Origin: Isoetes taiwanensis
Taxonomy: Eukaryota > Streptophyta > Lycopodiopsida > Isoetales > Isoetaceae
Length of the DNA: 64,000 nt
Assembly (NCBI GenBank): GCA_021234155.1
Contig: JAJEKV010000111.1
Coordinates: forward strand, 2,052,968 to 2,116,967
Reading direction: 5' to 3'
The notes under the pieces are model-generated. The model saw only the letters and a program-made list of their open reading frames with translations, was not told the DNA's origin and searched no databases. This document shows, in pieces, positions 1-64,000 of the stretch. Both the position numbers and the translations under genes were made by a program. Positions within the stretch are counted from its first letter, which is position 1. The number at the start of each line of letters is the position of its first letter.

Positions 1-443
1 CTTCATAAATCCTGCATGCCCTGCTATAGGACTGTGATGTGTGTCGTGGAGAATGAGCTTGCGAACTCCTGACGTCTCGGGAACACATAACTTATCCTTG
101 TAATAAAGGAGATCACCTTCCTTTTTTATAATGGCCGAAAGCCTCCCTCTTGTTATCCGTTCTGGCTTCTTTGGATAGAGTTTGCCATATCTCTTGAAAT
201 TCGGGATCTGTTGGGAAAGTCTGCTGTATCTGCTTACCAAACTCATTAGAGAGCGTGGAAATAGCATTACAATGAGTTGGAGTGACCAATGGATGCCTGA
301 AAAGCGCGTCAGCATATACATTATGCTTGTCGGCTTATAGACTACTTCAAAATCATACTCTTCCAGAAACTCCATCCATCATCGTTGTCCCAGATTGACG
401 TGGGGTTGCGTAAAAATATATTGGAGGCTTTGATGATTTGTAT
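1..443 (-). pseudogene. RNase H remainder and integrase zinc-binding start, decayed (copy A)
   Basis: The segment nearest the window edge encodes HDTHHSPIAGHAGF on the minus strand (about 10-51), which is the His-His half of the integrase HHCC zinc-binding domain. The RNase H C-terminal part lies between it and 443. Several stops interrupt the frame, so this is a relic. It corresponds to the product at 34225-34830 of the intact-looking copy. The rest of integrase lies outside the window. Confidence 0.7.
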
Positions 444-836
444 CTAATTGGAATCGACTCCTAAGTAAACCCTACCTTCCTGTATTAATATTCCACATGT
501 AGCAATCTTACTGACATCTGTAGCAACCCACTTATCCTTCTGAGGATCCGGCAAAGTAAGAACTAGAGCAGTTATCAAGGCATCCTTCAATGATTGAAAT
601 TCGGCCTGGACGTTGTCCTTCCAGTGTGCCATCCAATCCCTAACCTTCTCATGTTTTGTAAGGTCCGTAAGAGGTGCGGCAAGTTTAGCAAAGTCTTTAA
701 TAAATTTGCAGTAATATCCTGCCAACCCTAGAAAGCTGCGGACCTCTGACACATTTGTTGGGATCAGCCAGTCTTTTACTGCTTCAATCTTGGCTGGATC
801 TGTGGCTATTCCCTCTACAGAAACAATGCATCCCAA
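444..836 (-). pseudogene. RT connection and RNase H N-terminus (copy A pol)
   Basis: This 130-codon open stretch encodes the RT thumb/connection region of Ty3/gypsy pol, with the family signature [16 protein letters not shown], and runs into the RNase H start ([15 protein letters not shown]; normally TDAS with the first catalytic Asp). It is homologous to 33850-34190 of the full copy. The A-to-V change after the first RNase H Asp and the upstream frameshift against the RT palm segment (933-1277) fit a dead copy. Its neighbour on the minus strand is the RT palm. Confidence 0.85.
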
Positions 837-932
837 ATAGTCAACGTTGGTGGTTGCAAACCTACACTTGGAGAACTTGGCATAAAGTTGATGACGTCTT
901 AATTTTCTGCAAGGCCCAACCGAAGATGACGC

Positions 933-1277
933 TCATAGTCCTCTAGGGTTTTGCTGTATGAGGATATCATCGAAGAAAATGATGACAAAGTCATCAAGAT
1001 ACTCGCCAAAAACATCGTTCATCAATCTCATGAGTGTGGCAGGAGCATTAATTAGGCCAAATGGCATAACAGTGAACTCGTAATGCTCATAACATGTCCA
1101 GAAAGTGGACTTATGGATGTCATCCTCCTTAAATCTTATCTGGTGATATCCTGAGCAAAGATCAATCTTTGTGAAGTACTTAACTCCTTGCAATTGATCC
1201 ATCAAATCATCGGCACATGGTAAAGCATACAAATTCTTAATCGTGTGCTTGTTCAGTTGCCTGTAATCAATGCACAT
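933..1277 (-). pseudogene. Reverse transcriptase palm (copy A pol)
   Basis: This encodes the RT palm of a Ty3/gypsy element. Visible motifs are [27 protein letters not shown] with the first catalytic Asp, [14 protein letters not shown], and the catalytic FFDD box (residues FFDDIL) in place of the more common Y/F-V/I-DD. The full copy also has FFDD, so this is a family trait. The segment is separated by frameshifts from the protease/RT N-terminal piece (1280-1924) and from the connection domain (444-836). Confidence 0.9.
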
Positions 1278-1279
1278 CC

Positions 1280-1924
1280 TTAAACAGACAAAATAGGGGC
1301 ATCAAAGGGTGATACACTTAGTCGGATGAACCGCAATTTGAGAAGCTCTTGCAATTGCTTTTTAAGCTCCGTTAATTCAGGTGTACTCATTCTGTATGGA
1401 GCCTTACTAATAGGTTTAGTGCCCAGTTCCAAGGTAATTTCATATTCCACGCATCGGAAGTGTGGCAACCTATGAATCTCTGGAAAGAGGTCATAGTATT
1501 TCCGAAGAACGGCTGCTATTGTCGGGGGCAAGCTATCAATAATCTCCTCCTGTTTAGACTTGGCGTCTACTGATGCAAGCCTAATAATACAAGTAACCTG
1601 ATACTTCTTGATGGCTTTATCTAACTGACACAATGAAATACACTGCATAATTGGAATAACTGGTTTACCTGCTATGGTTACCCGAGCTCCATTAGTTGCG
1701 TTAAAGGTGACCTCTTGCTTTTCACAATTAATGTTTGCCTTTGCAGCAGCCAAGAATTCCATACCCACAATAAGGTCATAATGACCAATATTCATGATCT
1801 CGGCCCCTAGAACAACGAGTGCTCCTGGCAACTGAATATTCAAACTGATGCATCGCCCTTGTGTATGGCATACGACCCCACTAGCCAACGTGACTGGACG
1901 TGGCTTTGACTTCAAGGAAGTCAC
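1280..1924 (-). pseudogene. Protease C-lobe and RT N-terminus (copy A pol)
   Basis: The first half of this 214-codon stretch is the second half of the retropepsin domain, including IGHYDLIVGMEFL, which matches the hydrophobic-G-M-x-hydrophobic motif of Ty3/gypsy proteases. The second half is the linker and the RT fingers start ([18 protein letters not shown], then SVSPFDAPI). The protease C-lobe is informative because the full copy at 25-38 kb lacks this stretch of roughly 60 codons. The frame is lost after SPFDAPI, where the next piece (933-1277) begins. Confidence 0.85.
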
Positions 1925-2395
1925 CTATAAAGCTTCTGCCATTCTAGGCAAGGCAAAATTGTGTATACTACCTGTGTCCATAAGAATGATAAAGGGTTTA
2001 TGGTCTCCTTGGCCAACCGTGGATATGACAGAAGGTTGACTATCTGCTTGACCTGTCTCAATAGTGGCATAAATGTGAGACTCACCTTGTATATAGTCTG
2101 GTGCCTCGCCATCAGCAACGCTTTCCGGTTTGGGTGAACCCATGGCATCATCCCAATCCACTTCGGCAAGGATAGCTTGAGCAGCCTATATCACATAGGG
2201 GCAGTCCTGCATACGGTGTCCCAGTGGGAAGCATCGGAAACAGGTCTTGTCCATGCGTAACTGCTCGCGAGCTTTCTTCAGAATGGCTTGCAAAATGTCT
2301 CGGAAAGCCCCTGCGGTATTAGAGGACTTATCTGGCACAGTAAAGGACACTTTCTTATCCTGTTTCTGATACCCAGCAGAGAAAGTGAAATCATA
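1925..2395 (-). pseudogene. Gag C-terminus with CCHC knuckle and protease active site (copy A)
   Basis: Downstream of the AT-rich spacer the minus strand encodes the gag C-terminus with a canonical CCHC zinc knuckle (CFRCFPLGHRMQDC, about 2195-2240), a stop just after it, then the acidic linker and the protease active-site region FIILMDTGSIHNF with an intact DTG. The N-terminal two thirds of gag are absent; the piece starts directly beside the spacer that follows the H3 domain, which marks the deletion junction near 2400. The protease continues in another frame at 1280-1924. Confidence 0.85.
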
Positions 2396-2434
2396 AACAC
2401 TATTGAGTGTAACTTTATTTTAAACTTTTTATGC

Positions 2435-2442
2435 TGACGTCA
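2435..2442. promoter_or_regulatory. TGACGTCA palindrome downstream of H3 ORF (copy A)
   Basis: A TGACGTCA site inside GCTGACGTCAGC lies about 115 bases downstream of the H3 stop codon. The same 12-base palindrome sits at the matching position in the full copy (28841-28852), although the AT-rich sequence around it has diverged. TGACG is the core bound by plant bZIP TGA factors. That this site is functional is inference. Confidence 0.5.
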
Positions 2443-2558
2443 GCGTCAGTCATTAATAATAATTAAATAAATACTTTATATTCCCAAAATAAATTAGGCA
2501 GTCAAAATTTCTTATATTTCTATACAAAATTTGTACAAGAAAATGCTCAACAAAAAAA

Positions 2559-2860
2559 TTAATTATGGTCTCCCCGAATCCTCCCGGCGAGAGCCAAATT
2601 TTTGGTCATGATGATAACCCTCTTCGCATGAATAGCACAGAGATTAGCATCCCCAAAAAGGGCTACCAGGTAATCTTTGGCGGCCTTTTGGAGAGCGAGT
2701 ATAGCAAAATCTGGAACCGAAGATTGGTCCGATAGCCTTGTGCTATTTCTCGGACCAGGCGCTGGAAGGGGAGCTTTGGTAATAGAAGCTCGGTTGTCTT
2801 CTAATACTTCCAAATATCCCTTAACACCATGGTGTCGGGTCTGTACCTGTGCGGCTTCTT
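2559..2860 (-). pseudogene. Histone H3 fold domain, frameshifted (copy A ORF1 C-terminus)
   Basis: The minus strand encodes a histone H3 core starting at KPHRYRP (about 2857) and ending at a stop near 2559, close to 99 codons, the same length as the H3 domain of the full copy. The last ~47 codons are open and show [26 protein letters not shown] and the C-terminal RIRG. The central helix, with [13 protein letters not shown], is readable only in a different frame, so compensating small frameshifts have occurred. Compared with canonical plant H3, this copy shares F87, I89, L90, A102, G105, A107, L124, A125 and H134 with the full copy. It has decayed further elsewhere (for example K79 to R). Its upstream partner is the ORF1 head. 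Confidence 0.88.
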
Positions 2861-3821
2861 TGCCTGTGTCGGCTTCTTGGGCAGGGTCTTGCTCCCTGAC
2901 ACCGGCCGAGGTCAAGCGGCATCCGCTCGGTCCTGCCGACGGGCAGAGCTCGTCTCCTTTCCAATGCCCTCAATTGTCTTGAGCTTCTCTTTGTAGGCAC
3001 TCCCGGACCTATGGGCGGTAGACTTCTGCCTCCATTTCACAATAGGGGTCTCAGTCGGATCGGGACCCCGCTGCATATTCTCCTCTGGGTTTGGTTGGGG
3101 CTGTTGCTAATCCTGATTCTGCTCGATAAGCTTCTCTGATTGCCATTGCTGCTCAGCCCGCTCTGCCTCTTGCTGCGCAGCATGGGCAGCTGCTATGCGC
3201 TCTTCCGCCTCTGCGAGGCGGCGAGCAGTGACCCTTCTCAGCAGCTCAGCATGATACCTGTCTGGCCTAGCCTACATATCGAGCTGAATGGATATCAGGT
3301 AATCCACCGTGAGGTATGACGGGACTTCAACCCAAACAAAACTTTAGGTGGCCTCATCATACTGGTAGGGGGGAAGGTCAAAGGGGTTCCCATTTATAAT
3401 GGCTCGCGCATCTCCCAGGTAGATGTACTCTCTACCCCGGACCTTCGAGTCTCTCCTCTCCATCTTCCATATGTCGTCCCCTCGGGCGAGCTCTCTAATC
3501 CTCTCGGCCTCTACCCGGATGGCCTCGTCCTCGGAAACCTCTACACACGAGGGAGGGTAAAACTTAACTAGCATCAACACTTGATCAGGCAGTTCGACCA
3601 ATGTGTAGGGTTGCCGTAGGAGGTTGAGTTTCAGCAAGAAGCGCTCAGACAAATGGAAGATAGGGTAAGGGATCCTATGTCCGGCGACAAACCGTTGCAC
3701 GAGCTCGATCAAGAGTAGCTCCACCTTGTCGGGGTCGCTAGCAAGTTATTCACCGAGCTCAGCAAATATTTGAGGAACGCTAAAGTTACAGTAGCTAACA
3801 TAACCTCGGGTACGAGCCATG
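2861..3821 (-). pseudogene. ORF1 N-terminal domain and linker (copy A)
   Basis: This stretch is homologous to the ORF1 head of the full copy (27485-28430). The best open part (3344-3724) carries HRIPYPIFHLSERFLLKLNL and a hydrophobic LVKFYPP segment. A likely start Met is at 3821 (MARTR...), followed by an in-frame stop about 24 codons later. Other stops interrupt the linker. The linker just before H3 keeps a YKEKLKT segment also seen in the other copy (YKDKLKT). I do not recognise the N-terminal domain. Its retention in both copies makes it a genuine family protein. Confidence 0.75.
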
Positions 3822-4094
3822 TTCATGGGTGTGGAAGAAGGTTGGAAAGGCGGTGCTGGTAGGGCGGTAGTGGCAGAGGTCAAGCGCAGGGTTAGGGAAA
3901 GCAAGCTTCTCTCTGGCGGCTATGGCGGACGAGCGAGGCGAAGACGCTAGGCGGAAAATATAGGAACCAAAAAGTAACCGCGCCGCTAGCGAAGTACGTG
4001 TTTCTTTTTTGATTCTGAGATGCCAAAATGCTAGTGGTGCACTCTGTGTCCCTGTCCCCATATGATGCCATTTTAATGCCAGAGGCTGGTGCCC

Positions 4095-4829
4095 CTAGGG
4101 TAGTTGGACCATGCCCGACACATTGGTGCGAAAATCGGGTCCATTCGAGTTACCGAGGGAAAGTGATGGCCCTTGAAAGCACGAGATCTCTTTGCTCCAC
4201 AACTTTGTTACCTCGATAGAAGTAGTTTGCCTCGATAGAAGTAGTTTGTTACCTCGATAAAAGTAGTTTGCCTTGTAGTAACTCTTTAGCTCTCCAACAA
4301 ATTCATGAACAAAGATTGTTGATATATTACCCTTGGGCTCTATATGGTTTTCCTCACTTAACTCTTGTGATGACACATAGTCTCCTTCTTTATAGATTGT
4401 TCCACAGAAAAGAACCTTCTTAAACTTGTAACTTTGCCTCTTCATAAGCGTTTGATCATGTAAACCATTCAGCTCCATCACACCAGTCAAGTCTATAATC
4501 ACCCCTTTTTGCTCACTTCTGGTTGATCCTATAACTATGCCCTTCTTGGTAATGGCCTCCTTGCAGCCACAATGATTTGGAAGGTATTCTAACTTATCCA
4601 TAATGCTTTTAGCTACTTCTACTGATGGCACTCGAATAATTCCTTTCCTATGGTCTTGAATGCCAACTGGTAGCCAAATGTACTTATGTACCTTTTTCAA
4701 AGTGTACTCAGCAGGATTGCCTTCTTCGGCTTCAAGGAAAGTTGTGGTGAAAAGGTAACGCACATGATACCTCATATAGGTAAGTTCAACTTCCAAGTTG
4801 TTGGTCTTCACTTGCTTATGGATCTTCAC
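4095..4829 (-). CDS. Unidentified 244-codon ORF, possibly transposon-derived
   Basis: An uninterrupted 244-codon ORF starting with MKIHKQVK. I do not recognise it with confidence. It has a middle block with KYIWLPVGIQDHRKGIIRVP and YLPNHCGCKEAITKKGIVIG, then a segment KVLFCGTIYKEGDYVSS that recalls the short beta-rich region near the C-terminus of CACTA-type transposase proteins. No catalytic motif is visible. The last ~40 codons run over a short tandem repeat (4207-4275), so the true C-terminus may lie earlier. It lies head to tail with the remains of H3-element copy A but shares nothing with the intact copy of that family, so it is a separate unit. Confidence 0.4.
   Translation of the reverse strand: MKIHKQVKTNNLEVELTYMRYHVRYLFTTTFLEAEEGNPAEYTLKKVHKYIWLPVGIQDHRKGIIRVPSVEVAKSIMDKLEYLPNHCGCKEAITKKGIVIGSTRSEQKGVIIDLTGVMELNGLHDQTLMKRQSYKFKKVLFCGTIYKEGDYVSSQELSEENHIEPKGNISTIFVHEFVGELKSYYKANYFYRGNKLLLSRQTTSIEVTKLWSKEISCFQGPSLSLGNSNGPDFRTNVSGMVQLP
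4207..4275. repeat. Short tandem repeat, about 20-24 bp unit, three copies
   Basis: The core CTCGATARAAGTAGTTTG occurs three times in a row, with spacers CC or TTAC between units. It lies inside the 3' part of the minus-strand ORF at 4095-4829. Confidence 0.8.
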
Positions 4830-7130
4830 ATCTCACTCTTGAGGGAAACACCAGATGCCACAAAACATGGTAAACGTTTTGGCAATCTAAAACCATGGAA
4901 ATTGCTCGAACATTTGCAAAATAGAGAAATTGTGATTGATTTGGGCTTGTCAACGAATTGTAGGTGGTGCAACATCTTAAATCTGACCTTGAAATATCCT
5001 ATGTGGATTGTCCCAATAGCACATGAAGTGTAAATTTGAAAAAATACTAACAAACAGGGCATTTTTTATTGTTATGACTCAATGGCGAGAATGCAGACGT
5101 GGGCATTTTGTTAAATCAAGGTTATTAAAGTACAATGGTTTTATAAAAAATTATTCTAGGGCAAGTAGTCTAAAACGTGGTTTCCAAACCCAAAACTGTT
5201 TATGTGGGACAGCTATAATCTGGCCTTGAAATATTCCACTAACGTTTGTGAGTGAAAGTTTGCAATATTTACAGACATGATATTTCCATACAAGGGGAGC
5301 ACCAAGCAGACATCTTAAGGTAACAGCTCAAGGGGCTAATATGGAGACGTGTGCAACTTTGAATCAAGGTAATAAAGATTAATGAAAAGGAAAAAAAAAC
5401 TATGAGAATAGGGCAAAACGTTGCATTGCATGATGGCTTGACCCTAAACCGATCACGGCTAAGGGAAAGGTGTGCTGGATCAGCTCATAAGCTGGATCGA
5501 TTCAACCAGCATGCAAGTAATGAAGTGCTTAGGGTTCGTGCCTTTGCCTGCACAGGAAAATGCAACCTTGTTCTGTGGTAAAGCCTTGCTTGTTTGTGTG
5601 TTAGTGATGAAACAAAACAGGGCCCAGCTTTTTGATCTTGCAAGGAGGAAGATTCAGATCTGGCAATCCTATGCATGGTAGAAGCAGAATCTGCGGCACA
5701 GTCCATTAACTGTTTCTGGAAAGAATGGTAAACACAGGATGCAATATGATAGCAAGCTTCCGATCGGATGGAAGGATCCAATGTGGAGGCAAGATTCTAA
5801 AGCACAGCAACTCTAGCAGAATCTTCTGAACCTAAGGAGCAAACCAAGAACGGTGACGAGGAGATCAATGCTGTAGATCCAACTTAACCAGGTTCTTTGC
5901 TTGGGGTTTTTTTGTGGAGTCTTGAACTCATTTTTCAAGTTTGGTTTATTTGAGTTCACGTCTAGATCTTTCCACGAATTTTTAACTGATATAAGCTTAG
6001 AAAAACTATTGCAGCGTTAAAAAATTGCTTGAGTGCATGCAATTTATTTTGTACTCTTAAATTCGTTTGGTAAGTTTTATACACAAATAATCTGGGTCGG
6101 ATTTGGCAGCTTACTATATAGGTTGTACAGGTGCATAGAAGTTAAAAAAGAAAGCAGAATAGGTGTTCGCCATTATACGAGATAACCTGTGACAGAGCAT
6201 GGCAAATTTATTCTAATGCTTATTTTTTCTGAGCTGATCCAGCCCAGGTTTTTTTACTTAAGACTTAGAGTGCTGAACTTATCTCTAGTGTTGGGTTAGC
6301 CTACGCTATATTTAAGGTGTAGGTCTTTACAAGCGATTAACTATGGAAAAAATGGAGCAAGATGCTTAGAGTACAAATTTTATCAAATAAACAGCGCCAT
6401 ATATTAAGTTAAATGTTTTCTTGCTTATGGTGGTACAGTTCTGCTTATGATCCTTTAGACATGTTATTGTTAAGGGGAATTGTGATGTAACTCTTTATTT
6501 GAAAAATAGACGTCAAATTAAAGCAGAATAGACACTCGATTTCTTAATGTGCTACTAATCTCTTGTTCCAGGCCTAAGAATAACTTTAGAATTATTTTGT
6601 GACCTTGGCTATGCCTTTGTTTTGAGCTCATATAATTATTTGGTAAAGGGCGATAAGCCGAGTAAAGTTATAGCTTACCTGTCAGTTCCTTTCTAGTTTA
6701 CCCTTCTCAGGCTAACTCTAGACTGATTGACTGCAGGTAACCAACTTTACTCTTCCAAATATGCTCGTATTTGGCGTTGGATGAAGTCTTGTACAATGGA
6801 GACACTCTTGATACTACAAGATCTGAGAAATTAGAGTTTGCATTGGAAGATCTGATTAGAGTTTGCATTGGACCTCTTCTGGTTTGTATTGTGCTTTCAT
6901 TAAATCTGGTAAGTACATTAGTAGGACACATGGATAAAAGCCTTGCAACAGATCCAATCAGGATCTGTTACTAATTTGTTACTAAGTATGCAAGTTACTA
7001 ATCAGGATTTATAGATCCAGAGCAAGAAGAGCAAGAAGCAGACGTTGTACCTTCTCCGGAAGACATGCAGTCCTTGTTAACACATTGGACTTAAGGTAAC
7101 ATGCATACATTATATTGATATTTTAACATG
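4830..7130. other. Stretch without recognised gene
   Basis: Only short open frames occur (all under 100 codons) and none shows a motif I know. The composition is AT-rich with scattered T runs. I see no RNA gene or repeat structure here apart from dispersed short A/T tracts. Confidence 0.5.
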
Positions 7131-7160
7131 TACTAGTTATGGTGCCCGGCGTTGCCGGGC
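7131..7160 (-). mobile_element. Helitron-like 3' terminus (hairpin plus CTAG)
   Basis: On the minus strand, GCCCGGC-AAC-GCCGGGC forms a perfect 7-bp hairpin (7144-7160). ACCATAA and then CTAG follow (ending at 7133), next to a T. A short GC hairpin about 6-12 bases before CTRR, with insertion next to T, is the known 3' end of Helitrons. The element body would extend rightward from here. I could not place its 5' end. The gene-fragment cluster at 9.3-10.4 kb lies on that side. Confidence 0.5.
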
Positions 7161-8662
7161 TTAGTGATGACTTGAAGGGGTGTTTGTACGTATCTATGAA
7201 GTTGCAGACATTTATAGGACACCTTGCTGAATTTGAAGTAAAATGGAAGAAGAAAGATGGATCAGTACATTGTTTATTTGACAAAGGCTTGTGATAGTAT
7301 GCATAGGAATTTGTATTGTGCAATCCATGCATTGATGCATCAACTTGAGAATGTAGAAAAGGTAGCATGGGCAAACTACTTGCAAATTTTTCAAAGATGT
7401 AATCATTTTGGATGCAAGGGTCATTAGCTCAATCACATACAATATTCTTGCTAGCCTTATGAATTTAGGGCAAGCATGACAGCAAGATTTTTTTTATTTC
7501 AACAAATATAGATAAACCTATATGATCCTTAAGATGATGTTTGCATTGGAGATATTAGGTTAAGGAAGGTATTCTCTATGTTGATGACTTGGTAACAGCT
7601 TAAAATATGGGCCACATTAAGATTGCAAATCCATACGCCACCTATTCTACGAATAGTGAGGCCTTGATATACCTTAGCATACTATAGAAATTTGTGTTGC
7701 AATATGAAGTTGCTACTTCATTTGGTGTTGGAGCAAAGTTGGGTGTTGGAAACGTTATGTTATTCTAAATCATCATTGTATATTGGGGAAGGATTTGCTG
7801 CAAATATTGTTATATTGATAATACAACAGGAAGACTCAACATATTTTATGTTTCCAAGATATTTTAGTCCAGGCATTTCAATCCTATCTGGAAGAGTGTA
7901 TCAGGAACACATTGAAATGACATTGAAATGTGTTACTTTAATGAGCTTTCTTCTGAAAAGCATTTATGATGCTAAAATGCTTTTATACCAATCTCTAGAG
8001 CTATTGTTACGGTCTACAGTTAGGGGAAACTGACTTTGAGAACCTATATCCTCTCTCTAAACTTGCCTATCTAATAAGTAAAGCAACCTTGTACCATTTA
8101 GAAAATGTTAGATGGAGAATGGACTTGCTTTTAAACATCCCATATGGGCTTTTGATTTGCTCATATGCGGTTTCGTGTAGCAGCTTTGTGCTGGCTTGAG
8201 CAGTGTATCAAATAAAACAGCTTTGTCGCCCATCTTAAAAAGTGGTTTAAGAGAGTATAAATAATGGTGTCCGGCATAAGTACGAAGAAAAAGTGTTGGA
8301 GATTTGTCAAGTCTAAAGGTAGGTCAAGGTGTGAAGATGTGAAGGTATTTTCTACAATTGACATGGAAGTGGAAGGGAGAATGGATAAGAGATTAGATCT
8401 TGTGGTTGAGTAGACATTAGAAATGAATTAAACTGATTTTGATCTAGGGGGTTCTACAAAACGAACTCAGAAGCTCTTGTCAGTTTAGAAGTTGTGAGAG
8501 TGTGGATAGTGACTCTCGTAAACCTTGCCAAAGAAAAGGTATTTTTCATAGCAAGACATAAGTCAATATGAACTGTGCCCCCATGGAACTCTAAACATGC
8601 ATATCCACGTCCAAATGTCCAATGACACTATCATACAATTGGATGTACAATGTAACTACGAA
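7161..8662. other. Stretch without recognised gene, possible Helitron interior
   Basis: There are short open frames only. The longest (7692-8033, 113 codons, +) shows no recognisable motif. Near 8262-8280 a degraded relative of the Helitron-like end (GGTGTCCGGCATAAGTAC) can be seen, resembling the sequence after the hairpin at 38345-38360. Confidence 0.35.
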
Positions 8663-9059
8663 TTCCACACCACAAACCATTACCTCTTACAACCTATAAT
8701 TAAATCCCCCTTAAACCCCCTTTGGTTTGGGTGCATATTCACACGGGGGGTGACGTAGGGCAGCGAGAGCCCCTAAAATCATTTTATACATGTATAAAAT
8801 CAACAACATATAGTATATTGCCTCAAATCTTATAGTATTTTGCAAATTGTGTTATACAGTATATCAAAACTTGTATTGGGATACCCCACAAATGAGGATT
8901 TCTATGTACGGTCTAGATCGAGGAATAAAGAGCATATATGCTTATCCAACAGCTCTCGATGCCCGGAGTCACCCCCCGTGTGAATATGCACCCAAACCAA
9001 AGGGGGTTTAAGGGGGATTTAATTATAGGTTGTAAGAGGTAATGGTTTGTGGTGTGGAA
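8663..9059. mobile_element. Foldback/MITE-like element A, ~90-bp terminal inverted repeats
   Basis: The left arm begins TTCCACACCACAAACC and runs to about 8753 (ending CACACGGGGGGTGAC). The right arm from about 8968 is its near-perfect reverse complement and ends GGTTTGTGGTGTGGAA at 9059. The centre (about 215 bp) has CTTATAGTATTTTGC, shared with element B at 16998-17413. There is no coding capacity. Just outside the right arm is the palindrome GGCCCCTTCGGGGCC. Confidence 0.85.
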
Positions 9060-9299
9060 AAAAAAAAATTTGGCCCCTTCGGGGCCTTAAAAAGATATTG
9101 TACATATCGTAAAAGAAAGAGAAAAAGATCTAGAATAATAACACTCCCATGAACATAATAAGGCAGACAAATTACAAGTGTTTACATGACGGATGCCAAA
9201 ATTGAGCACTAACATATACTAACTAAGCACATTAGCCATCATGCCGTAATAAAAAAAAAAATTATAATAAGCAAATAAAGGTTATACTTTATCCTCAAT

Positions 9300-9500
9300 T
9301 TGTTTTGGGGATGTGTGGCTATGTTGCACACTGATTTTGTGCATGTTTATGTTCAAGTGTTAGAGCTTTTTGCTCGTGTCCTTGAGCGTCTCTCTTTTAA
9401 TAATCATACTGCTGAACAGGTTCTATTGTCTAACATGCCCAGGGATGAACTTGAAAATGGCCAAAATGACAGGGAGGTGGGCCGACTAGACTCACAAAGA
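9300..9500 (+). pseudogene. Fragment resembling Furry/cell-morphogenesis protein
   Basis: An open frame encodes a stretch resembling a conserved part of the large plant Furry-like (cell morphogenesis central region) ARM-repeat proteins: FVHVYVQVLELFARVLERLS, then VLLSNMPRDELEN. The similarity starts abruptly at about 9300 and fades by about 9500, and no neighbouring exons of such a very long protein are visible. I judge it a captured or stranded single-exon fragment. The frame runs directly into reverse-strand sequence of a fatty acid hydroxylase fragment. The identification rests on recall of family members and could be wrong. Confidence 0.45.
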
Positions 9501-9592
9501 ACATGGCATTTCCCCTGTTCCATGTCAGGCCATTAGAATAACATCCTCTGGTAACAATTTCGTTTAAAGTAATAAAAAGATAGATAACCCCA

Positions 9593-9891
9593 CCAATAGC
9601 TTCTTGTATTCACATGAAAGAGGAACCAGTGCATAACATATTCAATTAGTGTCCAGATAAAGATGCCTCCAATTAGTGGAAATGCGAATTCTTGTGTTGG
9701 CAGGCCCCTTTGTACTGCAATAACTTGTGTCCAGAAAATAACTGGAAGCCATACCAATGGTACTACCCACCATCGTGTGCGTGTCAATGACTGTTGCCAC
9801 ATCGGAGAAGAGACAATTGAATGAACCAAGACACAAAGTCTTCTATGTTCATCACTGTTTCGTACAGGACAATAACTTCAAGTTTGTTCAT
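9593..9891 (-). pseudogene. Fatty acid 2-hydroxylase (FAH) gene fragment
   Basis: The minus strand encodes the N-terminal and first membrane region of a plant fatty acid 2-hydroxylase: MNKLEVIVLYE and IEDFVSWFIQ at the start, then in a different frame SLTRTRWWVVPLVWLP and IWTLIEYVMHWFLFHVNTRS. In the family this part precedes the His-rich HxxHH di-iron motifs. Here the sequence stops matching right after the SYW position (9593), where an exon junction (TATTG/GTGGGG) is possible. No downstream exon with HxxHH was found. The internal frameshift and missing catalytic exons mark it as a fragment. Confidence 0.7.
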
Positions 9892-10343
9892 AATGAAGTT
9901 AACCTTTTTTCTGAGAGATAAAACTTTGCACAATCTCTAGTAGTTGATAGAATGACTATAAGGATGTCAGATGTATTGCCTCACAAATTTTATTTTCAAA
10001 GAAACGAGGAGTCTCTTTGCTTAGTATAGGCTTATAAACCCATTCTTGGTACTTCTCGGCCGTGTGGCCCACCTAAAAACACACTTGGTATCCGTTAAGA
10101 CACACCTGAAATTTCAGCGCACTGTGTCCGTCTCCAACCGCAGAGAACTTCAATAGTCAGTATGATGAGCATTTGAATGTGCTCCTACCGATTCGGCCTA
10201 AACAGTCTGAACTTGAGATGTCAAACACTTTAAATCTTGTGTTGCACCCGAGAGCCTAATACAAAGACTAGACCCTTAGTCCGTAAACTAATCCATGCAT
10301 GCAAAATTGAAAGAAAGGGAGCAAAGGGTACAATTTGGTTTAC

Positions 10344-10411
10344 CTGTTGAATATAGCTAATGATTCCTGGATCTGTAAGCTTGTTTCCTAACTGATCAGT
10401 GACATGAAATA
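10344..10411 (-). pseudogene. ACT-domain repeat (ACR) protein exon fragment
   Basis: A 68-nt exon-like segment is bounded by an acceptor (TGATGCAG/T) and a donor (CAG/GTAAAC). It encodes VFHVTDQLGNKLTDPGII and then SYIQQ. This matches the first ACT domain of plant ACR proteins (regulatory amino-acid-binding domains), which have a VF-VTD--GNK-TD pattern followed by YIQ. I found no convincing neighbouring ACR exon within 4 kb on either side, so it is probably an isolated captured exon. It lies next to FAH-like and Furry-like fragments. Confidence 0.6.
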
Positions 10412-11165
10412 CTGCATCACACATGCAACAATTCCAAGATGTTAATTAACCTCCTTTATCTTATTCACCAAGCAATGAAATGTTGATGGGCTCCTGCAAC
10501 TAGTAACAATTGTTTCCATAACATCCAGCAACCACCTTATACATCCATAACTAAGCAAGTTTGATGGCAAAAAGAAGAAACATCCCCAAGTCTTCAAAGT
10601 CTCGATGTAGCCAAGTAGCACATTCTACATTCTTGTTCTTGATGATGGCAAAACTTGGATCCAGCTTGAAATAGTCTTGAAATAACCTAGACCTGTACAA
10701 AATGCCAGAAAAAGAAATGTCTTGCAACTACTTAAGAAATAAACATGTTGGAGAACCAAAGCCTGGCGAAACTCTGTTACTGTTGCATGAAACTCATATT
10801 GCAAATCTTTAGAAAACTAAGGGCTGCTAGAAATGATCTATGGCCAAACGGAATGCTGCTATACCTGATGAAGAAAACTGGCTGCAAACTTGTTGGTGCC
10901 TGTACACTCTGAAATTCGCAAGTTACTGGAGTGAAATGATCTAAGAATCCCTAAGAAGGCAAAATCGGGATGTGCCTTTATGATTTGGGCTGGATTCTAT
11001 GGCGTGGAAGCCGGATTCGTGAGCTGCAGGCCGCCTCTGTAACCTGCACGTTAGGTTTAAAAAAAAAAAAAAAAAAAAAAACAGTTAGTTCGAAATAGTT
11101 AAATGGAGTTAACACATGGGGATTTAAAAAAGTCAAGTTAAAATGGTCATGCCCTAATCCACACA
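10412..11165. other. Stretch without recognised gene
   Basis: AT-rich sequence with a 22-base A run at about 11059-11080. No motif or repeat recognised other than that tract. Confidence 0.4.
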
Positions 11166-11356
11166 ACCCTAAAAAAACCCTAAAACTAATGGGAGGATAT
11201 TCACCACAGGATTTGCCCCCTTTTCTAAAATCAACGGCTTACAAAAGGGTGCACTCTAGAAATACTATTTAGTACACCTGGATGAATACGGCCACCAAAT
11301 CATATGAAAACCTTAGAGAAAACAGTACAAAAACACAAAAAAAACCCCCTGTTATA
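11166..11356 (-). repeat. Dispersed repeat, inverted relative to 14843-15030
   Basis: This ~190-bp block reads from an ACCCTAAAAA end to an AACCCCCTGTTAT end. It shares nearly every base over about 170 bp with the reverse complement of 14843-15030, including CACTCTAGAAATACT and GAATACGGCCACCAAATCAT. The two could be two insertions of one small element in opposite orientation, or the ends of a 3.8 kb unit. Confidence 0.8.
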
Positions 11357-13670
11357 ATGCTAGATATTCGTATCTATAAATGCCCTTACCGAAATTTTCC
11401 AAAGTCTTGCTTGTGTTCCTAGGCCACCACCGAATCACCACAAATTCATGAGCTATGATGAAAACATGGGCCAAACAATGCCAAACCTTATACCCACGTC
11501 ACTTATTGCGTATGTGAAATGAAGCAAGCGACAATTTGGTGGTTTGTGCATGTTCCTTCTCCTTCATAGCATACAAAGATATACTACAAAGAATTTATTA
11601 TGCCAAGTTGCAACACACTTCAATTTCGAATTTTCTTTTTCCAACTTGTGAACTCAGACATGATAAAAAGGAAGTGCTATGATTATTAATTTGAGTGTGT
11701 TATGTGTAACTGAAATCTACTACACAAATCTTGGAAGAGAATAGAAGCCGCCATCAAAATATCCACTTTTAGAAAACAAAATCTAACATTTGTTCTTCCA
11801 TCTGCAATAGCAGAAGCATTTGTGTGGATATCCATGATCCAACAATTGCATAAAGTTTGGCCAAGGATTCCAAAGACAGGCAAACTTCATGAAAATATTC
11901 TAATCCATCTTAGCGCCATCTTGCGGCATCAGGATCATACCTGATTATTAAGAGAAATGTGTCTAGATCCAGAGAAAATCTCTGTCACAAAGAAATATTT
12001 ACCTCAGGAATAGAAATAAATAGTTCTATCGTTTTATTCAAACAAAAAAATGCCTGGATCTCTACTCTGACCAATGAAGTGTTTAAAAGATAAGATAAGA
12101 TAAGAAAGGAAGAAAAGTACATACTGGACATAATTTTCAAAGCATGGAAAAGCCTTACTTTGTATTAATAGCAATGATACATATGAATGGTGCAAGATTG
12201 TTTTGCAAAGAGAGAACATTATCCAAGCCTTTGAGCTACATTCTAGCTTGGCCTCTTCGTCACAGGCTCTGGCTTGAATAGAGAACCTGTTATTAAGCAG
12301 TAGATGGATTAGCCCAGAAATATTTCAACAACAACAAAGATGGCATTGAAACATTTGTAAAATTATGTCTCTGAACGTGTATATTTATATTTGAATAATA
12401 TAGATTATATTCGTTGTCGTGCGCTTTATCTGCCCCACAAATACATGAACTTAGTAAACCTGAGGCTAACATGTCCTTAATGCCTTCTTCAAAATTACCT
12501 CCACTGCCACAATATCATCACAGTCTCTTTTAGAACCCTTTGCTCAATGCTATATAGTGAGCATGATAGGGCAATCATTGTTGTAGAATAGTCCTTCAGG
12601 CAGACATGTATGCGTTTAGAAATAAATAAGGTGGATGAGAAGTCCATTAATAATTCAATGATGATATATGCTCTGCAATAAAGTCATTTCATGACTCAGC
12701 CCTTACTTTCAAATATAAATGTTCATGGAATCTGTGGCAGTCTGAAATAAATAGATAGAGATGATGTACGAAAACACTGAGGGTTATGCATGAACTGGTT
12801 AGGACCATGCATCCACTCTGCCAGTATCATGAGAATCAATAATGAAATAATGGAGATGCCATGATGGAAATGATAAGAAATGGATGATTCCTTCCAACAT
12901 AGAAGCTTGACTATAGGACATGCATTGAGCTTGACTATAGGATTCATTAGTATAGATATCATGTTCTTTAGGCTGCGTTTAAGCTATCCTGTTCCTGTTA
13001 GCATTCCTGATTGAGTGTGCTGCTGATGAAGGGGATAAAGCTCATCGTGTAAAAATACATATATTATGATATTCAAAAGAACGTGCATCATGTGCTGAAG
13101 TTTCTGGATTTAGTACAATTGTTGCTCCTATCTAGGCAAGCTAAAATAGATTTAGGACAAAGATTGCAAGGGATAAGTTCCAGACTTGAGAGATGCAGAT
13201 AACCATACAATGTCTTATGGATATATTATGAAGTAAATTTATTTACTAAACACCCATTTGTAACCAATCCTTCAGTAGCACGGGAATTCTATACGTGAGT
13301 ACCTTGATAATCTCCAGCCCATTAACCTTTTTGGATTCTTTAAACGGGACAACAAGTGAGCTCGTTAATTGCACACAACTTGGCATGTCACACATCTTTG
13401 ATTTGTATAAAAATGAAGCATCTCTTCAAAATTAAACTCTGCATGCTAGCAAAACGCAACACTGGTTCAATAAAATCCTACCTAATACATGTAGCAAAGA
13501 TGACGCAAATCCATTGAAAAAATGATATATCACCTTAAACGACGTGCAGATAAGCTCTTGAGGATAAGCTGTTGACGAAACAGATCTGGAAAAGCACAAA
13601 CATGATGAGACAATGACATAAGTACCATCCTTGGGGTGCCTTAAACCAAATTGGTGGTTGATTAATGCAT
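11357..13670. other. Stretch without recognised gene, between inverted repeats
   Basis: There are only short frames. A GATAA microsatellite-like run lies near 12088-12106. Several segments look like degraded intron/exon sequence but none gives a recognisable protein. Confidence 0.4.
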
Positions 13671-13674
13671 GGTA

Positions 13675-13934
13675 ATAGAAATAATGCAAATATTAATGAA
13701 AGGGAAAGAATGCACATGGCATACCATAGAAAAGGATGATGAAACTTGCAAGCTTGCACGACCTGCATTTCAAAACAAATGCAAAATACAGAAAGCTCTA
13801 CCCGATAGAAATAATGCAAATATCAATGAAAGGGAAAGAATGCACATGGCATACCATAGAAAAGAATGATGAAACTTGCAAGCTTGCACGACCTGCATTT
13901 CAAAACAAATGCAAAACACAGAAAGCTCTACCTG
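13675..13934. repeat. Tandem duplication, two 130-bp units
   Basis: Unit 1 (13675-13804) and unit 2 (13805-13934) both read ATAGAAATAATGCAAATAT... to ...GAAAGCTCTACC, with only a few base differences (for example AAAGGATG versus AAAGAATG). This is a recent local duplication. Confidence 0.92.
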
Positions 13935-14140
13935 AAGCTGGTAGCATGCAAAATAAACTAGTCTACTGTTCATTCTCCTACATGTTGGAGCTTTAGAGAA
14001 AGGCCCCAACAAACATCATTTTAAGCCTCATTAGGCTTTGGAAGAGAAACTGATATCTCAACTAAAATAGCAAAGCATTTATATAGTTGAACAGACAAAC
14101 TAAAAAATAATCAACAATAGGTCTGCATTTCAAAGTAAAT

Positions 14141-14165
14141 AGAATAGAATAGAATAGTTTTTTAT
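14141..14165 (-). repeat. GAATA-repeat tail of SINE-like type
   Basis: AGAATAGAATAGAATAG followed by TTTTTTATCG resembles the tail of the SINE-like repeats at 28862, 45245 and 56426, but the body sequence that follows does not match. It may be the end of a related element. Confidence 0.4.
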
Positions 14166-14842
14166 CGTAAAAGAAAATACAAAGAAATTTGACCCCATGG
14201 AAGAGAAGAAGTGGTCAGTAACAGATGTGCAATCAATTGACCAGACCCCAGATAAATCACATTAGAAGCATCAAAAACAAAAATGACTCATATGACTTAC
14301 ATAAGAATGCTCCAGACCCTCCACAATTCCTGCAAATTAGCCTTTGGGAATCTAGGTTGTCAACTGGCAAAGCTTGATATCCTAACTTTCATTCTTCTTT
14401 GAACCTGCACTATTTATTGCTGCAATGCCGAGTCCTGCATATATTGAGCAAAAAAGCTGTCTTAGAAAAAAACTTGCCTTTCCCTGCAGTAAAGCATTGG
14501 TGCCGGTAAAAAAAATAGAAGACACAAAAACTTTTAAGCAAAAAAATAACGTATGAGAAACAAATTCACATAAGCAATGGGCAATAAAAATAGCACTTAT
14601 GAAATTGGCTGAGCAAATGTCCTTAAGATAGTGTGTTAGCAACTCTGCATCTTCTTCTATCCAAATCTAAAAACGACTGGACCAGCAAGATGCCAAGGTT
14701 TCAGTACGTAGCTTTCCACATCAGAGTTGTTAATGCAACCTTCCATAAAATATGAAAGTCTGCATGGATCATGGCATGTGCTAGCTCAGCATGTGCTAGC
14801 TTGGATGATGGACATAAAAGACACAAATGAATATGTAGCAAA
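14166..14842. other. Stretch without recognised gene
   Basis: Short frames only, no recognised repeat or motif. Confidence 0.4.
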
Positions 14843-15030
14843 ATAACAGGGGGGTTGTTTTTATGTTTTTGTACTGTTTTCTCTAAGGTTTTTATATGAT
14901 TTGGTGGCCGTATTCATCCAGGTGTACTAAAGAGTATTTCTAGAGTGCAATCTTTTGTGAGCCATTGATTTTAGGAAAGGGGCAAATCCTGTGGTGGTTT
15001 TTGTGCTGGTTCTTTTTAGGGTTTAATATC
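14843..15030 (+). repeat. Dispersed repeat, inverted partner of 11166-11356
   Basis: Reads ATAACAGGGGGGTTG... to ...TTTTTAGGGTTTAATATCT. It is the reverse complement of the block at 11166-11356 with scattered substitutions and small indels. Confidence 0.8.
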
Positions 15031-15664
15031 TAGGGCAAGCACTTCGATATCCAGATTGAAAAATTTATTTAGAGAAGCTGTAAAGTACGGCAGCAACCAT
15101 TCTTACATGTAGAAGCCCTTCAGCTTACGGTTTGGAGGCCATTCAGCTTAGGGTTTCGAGGCCCACAGATTGGTTTGCGGTGCTGGGGATGCAGCGTCTG
15201 CATCAGAGTATGGTATGGCACGGTCAGATCTAGCAGACGCCTAGTTATCCATCAGGTATGCCGGCCCTGTTTACAGCTCCATTTGCATGCCCATTTTACA
15301 TAATGCTCTGATCTGGTTTCAACGGTTCATTAGTTTTATAGAAATGAAGATCGTATGCTTCCACAGCTCTGCCCTATTTTTCCACTTGTTAAGTATTACT
15401 CTGGCTGAAGGATACGGCAGCAGCCATTCTTATTGCCTGAACTGCGCTAAGGAAATGAGAGAAATTGATGGCAATACAGGGCATGCAGCAATATAAGGCA
15501 TACTCCAAGTAATTCATTTGTTAGATTATATACTATTTCTCAATTTTCATTTGTATTGTGTGCTATTATCTTCCTATCCTTATCTCGCAGATGAGCATGA
15601 GATCTCTAAGCTGCGTAATTGTGAGTTCCAATGTGATTAATTTGAATATCTCTCAAGCCAATAT
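15031..15664. other. Intron-like or intergenic stretch
   Basis: No gene recognised. A motif TACGGCAGCARCCATTCTTA occurs at about 15085 and 15410, and a weaker form at about 16358, which suggests small local duplications around the ORF at 15665. A short open frame (15287-15496) might be an exon but has no recognised domain. Confidence 0.3.
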
Positions 15665-16216
15665 TTGATACAGAAGCTGTTTATCTTAGATATTTTCTGG
15701 TTTAAAGTGTTAATGCCTTTACCTCCTAGAGATCACTGGCTTTCATTGTTTTTAGATTGTCGAAGCAAACTCCAGCATAAATGCTGCACAGAGGCATTTT
15801 TACAGGAAAGCATAGTCAATGAAGTTGCACATCAGTTATTTGTTGCCAGCAAACCCGTCTCTTCAAAATATACGCCACAACCTGAATATCTTTTGGACTC
15901 TTGTATTGGAAGTTCTCCGAAATTGCATGTTTCAGAGCAGAGATGCAATCTTCTCATTGTTATAAATGCCATGCACCTTAACGAAGTTGGCTTCACTGCC
16001 CGAAGGAATTCATATCAAAAGATTTTACATTTTGAGAAGAGCGGTTCACAGGCCATAGAAAGAGAGCTCAAACTCCCTGTCGACTTGATCTTAAGCCCGC
16101 AATTGTGTTTGATACTGTACACTCCTGATAAATTAAACCTGGATGTTACAAGTTTAGGCCTGGAAGACACGCTCCCTTCATGTATAGACAATATGCTTGT
16201 TGACGTGGGGATATGA
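15665..16216 (+). CDS. Unidentified 183-codon ORF, possible internal or terminal exon
   Basis: An open frame well above background for this AT-rich region. The coding-like part starts around RDHWLSLFLDCRSKLQ and shows a Cys/His-scattered middle and an INAMHLNEVGFTARRNSYQ segment. An AG acceptor-like site (ATCTTAG) lies near 15692. The frame ends at a TGA (16214-16216), 34 bases before a good donor-like CCG/GTATGT (16250). I recognise no domain, signal peptide or membrane segment. It could be the last coding exon of a host gene with a 3' UTR intron, or a captured exon like those at 9.3-10.4 kb. Confidence 0.35.
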   Translation: MIQKLFILDIFWFKVLMPLPPRDHWLSLFLDCRSKLQHKCCTEAFLQESIVNEVAHQLFVASKPVSSKYTPQPEYLLDSCIGSSPKLHVSEQRCNLLIVINAMHLNEVGFTARRNSYQKILHFEKSGSQAIERELKLPVDLILSPQLCLILYTPDKLNLDVTSLGLEDTLPSCIDNMLVDVGI

Positions 16217-16997
16217 AGGCCATCCGTTTAAGCCTTAGTAGTTGCATCCCGGTATGTGTCTTGAGTCTTGACACAAAACTTAGTTCACGTTAAATTTAAA
16301 ATTTAGTCTTGTACAAATTTAGCATTCTTTTAAATCGGTAAATGCTTGTTAAATACGGTAGCAGCCCCTTGAGTATAGATATGATTGATATATATATTGA
16401 CATGATGACTACTTGGTGCCAGATGAGCATGAATCTAAGTTGGTATATTTTATTTGTCTCTAATTGTGTAGATCTTTTGGCATTTCTGATATGCTAATAT
16501 GTTTGTTTCCTTGTTGGTATATCTTCTTTGTCTCCAATTGTGTAGATCATTTGGCATTTTTGTATGCAGTGTTCATATGATTGGGGATATTGGGGATATT
16601 TTGTAATGGGTTATGTTGGAAGTTAGAGAAGTGTTATTGGACAAGAATACTCCCATGTCTATTTCTTGTGAGTTCTTGTAAAAGTTGTGCTTATTCTGAA
16701 GCTGAAGTGCTCAAGTATTTACGTTCATTTCAGAGTTTATGCCCATCCATTTAAGTTGCCTTGCAATGCTATAACACGATCCACTTGTGGAGATGTTTGA
16801 TTATTCCCCACAACATATATGGCATTTTTTAAATATACGTGCCTCACGACTATATTGGTTTAAGTGCTCTCACGACTATATTGTTTTAGGCAAGGCCTTG
16901 AAGGGGCCAAATTTTTTTAATTTAACACAAACCATTACATCTAATGTTTCCAAGTGTGATATTATATTGTTTGTTTTTTGCCCCGAAGGGGCAAAAT
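16217..16997. other. Stretch without gene, with palindromes
   Basis: AT-rich. Before element B it contains AAGGGGCCAAATTTTTTT, a partial inverted-repeat piece (TTTAACACAAACCATTACAT) resembling the foldback arms, and the hairpin GCCCCGAAGGGGC at 16980-16992. Confidence 0.45.
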
Positions 16998-17413
16998 TTT
17001 CTTAAAGTTATAACACAAACCATTACATTACACAACTTAAAATTAAATTCCCCCTTAAACCCCCTTTTGTTTGGGTGCATATTCACACGGGGGGTGACGT
17101 AGGGCAAAAGAGAGCCTTCATAATTGTATTTTGCACGTACGAAATCAACACTATATAGTATTCTGCTTGAAATCTTATAGTATTTTGCGAATCTTGTTAT
17201 ACAGTATAGCAAATTTTGTACTTGCATACCCCACAAACGAGGAACTTTATGTACGGTATAGATTAAGGAATAAGGGGCGAATATGCCTATCCAACAGCTC
17301 TCGTTGCCCGGAGTCACCCCCCGTGTGAATATGCACCCAAACAAAAGGGGGTTTAAGGGGGAATTTAATTTTAAGTTGTGTAATGTAATGGTTTGTGTTA
17401 TAACTTTAAGAAA
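16998..17413. mobile_element. Foldback/MITE-like element B, ~95-bp terminal inverted repeats
   Basis: The left arm TTCTTAAAGTTATAACACAA... runs to CACACGGGGGGTGAC (about 17097). The right arm from about 17314 is its near-exact reverse complement, ending TTATAACTTTAAGAA. The centre shares TATAGTATTTTGC and ATACCCCACAAA with element A at 8663-9059, so both belong to one family. The arms are more alike within this copy than between copies. An antisense frame crossing it has no known domain. Confidence 0.87.
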
Positions 17414-19294
17414 CAGTTTCTAAATAAAAACCTTAAGAAAAGCTAAAACATAGTGGATCGTCATTGCCTCCTAAAACCCTAAGTACAAAGTCGTGGTGTT
17501 GCTCCTATTTGCAAACGAATGTTGTTGCTTCTGCATCCTGCAAAATCAACCAGAACTCTTCCAAGTGCTTTCTTGTCCTAACTAAGCTTGTTCCCTTACT
17601 GAATAATAAACTTGTCTATGTAGAAAATAGAAATAGCCGCGTTGAGATAGTGTCAGAATTTGGAAGATGCAGTACCATCTTGGATTCTCCAAAGATATGC
17701 CTTATGTACACAATAGCAACTGACAGGAAAAGGAAAATCAAGCCACCTTTAACCTTGTTTGAAATCTTTCTCAGTCCTCCATGATGGCCAGTTGCAGAAA
17801 CATCATACATGGTGATCTCATGTGCCTCGATTTCGAACTGCTATATAAGCAAAGATAGAAAATAATCTATTTCTTGCTCCAAGCTAAGGGCAAACTAAGA
17901 AAACCTATTGCAACTCAAATGAACCCAGTTCTGGAGTTTGGTATATTCGAAATGCCTCAGCTCCAGTACCATTTGAGAAAGATGCTTTTGCTGCATAACA
18001 AACGATAGAAGATGCATCAGATTTATTTGCATAGATCGTTCTTACAAACAGGCATGCCATCACACTTCAACACGCTACGGGAGATATGACCAATCACTGT
18101 CTGCAGCAGCCATTAAAAATATCATAGGGCAGATCAACAATCAAGGGTGGATTCAACTCCTCCAAACCGCCTCAAATCAAAAGCAATACATAGCAAAACT
18201 TGCAGATTTTATATGAATAACCCAGCAGAAACTTACCTTGGATGATTATGGGCTAAAAGCAAAGATATGCAGGCTTCCTCCATGCCAAGCCCAGGAGAAA
18301 AATTCCTCTGCAAAAAGCATACAAAGCTTACCGCCGAATGATCATCATGGAAACTTACATAAATAATTAAAAAAAAAGTCTCAGATGACTATGGCATGCT
18401 CACGAATCACCCGGCACGATGAAATAATATGAATAGAACATGGCATCCTCCAAATTTGATGTGTATACCAAAACAAACACCTCTAGAATGCCCGAAACTG
18501 GGGAAAATCAGGCGATTAGGTAAGCGACTCATAAGCCAAAATTGCAAAAAAAAAAATTCGTGACATGCATGCATACATAGAAAGGAAAAATTTGGAACAC
18601 GAGCTTAAAAATATTTCCTGATTTTTGGATGTCGGAAATATTTTCCGGCAGGCAAAACTTTTAAAGCCTTATGCAAATCACCTTAAAAGAAACCCAAAAA
18701 CATTTTCTGCCAAACTGGAAAAACCCAAATTAACAAGGTTGATTGACATTTTCATTTTTCAGTGTCAAAGAAAAAGAAGCTGTTTGTATGTTTCTAATGA
18801 AGATCTCAACTGTCAATGAGATAATAAGATGTACACTCAAATTCCAAAATTTATGGCAGAACAAAACAGGTTTAGACAAAGGACTTTTAAAGGTATTCGA
18901 AACCTCAGTCAATTAGAGAAGCTAGATCTAGTAGTAAAGCACTTACTAGAGCAAAATTCTGAGTTGGCTGCCAAAAAAAATGCTCACCAAGTGGGGTTTT
19001 GTGTATCTGATTTGTTTTTCGATGTTAGCTCATAGTTGGCAGGCTATAAGGAATGACTAATGTACTGATCTTTGATCTCTTAATAGACTGATTTACTGAC
19101 TTGTTCTTTCTATATTCATGGTCTTGGTATTAAGAAATTGTATATAATTTTCCGTTTCTCTCTTTTTTTTTTTATGGAACATAATTTGTTTTATAGAATC
19201 CACATCCAATTCCGTCCTATCTGCGTGCAAATCTTCATAAGCTTTATTATCTGATCTAAGTAAACTACAAAATAAAACTACAAAATAAAAAAAA
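17414..19294. other. Stretch without recognised gene
   Basis: Short frames only (up to 106 codons, no motif). AT-rich, with A runs near 18370 and 18550. No RNA gene seen. Confidence 0.4.
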
Positions 19295-20055
19295 AAAAGG
19301 ATTGTTGAGAAAAGGGTATTAACTAAGTACGGGATATTAAATACAAGGTCACAAAAGGGGGATGGTTGAGAAGAGGGGTATGAACGGAATAAGGGGATAT
19401 TAAACACAAAATCACGAAGGGGGGATTTTTGAGAAAAGGGTATTAACAGTATGGGATATTAAATTACAAGGTCACAAAAGGAGGATGGTTGAGAAGAGGA
19501 GTATGAACGGAATAAGGGGATATTAAACATAAACAGAAAAGGAGTATGAACGGAAAAGGAGTATAAACATAAAAGGGGTATGAGCGGAATAAGGGGATAT
19601 TAAACATAAGGGGATATTAAACATAAAAGGAGGATGGTTGAGAAGAGGGGTATGAACAGAATAAGGGGTATGAACGGAATAAGGGTAAAACTACAAAATC
19701 ACAAACGGGGATTGTTCCTAGAAAGGGGATATGAAAACATAAAAGAAGGATGGTTGAGAAGAGGGGTATGAACGGAATAAGGGGTGTGAATGGAATAAGG
19801 GTATATTAAACTACAAAATCACAAAGGGGGATTGTTCCTAGAAAGGGGTATGAACATTATTTGTGAGAAAAGGGGTATGACCATTGCATATGGCAATGGG
19901 GGATATAAAAAAAATTCAAATAAGGGAATATTAATCTACAAAATCACAACGGGGGGATTGTGGCCAAATACCCCATTTCTGAAAATCATGTCCATTCCAT
20001 GAAAAGGGGGATTTTAAGGGGTTTTTTATGGGGGATTTTAAGGAGGATATGGGCA
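19295..20055. repeat. Purine-rich interspersed minisatellite
   Basis: An irregular array built from a few recurring words on the + strand: GAGAAGAGGGGTATGAACGG, AATAAGGGGATATTAAAC, ACAAAATCACAAAGGGGG and GGATGGTTGAGAAG. The strand is strongly purine-biased. The array abuts the 3' side of a truncated internal region of an H3-family-like LTR element on the minus strand (primer site at 20253). Confidence 0.85.
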
Positions 20056-20252
20056 TCGTTTTTGATGTGTAACATACTTACTCTACTAGTTTACACCCTC
20101 CTACCTAACTAGTTTAGTCCTCTCATAACTAGGCCAACACACGTACTAACTATGGAATTGGGATAGTTTAACCTAAAACAAAATCTTCTACAACCAACCA
20201 ACCTAACGAGTTAGACTATGGCCAGCACAATGATCTGGCCTACCAAAACCAT

Positions 20253-20264
20253 GCTCTGATACCA
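20253..20264 (-). other. Primer binding site (initiator Met tRNA), diverged H3-family relative
   Basis: Minus strand TGGTATCAGAGC, complementary to the plant initiator-Met tRNA 3' end. It sits one base inside the LTR at 20266-21785, as in the full element. About 200 bases of leader-like sequence follow leftward and then merge into the purine-rich array. Confidence 0.85.
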
Positions 20265-20265
20265 C

Positions 20266-21785
20266 TATGGTGCTCCTAGAATATATACGATGCTCCCATA
20301 TAAATACGAGAACCCCCCTTTCGTGGTAACTACATCACCATGGAAGGGCCCGCTGTCTAACTCGGACCACTTGGAATGGCCAAGTGTTTGGGCGAGGAAC
20401 ACGGAGGTGCCATTCGTTCCACGTCCTCTATGGGAATCTTATATAGTGGCAGCATACATACATGTTAGCACACAACAATCATGCCCAAATAATATACCAC
20501 CACGAAGGGTGGTCCATCCATCAACATCATCTACAATGGTAATACAAGTACAAGATAACATAAGTAATACGTCATAACCAAGGGCTCTACCCTTGGCTCA
20601 CACTCCATGTGGTCGACTGACGGTCAGGGCCACAAGATATCAACACACAGAGGTATAACGTAGCGTTGGCTGGCATAGAACAATGCTAGGGTAGTCCACT
20701 CCATCCGCCCCTCATGTGCACACTTTGCAAATAGGCTGAAACATGTTATGGCGTGAGTGTAGCCCTCCGAAGACGCAATCCCATGGAATCACCCTATGAG
20801 ACTACTAAGGGTTACATCTCCCCGATCCGATGAGGCAGGTCAGGGAGGCGTCCCCTTCCCGAACATGACGAATCCCTGGGCGTGCTAGAGAACATGTGCC
20901 ATCCACTCAGTGACCCTGTATCCGTACCCGACTTACTCCCCTAAATCTAAAGGCCGGCTCTCCGCACCCAGAGTCCAGGACGTCTATATAGGCACGTCTC
21001 CTGTGACCCAGGGAGTGTCAGACCCATACCTGGCCCACACTCAGTGACCGGCTATAAGCCTAGCACACTATAGGAGTCCTGCAGCCAAGCTTGGCAAGAC
21101 CCCATCCTTGATTCACCATCATACCCGTTGTTTGGTGCTGAATCACACCATAGCATCCACAGCCAGGTGGGCTCTTGTGCAACTGGATCTTAAGGGTTCT
21201 AGCTAGAAACATATCTACTTAGGAAGCTTTCAGGTCTCTACCCTCCACTTAACCCCAAACACACAGGAGGAACAGAAAGAGAGAACACAATCACAATCAA
21301 ATTATCCATCATCATCGTAGCAACACATAAGAGAGAAATTAACTATTCCATCTAATCAAAGAAGTGTTAGCTGAAGCACAAACTATCTAAGGACTAACCG
21401 GTCCTTTGGCTGGAGCCATTGTCACGAAAGGCTTCCATTCTTCAGTCTGGTCATAGCAGCGGGTAGCTCCTCCTTCCTCCAACTCTCCCCAAATTGATTT
21501 GGGGCAGAATTGGGAGTAGGGCCCCAATTTGCCCTCTAAACTTGGCAAGTCCCCCTTGGCCAATCGATTTGGGCCAGGTGGCACTGCCATATTGGTTAAC
21601 TTTAACTAAGTAATAACTTAATTAGCCTAATTAGGTTAATTATTCTCTAATATTTTAGCATTGCTAATGAAAACCCTTTCAGGTTAGCCCAAGTTAACCC
21701 CTATTGACCCCTAAGGGTCTAATTATATCCTGGTGACGTGTCATAATATGTATACGTATACCGTATAAATACCTAGAACGTCACA
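20266..21785 (-). mobile_element. Diverged LTR related to the H3 element family (5' LTR of a truncated copy)
   Basis: On the minus strand it starts TGTGACGTTCTAGG (21785) and ends next to a primer site (20264). The length (1520 bp) matches the 1547-bp LTR at 25149. It shares blocks such as the reverse complement of CCAGGGAGTGTCAGACCCAT and the palindromic first 50 bases. No second LTR was found in the window, and the internal region is cut after about 200 bases, so this is a 5' LTR plus leader remnant rather than a solo LTR. Confidence 0.8.
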
Positions 21786-21829
21786 CTAGCCACACTCATG
21801 ACTGCCCTTCTGTGATGCAAGCGATATTG

Positions 21830-22060
21830 CCAGAACTTGAGGGATGGGAATTCCCAACAGAGTTGAATGACATAGACTTCATTGAAGGTGAGTGTAAAAT
21901 TGGTGCCACAATTGAGACAAAAAGTATAGGAAGTTAGTCAATAGTAATATCAGCCGAGGGAATAGATGATAAATCTTACGATAAACCTTATATAGTACTT
22001 ATAGACACGGGCAGCTCCTATAATTTTGCATGTTGCAAGTTGGCACAAGAATAGGGTCGA
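21830..22060 (+). pseudogene. Ty3/gypsy protease fragment
   Basis: The plus strand encodes a gag-pro piece with an acidic linker (PTELNDIDFIEGE) and the retropepsin active site VLIDTGSSYNFA. One stop lies in between. It is related to the protease of the H3 family but lies in the opposite orientation to the neighbouring LTR, so it is a separate insertion remnant. No RT follows. Confidence 0.7.
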
Positions 22061-25000
22061 AGTTGCATACGTTAAATACAAAAAAAAGTATGAAACATAT
22101 GAAACTCCTCTCTCTTTTGTAAAAATTTGCATTAAAGGCTGATAAAAAGTCGTCGGAAAGTGACACGGCTGCAAAAGGTCAGTGATGCGGCCGCATATAA
22201 ATCATGGCATTACCATCTTCTGCTTCTTCAAATCCGTGCCCTAAAAAGTTTGTGACCGTGTTTTGCTAGTTTACAGATGCCTTGTGAACATTGCATCTGC
22301 CAAAACCACATTTGTGGCCCTGGCTGCATCTCGCAGGTTGTACGAACTGCGCAAAAAGACATTGCGAAACGCCTGTTCGCAGCCGCAAAGAAAATGTGCG
22401 ACTGCGTTTTGCGACTAATGCAGAAGCCCCAATGTTGCTGTTTGCACTTGCTACATAAATGCGGCCGCAAGGATGGGATTTTTTGATATGGGTCGTGAAC
22501 AAAGGAACCAACATCAAGCAAAGGCAATGCAGTCACATTCCCACCAGCTCCTTCCAAGACATCACCAACACTCAAGCTAAACACAATCCATTTCTCATAA
22601 GTCATCTTTGTACACCTTGAGCATCCCCACTGCCACATTTTATACAAAGGAATCACAAAAAACAGGCACTAAGTAAGTACAACACAAATCTGCTTAACAT
22701 CGAAAAATCATTGCAAAATAGAAGTGCTAAGATGCCGGTTGAATAAATCTTAAGCATCCATCTCTCAATGGCCAATCTGCAGTCAATAAGAAATGTGACA
22801 CACTCCAAGTAATGGCCAGTGCCTCAGCAGAAAATGGTAGAGCAACCACAAAGTTCAAGTTCATTGCCTGCTCCAATTGACACAAATGCTTTAGAATATC
22901 CGCTTAGAAGGAAGGGTTTTTTTCCATGTTAATAAACTGAAAAAGACTCAATCTGGTGCAGTAGATTTCCTTGACTGCAGTGTGCAGTGGCCACCAAGAG
23001 TAGCCACATTGAGTGCAGCCTTTCTATCCTGACCTGAAACCCGGCGAAGTAAATTGGCCAAGCAACCCATAAAAAAACGAAATTGATCATAACATAAAAC
23101 CCCATGATTGAATCTTTTCCAGCAAGACCAATAGAGTAAGAATACAACCTTGTTGATGGAAGACAGCTTCTGTAAGCGTTGATTTAAATGTAGTAGGATC
23201 AAGAAGGGTTTCTGACCTCAAGATTTTGTGTCAGAGAGTGTCTTCAAGGGTTAAGGTGAACACCAAAGATACCTCTGCGACAAAACTTGGGGCTGCATCC
23301 ACCTTCTCAAGATCTGCAAGGAAAACCCGAATGAAGAAGCCAATAGCCAGATTTGCACTGGCTACTCGTGCAGCAACGGAGGTGTAAGAAAGAAGGTTGC
23401 ACACATGCGAATCCCGATATCCGAGATCCTCAACTTGGTGATACCGGAGTATGAGATTACATGGTGGTATCCCCCAACCCGGGATCCACAATTGAATCCC
23501 CATCTCCAGGATCCCCACTGCAAATGAGATCCTCAAGGATATGTACATCAGTACACTTTTACCGTTTTTTAATTCCCATTTTGCCTCTTCAAAATATGGA
23601 GATGAATCTATTAGAGAAATCCAGCTATGGCCATCAATCCCCTGTCTTCAAGCTTCTATTAAGGGCAGAGCATATAATGAAGCATATAATGGGGAGATAT
23701 CGTCGGCAAGGCATAAAACAATGAGAAAACGTTGTTCAAAAATTGGATCTAAGCAGAAAAGGCGGGAAAAAATTTGCAAGGGCTCCAAAAATAAATAGAG
23801 TTCGTGTTTGGCATTGGCCTAGTTGGTATGGAGTCGAATCCCGTTCTCGTGAACTAGCATTACTCAGTACTCAGCAATGATTTCACAAGTTTTATTGAGT
23901 TAGAGATATTTGCAGGTAGATTTAGGGCCAATTCTATAGTCAGTTTTCCCCAGGCCTTGGTTTAGTTCTTGTTGATTTACATGTCTTTTCTTTTGGCCGA
24001 TTCTTGATGTGGCATTTGGCTTATCCATGTTTGCTTTATTGGGCTTTTCTTCTTTTGCTTATAAGCATTGGGATGACTTCAAGGGCCAACTCCAAGTCAA
24101 GATATAAAGTCTGATCCCGCCTTCATGGATAGAGTTGCAGGTCAGCTCTGCATAAGCTAGTATTTTTTTAGCAGTATCAATCCCTCCCTTCCTTAAACAC
24201 CCAAGGTGGTAGCATCAGAGTCATTGGCTTCGATTATGCCTTTCTTTGCATCAATCCGACAGCTGAGCAACTGTCGTACCTCCACTATGGAAAACATTCT
24301 ACCAAAACCAAAGCAAAGAAGAAAGGTCTTTCTTGTCAGCCATCCTTCCAGAATCCATTCATGCACACGGATTATGTGCATAGCTATTTTAAAAATTGCA
24401 GTTTCTCTTTATGTTATTGTGCTCAAGCTATTGTGTTGATCAGGTGAAGCAAAAGATAATAAAAGAGAACGTGGGCTGGATAAGAAAAACTGGATTTGGA
24501 ATTGGAATCCATATTTTGGGCAACAATTAATCTACAGCCTGAAAGGATCAAGTATTTTTCAATTGAAGGTAGGAAGTGTCTACCATAAGAAATCTCTCGT
24601 TCATAACATATAGAGGCAAATCTCCAGTAATAGCTACCTATTTGGAGGAGACTCTTGGAGCCAAGAATTTTAGACCATTTTAAAACCATTCTAATGCTTT
24701 CTGAAGCAAACATGCTACTTCTCATATCAAAGAATTTGAAACAAAGAGATTAACATTTTAAAAATTGAGTATCTAAGCAAGGTATACCCACTATACCTTC
24801 AGTTTCCACCCCTGGAATATTTGCAAAAATCATTTGTCTGGTTGGATCAATGGCACTTTTAAAATCATAAAGAAAAAACTAGTTCGTTAGTCCCCACTCC
24901 ACGCAAGAACCCAGAGATAAAAATGGCATGAATCTGACCTGAAAAACCACTACCCAAATATGCAGATGCTTGTCTGGCCTAAGGAAGATGTATAACAGAA

Positions 25001-25143
25001 AAAAACAAGCTTAATCCTTGCCACTGCAGCATTCCAGCGATTAGAAATAGGGTGGCTCTTTTTTTTTAAGAAAAACCCATGCAGTCGTAGATCCAAAAAT
25101 CTCATGCTTTTGGGAGAATCCCCTTGAGAAGGCCGTCCATTTC
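22061..25143. other. Stretch without recognised gene
   Basis: Short frames in all directions, the longest about 142 codons, without domains. Two NotI-type palindromes occur (GATGCGGCCGCAT at about 22186, ATGCGGCCGCAAG at about 22460), in a locally GC-rich patch of 22.15-22.5 kb. The rest is AT-rich. The last bases before 25144 form the flank of the H3 element. Confidence 0.4.
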
Positions 25144-25148
25144 TAAAT
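25144..25148. repeat. Target site duplication, left copy (TAAAT)
   Basis: TAAAT immediately before the 5' LTR matches TAAAT at 38265-38269 immediately after the 3' LTR. Five bases is the usual Ty3/gypsy duplication length. This fixes both element boundaries. Confidence 0.92.
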
Positions 25149-26695
25149 TGTGACGTTCCAAGTATTTATACGATGTACATATAAATATTGAACACGTCAC
25201 TCGGTATAGGTACGCCACCTGGGGTATGATAACCTAGGGGGTTGGCCACAATGGATTTAATTAGCTATGTTAACCAAATTATAAAGGATAACTATCTAAA
25301 GACATGTGATTAGGTCAATCCATAGTAGGAAGGCGCCATTTGGCATAACCCGGGTGGCCAGCATGTCATATCAGCCCAATTTCGACCCAGCAAAATGCCA
25401 GAAGCAGCTGAGCACTCAGGAAACAGTTGCTGTTCGTCCCCAGATCGCCAAATACCCTTTATTTTGTTCTTTGTTACCCCCATCTGACCCCATGGAAGCA
25501 CCCTTGACAACGGGTCCAAATAGAAACTACGGTTAGTGGTAGTTAGTTTGCAAATTGTAGAATAACACTCTGGTATTCTTTTCTGGATAGTTTTGGGTGA
25601 GATTAACCCTTCTTTGGTAATTAGGAATACTTTTCAATTATGAATGATGCTCTGTTATGGGATGGTCGATGTCTCTATGAGTCAGTTTAGTCGCCTCCAA
25701 TGCTTGAGGGGGATTAAAAGGGGGGTAGAGGCCTCTGAGCTTGAGTATAGAATGCTCCTAGTATTTCCTTTAACACCCTAGTAGTTTCGGCCTGTGCGCA
25801 AGAGCCCACCGGGTCATAGACGCTATGGTCTGGCTTAACACCAGACAAGGGACACAGTGGTGAAGTAGGGGGTGGGGTCTTGCACGAGCATAAAAGGCTC
25901 CTGAGACTCCTACAGTGGGCTAGGCCTGATAGCCGGTCACGTGGAGGGCCGGGTATGGGTCTGACACTCCCTGGGTGTAGTGGTGTGACCCGTATGGGGC
26001 ACCATGCACTTTGCGTAGAATTAGGGTGAGTAAGTCGGGTACGGATGCGGGGGTCGCTGATGCGGCACGTATTCTCTAGCTCACCCACGGAACCACTGTG
26101 ATCCTGGAAGGGGACGCTTCCCCGACCTGCCTCATCGGACCAGGTGTCATGAACCTGGAGTAGGCTCAAAGGGTGATACCTTGAGTCTGCGTCTCCGGAA
26201 GGCTATAGCGAAGCCATAGCGTGAATCGCATCTGCAAAGTGTGCACAGGAGGGGCGGATGATGTGGACAACCCTAGCCGATGTTCTATGCCAGCCAACGC
26301 CATGCCAAGATTCGGTCTGCCGATCTCCTGAGACCCAGCCGTCAGTCGCTCCCCCACTAGAGTCTGAGCCAGGGTAGAACCTGGGTTTTGGGGTGTTTTC
26401 TTAGTTTAGACGCATATTCTGTGTTGTTAGTATTTGGATGGATGCGCCACCCTTCAGGGTGGCTATTTGTATATGATCTATGCGGTGTGCTAACCCTTGT
26501 ATTCATGCTTCCGCGACGTAGGCGCCCATCGAAGGCGTGGGCCGAATGACCCCTCCGTGTCATTCACCCGAGCGTCTCTACGTAGACGGCCCGGGTTAGA
26601 TGGAGGGCCCTGCTCGTGGCGAGTTGGTCGCCATGGGAGGGGAAAGTCCCCGTATGTATACGACCGAGGGTCGTATATATTCTGGGAGCGTCACA
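25149..26695 (+). repeat. 5' LTR of copy B (1547 bp)
   Basis: Begins TGTGACGTTCC and ends GCGTCACA. It is near-identical to the 3' LTR over roughly the last 1000 bases (I counted about eight small differences). The first ~550 bases differ more, including a segment of about 40 bases present only in the 3' LTR. The outermost ~50 bases form an imperfect palindrome (TGACGTTC ... GAACACGTCA). Confidence 0.95.
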
Positions 26696-26696
26696 G

Positions 26697-26708
26697 TGGT
26701 ATCAGAGC
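26697..26708 (+). other. Primer binding site, initiator Met tRNA
   Basis: TGGTATCAGAGC starts one base after the LTR end. It is complementary to the 3' end of plant initiator-Met tRNA and is the usual first-strand priming site of plant Ty3/gypsy elements. Confidence 0.93.
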
Positions 26709-27015
26709 CGTGATTTCGGTTGCTCGAAATCATAGCACTGGCCAAACACTAACTCGTAGTACGGTAGTTAGGAGGAGGCTAAGTTAATGTGTTGTTAGTC
26801 CTCTTTGATGTTTGGTTCGGTGTTAGGTTAAATTAAGAAATTGTAACTTCAAAGAGGATAGGGCGATTGGAGGGCCCAAGATTGGAAGAGATGTAAATAT
26901 CAGTGGGTAGCTCAAAAGACGGAGAAGGTGGTTCCATTGGATCGGGCGTACTCAAATTACCCTAGAACAGTCGTCTCCAGGCGAAAAATGGTCAAGGGCA
27001 GGCCCGAAAACCAAC

Positions 27016-27192
27016 TCGGGCGCCGCTTGCTTTTTATCGTCTTGCAGTCACGGTGGAAGAGCCGAAAATGCAGTCGGCGCCCGACCGTACAGATGGGAGC
27101 CAACGGGGCCCCGCAAGGTCAACTCGGGCGCCGTTTGCTTTTCGACGACCCCCAGTCGAGGCGGGAGCACGTATAATGCAGCCGGCGCCCGA
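27016..27192 (+). other. Paired leader hairpins with identical GGCGCC-containing arms
   Basis: Two tandem units (period 108 bp; 27013 and 27121) each contain TCGGGCGCCG (27016-27025; 27124-27133) followed about 50 bases later by its exact reverse complement CGGCGCCCGA (27075-27084; 27183-27192). The arms are identical in both units while the loops have diverged considerably. They lie in the 5' leader between primer site and ORF1, where retroelement RNAs usually carry packaging or dimerisation structures. Confidence 0.7.
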
Positions 27193-27484
27193 CCGTATGC
27201 CTCGTGTATTTCCGCCGTATAATTATTTTATAATAATAAAATTAAAAAAAGTTAATAGGAAAATTTTAAAATTTCAAAAGTTATCTGGCCGTTCAAATTT
27301 CTTCTTGTTGTTTGTTTTGCCTTGCCTTTAGCACCTTCGACCGCCAGAGCCGCCGCCCGCCATCGCCACCGGACTTGACTCTGCTTTTTCACCCTTGTGC
27401 CTTGTGGACCCTAGCGCCTCCCTTGCCGCCTTTTCCGCCACCAGCGCCTCACCGCTCGACTTCTTAGACCTTAGTGCTACCGCT

Positions 27485-28093
27485 ATGGCCAATACCAAGA
27501 GTGCCCCGGACCCTTCTACCCTCAGCATAGTGGAGATTTATGCCATGATCGCTCGGTACATGGCTACAGACCCGGCTTTCATCGACATCCTTTTGGATGA
27601 GTTGGTGAACCGGTTTGAGAACAACGATAGGATCCCCTATCCTATCTATCACTTCTCGGAGCCTTTCCTGATCCGGCTGAACCTTCGCCAGCTCTCTTAT
27701 ACTATTGTCGAGCAACATGACATGGTCATGATGCTGATCAAGTTCTATCCTCCTGAACAAGAGGGGCATACCGAGGAGGAGGACATCAGGGCAGAAGCCG
27801 ATCGTATCAGAGGTTTGGCCAAGGAAGATGACCATCGGGAGATTGAGCGAGCAGATACGGCGGCTCGGGGAAGAGAATACCGGTACCTCGGGGACGGCTT
27901 TGCCGTCATAGATGGCAGGGCAATTGAGGTTCCCCCATACCATTGGGACGAGGATAACCACAGTTTTATTTGGGGAGAAATCCCCGATATCAGCATAGAT
28001 TATCTGACGACCATACAGATCGATATGGGCCTGCGGCCTCAGCGGTACCATGCTGCACTTCTTCGCCGAAGCGCAGCACAACACTTCGCTTAG
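27485..28093 (+). CDS. ORF1 head: unknown domain upstream of a histone H3 fold
   Basis: Starts at the Met of MANTKSAPDP, preceded by a GC-rich leader. The frame is open further upstream, but the copy A start matches this position. Residues ~10-90 are predicted helical, with a conserved block DRIPYPIYHFSEPFLIRLNL and LIKFYPP. Residues ~95-140 are very acidic/basic (EEEDIRAEADRIRGLAKEDD). A YRYLGDGFAVIDG segment and YHWDEDNHSFIWGE follow. A TAG (28091-28093) ends it after SAAQHFA. The same frame continues without further stops through a charged linker into the H3 fold, and copy A has sense codons at the matching place, so this stop looks like a copy-specific mutation. I recognise no family for the head. 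A gag-like or nucleic-acid-binding role is possible but unsupported. Confidence 0.85.
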   Translation: MANTKSAPDPSTLSIVEIYAMIARYMATDPAFIDILLDELVNRFENNDRIPYPIYHFSEPFLIRLNLRQLSYTIVEQHDMVMMLIKFYPPEQEGHTEEEDIRAEADRIRGLAKEDDHREIERADTAARGREYRYLGDGFAVIDGRAIEVPPYHWDEDNHSFIWGEIPDISIDYLTTIQIDMGLRPQRYHAALLRRSAAQHFA

Positions 28094-28729
28094 GTTCAAG
28101 AAGATCTGAGGAGAGCCGGGGAGGAACGGGAGAGACTTGAACAGGAGGAAAGGGCTCGGCAGGACCAGCTGAACCCGCAGGACGGAGGGGCAGCTGGGAG
28201 TGGGTCGGGCCCAATCCCGACAGAGCATGTAACTGTGAAGCACTGGAGGAAATCCGTTGCCCGAAAATCCGGCAGTCAATATAAGGACAAATTAAAGACT
28301 GTCGGAGCTTTTGGCAAGAATACCAGCTCCAGTCGGAGACAGCAGCGGGTGGATAGCTCCCGACCGGCTGTTGGGGCTAAGACGGTGCCAGCACCGAAGG
28401 GGCCGCCTACAAAACCCGCCCCACAAAGGAAGCCCCATCGGTACCGACCCGGTACCTTGGCCTTGCGGGAAATCCGCAAGTTCCAGAAGTCCACACAGCT
28501 TCTGATATGGAAGCTACCCTTCCAGAGGCTGGTACGGGAGATCGCGCAGCAGTTTAAGACCGACCTCCGTTTCCAGACCTTTGCAATTTTGGCGCTCCAA
28601 GAGGCTGCTGAAGCCTACTTGGTGGCACTTTTTGGTGACGCTAACCTTTGCGCGATTCACGCAAAGAGAGTTACCATTATGCCAAAGGACTTAGCCCTCG
28701 CCCGTAGGATTCGGGGGGAGCATCCTTAG
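28094..28729 (+). CDS. ORF1 tail: histone H3 fold domain encoded by a retrotransposon
   Basis: In frame with the ORF1 head after the TAG. The first ~110 codons are a Lys/Arg/Ser/Pro-rich linker ([15 protein letters not shown]). From 28430 to the stop at 28727 comes a histone H3 core, aligning without gaps to H3 residues 37-134: [71 protein letters not shown]. By eye it is about 85% identical to plant H3. Retained are K56, K79, C110, H113, K115, R116, K122, D123 and L126. Changed are R63 to W, D77 to Q, G102 to A, E105 to G, T107 to A, I124 to L and Q125 to A. Y41 and L90 are as in replacement H3.3. The modifiable tail (residues 1-36) is missing. No CENH3-type long loop 1. The same fold is in copy A. 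Confidence 0.95.
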
Positions 28730-28861
28730 CATATCTTGATGGGCTCCGCATTGTACATATTTTCTTGCGTTTAATGAAAAAAAAAACTTTTTATTTTGTA
28801 TTAAAAATTTAATTTTTTCGTATTAAATATGAAAAGAATTGCTGACGTCAGCTTAAATAAA
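28730..28861. other. AT-rich spacer after H3 ORF
   Basis: About 130 bases with A and T runs (AATGAAAAAAAAAA, TTTTTATTTTG) that sharply break the GC-rich coding composition. It resembles a 3' UTR or intron. Contains the TGACGTCA site. Confidence 0.5.
28843..28850. promoter_or_regulatory. TGACGTCA palindrome downstream of H3 ORF (copy B)
   Basis: TGACGTCA inside GCTGACGTCAGC, about 115 bases after the H3 stop. Conserved at the same position in copy A (2435-2442), while flanking bases differ. It matches the bZIP/TGA-factor core. Confidence 0.5.
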
Positions 28862-29064
28862 GAATAGAATAGAATAGAATATGATTTTATCGTCCACGGA
28901 GACCAACTGGCCTATGGGACCCCAAAGCATTAAAAGTATGGTGGTTGGATGCAGCACTGAGACTTCCCGGGAGGTCACCCATCCCAGTACTATTCCGGCC
29001 CAAGCGCGCTTAACTTCGGAGTTCTGATGGGATCCAGTGTGGTAGCGCTGGTATGACCGCAAGG
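28862..29064 (-). mobile_element. SINE-like element with 5S rRNA-derived head
   Basis: On the minus strand: a 5S rRNA-like head (29064 down to about 28945), a ~60-bp body containing GGTCTCCGTGGAC, and a (TATTC)n tail ending at about 28861. The body and tail motif (plus-strand TCCACGGAGACC ... CTATGGGACC) recurs at 45.25 kb and 56.43 kb without the 5S head. This is the layout of 5S-derived (SINE3-type) retroposons. It sits between ORF1 and ORF2. No certain target duplication (possible TTAAATAAAG versus TTAAAAGAAC). Confidence 0.75.
28945..29064 (-). pseudogene. 5S rRNA-like sequence (about 120 nt)
   Basis: The reverse complement carries 5S landmarks in order: GGTCATACCAGC, GGATCCCATCAGAACTCC, AGTTAAGCGCGCTTGGGC (covering the A-box/intermediate internal promoter region), AGTACTGGGATGGGTGACC (C-box region) and a CCCGGGAAGTC end. 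It is full length but deviates from the plant 5S consensus at several places, including both ends. Any Pol III transcript would run antisense toward the H3 ORF. As a host 5S gene it is unlikely, since it is single copy and fused to a SINE tail. Confidence 0.8.
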
Positions 29065-29136
29065 AGTTAAAAGAACTTTTAAAGTTCATTTCAATTGTTA
29101 GGTTGTTTCTCTTCCTCTCACCTCCCTTCTAGCGCC

Positions 29137-30060
29137 ATGGCCGCCGTTGATCTTATCGCCTGGTACCATGACGGAGAGCAATGGGATCCGCAAGTCCCTT
29201 TCGACCTGCTGCGGCCCTTGCTCTGCCAGCGCCTAGACCTCCTTGCCAACATGCTGCGGCATCCAGATTATGCCGGATTTCTAGATTTCTATAGGGAGGA
29301 GATGCTCCCTCTGTGTATTCCCCTTGGGGATCCTCCCCAACTATATCTGGAGCGGGAGGTAGTCCGGGAGATGTTAGGAGGGGACACTCATGCATATGAT
29401 GTGCTGAAGGGAAAGCTCCGATGGGGTAAACACCTGCCCGTTGTGCAGCATCAGGGGCGGCAATACCTTGAGGTCGCCTTCGCCCTAGCTATCCTCATGG
29501 ACCAATACGTCGAGGATGAAACCTTGCCTGTAGAGAAAGGCAAACTGCCTGAGTCATCCGAGGAGGGGGAAGACGAACACATAGGCATGGGCGACTTCGC
29601 CCGTTGGAAGCAGCTGGCGGAAGAGCTGCCACCGCGCCGTGAGCAAGCTGTAGGCTTGTCAGGGCTGGATGCCCTTCCAGTTATTTATCACCAAGGGCAA
29701 GAATATCTTCTCTTGGATGATATTATCTGGACTTATCACATGGTGGCCGGATTTAGACGCAAGCGTAAAGACCATGTGCTTTATGAACTTGCGGAGTATT
29801 GTATGGATGACTTCATCGACTTCACTTCTATTGAGCTACCTCCGGAGGTGCAGCAGCTGCTCCAGTTCCGTCAGGAGACTATCGAACCCGCCGAGACATT
29901 GCTACGGCTTCGGGACTTCGTGATGCAGGAGCCGGCCTCTCAGCCCTCACCAGATGCCTTCACGGCTATGGGACCTCACGTCCCAAATATCAATATGGTT
30001 GAGGTTCCCTCGGGTTGGATGACGAGGGAGAGGATTTATATCATAACCCTGCTCATGTGA
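29137..30060 (+). CDS. ORF2: unknown pre-gag retrotransposon protein
   Basis: Starts at the Met of MAAVDLIAWYHDGEQW, which has a good plant-type context (GCGCCATGGCC). The frame stays open for about 307 codons. It looks helical and acidic: LLRPLLCQRLDLLANMLRH, DVLKGKLRWGKHLP, an acidic ESSEEGEDEH linker near residue 165, then YHQGQEYLLLDDIIWTYHMV. There are two similar modules: LPVVQHQGRQYLEVAFALAI and LPVIYHQGQEYLLLDDIIWT both read LPV-x-x-HQG-x-x-YL, suggesting an internal duplication. I recognise no domain. The frame is lost near 30015 and the protein continues in another frame to 30536. Confidence 0.8.
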   Translation: MAAVDLIAWYHDGEQWDPQVPFDLLRPLLCQRLDLLANMLRHPDYAGFLDFYREEMLPLCIPLGDPPQLYLEREVVREMLGGDTHAYDVLKGKLRWGKHLPVVQHQGRQYLEVAFALAILMDQYVEDETLPVEKGKLPESSEEGEDEHIGMGDFARWKQLAEELPPRREQAVGLSGLDALPVIYHQGQEYLLLDDIIWTYHMVAGFRRKRKDHVLYELAEYCMDDFIDFTSIELPPEVQQLLQFRQETIEPAETLLRLRDFVMQEPASQPSPDAFTAMGPHVPNINMVEVPSGWMTRERIYIITLLM

Positions 30061-30536
30061 AGGAGGATCAGCAAGAACTTAAGCAAGAGGAGGTTTCCAT
30101 GGATTCGGATAAGGAGGTGGCCACATCAGAGACCCCGCAAGGGAAGGTATCGGGCAACCACCTTACCCGTTTCTTTTTGTCAGCCTTTCGATAGGGGCAA
30201 GTCCTTTTTATAGCCCGGGATTTAGGGCCGGAGGCTGAAGCTTCATGGTGGGCCCTCCATGCTCTCTCTACACTGGCCGGGCACAAGAAGCTCCCCTATC
30301 GTACATTTACTTATGTACTCGTGCGACGGGATCTTGCCCTGACGGCCTTAGGTCAGGATATTGCGCCCTGGATGAGCATGAAGCTCCTTACGGCAGCCCC
30401 ATTGGCCGTTGCCTATCCACCCGAGGTTGCATCTATTGCGGCTGCCACTGTAGACCCCAGGGTGACTCTGCTGCGACACCGACCGCCACCACCACCTCCT
30501 AGGCCTACGGATGAAGAGGGAGGACCTAGTTCCTAA
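30018..30536 (+). pseudogene. ORF2 C-terminal part, frameshifted
   Basis: Continues ORF2 in a different frame with an acidic segment (GEDLYHNPAH), then HLTRFFLSAFR, a TAG at 30192-30194, then SWWALHALSTLAGHKK and a region ending in a proline run (RPPPPPPRPTDEEGG) before the stop at 30534. Composition (GC-rich, coding-like) continues across both breaks and drops just after the final stop, supporting that this is the true C-terminus of ORF2 in the ancestral element. Confidence 0.65.
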
Positions 30537-30731
30537 GTAATTGTACTACGCGTTTTTTTTTTGTATTGTGTACAGTTTTGGTTTGGCAAATACTTTAGCC
30601 ATTTTATAATATAATACACCCTTTTTCTTATTGATTGTGGTTACTGTCTAAGATGAATATAATTGAGAATTGTTTCTTCCCATGCTGTCTTCTTCTAATT
30701 ATTGGCGTTTGGAATATAAGGGAATTACAGA

Positions 30732-31220
30732 ATGTTCTATATTCATTGTCATTGTCTTGCAGAGGAGACCCTTTGGGAATATGAGGAGAGGATTATTGAC
30801 ATGATTCGGAGGGAGGATCCAGGGCCGCCCGAACAGGACTATGGCCAAAGATATGGAGAATATCCAGAATGGGATGACGGCTATGAGATGGAACCCCTGC
30901 CACCAGGGGAACCCTATGATCCTGACAAAGGATTGGAGATAGTTAACATCCTTAGGGACAGAGCTTTCCAGGACCTCAAGCAGACGTTGTGCCGTACCTG
31001 GGACTATTGGAGCATGACCAGGCACGAGGCTTTCGAGGACGCCAACGACCACCTATGGCAACTCTTCTATGCTCTGCGAAGGCTTTTCAACCTCCTCATT
31101 GTTAGCCCAACATGGGAATACCAACCAGTGATTGTCCAAGCCTGGGCACGCTACAAGCTCGTTAGGGCTATGCGTGAGAGTGTTCGCTATTCAATTCTGT
31201 ACCCCTTTGCGAACCCCTAG
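30732..31220 (+). CDS. ORF3: small unknown acidic pre-gag protein
   Basis: About 162 codons from the first Met. A splice-acceptor-like sequence (ATTGTCTTGCAG, ending 30772) precedes the GC-rich coding-like part, so the real protein may begin there or at the Met at 30801 (MIRRED). Residues show an acidic stretch (EYPEWDDGYEMEPLPPGEP), then helices with Trp-rich spacing (LCRTWDYWSMTRHEAF, HLWQLFYALRRLFNLL, YQPVIVQAWARYKLVRAM). No family recognised. It ends at a TAG, 235 bases before gag. Absent from copy A because of the deletion there. Confidence 0.7.
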   Translation: MFYIHCHCLAEETLWEYEERIIDMIRREDPGPPEQDYGQRYGEYPEWDDGYEMEPLPPGEPYDPDKGLEIVNILRDRAFQDLKQTLCRTWDYWSMTRHEAFEDANDHLWQLFYALRRLFNLLIVSPTWEYQPVIVQAWARYKLVRAMRESVRYSILYPFANP

Positions 31221-31455
31221 GCCGGATCTTTCTAGTTTCGTTTTTTTTATGATGTTTGTGAGTTCACTCTAAGTTCCAGTTGTATCATGTTATCTTTGTA
31301 TAATACTCCTGTACCAACTTTTGGTGTGAGACTGTAATAGGAAAGTTTTTCCTCTTATAATAATAAATTCCCTTTGTGTTCTCTCTCTATCCCTTTGTTC
31401 GACATGCTACAATTTGTAAGAATTTATCTGTTATAAATATGCTTATACCTTTTTC

Positions 31456-32979
31456 ATGCTCAATTTAGACGGTGCCCGTAACACCGCTTGGCAGACACCC
31501 TCCAATGCCAGTAGGCTGACTCCTGAACAGGAACTGATGATAATGAAAAGGCAGTTAGGCGAATTACAGGCCTATGTACTGCATGCCAACCCACCGCAAC
31601 AAACCCAGGAAGATGGACCCAACTTACCTCCGCTACCACCGAGTCCACCTGCACAACAGCCATCTCCCCCTGGAGCTAGTCCTGTACCTGCACCGAGGAG
31701 GCCTCATGCTAAGCGTCACCGAAGTTCCTCTAAGGATAGTGCCACTTCCTCACGCTCAACCACTTCGGGGTCTTCTGGTTCATCGGTATCAGCTGGGGAC
31801 CATGCAAAGCGCCGGGATAAGGAGTACCGTAAGACGGTTGATACCGCCATAACTAGCATATGGAAGAATAGGAAATTGGCCCAGTTTGATGGAAAATCTA
31901 GAGGCGGACTGAATGCAGAGTCCTGGTTGGACGAAATGAAGGAGTTCGGGAAGTCTTATGGCATGACGGAAAAGGATACAGGAAAGGTTGCCACCACCAA
32001 CCTTACAGGAGCTGCCCGTATTTGGTGGAAGGGCTATGCCAGGGCCAAGCATCTGGACAGGAGCAGATGCAACTTCAGGAAGTTTGCCAAGGCGTTCAAG
32101 TCGCATTATGTGCCTCGTGCGCACAAATGCCAGCAGATTCAAACCTTCTATAAGTTGGAGCAGAAGGGTATGTCGGTCCAGGCTTACACTGATGAGTTTA
32201 TGCGCTTGAGGCTGTATGTTCCAGGAATGAATGAAAAGAGAGCCGTAGAGGGTTATATTGAAGGGTTGGCCCCATCAATTAAACGGATGGTTAAAGCCAT
32301 AGACCCAAAATCAGTTGCGGAGGCTGAGGCTAAGGCATTGAGTCTCGAGGAGGACACACCAAGAATTCAGTATCCGCGTCCTACTCCTTATTCGCAGCCC
32401 CGGCCAGCCACACCATACAAACCCCGTTCGCCAAGTCCGGGCCCTTCTCAACAGAACTCGTATAGCCGGCCGGAAAAGAAAGTTACTTTCAGCACAGCTG
32501 ACAAACAGAGCAATGTCGGCAAGGAAGTACGAAGCCTCTTACAGTCTATTCCTAAGGAGGCCCGAGAACAGCTTCGCCGGGATAAGGCATGTTACAGGTG
32601 TATGCGACCTGGGCACTTTATGCACAACTGTCCTTATGTTACACAGACTGCCCAGCTGGCCATGGCCGACCTCGATTGGGACGAGCTGGAGTCAACCTTA
32701 CCTGTCGAGGACGAGGCTCCTGAGTATATTCATGGTGCGTCTCATATTCTTGCAGCTATAGAAACCGGCAATGCCGAAAGTCAGCCTGCTGTCATTTCCA
32801 CCATAGGTCAAGTAGACAGTAAGCCTTTTGTAATTCTTATGGATACGGGAAGTACACATAATTTTGCTTCCCCTAGAATGACTCAGGTCTTACAGCTTGA
32901 AACATTAAGGTCTCGACCAAGGCCTGTCACTCTAGCCAGTGGTAAGGTCAGGCATACTCATGGCCGTCGCAACTATTAA
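31456..32979 (+). CDS. Gag with CCHC knuckle and protease N-lobe
   Basis: 507 codons. Residues 1-130 are Pro/Ser-rich and low in complexity. About 140-290 are the Ty3/gypsy capsid domain (retrotrans_gag: [45 protein letters not shown]). The CCHC zinc knuckle [14 protein letters not shown] is at residues 379-392. The protease active site [17 protein letters not shown] follows, with catalytic Asp at residue 463. The frame then runs off into a stop soon after HTHGRR. Compared with copy A (1280-1924), the protease C-lobe of roughly 60 codons is deleted here, so protease should be inactive. Gag and pol form one frame in this family as in many chromoviruses. Confidence 0.95.
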
Positions 32980-34228
32980 AGGTGAACCCTTCAACCCTAT
33001 CATGCAGTCTATGTCCATCAGACAGTTAGTTAAAGCTATACGCAAGGAAAAGCTCCTCTGCATCATTTCCCTTGCGTCCATAGAGTCAGATGCTAAACAG
33101 AAGCAAGTAATCGATATCTTGCCAGAAGGGATTGCTCGTCTTCTCCGGGAATTTGGTGACCTTTTCCCAGATGAGATTCAGAAGCTTCCTCCTTTTAGAG
33201 GGGTGGAATGTGAAATAGCTTTAGAGCCGGGTACCAAGCCTACTAGCAAGGCCCCGTACCGTATGAGTCCTCCAGAATTGGCAGAACTTAAGAAGCAACT
33301 TCAGGAGCTATTAAACCTAGGTTTCATCCGACCTAGTGTTTCGCCTTTTGGCGCTCCTATTCTCTTCATTAAGAAAAAGGACGGCTCGCTGAGGATGTAT
33401 ATTGATTACCGGCAACTTAACAAGCATACCATCAAGAATCGCTATGCTTTGCCTAGGGCAGATGACCTAATGGATCAGTTACAAGGGGCTAAATATTTCT
33501 CAAAGATTGATCTACGCTCCGGATACCATCAGATAAGGATCAAGGAGGAGGACATCCATAAATCCGCTTTTCGCACTAGGTATGGGCATTATGAATTTAC
33601 AGTTATGCCTTTTGGATTAACTAATGCCCCAGCAACGTTCATGCGACTAATGAATGATGTCTTCCGACAATACTTGGATGATTTTGTTGTTATCTTCTTC
33701 GACGACATTCTCATCTATAGTAAGACCCTCGAGGAGCATAAGAAACATCTCAGATTAGCCCTCCAAAAGCTAAGACGTCATCAGCTCTATGCTAAGTTCT
33801 CTAAGTGCAAGTTTGCCACTCTGAAGGTCGATTATTTGGGCCATATCATTTCGGCAGAGGGAATTACTACAGACCCCGCAAAGATAGAGGCCGTAAGAGA
33901 ATGGCCTATTCCAGAGAATGTTTCCGAAGTCCGCAGTTTCTTGGGATTAGCAGGCTACTATCGAAAATTTGTAAAGGATTTTGCGAAGATTGCAGCTCCT
34001 CTTACAAATCTCACAAAGCATGAGAAGGTGAAGGATTGGAGGGACCACTGGAAGACAAAAGTTCAGCAGAGTTTCCAGCAACTTAAGGATGCCCTAACAT
34101 CAGCACCAGTTCTCACATTGCTCGATCCTGAACAGGATAAGCTAGTGGCGACCGATGCCAGTAAAATTGCCACCGGGGGAGTCCTAATGCAGGGGGGAGG
34201 GTTATTGCTTACGATTCAAAGAAGATGA
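32939..34228 (+). CDS. Reverse transcriptase and start of RNase H
   Basis: 429 codons in a frame different from gag, because of the protease deletion; the first ~10 codons are out of register and the homologous part starts near [12 protein letters not shown] motifs: [34 protein letters not shown] (first catalytic Asp), [15 protein letters not shown], and FFDDILIYS with the catalytic Asp pair at residues 255-256. The thumb/connection region has [12 protein letters not shown], then RNase H starts with [12 protein letters not shown] small indel near 34190-34210 ends the frame inside RNase H, the next product overlapping at 34225. Confidence 0.95.
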
Positions 34229-35349
34229 ACGAGACGGAACAACGATATCCCACCCATGATCAGGAACTGTTGGCCGTTGTCTGTGCTCTGCGGATATGGA
34301 GACACTACCTTCTTGGTAGAAGATTCCAGTTGGATACGGATCATCAAAGTCTCCGTTATTTATTCACCCAACCAAATCTCAACCTCCGTCAGAGAAGATG
34401 GATGGAATTTCTCGAGGAGTATGATTTTGACATTATGTATAAGCCTGGCAAGCACAATGTGGTTGCGGATGCTTTATCACGCCATCCCTTGGTGACCCGA
34501 ACCCATTGTAATGCCATTTCTACACTCACCAGTGAGTTTGGGAAACAGATAGAGCAGACCTTGGCCACAGATCCAGAGTTCTGTGACATTTGGGACAGTT
34601 TGGCTAAGGAAGCTCGCACGGATGCGGAATGCGAGGCTTTTCGTGCATATAAGAAGGAGGGCAACTTATTGTATCACAAAGATAAGTTGTGTGTGCCAGA
34701 GACTTCAGGAGTACGGAAGCTCATTCTTCATGACACACACAATAGCCCTATAGCTAGACACGCAGGTTTTATGAAAACCTACTTTAAAATTCGTTCCAGT
34801 TATTTCTGGCCTTCCATGAAAAAGGAAATTGCCAACTACATTAGGCAGTGTCAGGTATGCCAGCAAACAAAAGCGGAGCAGTTAAGGATTCCATGTGAGT
34901 TGCAACCTCTGGATGTGCCAAATGCCAAATGGGAAGTGATAACCATGGATTTCATTGTGGCCCTTCCAAGAACTCTCCGGGGATATGATGCCTTAATGGT
35001 TGTGGTCGACAAATTGTCGAAAATGGCTCATTTCTTGCCATGTCGTACCACGGATACCGCCTTTGATACTGCTCTGCTGTTCGCCAAGGAAATCTTCAGA
35101 TTACACGGAATGCCACGAGTCATTGTGTTGGATAGGGATCCCAAATTTGTAAGTGCATTCTGGAAAGATTTCTTTGCCACCATTCAGACCAAGCTTGCTA
35201 TGAGTACAGCATATCATCCTCAAACAGACGGCCAGACGGAACGTACCAATCGTATTATAGAGGATATGCTAAGAAGTTATGTGTGGAGTAAGCAATCACA
35301 ATGGGTCAATATATATTTATCCGGGTCGAATTTGCCTATAACAGCATGA
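34225..35349 (+). CDS. RNase H and integrase core
   Basis: 374 codons. Residues 1-90 complete RNase H ([41 protein letters not shown]). Integrase follows: HHCC zinc domain ([14 protein letters not shown] ... CQVCQQ), then a DD35E core with catalytic D242 (TMDFIVALP), D303 ([10 protein letters not shown]) and E339 (TDGQTERTN). The D-E spacing is exactly 35 residues. The frame is lost at about 35335 after SQWVNIY, where a small indel moves the rest of integrase to the next frame. Confidence 0.95.
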
Positions 35350-35531
35350 AACAGGAGTCTTCCAGAATGTCTCCCTTTATGATAAACTATGGTTACCAAT
35401 GTCTTACTCCAGACACATGGCATAATCCTGTTTCCAAGGTTGAGGTTTCTCAAAAACTCCTCCTGGAGATGCAGGCTCTGGTCGAAGAAGTTCGGGGCTA
35501 CTTATTGGTCGCGATCGTCGAAAGAGTGTAG
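35301..35531 (+). pseudogene. Integrase C-terminal core segment, frameshifted
   Basis: Continues integrase with [20 protein letters not shown] and a GYQCLTPDTW segment. A stop at 35529 is followed by a further frame change before 35565. The equivalent region in related elements is one uninterrupted helix-rich linker. Confidence 0.8.
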
Positions 35532-35564
35532 CCGATAAACCTGAGAACCCCACGCGCTTTTTCG

Positions 35565-36089
35565 GTGGGTGAATCGGTTTGGCTTAAGATTAAAGTAAAG
35601 CAGGCCAAGCTTAAGATTGGCAATTGCAAAAAGTTGGCCCCTCGATGGGCTGGACCGTTCAGGATTATTGAGCGCGTTGGAGAACAAGCCTATCGCTTAG
35701 AATTGCCACCCCGCCTGAAGATCCATAAGGTCTTTCACGTGAGCCTTCTGAAGCAACACACCCCTGATCCAGAGGAGGTTTTGGAGACCCCAACCCTCCT
35801 AGAAATGACAGAGGAGCAACTCGAAATAGTGCCTGAAGCTCTTCTTGATCGAGCTTACAAACAAACCAGAAGGACTCAAATGTTGCAATACTTGGTTAAG
35901 TGGAAACACTTACCAGTTGAGGATGCTACGTGGGTGATGAAGATAGACCTTGACAAGCACTATCCGGATTTCATGCGGGAATCTCAAGGCCGCACCATCA
36001 ACGATGCTATCAACCCCGCAGTCAGCGGTAAGCTTAGAAGCCTAATTACCAGGGGTGCCGCCTCAGAGGGGGGGATGCATCGTAGATAA
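35565..36089 (+). CDS. Integrase C-terminal domain with chromodomain
   Basis: First part: the integrase SH3-like domain with KLAPRWAGPFRIIERVG and RLELPPRLKIHKVFHVSLLK (GPY/F-type region). Last ~60 codons: a chromodomain-like module, ILDRAY-type linker, then QYLVKWKHLPVEDATWV and a C-terminal helix. In chromoviruses this module binds modified H3 tails and guides integration to heterochromatin. Of the usual aromatic cage, the W of VKW and the W of ATW can be seen; the first aromatic residue is uncertain. The final ~30 codons are an extra basic tail. The true protein is continuous with the preceding integrase segments and begins upstream of this frame. Confidence 0.88.
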   Translation: MGESVWLKIKVKQAKLKIGNCKKLAPRWAGPFRIIERVGEQAYRLELPPRLKIHKVFHVSLLKQHTPDPEEVLETPTLLEMTEEQLEIVPEALLDRAYKQTRRTQMLQYLVKWKHLPVEDATWVMKIDLDKHYPDFMRESQGRTINDAINPAVSGKLRSLITRGAASEGGMHRR

Positions 36090-36670
36090 TAACAAGTAGC
36101 CGATGATGAGATCACCTTGTGTTCTCTAGGACGTCGTGTGCTGTCAATAGCGACCTGACCACAACTTGTTGCAAGAGCATATAGTTGATAGGCCGCTTTC
36201 CTCTCGGCTACAATGGGAACTTGACCAATCCCTATGCTGCAAGGAACCGCAAACCATAGACATGATAGGTTCCCTGATAGATAGTATGTTTTTTTTCTTT
36301 AAGTATTCTAAGGGGGTGGGCCCTTCAACCACAATTTCATCATATGTACTAACACACTGGTATGTGCAGGCCAGTAAGCAGTACGTGCCCTGCCCATGCT
36401 AGAGGGTTACTGATGACCCCAACTCTTCAGTTTTGTTTTGCCTACATGTTTTGTTTATCGTTCCACTGATGTTGATATTGGACTTGGGTCCTTAAACTGT
36501 TGATTATGATAATCATGTTGAATGCACCACAGTGCTTCAAATGTTTTGCAAGCTTTAAAGTTTTGAATATATATATTACTTTTCGGAAAAATACCGGATT
36601 ACCTTCCTTCATAATGTATTTCTTTGTACATTTCTAACTAACCCCAATGCTGAGGACAGCATAAATTCTA
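36090..36670 (+). other. 3' untranslated region of copy B
   Basis: About 580 bases between the chromodomain stop and the polypurine tract. No ORF of note. T-rich runs occur around 36290 and a TATATATATA stretch at about 36570. Confidence 0.6.
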
Positions 36671-36682
36671 AGGAGGGGAGAA
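36671..36682 (+). other. Polypurine tract
   Basis: AGGAGGGGAGAA directly precedes the 3' LTR start, the expected site for plus-strand priming. Confidence 0.9.
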
Positions 36683-38264
36683 TGTGACGTTCCAAGTATT
36701 TATACGATGTACGTATAAATATTGAACACGTCACTCGGTATAGGTACGCCACCTGGGGTATGATAACCTAGAGGGTTGGCCACAATGGATTTAATTAGCT
36801 ATGTTAACCAAATTATAAAGGATAACTATCTAAAGACACGTGATTAGGTCAATCCATAGTAGGAAGGCGCCATTTGGCATAACCCGGGTGGCCAGCATGA
36901 GGGTTGCTAAACTAGGCCACCAAAGGGAAGCGCCATCCTCATATCAGCCCAATTTCGACCCAGCAAAATGCCAGGAGCAGCTGAGCGCTCAGGAAACAGT
37001 TGCTGTTCATCCCCAGATCGCCAAATAGCCTTTCGCTGTTGCTGTTACCCCAGTACAGCCCCATGGAAGCACCCCTTGACAACGGGTCCAGCCGAAACTA
37101 TGGTTAGTGGTAGTTAGTTTGCAAATTGTAGAATAACACTCTGGTATTCTTTTCTGGATAGTTTTGGGTGAGATTAACCCTTCTTTGGTAATTAGGAATA
37201 CTTTTCAATTATGAATGATGCTCTGTTATGGGATGGTTGATGTCTCTATGAGTCAGTTTAGTCGCTCCAGTAAACATGGATTAAAAGGGGGGTAGAGGCC
37301 TCTGAGCTTGAGTATAGAATGCTCCTAGTATTTCCTTTAACACCCTAGTAGTTTCGGCCTGTGCGCAAGAGCCCACCGGGTCATAGACGCTATGGTCTGG
37401 CTTAACACCAGACAAGGGACACAGTGGTGAAGTAGGGGGTGGGGTCTTGCACGAGCATAAAAGGCTCCTGAGACTCCTACAGTGGGCTAGGCCTGATAGC
37501 CGGTCACGTGGAGGGCCGGGTATGGGTCTGACACTCCCTGGGTGTAGTGGTGTGACCCGTATGGGGCACCATGCACTTTGCGTAGAATTAGGGTGAGTAA
37601 GTCGGGTACGGATGCGGGGGTCGCTGATGCGGCACGTATTCTCTAGCTCACCCACGGAACCACTGTGATCCTGGAAGGGGACGCTTCCCCGACCTACCTC
37701 ATCGGACCAGGTGTCATGAACCTGGAGTAGGCTCAAAGGGTGATACCTTGAGTCTGCGTCTCCGGAAGGCTATAGCGAAGCCATAGCGTGAATCGATCCA
37801 TCTGCAAAGTGTGCACAGGAGGGGCGGATGGAGTGGACAACCCTAGCCGATGTTCTATGCCAGCCAACGCCATGCCAAGATTCGGTCTGCCGATCTCCTG
37901 AGACCCAGCCGTCAGTCGCTCCCCCACTAGATTCTGAGCCGGGGTAGAACCTGGGTTTTGGGGTGTTTTCTTAGTTTAGACGCATATTCTGTGTTGTTAG
38001 TATTTGGATGGATGCGCCACCCTTCAGGGTGGCTATTTGTATATGATCTATGCGGTGTGCTAACCCTTGTATTCATGCTTCCGCGACGTAGGCGCCCATC
38101 GAAGGCGTGGGCCGAATGACCCCTCCGTGTCCTTCACCCGAGCGTCTCTACGTAGACGGCCGGGTTAGATGGAGGGCCCTGCTCGTGGCGAGTTGGTCGC
38201 CATGGGAGGGGAAAGTCCCCGTATGTATACGACCGGGGGTCGTATATATTCTGGGAGCGTCACA
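36683..38264 (+). repeat. 3' LTR of copy B (1582 bp)
   Basis: Begins TGTGACGTTCC and ends GCGTCACA, followed by the target duplication TAAAT. It carries a ~40-base segment (about 36900-36940) and a variable block around 37028-37060 that differ from the 5' LTR, whereas the remainder is nearly identical. Confidence 0.95.
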
Positions 38265-38269
38265 TAAAT
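38265..38269. repeat. Target site duplication, right copy (TAAAT)
   Basis: Matches 25144-25148 exactly. Confidence 0.92.
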
Positions 38270-38330
38270 CAACTATATTAACATCACCATAGCAACAGAA
38301 ACGATGTACATAGCATCCAGCATTTAATCA

Positions 38331-38360
38331 TACTAGTCGGGGTTGCCGGGCATAAGTACT
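38331..38360 (-). mobile_element. Second Helitron-like 3' terminus, degraded hairpin
   Basis: TACTAGTCGGGGTTGCCGGGC on the plus strand mirrors TACTAGTTATGGTGCCCGGCGTTGCCGGGC at 7131. On the minus strand it reads as a hairpin followed by CTAG. One hairpin arm is shortened. Just inside is an approximate duplication (CCGGGCATAAGTAC, then CCGGGTATAAGTAT). Confidence 0.4.
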
Positions 38361-41300
38361 TTTGTGTTTGTTTCCGGGTATAAGTATGATTGTGTTTGTA
38401 TTGGGAGGGACGATGAAGTAATTGATGTTGTTTATAAATATAGGAAAAATGTTAATGCTAGGATTGTTCGAGCTTGCGTAAGACATGTGGAGAGCATGTG
38501 TTTAAGTCAATTTATGCAAAGTAGTTGGGAAGCTTCAAAATTGTTTTTGCTCGTAGCAATCCTTTATGGACTTGTAACCTAATAGTTAAAGGTCCAGTCA
38601 ATTGACTTTGTGGTGGAAATGTGAAAAGATGACTTGAATATGAAGGATGTATTTTAAGGGGGTGTGTTTTTTTTTTCCGTTTTGAGTGGTAGACTTATGT
38701 ATGTATGTTGATGATAAGTGCTTTTGAAAGTTGCAAATTGTTTCATTTTTAAAGTGATGGAATGTCCTCGAAAGGTTTGTGTAGATATGAAGGTACATCT
38801 CTAGAGAAATAAGAATATTTACCCATGGTATAATGAAAATCGTCAAAATCATAGGTAACAAAGAGAAAAAATGAGAGAGAAGGCAAGCAACATCAAAATC
38901 TATAGGTAGCAGAAACAGAGATGTGCAGTCCTCTACGTGTGTTAGAATGGAGAAGCTGTATTTGCTAAACAACATTGAACTCCCAAGTTAATTGTGCATA
39001 TGTTTGCTTTCGAGGTTCATTTCGTTCGTTGGTTGGTTGACACGACTACTAATATGTCTTGTTGTTTAAGCATTTTTGGCCTCACAAAGGCCTGAAGTAC
39101 TAAATAACATGAATAACTCTGCATGATTGCCATCCTTGCATAAGCTCCTTGATCTGTCAGTATATTTGATCAAGGTATGTAGCTCGGGAATATGTATGTC
39201 CAACTTAGATACATCATCATCCTCAGGTTCAAGTTCAGTTGTTTCTCTTCAGTTGTTCTTTCTCAAAACTGAATTCGAAGGAATTGAGTCTTTAGAGGGC
39301 TTTGATAAATCGTTAGAGGAAGTCATTGTTCTTGGTCTGTGTTGTTGACTTTAAGAATGATGCATCCTGCTTCGTAAAAGTCGATGGGTTTGTCTTTTCC
39401 ATTGCATGGTGAAAGCACCTGTTGAAGCACCTTGCTGTCGCGGTGTTGGTCCAGTGGAGCTTTGAAACATGTGATTGTCTATTATACTGGTGGTCATCAT
39501 AATAATAGACGAAAACGTAAATTGACCTCTCGGGTGTCATTGATGTGCTGCCTCACAGCTATAAGTACATGCTGCATTTGCTTATTATACAAAAACATTA
39601 GTGTTAGGTTCTGGAATTCAAAATGTGGGAATCTTATTGTTTAAATTTGGTTTTTCCCACATATTTATATTTGAAGAAAGAGCTTACATGCAATGTCAAC
39701 ATGCCAAATTCAAAGTATACATAGAGAATAGGGATGAGGCATATCTTGCTCTTGTTGGGTCCTTATTAGATGCATCGTGCAAAGCAAGTAAGGTAGCATC
39801 AGGGCCTCTTGAACTTTGTACACAGGGAGAATAAAGCCTGAAAGAGTATTAATCTAATTTATAAAGAATGAAGAATGGTATTGATGACTATGCAGAGCAA
39901 AATGCTTGTATATGCATTCCTAGAGTCTACTTACTGGATGCAAAAGAGAGGGTGCAATTACTCATGTTCGTATTGCAATTAACATTGTGTCTTCTTGATC
40001 CTTGGCTGCCATCTCCATCTAACGGGCAATTTTTCCTTCTCCCAGAAGCCAGTGGAGACAACACCCTGTGGTGACATTGAACATGCAGGTGCAAGAACTT
40101 ATTGCAGATATTACGCAAGGAATGGAGCTTAAAAAAATAGTTGGAACTTTCAAGGAGTCTTTTACAAACTTGTCACTGTAAGAAAGTGTTTTTAAGCAAA
40201 GACTGGATTGGAAGCATACCAAGACGTCTCAAAATCATCACATGAACAGGGGCCAAGCAGTGTAGAGGGACATTATAAGATGAGTTGGAGAATCAGGCCA
40301 TGGATTATCTTTTAAAATGAATGTGCTTTCTAAAGTTTCAAATAGCTCATGGCATTCAAGTCTAGTTTGACCTGTCGCTGTGCATGTAATCACAAATACA
40401 AAAGGACAGTAGTTCAGAAATATATAGTGTTTTGTATGCAGGGCCTTGTCGTAACACGGAATTGTCGCTGGCTATTCTATTGTTCTTGCAATGCAGTCCT
40501 ATTGCTCGGCCATGCATACTCTCGAGCAGCCTGCCAATGTTATAAAATTCATGTGTGACAATGTGGATTGTGGCTTACTTTTCTTTGTATTTGCCTTAAG
40601 AGAAATGAAAAATGTCACATGAGTATGAATAAAGATAACATAGAAAATAGAGTGTTCTAAATCTAAAAAGACAATAGTGGATGCAATCAGACTGCAGATG
40701 CAAGGCTGCCTAAAGATAGCTGTTTGTTTTTTTTTGGAAGCAATGTCATTTGTTGTCCTCCCACACATACGTGTTTGAAAGTAGAAGTACAAAGACAATC
40801 TAGTTTAAAGTAGGAAGTACAGAGACAGGTGTTTTAAAGTTGTGATTATCCTGATTTATTTTTATGTCAATGTCTGCTACCAATGTCAATTAAATACAGA
40901 GACGACATAATCAAATACATGATAATGGAAAGGATAGCAAATGGATGCAAATGAGGAAACAACTTAAGGCGGCGGACAATTCAATGATTGCCAATAAGCT
41001 ATGGCAACCTGCAATGCAGCCAAGATACCACGTCTAGTTCTCTAAGCTATTGTTATGGCAGCGCTAAAATCGATGCAAAACTCTACATGTAGCTAATGTT
41101 ATGTATTCTCAATATATTAAATGCAGACCTGAACAGTTTAGAATAATTCAACTGATGGCAGCGTACATGAGTCACCATCAAAACCTGTTACAATCAGATC
41201 CAATTTTATCAATTGGGTGGTAAAAGCAGGCCCAAAATTTGCAGGAAAACTTATTTAGATGCAACTAATGTTCGCAAAGCTAATAATCCTGTTCGCATAC

Positions 41301-41516
41301 CTACTGCCCCATTTTAACAAACTCGTCTGATAAGAGTTGTGAAGCTGAGATATACAGAGGCATTTGGATTATAACTTTTATGTTCATTAAATATACCACA
41401 TGCAGATGAGATACTAAGTACGACTTTGTGTTTCTACATGAAACAGACCGCAGCAAAACTGATTCGTCAATGCTCAGCCTTTAGTTAAACAATGTGCAAT
41501 ACGTCTCGTCTCTTAC
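38361..41516. other. Stretch without recognised gene
   Basis: Short frames only; one encodes EVIDVVYKYRKNVNARIV (38410-38580, +), without a known domain. Some splice-like signals but no identifiable exons. The region may be Helitron interior or the downstream part of the gene at 41517-42037. Confidence 0.35.
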
Positions 41517-42037
41517 CTTGTAATGTTCCAAGGGCAATATTGACCATATCCAGCATACTACGTGCTTGAAGGATTTTCAGTTGAGAAGGAGAAATTGTGC
41601 ATGAGAACTCAGGTTTAAGCAGGCCTGAGATATGACATTTCACTGCCAGGATGATACATTTTAAAAAACTTCCCATGGAGGGAACATTGTGAGTCTCCAA
41701 GGCAGAGCACCAAAAAGAAAAAGAGTAATTGGTCTCTATGACATGCAACTGTAATAAAAGGCATACTTACCAGACCTAACCTGCTGATTGTTGATGTAAT
41801 CGTCGAACACATGCACCTAAAATAATGAACCTAGCTATGTTAGGATATCACTATATTACTGAGAAGAGAACATTCTCTTACCTGTGCTGTAACGGCATCC
41901 ACTAAGTTATCGTCATTGAGGTATGCATAGAAGATCAATGATAATATCATAGTAGTTATTGCTTGCCACGTAATATCACATGTTATGGCCCATGTTAGTC
42001 CTGCATCAAGCATTTTCTCATCAAACAATAAAGAACC
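41517..42037 (-). CDS. Three exons of an unidentified host gene
   Basis: Three exons on the minus strand join in consistent phase with good splice sites. Exon a, 42037-41882 (52 codons, acceptor TATTCAG, donor CAG/GTAAGAG), encodes LFDEKMLDAGLTWAITCD and FYAYLNDDNLVDAVTAQ. Exon b, 41816-41771 (46 nt, acceptor TTTTAG, donor CTG/GTAAGT), encodes VHVFDDYINNQQVRS. Exon c, 41624-41517 (acceptor TATCTCAG, donor CAAG/GTAAGAG), encodes LLKPEFSCTISPSQLKI and ARSMLDMVNIALGTLQ. The chain is stop-free across both junctions, which supports a real gene. I do not recognise the protein; it looks helical and soluble. Further exons upstream (near 42080-42130) and downstream are likely but not certain. Confidence 0.6.
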
Positions 42038-45000
42038 CTGAATAGAAAAAAGAAAGGGAGCTGACTTACCTTGTAAAAAGACCTGCACGGTGTTTGACGT
42101 AGAAAACAAAAAGCAGACTTTCATTCTGGTCCAAGGTCGAAATTGCCATGTTATAATAAATTGGAGTTCCATGGCCACATTTATAAGAGCTGATGGACTT
42201 TCTGAGAACTTCATCCATTCATGCTTTATAATTTCATGATTCCAAATCTCTTTGGCTATCCCATTGCTTGTGAAATGAAGAGTTACAATGAAATTCATAT
42301 GAAATTAATAGCAGGGTATTGCTATTAAATCATGTAGATGATGACATCATAAACATTAGTTGTTTGTATTGACAGAAGGACCAAAAGGTTAAAATTACTT
42401 ATCTGGTTGGTGATGGAAATTTAATAAGCAAATAAATTGAACGTTCATATCTGCAGCACATGAAGAGAGCAGCAAATTGTTGTTATGTGACCAAGATAAA
42501 ATAGTATTCAACTGCATCTTAGCATCTGAAGCTTAGATGATTATCTGCATTTGTACAATAAAACTTAAATGCCTAGACTTCCCTAACAATCCACCATATA
42601 TACTTGTAAATATACTTAAGGTTATCAAATACATTAACTCACGCCGGAAAATGCATGAACCCAAAGGACTATGACATTCATTGCCATTCATTACATGGCA
42701 GTTCACTACCTATGATGATAGTCACGAATTCCTGCCACGAAGTTTGACAAAGCAGGCTCATCCTCTGCCACTGCATCGTAGATGCAATTCTTGCAGATTT
42801 TAATGGAAATCAAATATCCTAAAGCCTATGAATATCCATTTGTGCCATCATATATATTCTATTGACCTATGTGGAGCACATTTCTCACCACTTGTATTCA
42901 ATATGAATCGTCAAACTGGAGTAAAACTGGAAAAGCAAAGGGTTTGCACAAAGTATACCTCTATATGAATAGCTTCTCATCATTGCCATCGTGATTCTGT
43001 TAATTATTGAGCAGGTGCAATCGATTTCAGGCAAAGTGGACCCAAGCCTGCATAGAAATTCTCTTAGAAACTACATCTAAATGCTGTAAAATAACTAACC
43101 AGTCTATGCTAAATTTGAAGTTTGCACACAACATCTAATATACAGCTTTCAGCCTTCTTCTCTAAATTGATCTATATGCACAAATTAAAATAAAGAGCTC
43201 AAAATAGAACAATGATGCAAAATCAATCAATTACGTGCCTCTCAATAATACCAAAATTAAGGTTTACATATCAACAGACATAGGATCATTTGGCTATAAA
43301 TATGACATACTTGCAATATAAAAGTAAAATAACTTGAAGTATTACAAAAACATTTATAATTCTTAGTGATAGACTCATTAAGAGCTTCTGGATATTATTT
43401 GAGGTAACAGTTATAATAAAGAACAGCAAGACAACGTAACTTACACAGAGAAAACAGACACACTTACAATACAATTAAATCCATGTGGATATCTGTAGAC
43501 AGATCTATCATTACAGAAGCTGGCATCCATGTTTCGAGCATCATAATAGCTTCTTGATTTAGAAAAAATAGCTCTTTCTGAACATGCTATAATCAAGTCT
43601 TAACAGAACTCATCCATACTGCCTTGAAAGCTGCACACGAAAACCCTGCATGAGGAACAACTGATACACGATTCAAGATCTATAAGCATTAAGAAAAGTG
43701 CCCACAATGGTTGTCACTCTAAAGGCAAGGATTTTGATGTACAAAAACCCCTAAATAATGGGAGGATCTGTTGCCAAGAGCTGAATTAAAACCCATGTTG
43801 ACCTGTTTAATGTTGAATATTCCATACTTCCTGGTTTTAGGGATTCCTCCCACCGCATAAGGAGCATCGCTTTGGCAAGTAGAAGAGATTGAGTTACATA
43901 ATATCTGCTTCATCACTGTACGTTAATGCCGGACCAAATAAGAAATAGGGGAATAAACTTCGTTACCTGATCAGGTTAAACTGGAAGCATGCTCATCGTC
44001 TAAAAAACCCTGGCCATACCTTGCCGAATTTGCAGAAGCAGAGGTACATCATTGGGAATTCATAAAGATAAAGAAAAACTACTATTTCCTTGTCTTCCAT
44101 ATGCCTCTCATGCCGTTCACGTTATCATTCTAATTTCGTCCAAATCCATATTTTCATATGGATTTGGACCCAGAAATCCAAAAATCATACCATTTTCTTT
44201 TTCTCGATTTTTGGAAGACCGGTTTTTTTTTTCAGGCGGCGAAAATCCCTAAAACCTTAGGGAAATCAATTATGTTTTCTCTCTAGATCGGAAAAACCAA
44301 ATTTAAACAATAAGATTTAAAGTTTCCATACTTCACCACAGAATCCGAGCTTCCAAATAGCACATACGCCACACAAATATCTTGATCAAAAGCCTAGGCA
44401 AAATAGGGGTATAGATTCACAAGATTTGGTGTAAGAAATACGTAATTCTTAACATGGTTGCATTATGCTTTAGATATGTCCGACAGGAATGATCCATTTG
44501 AAGGAGGATAATGCGTGGTGAATATATCTGTAGCCGAAGGAAGTAGAACCCTTCAAACCCAAAAACAGAGCAGAATCGAGTCGAAGGCTTGGCAGAAGCC
44601 TGCCGATTATCTTGGAGACAACCCGTGTGTTGTTTCTGGATGTGGAGGATTTGGCCGAATTTGCTGAAGAAGAATCTGGCAGGTCTGTGATCTATGATGA
44701 TTTGCATTGAAGCTTGGATGAATTCGGCTGCTGTGGATGAGTCTGGCTTGCCATTGTGGATGAATTTGACTATGAAGATAGTGCAGGTGGAGTATGTTGG
44801 TTAGTTCCTACTCCAGCACTTGAATAGAAGGGAAGGTATTTAGATAAACTGCTTGCACATGTTGTATGAGCAGTAGACCGTGGGAGGCAGGAATTAGATT
44901 AAGGTTTTGCTTCTATTGGAGCCAGCCGAAAGTAGTATTGCGGGTTCATTCAGGATGGTTGAATCTGGGATTCGCATTAGAATGACATTACTGTGCTAGT

Positions 45001-45244
45001 TTGAATCAGGATTTAATTAGATCTGCCGGTGCTTCTTTCTCTCTTTGCCTCGCTTGCCACGGTCTCTCCCTGCTGGTCTTGCTCCCCATGCCATGTGTAT
45101 GGTCCCATCTTTTTGTTGGGACTCAATGGTTCCGTTGGACGGCCCTTGGAGTTTTAGTTTGTTAAAAAAAATATCGATTAGGATAAGTAGAGCGATTAGG
45201 ACGCAAAATGATGCAATGTACAAGCTGAACTTGCACCGAGGGGG
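42038..45244. other. Stretch without identified gene
   Basis: AT-rich with small frames. It may hold upstream exons of the gene at 41517-42037; an exon-like segment with donor CAAG/GTAAGT lies at about 42080-42130 (-), though its phase does not clearly fit. 44.4-45.2 kb is more GC-balanced and could be a promoter/5' UTR region. Confidence 0.35.
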
Positions 45245-45395
45245 AGAATAGAATAGAATATTTTTTTTAAGTCCACAAAGACCAATAGGCGATGGGGCCC
45301 TTACAATGAGCTAGTATAACTATGCATGGATTAAAAAATCCTGCCTCGAAAGAATTTCAAGGGAAAAACCTTTCCAGTAATGACGATACTATACA
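45245..45395 (-). repeat. SINE-like repeat, (GAATA)n tail, no 5S head
   Basis: Plus strand AGAATAGAATAGAATA, T run, AAGTCCACAAAGACCAATAGG, then a stretch with TTTCAAGGGAAAAACC. It matches the repeat at 56426-56575 over the tail, the TCCAC-GAGACC module and the GAAGGAAAAAC motif, and the tail/module of the 5S-headed element at 28862. The 5' (right) limit is uncertain. Confidence 0.6.
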
Positions 45396-47325
45396 ACAAT
45401 AAAATCAATAGATGCAAAGAAGATCATGGTGACTGCTAATAGCTCAACAATTGAAGATGCGCATCTAGTACTTCAAGTATGTATCACGTTAAGTCATGCA
45501 CAGATGGTGCTTGATACAAAGTAAGAAATTACTTTGAGCTCTACAACAAGAAAATCAAATGATCTTAGTGGGGAGAGGCCCGACTATGTTGTTGCAGGCT
45601 TGTTTCCCTGTTGTTCTCTATCGTCCCCTGGGCACGGGGAACTAACTCCGCGTCCCTGTGGTCATCATATCGGCTGTAGTGATCAGTCGCTGCGGGCTTC
45701 CCGAAATACACTTGATGTATTGGAAAATATCAACAGGTACGAGAACCACACCAATCCACCAGATGCAATCCAATATCTAAGATTAGCTCGTTTCACCTAA
45801 CCCGGCCCAATTCCAGCATTATCTTGCTGTATCAACAAGAATCCAATGAATCTATGATTGTAGGCCTTATTATTTGGTATTAGATTCTAAGGTTGTGGAA
45901 AAATTGATGTGTTCCACATGCTTGAGGGCAAGCATCTCGAGGGATGGAGGAATTGATATGGTATGTGGGGTATTGGGATAAAGCCTTGGAAAAGTTGGGA
46001 CGCATTGGATAACAATTTCCAAGGATCCGCCCTTTTAGGGAGTTGGTCAAGCCTACAAGAGGTAGGCCTTATCAATGGACAGAGAAGTAGTGAAAGCGTG
46101 GAATGTAATGTTAATGTCAAATAACGATTCTTGATCATCACAAAAGCAGGACATCTCAGAAGTGTATGATTTTCATCTTCAATAATCTGTAATCAGAAAC
46201 AAACACATATTCTTGCCTCTTGTGGCAATTGCGGCTGCTCCCACCTATCTATTTCAATCCATAGCTTGTGGAACCCTGTATGAATTGATACAATAGCTAC
46301 ACTTTTTTTTTTTTGAACAAAAATACAAGCAAGCTTGTGGTCCTTTTGCCGAAATAAAGTTTATATGTGCATAATAATGACCCGATTTTGGGCCAAGCCG
46401 TGTGGACGTACTGTTCCAAAAGCAAAGGACATGGGAAAAAAAAGAAACTATGGCAGCCATGCCGAGTGGTAAGTACAACATACTAGACGAGAAGCTAGCA
46501 TAGTCCAAATCTACACTTCTACAAAGAGAGGACAGAAAGAAAGAAGCTTTGATCAAGTAGCATGAAGCAAAGCTGCACTAATTGCGTGTTTTTAGTGCAT
46601 GTTTGGCCCATGCCAAGAAGTAAAATATTCGAACACGTGAACAAAGAATGTTTTAATTTCCTTTCCTTGGCTGCACAATAACAACGAAGCTTTGCAAAAC
46701 GTGACAGACAAGCGGATAAGCTAGAATTGGAGGAATTGTTGTACATCAAAAAAAGCAAACCTGCTTCAAAAAATTTGACGTTCATATTTTAGAAAGCAGT
46801 GTATAATGGCCTTACTTCACAGACTAGACAGCCCTTTTACTTTTATGAGGATGTGCTTTTCCATATGCATTATTATTTCTAAATCTGGACCACTCTAAAA
46901 AGAGGAAGCATTGAGAAAGAGACAACACGTCAACCAAATAAAGAACACCATCATAGCCTTATCCTCCTGCTCTTGAAGTCCACTGCAAATTTTAGTGTAA
47001 ATCCCCAAGTAGAACAACGTAACATCATGCTGTCACTTCATGCCTGCAGCTGCAAGTTTACCTGAAAGCTTGAGAGTAAATAAATACATAAAGTCCAAAC
47101 AAAATTCTCTGCTTTCTCCAACCTTGGAGAATCACCGCATCTTATATCTTTTGGATGCCAACTCTTCTCATTTACAATGTAAAGTTCAGTCCAAAAGAAC
47201 CAGACAAAACATTGACGGATGGTATCAACTCTTTGTTGTAATTGAGCTCTTAAGGTGAAGTCATTGAAAAGTAGTCTCGTAAACAAAGAAGGTTGCTTAT
47301 CTTTGCAAAATGTGAACTTCCTTAC
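45396..47325. other. Stretch without recognised gene
   Basis: Short frames. A T13 run at 46303 next to GAACAAAAATACAAGC may be the poly(A) end of a small retroposon on the minus strand. The 3' end of the Siva-like gene may extend into 47.04-47.33 kb, where a frame stays open on the minus strand. Confidence 0.4.
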
Positions 47326-48342
47326 TTCCAGTTGACAAATAAGACAGGCTTCACTTTACACAGTCATTTATCTGCAAAATTGTCGTCTCTCTAGATCTTC
47401 GGCATTACATTCAAAGCAAAATAATCTATCCAAGCGTTCCTCGTAACTGGAATAGGTGAAGATTTATGCATGGGTCAACGTCCACAAAAAAAAAGACAGA
47501 AGAATTATTAGAAGGGAAAGAAAAGGAAATACTTAGTGATTGAACATGTTGAACAGAACTGCTCATTACATCCATCACATGGCTTAACACAAGAATCACA
47601 AAGAATCTTCCTGCAGTAAGCATTGGAGAAAAAAACCCCTTCAATGGCATTAGTCCATAGATTCATACAAAAAACAGGAAAAGGTCATCTTACATGCAAT
47701 GGAAGCATGCGGCTGTACATTGCACCTCTCGTAAACAAAAGCCGCATTTCAGTTGGGAAGAAGCAGTATCTTCTATCTCCATTTCGGATTTCCTATGCGT
47801 AGACGTACGTGCACCAGCTTTAAGCTTGTCTAACGTACTTTCTATTCAAAATGGTTATGAATAAATGGCACAATTATTAAAAAAAAATGAAGAACCATAC
47901 ATGTAAAATGCATTTCAACTGTGATCAAGGTTGCAGAGCAGATTCAAATTTCAGATCAGACTTCATATTATGTATTCAAAGGCAAAAAACTGACAACGAC
48001 ATGCTTAAAGGTTGAATCTTTGAACACATCCACAAAAACTAATGATTTATAGATGGAATAGTACTTCTACAAATCTCAAAACCACAACAAATGGGCTGGA
48101 TTTATTTAAAGTTCGTATATAACGAACCCTATAATCTATTTGACCCTAAAAAATTTCGCTTCCATGCGAAGGGGAAAAAACGTACCATAAACGGATTGAG
48201 TAGCGGTATTGCAAGCTTTGATAGAGAAAGATCTTGAAGAAGCATGCTGAGAAGAGGAAAGTGGGCGATCCTCGAATCCGTCAAAGGGCCTGGGACGTTT
48301 GCAGCCCAACATAGCTGAATTTCTTAGGGCGAAATTCCACAT
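47326..48342 (-). CDS. Siva-like cysteine-rich zinc-binding protein (spliced gene)
   Basis: Four exons on the minus strand with consistent phases. Exon 1, 48342 or 48312 to 48186 (start MWNFALRNSAM or MLGCKRPRPFDGF), ends QSVY, donor TATG/GTACGT. Exon 2, 47772-47694, encodes the block CGFCLREVQCTAACFHC, donor CAT/GTAAGA. Exon 3, 47610-47533, encodes ILCDSCVKPCDGC and FCSTCSIT, donor CTAA/GTATTT. Exon 4 begins at 47353 with EACLICQLE; whether it ends at a donor at 47326 or reads on toward 47040 is unclear. The CxxC spacing reproduces the C-terminal Cys-rich zinc domain of Siva proteins (apoptosis-associated in animals; plant role unknown to me). The N-terminus is short, basic and Ser-rich, suggesting a small nuclear or cytosolic protein. 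Confidence 0.72.
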
Positions 48343-49434
48343 CTATTGTACATTTATATGCTTACGTGGACAATATCATCTCTCCATGTAAAAATGGCGC
48401 GTAAAAAAAGCATTGGTCAAATGGTCTAAGGGCCAGATTCTACTATCGGCAATGGCACTTGGGAGCAAAATCTCAACTGCGGCTTCCTTCTGTGACCTAA
48501 GATAGGCAATGATTCCACTCATGGCAGCGGCAATTAGTTCAAAATTTTAAAAAAATCAAACTTGGCGAAAATCTACGGCATCTGCTCTCTACTTGGCAGG
48601 AATCCAGCCCACGGCAATTATCATAATCTGAAACTTATGGCAGTGCTCCCCTGATAGTTAACCGAGTGTTTTGCAATTAGATGTGAGAGTTTTCAGTTTT
48701 GAGGCCAGCGTTTTGCTAACTACTAATCGTCGAAGCTTCAAATATGAGATGCCATCAAAGGATTGGTGTTCAGTTAGTTGATACGCCCATAATTGTGCCA
48801 GTGGAATCTCGGCCTAAGTTCGTTACTTATTATGTAAATGACGTTGTGTTGAAATTATGTATAAGGGAAAATACCCCGCGAGGGTTTTTCGGAATAATCT
48901 GCGAGGCGGCACCGCCAGGGGTGGTGGCGCACACCACCGCTATGCATCCGGCACTGCTGAAGGCGCCGCCGAGTAGATTTTTCCTGGGAAACTCGAGAGG
49001 GGTAGTTTCCCATACATAAGAGCATTGTCCCCGTGGAAAATAGTTTGGCGGCGCCACTTCGCAAATTTCATAAGCCAAATCCATGTGGTAAAATAGACGC
49101 AATAGAGGCGCATTTGAGAGTTCCGTTCCTTACGTGCATTTGGTGGTAGTATTAGTTCTATTTTACATGATTTAAAAAGGTGTAATTTCATAGTAATTTC
49201 ACAAAAGTTCTTTTACTAGTTCTCAAGATCAATCTTCGTATTATCAATGTGCACATGATTGGTCTTTAGTGGATGCTAAGATTCCTCTCCCCTCTTCCCC
49301 CACCAACAAAAGCCTTTTTGAAGGGGGGGAGTAAACTATTTATAAAGCCCTACAGCAGATAGACACCCTCTTGAACAACCTTGAAGAGGAGATATCTACA
49401 AAGCCCTTTTAAAATTAATGTAGATGCCTTCTTC
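48343..49434. other. Upstream region of the Siva-like gene, with a GC-rich patch
   Basis: Contains the presumptive promoter of the minus-strand gene. At 48870-49070 a GC-rich island with GGTGGTGGCGCACACCACC and several GGCGGC/GCCGCC words stands out from the AT-rich surroundings. No gene seen in it. Confidence 0.4.
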
Positions 49435-49970
49435 TTAAAGTAGTAGCCTGACAAATGTCTCCCAAACAAGGGAAACATCACCTTCAAACACACACTTGAA
49501 CTTTCTTAGCTTCTCTATGAGCATGTGCAGTGCTTGTGAGGCTAGAATATATGCATCTTTGCCTAGAGTGAAAGAATTACGCCTCTTCCATATGACCCAT
49601 AATGCCCATGATCTGAAAATATGAAAAGCTTTGCATTTTGAGGCTAACCATTCCGTTGGATATCTACCTAGAAGGAGACCCTTGGTCCCCAGTGTAGTAT
49701 TGAACATATCCATGCACCAAAACCACACAACTTGCAGGTCAGTGCACTCTTCTAAGCAATGTTCCAGGGACTCTTCATCTTGCACAATGGACATACAGGG
49801 CTCACGTCAGATTTGAATTTTGACACCCTTCTGTTTACCATAGGGACCCTATAAATCACTCCGGAGGGAGAAGTCTTATCCACACACCTTTCTAAATTTC
49901 CTTCAACTGTGTGTTTGTGACTTGCCACATTCCATTGGGCTGGTAGCAATAAAGTACCCTTTATTTTCAT
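49435..49970 (-). pseudogene. LINE ORF2 C-terminus (RT zinc-binding domain), frameshifted
   Basis: Minus-strand frames encode VPMVNRRVSKFKSDVSPVCP plus a CPLC motif, then after a frameshift ESLEHCLEECTDLQVVW. This is the zf-RVT Cys/His pattern (C-x2-C ... H-x3-C) at the end of plant L1-type LINE ORF2. The Trp-rich WALWVIWKRRNSF that follows is typical. No poly(A) tail seen at the low-coordinate end. A ~45-bp part of it is repeated at 50169-50215. Confidence 0.75.
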
Positions 49971-50279
49971 ACGCTTATAGGATAATTTTACAAATGATCA
50001 TGCTTGTAAAGATTGGTCGAGAACCCAAGGTTTCTTAATCAAGCAATTTTATTGGAAGACTTGCTGCCATACATTTCCACATTGTTTGTCATTATTCTGA
50101 AGGTCAAATTTCTGCTTGAATACCATATAGTCTATTAATTGACCAGCTTCATACCACATTGCACACGAACCTATGCCACAATGAACATACATGGCTCACG
50201 TCGGATTTGAATTTAGATACCCTTTTCGAAGAATCGAAACAATGCAAGGAGGGAATCTGCACGTGCTCAAGCTGTCACT

Positions 50280-50687
50280 GTGGAGGAAGCTGTTGAAGCA
50301 CCAATGATGGTATACGCTACTGTGAAAGGGGGTAAAGCAAACACGCAGACTGGAGTAATTCAGGTGCCAAGTATTATTTGTGGTAGACAAATTGCATTTT
50401 TGATTGATTGTGGTAGTACACATAATTTTATTTCACCTAGAATGGTTAAAAGTTTATCTCTTAAAACTAAGAAACGAAGAGCAAGGAAAGTTGAAATGGC
50501 TGGCGGAAATATTAGATATTCTCATGCAATTATGCCACAATTAGAATTTCAAGTAGGGGATATGATCTCTGGTGCTAATTTTGAGGTGATTGGTTTGGGT
50601 GATTATGATATCATTCTAGGATTGGAATGCCTTAGAGATGTTAAGGCATTGATAGACTTGTTTTTTTGGGGTTGTTATTTGTCATGA
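50280..50687 (+). pseudogene. Protease domain with DCG active site (element C)
   Basis: Retropepsin region with AFLIDCGSTHNFISPRM and, downstream, GLGDYDIILGLECL. The family motif is D-S/T-G; here the middle residue is Cys, one base from Ser, which should impair activity. The frame closes after KALIDL at 50687, with the RT linker in other frames. There are about 95 residues between the two protease motifs, a normal domain size. Confidence 0.8.
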
Positions 50688-50987
50688 TAAAATGGAACGG
50701 AATATAGGTTTGAAAATAACTTTAAAAACCGAAAGGTTGAACCACTCAGTTTCAAGTAAGCAAAAAGATGTTTGAGAAAAGGATGCTTAATGTTTATTGG
50801 CCATGTGACTGGCTTAGAAGAGGAATTAGTTCCTAGTGAAGCCAAGGGTTTGCTAGCAGAGTTTTAAGATGTCTTTCCTCAAGAATTGAAAGAGTTGCCT
50901 CCATTTAGAGTAGTTGACCATAAAATACAATTGATCCCTGGATCTACTCCTACTTCTAGATCACCTTACCGATTTCATGCCCTATAA

Positions 50988-51780
50988 TTGATGGAACTTA
51001 AGAAACAATTGGCTGAATTGCTAGATCAGGGGTTTATCCGTCCAAGTACTTCACCGTTTGGAGCACCTGTGCTACTTGTGAAAAAGAAAGATGGTACTTT
51101 AAGATTATGTATCAATTATAGGATGTTGAATCAGATTACTGTGAAGAATAGATATGCTTTGCCACGTATTGACGAGTTGAGATCAAGTAGAGCAAGCTAC
51201 GTATTTCTCAAAGATTGATCTTAGGTCTGAATATCACCAGATAAGGATCCAAGAGTCTGATATTTACAAGATCGCTTTTAGAATACATTATGGCCATTAT
51301 GAGTTTGTGTCATATCATTTGGCTTAATTAACGCACCTGCTACATTCATGAGATTGCTGAATGATACATTTACGAAGCAACTTGACAAATTTGCCCTAGT
51401 ATTCTTTGACGATATTTTGATTTACTCTAGGACATTAGAAGAACATGTAGAACATTTGAGAGAGAAGTGTTGACTATCTTGAGAAACTTCAAACTTTATG
51501 GAAAGATGTCTAAATGTGCTTTTGCCCAGCAGAAATTGAGTTACCTTGGCCATGTGATTTCAAGCAATGGAATTGAACCAGATCCATCAAAGATTAAAGT
51601 ATTCAAAGTTGGCCCATACCCAGATCTATCAAGGAAGTAAGGTCTTTTATAGGCTTAGCAGGTTATTATTGGAAGTTCATTGAAGATTTTGCTAAGAAAG
51701 CTGCCTCACTTACCTCTCTCAAAGAAAAGGAATTTGTATAGGATGCAAACTGTGAAACTAGTTTTAGTGTGCTCAAAGAG
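50988..51780 (+). pseudogene. Reverse transcriptase (element C), frameshifted
   Basis: Starts [20 protein letters not shown], then [18 protein letters not shown]. After a frameshift near 51200 come FSKIDLRS-type and HQIRIQES segments, then [14 protein letters not shown] (about 51400) with the catalytic Asp pair and VRSFIGLAGYYWKF (about 51640). At least four frame changes interrupt it. Confidence 0.85.
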
Positions 51781-51829
51781 GCATTAGTTACAAGCCCTGT
51801 GCTTAAAGTGCCTAACATGGAATTGTCTT

Positions 51830-52640
51830 TCCAAGTTGTGACCGATGCCTCAAAGGTTGTAATAGGAGGAGTCGATGCAAGAAAATAGGGTTTGTGCTTA
51901 TGAGTCTAAGAAACTTAATCCAGCTGAAAAGGGTTATCCTACTCATGACCTAGAAATGCTAGTCGTCGTCCATGCATTAAAGATTTGGAGACACTATTTG
52001 CTTGGCAAATCTTTTGTTTTGAAGATTGATCATGCTAGCCTTAAATATTTTATGCGCCAGCCGCATTTGAATAATCGTCAACGACATTGGATGGAATTGC
52101 TGCAAGAATATGATTTCACAATTGATTATCATCCTAGAGAAGATAATATGGTTGCAGATGCTCTTTTAAGGAAGCCATCTTGTGCTTTGATTAGTAGTGT
52201 GGGTTGTTCATGGCTGGAGACCATACGCTCAAAATTGGTTAATGACAAATACTTTGGATCAATCATTGCAAGGCTACAAAAGGAAGAGGCAGTTGAACAT
52301 TATCAACTCCAAAATGGAATTCCATATTACAAGGGTAAAATATGTGTACCCCAAGATAGGGATGTAATTCAGAAGATTTTATATGAAACGCATGATAGCC
52401 CAATAGCGGGGCATCCTGGAACTAATAAGACTTTAAGGAAAGTTCGACACCAATTCTTTTAGCCAGGAATGAGGCGTGAGACTCAAGAGTATGTTGTTAA
52501 GTGTTTACAATGTCAAAAGGTTAAAACTACACATATGAGACCTGCTGGATTCTTGCAACTGCTAGATGTGCCAATTAGAAAGTGGAATTCTATTGGAATG
52601 GACTTTATTGTAGGATTGCCACGAAACAATAGAAAACATG
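51830..52640 (+). pseudogene. RNase H and integrase zinc domain (element C)
   Basis: RNase H: VVTDASKVVIGG, then KGYPTHDLEMLVVVHALKIW and DHASLKYF and NMVADALLRKP. Integrase: HDSPIAGHPGTNKTLRKV, a stop (52460), then RRETQEYVVKCLQCQKVK, completing HHCC, and NSIGMDFIVGLPRN with the first catalytic Asp. Sequence similarity ends near 52640. Confidence 0.85.
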
Positions 52641-54600
52641 CTATCTTTTCCATCAAAAGAATATTCTCGCATCTAATGATGCACTTATTTCTTTGAAGAT
52701 AGCATCAGCAGCATTTACCTCAAATTGTAATTTGTCACGTTCCACAAAAGCACAGCCACTCACCATGAGTCTAGGGGAAGTGATATACAGTCTCCATTTG
52801 ATCAATACGCACTTGGAAACTTCAATTATGCTATGCTATAAATATTTAGCTTCTCAACCTCCACTGTATATGGACGCAGAATATTCAGGCTCACCTTGGC
52901 AACTGCGTTGTTAAGCCAAATTGCATTAGCTGTGGGCCTTTCAACTGTGGGATATTGCAAATATATTACACAGGACCTCAAATATGAGCTTGTTTGTGTA
53001 TATATAGCTTATAGTTATAGCTGGTGGGATGTATAAACATTCAACACAAATGCTGCAGCATTGAAGAAGGGTTCCAAGGCTGCAAGTTTTAAGGACAATT
53101 AATTCATGAGACTTTAGTGTCGAAATATAGTCCCAAAAAACTTGATGCTTACCTTTGATCATGTGCATAAAAGACACAACAAGAATTGAAAAAGACACAC
53201 TTGACATTACATGTCCCAAAGCATGGCATGCTGCAACTGGTGTAAACACCTTTTCAAATGGCTGAAACGAAATATATATTTGAGTAGACTGCAAACCTGA
53301 AGCAATCAAATGTTGATAAGGAAAATTTTAGAACTTACAGCTTTCGATTATGCTTCAATGGGCGAGCTAACAGTGCATTAGGCAACCGAACTCCCAGATG
53401 AATAACAGAGACAAAGCTTCATACGACGATTATCATAACTGTTAAAAAAAACTTGCAGAATTTGTTAAAATGCATAGAGGGATTTTGAGTGATCTTACAT
53501 TAAGCAAGTACATGCAAAGGTCTGTTGAATGTCATTCCTGAAGCATTGAGATATTCATGGTTCTTGCTTGCCAATTAAAGAAGAAGAAGCCAATGACTAA
53601 TGCAGGATACTTTGCAACAAAGCCCAAGCTCTCTGTGGTGTTGTCAATCAAAGCAACATCATACAAACATGGAAGTTAGCTTTATTTACATTTGGACATT
53701 GAGCAAAGATGCCAATCTTACTTTTTAGATTTAGATCTTCCAAGAAATAGAATTGAGCATATGTCATCCAAAAGACATTTTCTGTTACACATGACTTCTT
53801 CATCTATCAAATCTTGCATTAGAATGCTTTAAGTAGTTTGATGGTCAGAAAGGTGGACTCAGAGATGGCAAAAAAAATGTACGCTCGCTATGGAGAGCCG
53901 TAGCAATGGCAATGTATGCAATGGCAAATGCAGGTCTGGAGAGAAAGTTTCTGTCATGGCTTGCACATGATCTCTAGCACTGACAAAGCAATGCATGTCT
54001 TTTATAAAGATCATGAACCAATCAACCATATATATTTTCAAACATGCAACCAAAGAAGTCAAGCCATGTCTAATACCATATTGTTGCTACCGAAAATATG
54101 AGTGCTCCAACCTTAAATTAGCATGATCAAATCTAAACAAATTCACGTTAACGTTTAACAAAAACTGCCATAAAGAGCAGGAAAAAAGTCGGACGGGCTT
54201 AGCAAGGTATTTCGCCATGCTACTTCAAGGAGCCATGATTGCTTGCAGAGCCGCCAACTGCTCATACATTTACATGTCAATTGTTTAGAGGACAAACTGG
54301 ACATAATGCAGATGCATGCATATGATGGTGCGTTGAATAAGTGAACTATCATCTTTGCAGCCAAGAAAGCGAAGCCATGTCTGATATCATAGTGATGTCT
54401 GAGTTTTACAGTGAACACATAGCCCACAACCTAGATCCAGCGTAAAAATTGAAGGGCAAATATCTGTGCAATGATGCTCCTGCATCTGGCAAGGGCATGC
54501 TTCAATCCGGGTATTGTTGGATAATGCTTTCATTTGCCCAAGTCTTGGATCCCGTTTCATCTGTAGCAAACATCTCCATTCGATACTTCTATAAGCCATT
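52641..54600. other. Stretch without recognised gene between nested elements
   Basis: Short frames only. Possibly inserted DNA that split element C. No LTR or TIR pair recognised. Confidence 0.35.
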
Positions 54601-55055
54601 GTGGATTCCAGATGCTTGATACAGGACTATGATATTGGGTGGGCGGGAAGCATGCATGATTGGGCTCTAATGCAAAGAACAGCTGCTTACACTAAATTTG
54701 AGTCTGGAAAAATGAAGAATTATGGTGATGCTGCGTATACTCCAAGGCTTTGGTTGTTGACCCCATTTAGGTACTGGATTTAAGGATCATGAAAAACATT
54801 GGAATTTCATCCAGTCGAGCACTAGAATGTTTGTGGAACGAGCTTTTGGCATACTAAAGGCACGATTCCGTATATTGTTGAAGAAGACAGAGACACATAT
54901 AAAGCATGTGCCAATGGTTGTAGTTGCTTGCATGATGATGCATAATTTATGCATCATACATAATGAAGCATTTGATGAGAGTTGGGTCACTGAAGCGGCC
55001 GCGGAGTTACAAGGAAATGAGGCAAGTGCAAGGGAGGCATTACGTGAACTATAGT
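54601..55055 (+). pseudogene. PIF/Harbinger transposase fragment (DDE_Tnp_4)
   Basis: First frame: IQDYDIGWAGSMHDWALMQR and YGDAAYTPRLWLLTPF, containing the second catalytic Asp (GDAAY). After a stop: MFVERAFGILKARFRILLKK, with the catalytic Glu (VERAFG), and VVVACMMMHNLCI. These are the C-terminal two thirds of plant PIF/Harbinger DDE transposase. The first catalytic Asp region and the N-terminal HTH are not found upstream; the match begins abruptly at about 54600. An acidic tail follows to about 55190. Confidence 0.85.
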
Positions 55056-55265
55056 AAGTGCACACCAAAATGAGAATACTGAGGAGGTTGATGAGAATGG
55101 AGAGGAAAATAGAAACGAGGAAAATGTCGAAGAAGAGCTAGTTCTAGAAGACACTGGAAGAAGGGATGCGTTGGCAAGGGCTCTATAAAGTGCTCGTTGT
55201 TCTATATACATAGATGATATCTAAAAATGTTCTTGATGACAACTTCATGTTTTTGTGGTTTATAA

Positions 55266-56160
55266 TTTTTTTTTTTGAAGGACGACAAGCTTTATCCACC
55301 AATTAAAAACTAGAGCAACATAAAATGCAAAGACAGGATTATAACCCAGTGGACAAACCAATCTAACTGAGCACAACCACCTGCCTATGCAAAAGAATGA
55401 ATCTGAAGGTAAGTATGCCAGATCAGTACTTTCTTCTCTTGATCAAGAGAAGAACAATTGTAAGCCATAACAATTTTATTTTGCGCCCATTGAAGAACAA
55501 TCTCATCTGCAGTATCTATGCCGTTAAAGATAAACGACCTCCTTCTCTTCCAGATTGACCATAAAAGCCAGCCACATGCGAGATGAAAAGCTCGTTGCCG
55601 TAGTTTGGGCCAAGGATCGGGATAGATAGCAAGCAAAATTTGCTGGCTAGATCGAGACGTGCCAAATAGAGTCAACAACCAAGACCATGCCTGCCGAAGC
55701 TGCTCACACAAGAAAAAACAATGCTCAATACTCTCAACCCTTTGCTGGCATAAAGGACAGAGCTCTGAAATCCGATTATCCATTTTATGGACTAACCTGT
55801 TGACTCTGAGGCATCTATGGATCACTTGCCACCACAAAACTACTACTTTGGGATGAAGCAGCTTATCCCATTCCCATATCCAAACACTTTTTCATTGTGG
55901 CTGAGGGACCTGAAGATGCCACCTATTAGATGGAGGCATGATTTCAGAATGCAAAGGCAATTTATACACAGAAGACACAAACCGCCCTGGCTGGATATCC
56001 TGATGGCAACCCCATACGACTACCTCAATCTGTGGACCAGAATCCTGTGGCGACAATGCAGCAATATGACTCTGTCCCATCTGTACAACAAGAACTTTGT
56101 TCTAAATGCTTCCCATGACTTGAGATGACCAGACTCATACCAAGCTGCAATAGTGCTTAT
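55266..56160 (-). mobile_element. LINE 3' end with poly(A)
   Basis: Minus strand, 5'-truncated. The ORF2 C-terminus at 55837-55385 (150 codons) shows the zf-RVT pattern (CPLCQQRVESIEHCFFLC) and CGWLLWSIWKRRRSFIF. Upstream frames to about 56130 belong to the same ORF with frameshifts. A 3' UTR of ~110 bases ends in an A11 tail (plus-strand T run 55266-55276). It is related to, but distinct from, the LINE shard at 49435-49970. Confidence 0.82.
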
Positions 56161-56425
56161 ACCAGCTGCTATCCATCGTCGTTGTGTCGTTGTGGCTTAT
56201 AAAATTGTCTTTATAATAATATGACATGTCATATTTTGCGTAGTGGAAATAAGACATGACTTATCTGAATAAGACACGTCTTATATTAAAGTAGTGGAAA
56301 ACTAATTTTTGTATAATACATATCTTATAAATGACGTGGAACTCAAAAGGATATCTTATAATTTTATGACAGCCATAAAATAAGACAGGTGTGAAAAAAG
56401 GGCCTAAGCTTGTAAAGGAAGAATG

Positions 56426-56575
56426 GAACTGAATTGAATTAATCTTTTAAGTCCACGGAGACCAAAGGTCTATGGGACCCAATATAATGGATGCAATAAA
56501 TGCATTATTAGTTAGGATTTAGAACATTCGTCCAATAGGGTTTTCGAAGGAAAAACTTGACCATAATGAGCCTAT
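56426..56575 (-). repeat. SINE-like repeat, GAATT-type tail, no 5S head
   Basis: Plus strand GGAACTGAATTGAATTAATC, TTTTAAGTCCACGGAGACC, CTATGGGACCC, then TTTTCGAAGGAAAAAC. Shares the tail module with 28862-28925 and 45245-45395. The right limit is uncertain; GC-rich sequence with GATCAGTGCGGTGC follows at 56.69 kb. Confidence 0.6.
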
Positions 56576-57178
56576 TGATATAGACATATCAAACTGCTAC
56601 CCTTGGTGTTACAGCAAAATTCAATGCCCAAATTTTGTGCCGCTTGGGATGCACCAATCAATTGTCGCCCACACCACGGATCCCAGATCCCCCTCGTTGA
56701 TCAGTGCGGTGCTGCTCCCAACCGATGTTACAACACCCCGGTGTTACTGACACCACAGATGAATGGATTCTCTTAGTAATTTTCCCCTAAGCGGTTATCT
56801 GACCACCTGCACAGAAACTCAGTTCTACCACAGGAAGGCCTGGCTTTTTCTGTGGCTACACCAGCAGAGTCGTTCTGCCAAACCGAGTTCTTCTGCCAAG
56901 TCTCCATCCAAACAGGTATCTATAGCTTCAAGAATTGTGTCTTTTCTTCAAGAACCCACTTTCGATCCCCCTGGCCAATTCGCTTTCTAGGCCTTATAAG
57001 CTTACCAATGACGCTAACCCCAGTCCTTCTGAGTCAGATCCAACCCACTTGGCCCTAATCTGATCCCAATCGAAGCCATCCCAGCCACGACTGCAGATTC
57101 GCCATTGCCGACCTGTTATAGGTCCGTTCGATCTGTTCTACAACAGATTTTTGCCCCATCGAACCACAACATGCCACG
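56576..57178. other. Stretch without recognised gene
   Basis: Somewhat GC-richer than its surroundings. A short frame with Phe/Ser-rich sequence and no domain. Confidence 0.35.
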
Positions 57179-57615
57179 TGTCCTTAATATTCACTTTTAA
57201 CGTTGCTAACTTACATTACTTCATATTAATAACAATATTAATACCCATAGTGTTAGTAACTAACACTAGTGCCCCTAACGTTAACTTGTAACATCACCTA
57301 CACATTAATATTAATGTTACGTGACTACCGGCAACCATTGGTATCACATGCCTTGCTTCTGCAACTAATATTAGTGCCCATGGTGACCGATATCGGTCCC
57401 TAGCAATACTCTGACGTTAGTACTAATCCTGCAGTTAGTACTAACCCTTAGCACTAAATCCCCTTACTCTCATATTACATCACCATAGACCGATTACGGA
57501 CATATGGCCCGACAATCGTCCCAGTCACCGTGTGACCTGACTGACAGTACTCCCATGCTCATAGACGTCTGTCAAGGGCCGAATGCTGCCAATGCCCCTA
57601 GAAGCACCTGTAACA
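57179..57615 (-). repeat. LTR (3' LTR, left) of the non-autonomous element
   Basis: About 437 bp, with words such as GACCGATATCGGTCCCTAGC and CGATTACGGACATATGGCCC matching 60137-60585 with scattered differences and a few short indels. Rich in TTAGTACTAA-like short palindromes. Confidence 0.8.
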
Positions 57616-57943
57616 TTCCTCCTCTCCCCAAAGGACCTTGTCCTCAAGGTTGACCAACTAGTCGAGGGAACTACTGCACAATTTCTGCCATCTCCCGGTG
57701 TGGCGTCCTTAGGAGACCGATCTCGCCACAAGATCCGATATATTAAAATATCCCTAATGCACAACTTCCCACTCTTTACATAAAAGAAGTGCGGCATTAC
57801 AGAGGAGTTTAAGACAACGGTATACTCTCAGGACTAACCATGTTATCCATCTCGAGTATAATATGCCTCGGTTGACTTCTAACAGGATGGATCCGCAAGT
57901 CCTATAGTAAGTCCAACTCATATGTTCTTATCCAACCTTTCCC

Positions 57944-58293
57944 ACTCTAAAAGATCCAACATATCATAGAGTACGTTCTCCCATCAAGGATCATCAAATA
58001 TCCACCCTTAGAGCTAAAGGATATACAATCCCTTTGAATGGCATGTTCATCCTCGTCCTAATGGATGTTTGCCTCTATGCTTAATTGCATAGCCCCTAGC
58101 CTTATTTGACTTTTCGCAAACCACGTTTGCACTCATGCAATATTGCACCTCTGTCATGCAATAGACTAATTGAAATCACATCCAGGTATTCATGTCTTTG
58201 GACATGAGTCCTAAGATCTCAACTAGACCTTGGTTCTATTGCACTCATGTTATATCAACGAGTGCTAGTAACATCAACAATATTGACTATTGC
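57944..58293. repeat. Internal direct repeat, copy 1 (350 bp)
   Basis: ACTCTAAAAGATCC to ATTGACTATTGC. Nearly identical to 59050-59411, apart from a 12-base GAAGGAAGGAAG expansion in the second copy. Confidence 0.9.
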
Positions 58294-59049
58294 CGACTTA
58301 ATGATATATATTCAACAAAATTTAGACTTATTCAAATTGAATAGATAGCACTTTAAGAACGCCATTATAAGAATCAATGTATTGTTTAATTCTTCTTGAT
58401 TGTTATAGTATTTATAAGTTATAATTATATAAGTTTATCTTTAAATTAAAACTAAAATGGTTATCCTTCCAAACTAATTTTCGCACTTGAATCTATTTAG
58501 ACTTAGACATTTCAAGAATATAAAATTTTATTTTTTAATGATTTAACAAATTTAAAATTAACAATCTAGATAATTTCTAAATAAAATATGATGGTTTGAT
58601 TGACTTAAAACTATTATGACAATTTCACAATTTACAAACTTTTACACTTTTAAAGATACTTTAAGAAAAGTTTTAGGTTGAGTTTATTATTGATTAATTT
58701 ATTAAATATTTTATTTTATCAATAATAAATTATTCAGGAGTTATTTTTAAGATGTAAACTAATCATTTAATTAACTTCAATCTAAAATTTTCTTCATTAA
58801 CTATTCTAAAAAAATAACATTTTAATCATACAGAGTTTATCCTAGATGAGAATTTAATTCTAAATAGACTAAAGTAAAAATTAATTTAGCAAGCAATTTT
58901 CTACTATAATAACTATAATACTTTTGATCTAAAGATAAATTGAACAACTTATTAAAATCAATAAAGTTAAAAATATATATAATTTTATCATGGCATCATT
59001 GAAGTATATCTATTAGATTTAAATAAGTCCAAAATTTCTTAAATATGTT
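58294..59049. other. AT-rich 756-bp block between internal repeats
   Basis: Very AT-rich, without ORFs, and unlike the flanking sequence. No inverted ends recognised. Confidence 0.6.
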
Positions 59050-59411
59050 ACTCTAAAAGATCCAGCATATCATAGAGTACGTTCTCCCATCAAGGATCAT
59101 CAAATATCCACTCTTAGAGCTAAAGGAAGGAAGGAAGGATATGCAATCCCTTTGAATGGCATGTTCACCCTCGTCCTAATGGATGTTTGCCTCTATGCTT
59201 AATTGCATAGCCCCTAGCCTTACTTGACTTTTCGCAAACCATGTTTGCACTCATGCAATATTGCACCTCTATCATGCAATATACTAATTGAAATCACATC
59301 CAGGTATTCATGTCTTTGGACATGAGTCCTAAGATCTCAACTAGACCTTGGTTCTATTGCACTCATGTTATAGCAACGAGTGCTAGTAACATCAACAATA
59401 TTGACTATTGC
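59050..59411. repeat. Internal direct repeat, copy 2 (362 bp)
   Basis: Second copy of 57944-58293, with the 12-base GAAGGAAGGAAG expansion. Confidence 0.9.
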
Positions 59412-60136
59412 ATCACATCGGCAAAGATAACACCTTTACCTCTTACGTGCTCAACTTTTAAGGTACCATGTTGCTTATGCGATATTAAATTCCAAAAATC
59501 ATGGCTTGTTGGTATGTAGATTTTCCTTTTTTCCAAGAGAACTACGACCTTATTTGATAAACTTGTACTCATTCATGTTTATCAAACCCCAATTGATCTT
59601 TTCAATATGCATTGCTGATCTGGAAAGATCGTTGCATCATAAGAAAACACTTTATGCTTTATTCATACCTCAATAACTAAGGTATCTTACCATGTGTACA
59701 CATTATACTAAGGCTCATGCCACTAGTCAAGCATACAATTTGTCATGGTTACACTACACCTGACTCATAAATCCTATCACATGCCAGGTGATACAGTTAT
59801 GCTTTCCACATATGAATGCCCACTAGAGGTTCATACAGTTACACATAACCTTGCCCGTCTTACGACTATATCATTTCACAAGCACAATCACTATGCTTGC
59901 CTTATCTAAACAATTACAACTCAATTGGAACTACTAATACTACAGCTACTTGACCTTGTCAAGAATAGCACTCTCCATTCAAATTGAACTATAAATGTTA
60001 TAGTTTTGACCTTGTCAAAAGTTTCCCATTGATTCTACTCTTAAGAGATCCGTATGAAGTTTTGAATTCCATTGAACTCACATGGTTCCAGCACTAGGCA
60101 ACTACGTCAAGAAATTTTTTTTTCCATCCCCAAACT

Positions 60137-60585
60137 TATCCTTAACATTTCTAACTTACATTACTTCATGTTAATAACAATATTAATACCCCTAGTATTA
60201 GTAACTAACACTAGTGCCCCAAACGTTAACTTGTAATGTCACCTACACATTAATATTAACGTTACGTGACTATCGGCAACCATTGGTATCACATGCCCTA
60301 CTTCCGCAACTAATATTATTAACTAATATTAGTGCCCCTAGTGACCGATATCGGTCCCTAGCAATATTCTGGCGTTAGTACTAATCCCGTACTAACAATT
60401 TCCTTTAGTACTAACCCTTAGCACTAAATTCCCTTACTCTCATATTACGTCACCATAGACCGATTACGGACATATGGCCCAGCAGTCGTCCCAGTCACCA
60501 TGTGACCTGACTGACAGTACTCCTATGCTCATAGACGTCTGTCAAGGGCCCGATTCCGGCAATGCCCCTGGAAGCACCTGTAACG
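60137..60585 (-). repeat. LTR (5' LTR, right) of the non-autonomous element
   Basis: About 449 bp, the partner of 57179-57615. The start base (minus strand) has changed from T to C. Confidence 0.78.
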
Positions 60586-61519
60586 CTTGGCCTCTTCATT
60601 CAAGCCATTATGTATATAACTCTAGCACGTCTAGTATAAAGATGGTAGTGTAGCTATTTCAGACATCTGAGCAACACATGTAGCAATTGATGTGAGATCA
60701 AGAAAGTTGTATATCGACCCATCTATCTGTCCCAATTCTGATTTGATGCGCATCTGTGCAAATAGTTGCAATGCCATGGCGTCTTCTCATGGTCAGATGG
60801 GCCAATAGATATGGTTATGGTCGATGAGTCAATGTAAGGGTGATTTGGTCTCTATAAGGACTTGTCTTACCTTTTCCATACTACTGGAAAGTTTGTGCGA
60901 GAAACAAGTATCCATATATTGCTTCAATCGAATGATGTCTTCATTGCCATTCACTTGTATACTAGATGTTCCTGAACAATTTATTTGATAGTCAAATTCG
61001 ACATTTCTTCTTCCAACAAGATTTTAGACATTGTTGATCCATGGAATGTATGTACAACAAGGTTTGGAAGGCATGTATCCCCCAAGTTTACCATCTTTTG
61101 GCAGTTAAGTACGTGGCATTCCATTCGTACCCATTGAAGTGGGAGCCTGCCTCTAGCAGAAGGATGTGATATGGATTAATAGTCTTGACCTCTAATGCAC
61201 AGGTCAAAAAAGCTTTCTGAATACCTTCTAGATTATCTTATATGGAAGATGTTATCTGCACCTCCATACCATATAGGAACAATTGCTTTACTAATACATG
61301 AAATAAATTTGCATGATGGGATCAACCATAGAGATCTGCTTTGGAACAATTGTTCTGCATAGCATATAGAGCCTTCCAGCCTGTACTTACTCTTACGGAG
61401 TACAAATATCCCAATGCATGCAAGCCATGAACTCCAGTCCAAGATACTTGTATGTTTACACTATCTCAGTTGATATCGACATGCTTAGAATGTATGTGCT
61501 TGAACATCCATACAAATGG
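60586..61519. other. Stretch without recognised gene
   Basis: Possibly highly decayed integrase sequence of element C, but no motif survives clearly before 61520. Confidence 0.35.
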
Positions 61520-62189
61520 GACGCGTATCTTCCATTGTAGAGTTTGCCTACAATAATACCTTCCAAAACTCCATAGGAATGAGTCCTTTCTAGGCATGGC
61601 GAGGAATGTAGATGTCCAGTGAATTGGAGAGACCCACATGTACAAGTGGAAGCCGCTAACACATTAAGTGAGGATGTGGAAGACCAGTTGAAAATAATTC
61701 AAGAGAATTTGCATAAGGTCCAAAATAGATAGAAACAGTATGCCGACTAGAAACATCGCACAATAGAGTTTAAAGCAGGTGACATGGTGTCTTCTGTGCA
61801 TAAATCCGAAACAAGGGACTCTTAAATTTCCAAAAGACGCAAAGCTTGCTCCAAGATTTGCAGGACCTTTTAAGATTGTCAAGAGAATTGGGTTGATGGC
61901 CTATAAGTTGGAATTACCAACGAATGTTAAGGTTCATGATGTGTTCCACGTGAGCAACCTAAGGAAGTATGTTCCAGCGGATCGTCATATTCTCCACCCA
62001 CATGATTTAGAGGCTATAGAACAGCGGATGGCTATTAAACCAACCCAAATATTGAGGCAAGAGGTTCGAATGTTGAGGAATCATGAGATAAAACGCTATC
62101 TCGTACAATGGCAAGGATGTCCAATAGAGGATGCAGCTTGGGTAGATGCAAGCGAATTTCATCATTTGTATCAGGACTTCAAGCCATGA
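61520..62189 (+). pseudogene. Integrase C-terminus with chromodomain (element C, 3' part)
   Basis: Begins with VEFAYNNTFQNSIGMSPF (about 61523-61590). Decayed linker codons with stops follow, then an open 136-codon frame (61779-62189): KLAPRFAGPFKIVKRIGLMA, KVHDVFHVSNLRKYV, and a chromodomain RYLVQWQGCPIEDAAWV with W residues in the usual cage positions. It ends with HHLYQDFKP. It belongs to a chromovirus of the same general type as the pol pieces at 50225-52640. Confidence 0.85.
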
Positions 62190-63607
62190 GGACATGGATT
62201 TCTTTAAAGATGGATAGAATGTAACGAACCTAGCTAGTTAATGGTAGGGAATGGGATTTTTACTCTAGAATCATTCCATTTCAATGGTAGAAATAACTAA
62301 AATATAAGATATTTAGTATTATGGGTTAGAAAATTCAAATACTCAAAATGAGAATGCATGCAAACTACTTTTCATGCAAACTAGAAATTTCATGCAAACT
62401 GAAGTTGGAAAACCATATAAATGGGGAGTGAATCGATAGAAATTAAGGAATCAAGGAAGGAGGGGAAGTTAGAAGGAAAAATTCGTTGCAAAGTGAGCTT
62501 GTAAGCAGTGAGTACATGAAGGGCTTGGATTTATTCTTATGAATGCTTACAGGTTTGCAATTGGTGATTGTTTCCATGGCTAGGCCTTGTTGTTGGTTTA
62601 TCTGCTTGAATAAATGCCTTCTTGCAGATAATACAGATCTGTAGTAGATGTAGATCGAAACTAAGCTGGTTGTGTGCCTGTTGTAAACTTCTGGCTTTTG
62701 CTTCAAGCTTGTTCAGTTTTTCATAGTCCCTGCTAGTTTCGTTTTAGTGTTGCCAGGCCATCACTATTGTACAGTCAGATCCGAAAGGATTTAAAGAACA
62801 CACAGAGTTATGGATTTCTTGTTCATTTCTTACAGTTCCAGCTTCTTTCCCTGGTTGTCAGCTGCACTAATCCATCTTGTTATTAAGCTTGGAATATATT
62901 TATGCTTGCAAGCCTTGTCACTTGCCTGCCATCGTTGATGTTTTGGAATCCAATCCGGCATTTTCCAACTTCTTTATTATTCATTGTTCTATTTCCCAAT
63001 GGGTCCAGGACGGATCTATTTGATGAAGCCTGGAATTTGCAAATATCCATGAATTAGGGCTTCAAACCTCTGTTAAATTATCCAGCCTTCCCGTTGTCAG
63101 GTTACAGCCGTGTTACAGTAACAAATTCGTCATGTTATTTTGTGTTGGTCGCTTAATATCAAGTTTTTCCTTTGATATAATAAGTTGCATGCTAGCATAT
63201 TGGTTTGAGCCTTGGTGTTGCATAAAAAATTGAGTTCAAATCCTGGTTTCCCCATATATTTTTTCCTTGTTTCTTTTGCATTTAAATGTGAACCCTACTT
63301 GTCTATAGTTCCCAAGTTCAAACGTTATTTCCCTTGAATTTTGCCACACTCTCTTTCTCTCAAACTAGATCATTGGGTTATTCCTCTCATAGTTATGCAC
63401 GTTTTATTAAAGATTTGCACATCGTTATGGTTAGGGAAGATTGAACATTGGTTTTGCTCCTTGATTGAAGGACGCTAAATATTTTTGCATGTGTACAACG
63501 CATTGATGCATACATAAATATTGATTCTCGGTAATGATTTGACATCATCTGAGGCACTCCTGACAAACACCCCAGGATGAGAGTGTGAATTGCGTCCGTG
63601 ACCCCGC

Positions 63608-63713
63608 CTTTGAGTGGAGCATCAAGGGACTAACCGGGAGGCTCTCACGCTTTGTATAGGCTTTGAGTGGAGCATCAAGGGACTAACCGGGAGGCTCTCA
63701 CGCTTTGTATAGG
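63608..63713. repeat. Tandem duplication, two 53-bp units
   Basis: CTTTGAGTGGAGCATCAAGG... to ...CGCTTTGTATAGG repeated exactly (63608-63660, 63661-63713). Confidence 0.93.
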
Positions 63714-63802
63714 CATTGGCTGAGAAGCGAGGACTGATCAACCCGCATAATAGATTGATGATGTTCTAACGAATATTGAAATTTCACCTTACATTCCTTA
63801 AA

Positions 63803-63922
63803 GTGTGATGATTTTTACAAGGCATATGTACTCAATTAGACGTAAGCCTAACTTTTGTGTTTGTGTGATGATTCTTACGAGGCATATGTACTCACTTAGA
63901 CGTAAGTCTAACTTTTGTGTTG
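63803..63922. repeat. Tandem duplication, two 60-bp units
   Basis: GTGTGATGATT... to ...CTAACTTTTGTGTT repeated at 63803 and 63863 with five or so differences. Confidence 0.9.
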
Positions 63923-64000
63923 TTTGAATATAGGAAATGGCCTATAGCTGCCCTTTAGAAAAGGTAGAGGTGAAGCTGACTGAACTGTGGGGTTACTTGG

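Follow-up and report, generated by a model that had tools for sequence, protein, structure and literature searches.

Histone H3 sequences borne by transposable elements have been described in fungi. The hAT DNA transposons of Pyrenophora tritici-repentis carry a histone H3-like protein, H3L, whose ORF lies beside an unknown ORF, as in the element described here (PMC3538342). According to the accessible text of that report, H3L matches neither normal H3 nor CENH3, is encoded by an ORF of its own, has insertions in the tail and possibly drifts, and the transposon moves by cut-and-paste and is present in 26 near-identical copies in the reference genome. In contrast, the element of Isoetes taiwanensis analysed here is an LTR retrotransposon for which at least 150 copies were scored and candidates run into the thousands; its H3 is fused to a larger ORF and combines deep divergence with purifying selection. 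A hAT element has also captured and amplified H3 in Pseudocercospora fijiensis and its relatives; that capture and amplification by a transposon is similar to the present case but, as far as the accessible text goes, it concerns a DNA transposon whose amplified copies were inactivated by RIP (PMC6710886).

Also among the closest known systems are the chromoviruses, including those of lycophytes, which likewise encode gag, protease (PR), reverse transcriptase (RT), RNase H and integrase with a C-terminal chromodomain (PMC3350952, PMC2864245). In the accessible parts of these two papers, the described chromoviruses carry a histone reader and none of them carries a histone; the Isoetes element further differs from them in having three extra ORFs before gag. 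The accessible description of the Galadriel-like chromodomain includes the loss of two cage aromatics (Y24, Y48) and the motif Y-L-V-K-W-K, which the YLVKWKHL of the Isoetes element resembles, a likeness of motif and of cage positions assigned by eye only (PMC3350952). A comparison can also be drawn with plant LTR elements that carry additional ORFs, for instance those of orchids with an AlkB demethylase: they too have kept a captured or extra ORF, in some cases with likely nuclear roles, as judged from the available portions of the sources (PMC7264820, PMC12786077). The term 'histone' does not occur in the accessible text of the 2020 review of additional ORFs (PMC7264820), of a review from 2026 on genes captured by plant elements (PMC13317346) or of the two Isoetes genome papers (one of them PMC8566536). 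A core histone carried by a virus, the H4 of bracoviruses, offers a parallel to an element-borne H3, but the virus-encoded histones belong to DNA viruses, and the words 'retrotransposon' and 'retrovirus' occur 0 times in the accessible text of the corresponding review (PMC9145170).

A reading of this locus made from the sequence alone (hereafter, the sequence-only reading) had known of no established class of elements carrying the histone fold itself. This is borne out for LTR retrotransposons, none of which was found with a histone in the literature searched, a partly accessible body that covers few subscription journals and no bioRxiv preprints, but not for transposons at large, given the published fungal hAT elements with H3 (PMC3538342, PMC6710886). 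Transposon-borne H3 as such is already known; what appears to be new within that literature is the retention of an H3 core under selection by a retrotransposon. Chromoviruses are known for reading histones; the Isoetes family has the H3 core itself, present in a large number of copies and maintained by selection, and the fact that this core has been kept intact suggests that the element uses a building block of chromatin for its own ends.

A chromodomain element with an H3 core

The stretch of I. taiwanensis DNA that was analysed (64,000 nucleotides, hereafter, the window) contains a complete Ty3/gypsy chromodomain LTR retrotransposon at 25149-38264 (Table 1). Its interpretation as a target-duplicated LTR retrotransposon was confirmed by the two LTRs of 1,547 and 1,582 bases, which have TG...CA ends and are flanked by a 5-bp target site duplication. 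In the blastn alignment of the LTR pair, 37 of 1,539 paired bases (2.4%) are mismatched and 51 positions are gaps, so the insertion in the window is fairly young. Both LTRs contain an open antisense reading frame of 151 aa, at 25714-26169 and 37281-37736 on the minus strand. We take the primer binding site TGGTATCAGAGC to be of the initiator-Met tRNA (iMet) type. The Pfam matches follow the order gag-PR-RT-RNaseH-INT, although the pol frame of the window copy is split over several ORFs and the match to the gag zinc knuckle is weak. The chromodomain at the C terminus of the integrase (PF00385, E 1.5e-8) is a feature of chromoviruses and, together with the H3 core, upholds the earlier description of a chromodomain Ty3/gypsy element that encodes a histone H3 fold. 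When eight ORF stretches were searched against Pfam, gag, RT and integrase were matched but a hAT domain was not, so the element does not belong with the hAT elements that carry H3L.

Table 1. Coordinates of the element's features in the window
Feature	Position	Strand	Basis
Target site duplication, left copy (TAAAT)	25144-25148		identical to 38265-38269
5' LTR, TGTGACG...CGTCACA	25149-26695	+	blastn vs 3' LTR, 94.5%, 1590 columns incl. 51 gap positions
Primer binding site TGGTATCAGAGC	26697-26708	+	sequence
ORF1 N-terminal part, 202 aa, conserved domain	27485-28090	+	no Pfam match
Premature in-frame TAG splitting ORF1 in the window copy	28091-28093	+	sequence, ORF list
ORF1 linker, acidic/coiled, then basic part	28094-28429	+	alignment of copies
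Histone H3 core, H3 residues 37-135, 99 codons	28430-28726	+	PF00125 E 3.3e-41; H3.3 E 2.2e-52
5S-derived SINE-like insertion, antisense	28862-29060	-	Rfam RF00001 at 28946-29064; junctions
ORF2, no Pfam match	29137-30060	+	ORF; match in 62/63 fetched element loci
ORF3, no Pfam match	30732-31220	+	ORF; match in 7/10 5-kb loci
gag (Ty3 capsid 31858-32349), zinc knuckle, aspartic protease	31456-32979	+	PF19259 E 2.5e-16, PF03732 E 6.1e-16, PF13975
Reverse transcriptase	33368-33850	+	PF00078 E 1.5e-39
RNase H, integrase zinc-binding and catalytic core	34225-35349	+	PF17917, PF17921, PF00665
Chromodomain, integrase C terminus, YLVKWKHL motif	35829-35975	+	PF00385 E 1.5e-8
Polypurine tract	36670-36682	+	sequence
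3' LTR	36683-38264	+	blastn vs 5' LTR
Target site duplication, right copy (TAAAT)	38265-38269		identical to 25144-25148

The first ORF had been read as running from 27485 to 28729 and ending in H3. It does start at 27485 and does end in H3, the core being its last 99 codons, but in the window copy it is not continuous: because of the in-frame TAG at 28091-28093, a full ORF1 protein cannot be produced from this copy by normal reading. The frame is open from the N-terminal part through H3 in other copies, among them L013, L018, L069, L070, L072 and L074-L077. In the ORF1 protein of about 420 aa the H3 core is C-terminal, and where a canonical H3 has its modifiable tail at the start of the protein, some 320 element-specific residues are found; the usual place of the tail is taken by the basic end of the linker, with R at H3 position 36.

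The core is of canonical length, and its best match among solved structures, aligned without gaps, was Histone H3.3 (E 2.2e-52). It differs from the commonest host H3 at 15/99 residues and from the Arabidopsis-type H3.1 at 17/99, so the identity of about 85% previously estimated by eye is correct. Centromeric CENH3 proteins have a longer loop 1 and a divergent core; with no loop insertion and only those 15 differences from host H3, the element H3 is not a CENH3, and its derivation from one was rejected on the sequence.

The 5S-derived insertion downstream of ORF1 consists of a full-length 5S rRNA sequence (92 bits), an unrelated body and a TTCTA-repeat tail, about 200 bases together. Among the 78 loci examined, the 5S match was confined to the window's own loci (L001 and L009), and the insertion is not part of the element family. 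A 65-base match to its body lies near the host gene of presumed H3.3 type in L053. Elsewhere in the window, positions 20685-20813 are 78% complementary to part of the 3' LTR and probably represent a related LTR in the other orientation, and an ORF at 1283-1924 (minus strand) with a match to a retroviral aspartic protease (PF08284, E 1.2e-5) probably belongs to another old retroelement.

Copies and lineages across the genome

The genome searched comprises 1,658,258,908 bases in 1,110 contigs. With the H3 core as the query, 8,899 first-look candidates were obtained, and all of the best 150, which were scored, matched at 93-100% identity (150/150). The ORF1 N-terminal query gave 3,520 candidates, of which again 150 were scored. 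A genome search with ORF1 had been suggested for finding further LTR elements that carry H3, and it did find them: in the 30 loci selected by the N-terminal part (L009-L038, window copy included), H3 was located downstream of that part in 30/30, with some of the H3 matches partial or frameshifted. A leader query of 611 non-coding bases, chosen to avoid protein-based selection, gave 1,024 candidates, of which 40 were scored. H3 was present within 2.1 kb downstream on the same strand in 22/40, 21 of these at about 1 kb (coordinates read by eye), and also in three other loci (L011, L016, L020) and in five pieces, some of them decayed (L080, L081, L082, L084, L085), for a total of at least 30/40. 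Eight of the other ten leader-selected copies contain the N-terminal part, with the H3 region outside the count, and the L079 piece covers the N-terminal part; in L083, ORF2 stands at the expected place of H3, so a deletion probably occurred there. The case that the sequence-only reading had named against itself, H3 inserted in one copy only, is contradicted by these counts. A host H3 pseudogene inserted singly, without the element's ORF1, was likewise rejected, since H3 accompanies ORF1 across copies.

Among the 63 element loci fetched (L001-L038 and L054-L078, some of them the same place), H3 was found in all 63, the N-terminal part in 62 (all but L056) and ORF2 in 62 (all but L076), and nearly all have the order N-terminal part, H3, ORF2. 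In ten loci fetched at 5 kb, gag was reached in 8 and ORF3 was matched in 7; in L076, gag follows H3 directly, with neither ORF2 nor ORF3 between them.

A control search of the same genome with H4 gave only 69 first-look candidates against the 8,899 for H3; of the 43 matches obtained, 16 were full length, at 99-100%. The expansion is thus specific to H3 as against H4, a comparison confined to these two histones. A plant H3 query identified 15 intronless host genes at 96-98%, one of which (L053) has T31, Y41, H87 and L90, residues that we take to be of H3.3 type. The other scored matches fell at 71-86%, and the 15 fetched from this class (L054-L068) were element copies, which suggests that most of the H3-like sequence in the I. 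taiwanensis genome is retrotransposon. This family therefore matters for genome annotation: according to the accessible text, repeats with a likeness to plant proteins were taken out of the repeat library in the I. taiwanensis annotation pipeline (PMC8566536), so elements carrying H3 may have been left unmasked.

Two lineages of ORF1, A and C, were compared. Lineage C consists of L074-L078, which were picked because their H3 match with the plant H3 query ended differently. In ten representative open copies, identity between the two lineages is 37% for the N domain, 31-32% for the linkers and 85% for the H3 core. The N-terminal domain had been called unknown, which agrees with the lack of a Pfam match, but it is conserved between the two lineages. 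For either lineage, a protein database search with the N domain returned no relatives at E <= 0.001 (1,745 and 505 word-sharing candidates), in a database that may lack Isoetes proteins, and in a search with the whole of ORF1, ordinary and tandem H3 proteins dominated the best 120 of 5,327. Single-sequence structure prediction gave a mean pLDDT of 40 for the N-terminal part of ORF1, yielding no assignable fold for this domain, and 39 for ORF2.

Over long stretches, identity to the gag of the window copy is 87% for L076 and 90% for L077, as compared with about 70-77% for some lineage A copies, whereas the ORF1 N domains of L076 and L077 are only about 36% identical to that of the window. The 5' part and gag thus have no single, simple history in common. 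Element families have probably recombined, and the gag and N-domain identities of L076 and L077 suggest that 5' modules were exchanged.

Constraint, residue changes and origin of the H3 core

The H3 core is under strong purifying selection, with dN/dS of about 0.02-0.14. In lineage A (38 rows), median dN was 0.014 and dS 0.55, with a ratio of sums of 0.024, and in lineage C (5 rows) dN/dS was 0.041. The 38 rows represent 37 places (L024 and L072 are the same place); L003 stood outside, and L009, L058 and L065 were dropped as same-place repeats. The N domain, for which equal-length pairs only were used, gave 0.056 in lineage A (29 pairs) and 0.135 in lineage C (6 pairs). Most of the rows behind these lineage values had been picked up through their H3 similarity, and an open frame was required of them; such sampling lowers dN and overstates the constraint. 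Open frames were not demanded of the 30 copies selected by their N-terminal part. Their H3 (29 rows, L028 being dropped for coverage) had a median dN of 0.027, dS of 0.50 and a ratio of sums of 0.139, and 3 of these rows contained in-frame stops. For the N domain, on which the selection was based, the ratio was 0.075, with stops in 2 of 30 rows. Judged by ratio of sums, the constraint on H3 therefore does not exceed that on the N domain in this sample, where frameshifted rows probably inflate the H3 dN. Synonymous sites were saturated in 183/190 pairs between lineages A and C and in 645/645 pairs between host and element.

Residues were compared at 97 positions between 44 element rows (43 places) and the 15 host H3 genes. 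At 62/97 positions all 44 rows stay within the host residue set. Six positions (86, 87, 102, 105, 107 and 124) differ from 15/15 host genes in 44/44 rows, position 89 is I in 42/44 and position 36 is R in 44/44. Positions 86 and 87 presumably fall in the patch, H3 87-90 in its usual delimitation, by which chaperones tell H3 variants apart, and we take 86-89 and 102-107 to be near chaperone-facing surfaces. Unchanged in 44/44 rows are C110, H113, A114, R116, D123, A127, I130, R69, R72, R83, F84, Q85, K115 and T118, which we take to be contacts with H3', H4 or DNA; nearly all positions of this kind are fixed in the element rows. Position 64 is changed from K to R in 5/5 lineage C rows, and W occupies position 63 in the window copy and L002.

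No alignable canonical H3 tail was found in lineage A, and in lineage C the likeness of the linker to H3 residues 4-27 was weak and non-significant. Among 2,000 shuffles, those that aligned as well numbered 90, 124, 161 and 1,055 for the lineage C sequences and 1,130, 1,217 and 1,953 for those of lineage A, so we refrain from reading the linker as a remnant of the H3 tail from which K9 and K27 had been deleted. The motif ARK(S/T)G occurs 50-59 residues upstream of the core in 19/31 lineage A rows in which the segment was found; the remaining 12 have AHK, VRK or ARKF in its place, and another 8 rows gave no such segment, mostly because the upstream frame is missing. In the window copy it reads ARKSG (28259-28273), 57 residues before the H3 core, and resembles the surroundings of H3 K9. 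The motif could mimic the K9 site, which we regard as a lead only; such mimicry would count against a simple view of the protein as an unmarkable histone.

A tree of the H3 sequences with host H3 and CENH3 had been proposed; it united the element H3s in one group (88/88) with lineage C inside it (96/90), but did not place the donor. One shared origin of H3 for both lineages is the best tree, with moderate support (the same 88/88), and the alternative of lineage C with host H3 had p-AU 0.129. An unsupported branch (49/0) set the elements, together with two long-branched CENH3 rows, apart from the rest. With that alternative not rejected and the branch unsupported, the tree alone cannot place the donor or the relation to CENH3. 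F87, A107 and L124, common to both lineages, favour a single capture.

Possible roles of the ORF1 protein

At a probability of roughly one half, we consider that the ORF1 protein associates with host H4 and either enters chromatin or docks on it, serving as the element's address or tether. A chromodomain Ty3/gypsy element would once have taken up the coding sequence of a host H3 and joined it downstream of a domain specific to the element, and the resulting protein, predicted to consist of the N-terminal domain, the basic-ending linker and the H3 core, would pair with H4 through that core. The pairing is suggested by the fixed contact residues and by the lack of a multicopy H4 that the elements could carry; with no multicopy H4 in the genome, the partner would have to be the host's. 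With the H3-H4 pair, ORF1 might be carried to chromatin by the histone chaperones of the host or through nucleosome assembly, and there provide an address or tether for the particle or DNA of the element. The altered 86-89 patch may change which chaperone ORF1 meets. With the normal H3 tail gone, a nucleosome containing the ORF1 H3 would lack the usual tail marks (K4, K9, K27 and K36) on that H3. H3 might also have been kept for some non-nucleosomal use, such as DNA or RNA binding, which counts against a chromatin tether. Further points against it are the broken ORF1 of the window copy, the N-terminal domain's want of an assignable fold, the H3 ratio of 0.139 in the N-selected sample, no lower than the 0.075 of the N domain, and the R at position 64 in 5/5 lineage C rows.

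More tentatively, the family may produce an H3 variant of its own, with an unmarkable tail and a rewired chaperone patch, that joins host H4 in nucleosomes on the element's DNA or target sites and so controls silencing chromatin. The related proposal that ORF1 replaces H3 in nucleosomes over element DNA, which would then carry no H3K9 or K27 methylation on that H3, so that the element escapes heterochromatin, is doubtful. It is consistent with the absence of an alignable tail in lineage A and of a significant one in lineage C, with R at position 36 in 44/44 rows and with the retained nucleosome contacts; yet a plain fusion would equally give tail loss, ARK(S/T)G in 19/31 lineage A rows could itself be methylated, and the N-terminal extension of about 320 residues may hinder assembly. 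The family is in any case a natural experiment on what a tailless H3 core can do, and a case in which to test whether mobile elements are able to alter the very nucleosomes by which they are silenced.

The remaining alternatives place the protein outside nucleosomes or deny it a role. As a decoy, ORF1 would soak up host H4, chaperones or H3-modifying enzymes and weaken silencing or assembly during transposition; the clustering of the fixed changes at 86-89 and 102-107 and the fixed, presumably H4-facing residues agree with this, but high ORF1 levels would be required and the DNA-contact arginines would be dispensable, yet R69, R72 and R83 are fixed in 44/44 rows, which makes the idea unlikely. 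Quite unlikely, too, is an extra nucleocapsid, in which the H3 core and basic linker would bind the element's RNA or cDNA in the particle: the basic linker and the fixed DNA-contact residues would fit, but gag already has its own zinc-knuckle match, albeit a weak one, and the residues that presumably face H4 and H3' would be free to drift and are nevertheless fixed. Host sequences can be captured and amplified without function (transduplication), and according to the accessible text, fungal hAT elements with a hitch-hiking H3 were later inactivated (PMC6710886); as an account of the Isoetes family this is very improbable in view of dN/dS of 0.02-0.14 across copies at dS of about 0.5 and of H3 having been kept by two lineages that share 37% identity in their N domains. 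We give practically no weight to the chance insertion of a host H3 gene or pseudogene into the window copy alone, with H3 found in 30/30 N-selected and at least 30/40 leader-selected copies.

The tether reading can also be set beside the state of the chromodomain, which retains one of the three cage aromatics (cage positions assigned by eye). It need not, then, read H3K9 methylation, and the histone may supply the contact with chromatin in its place.
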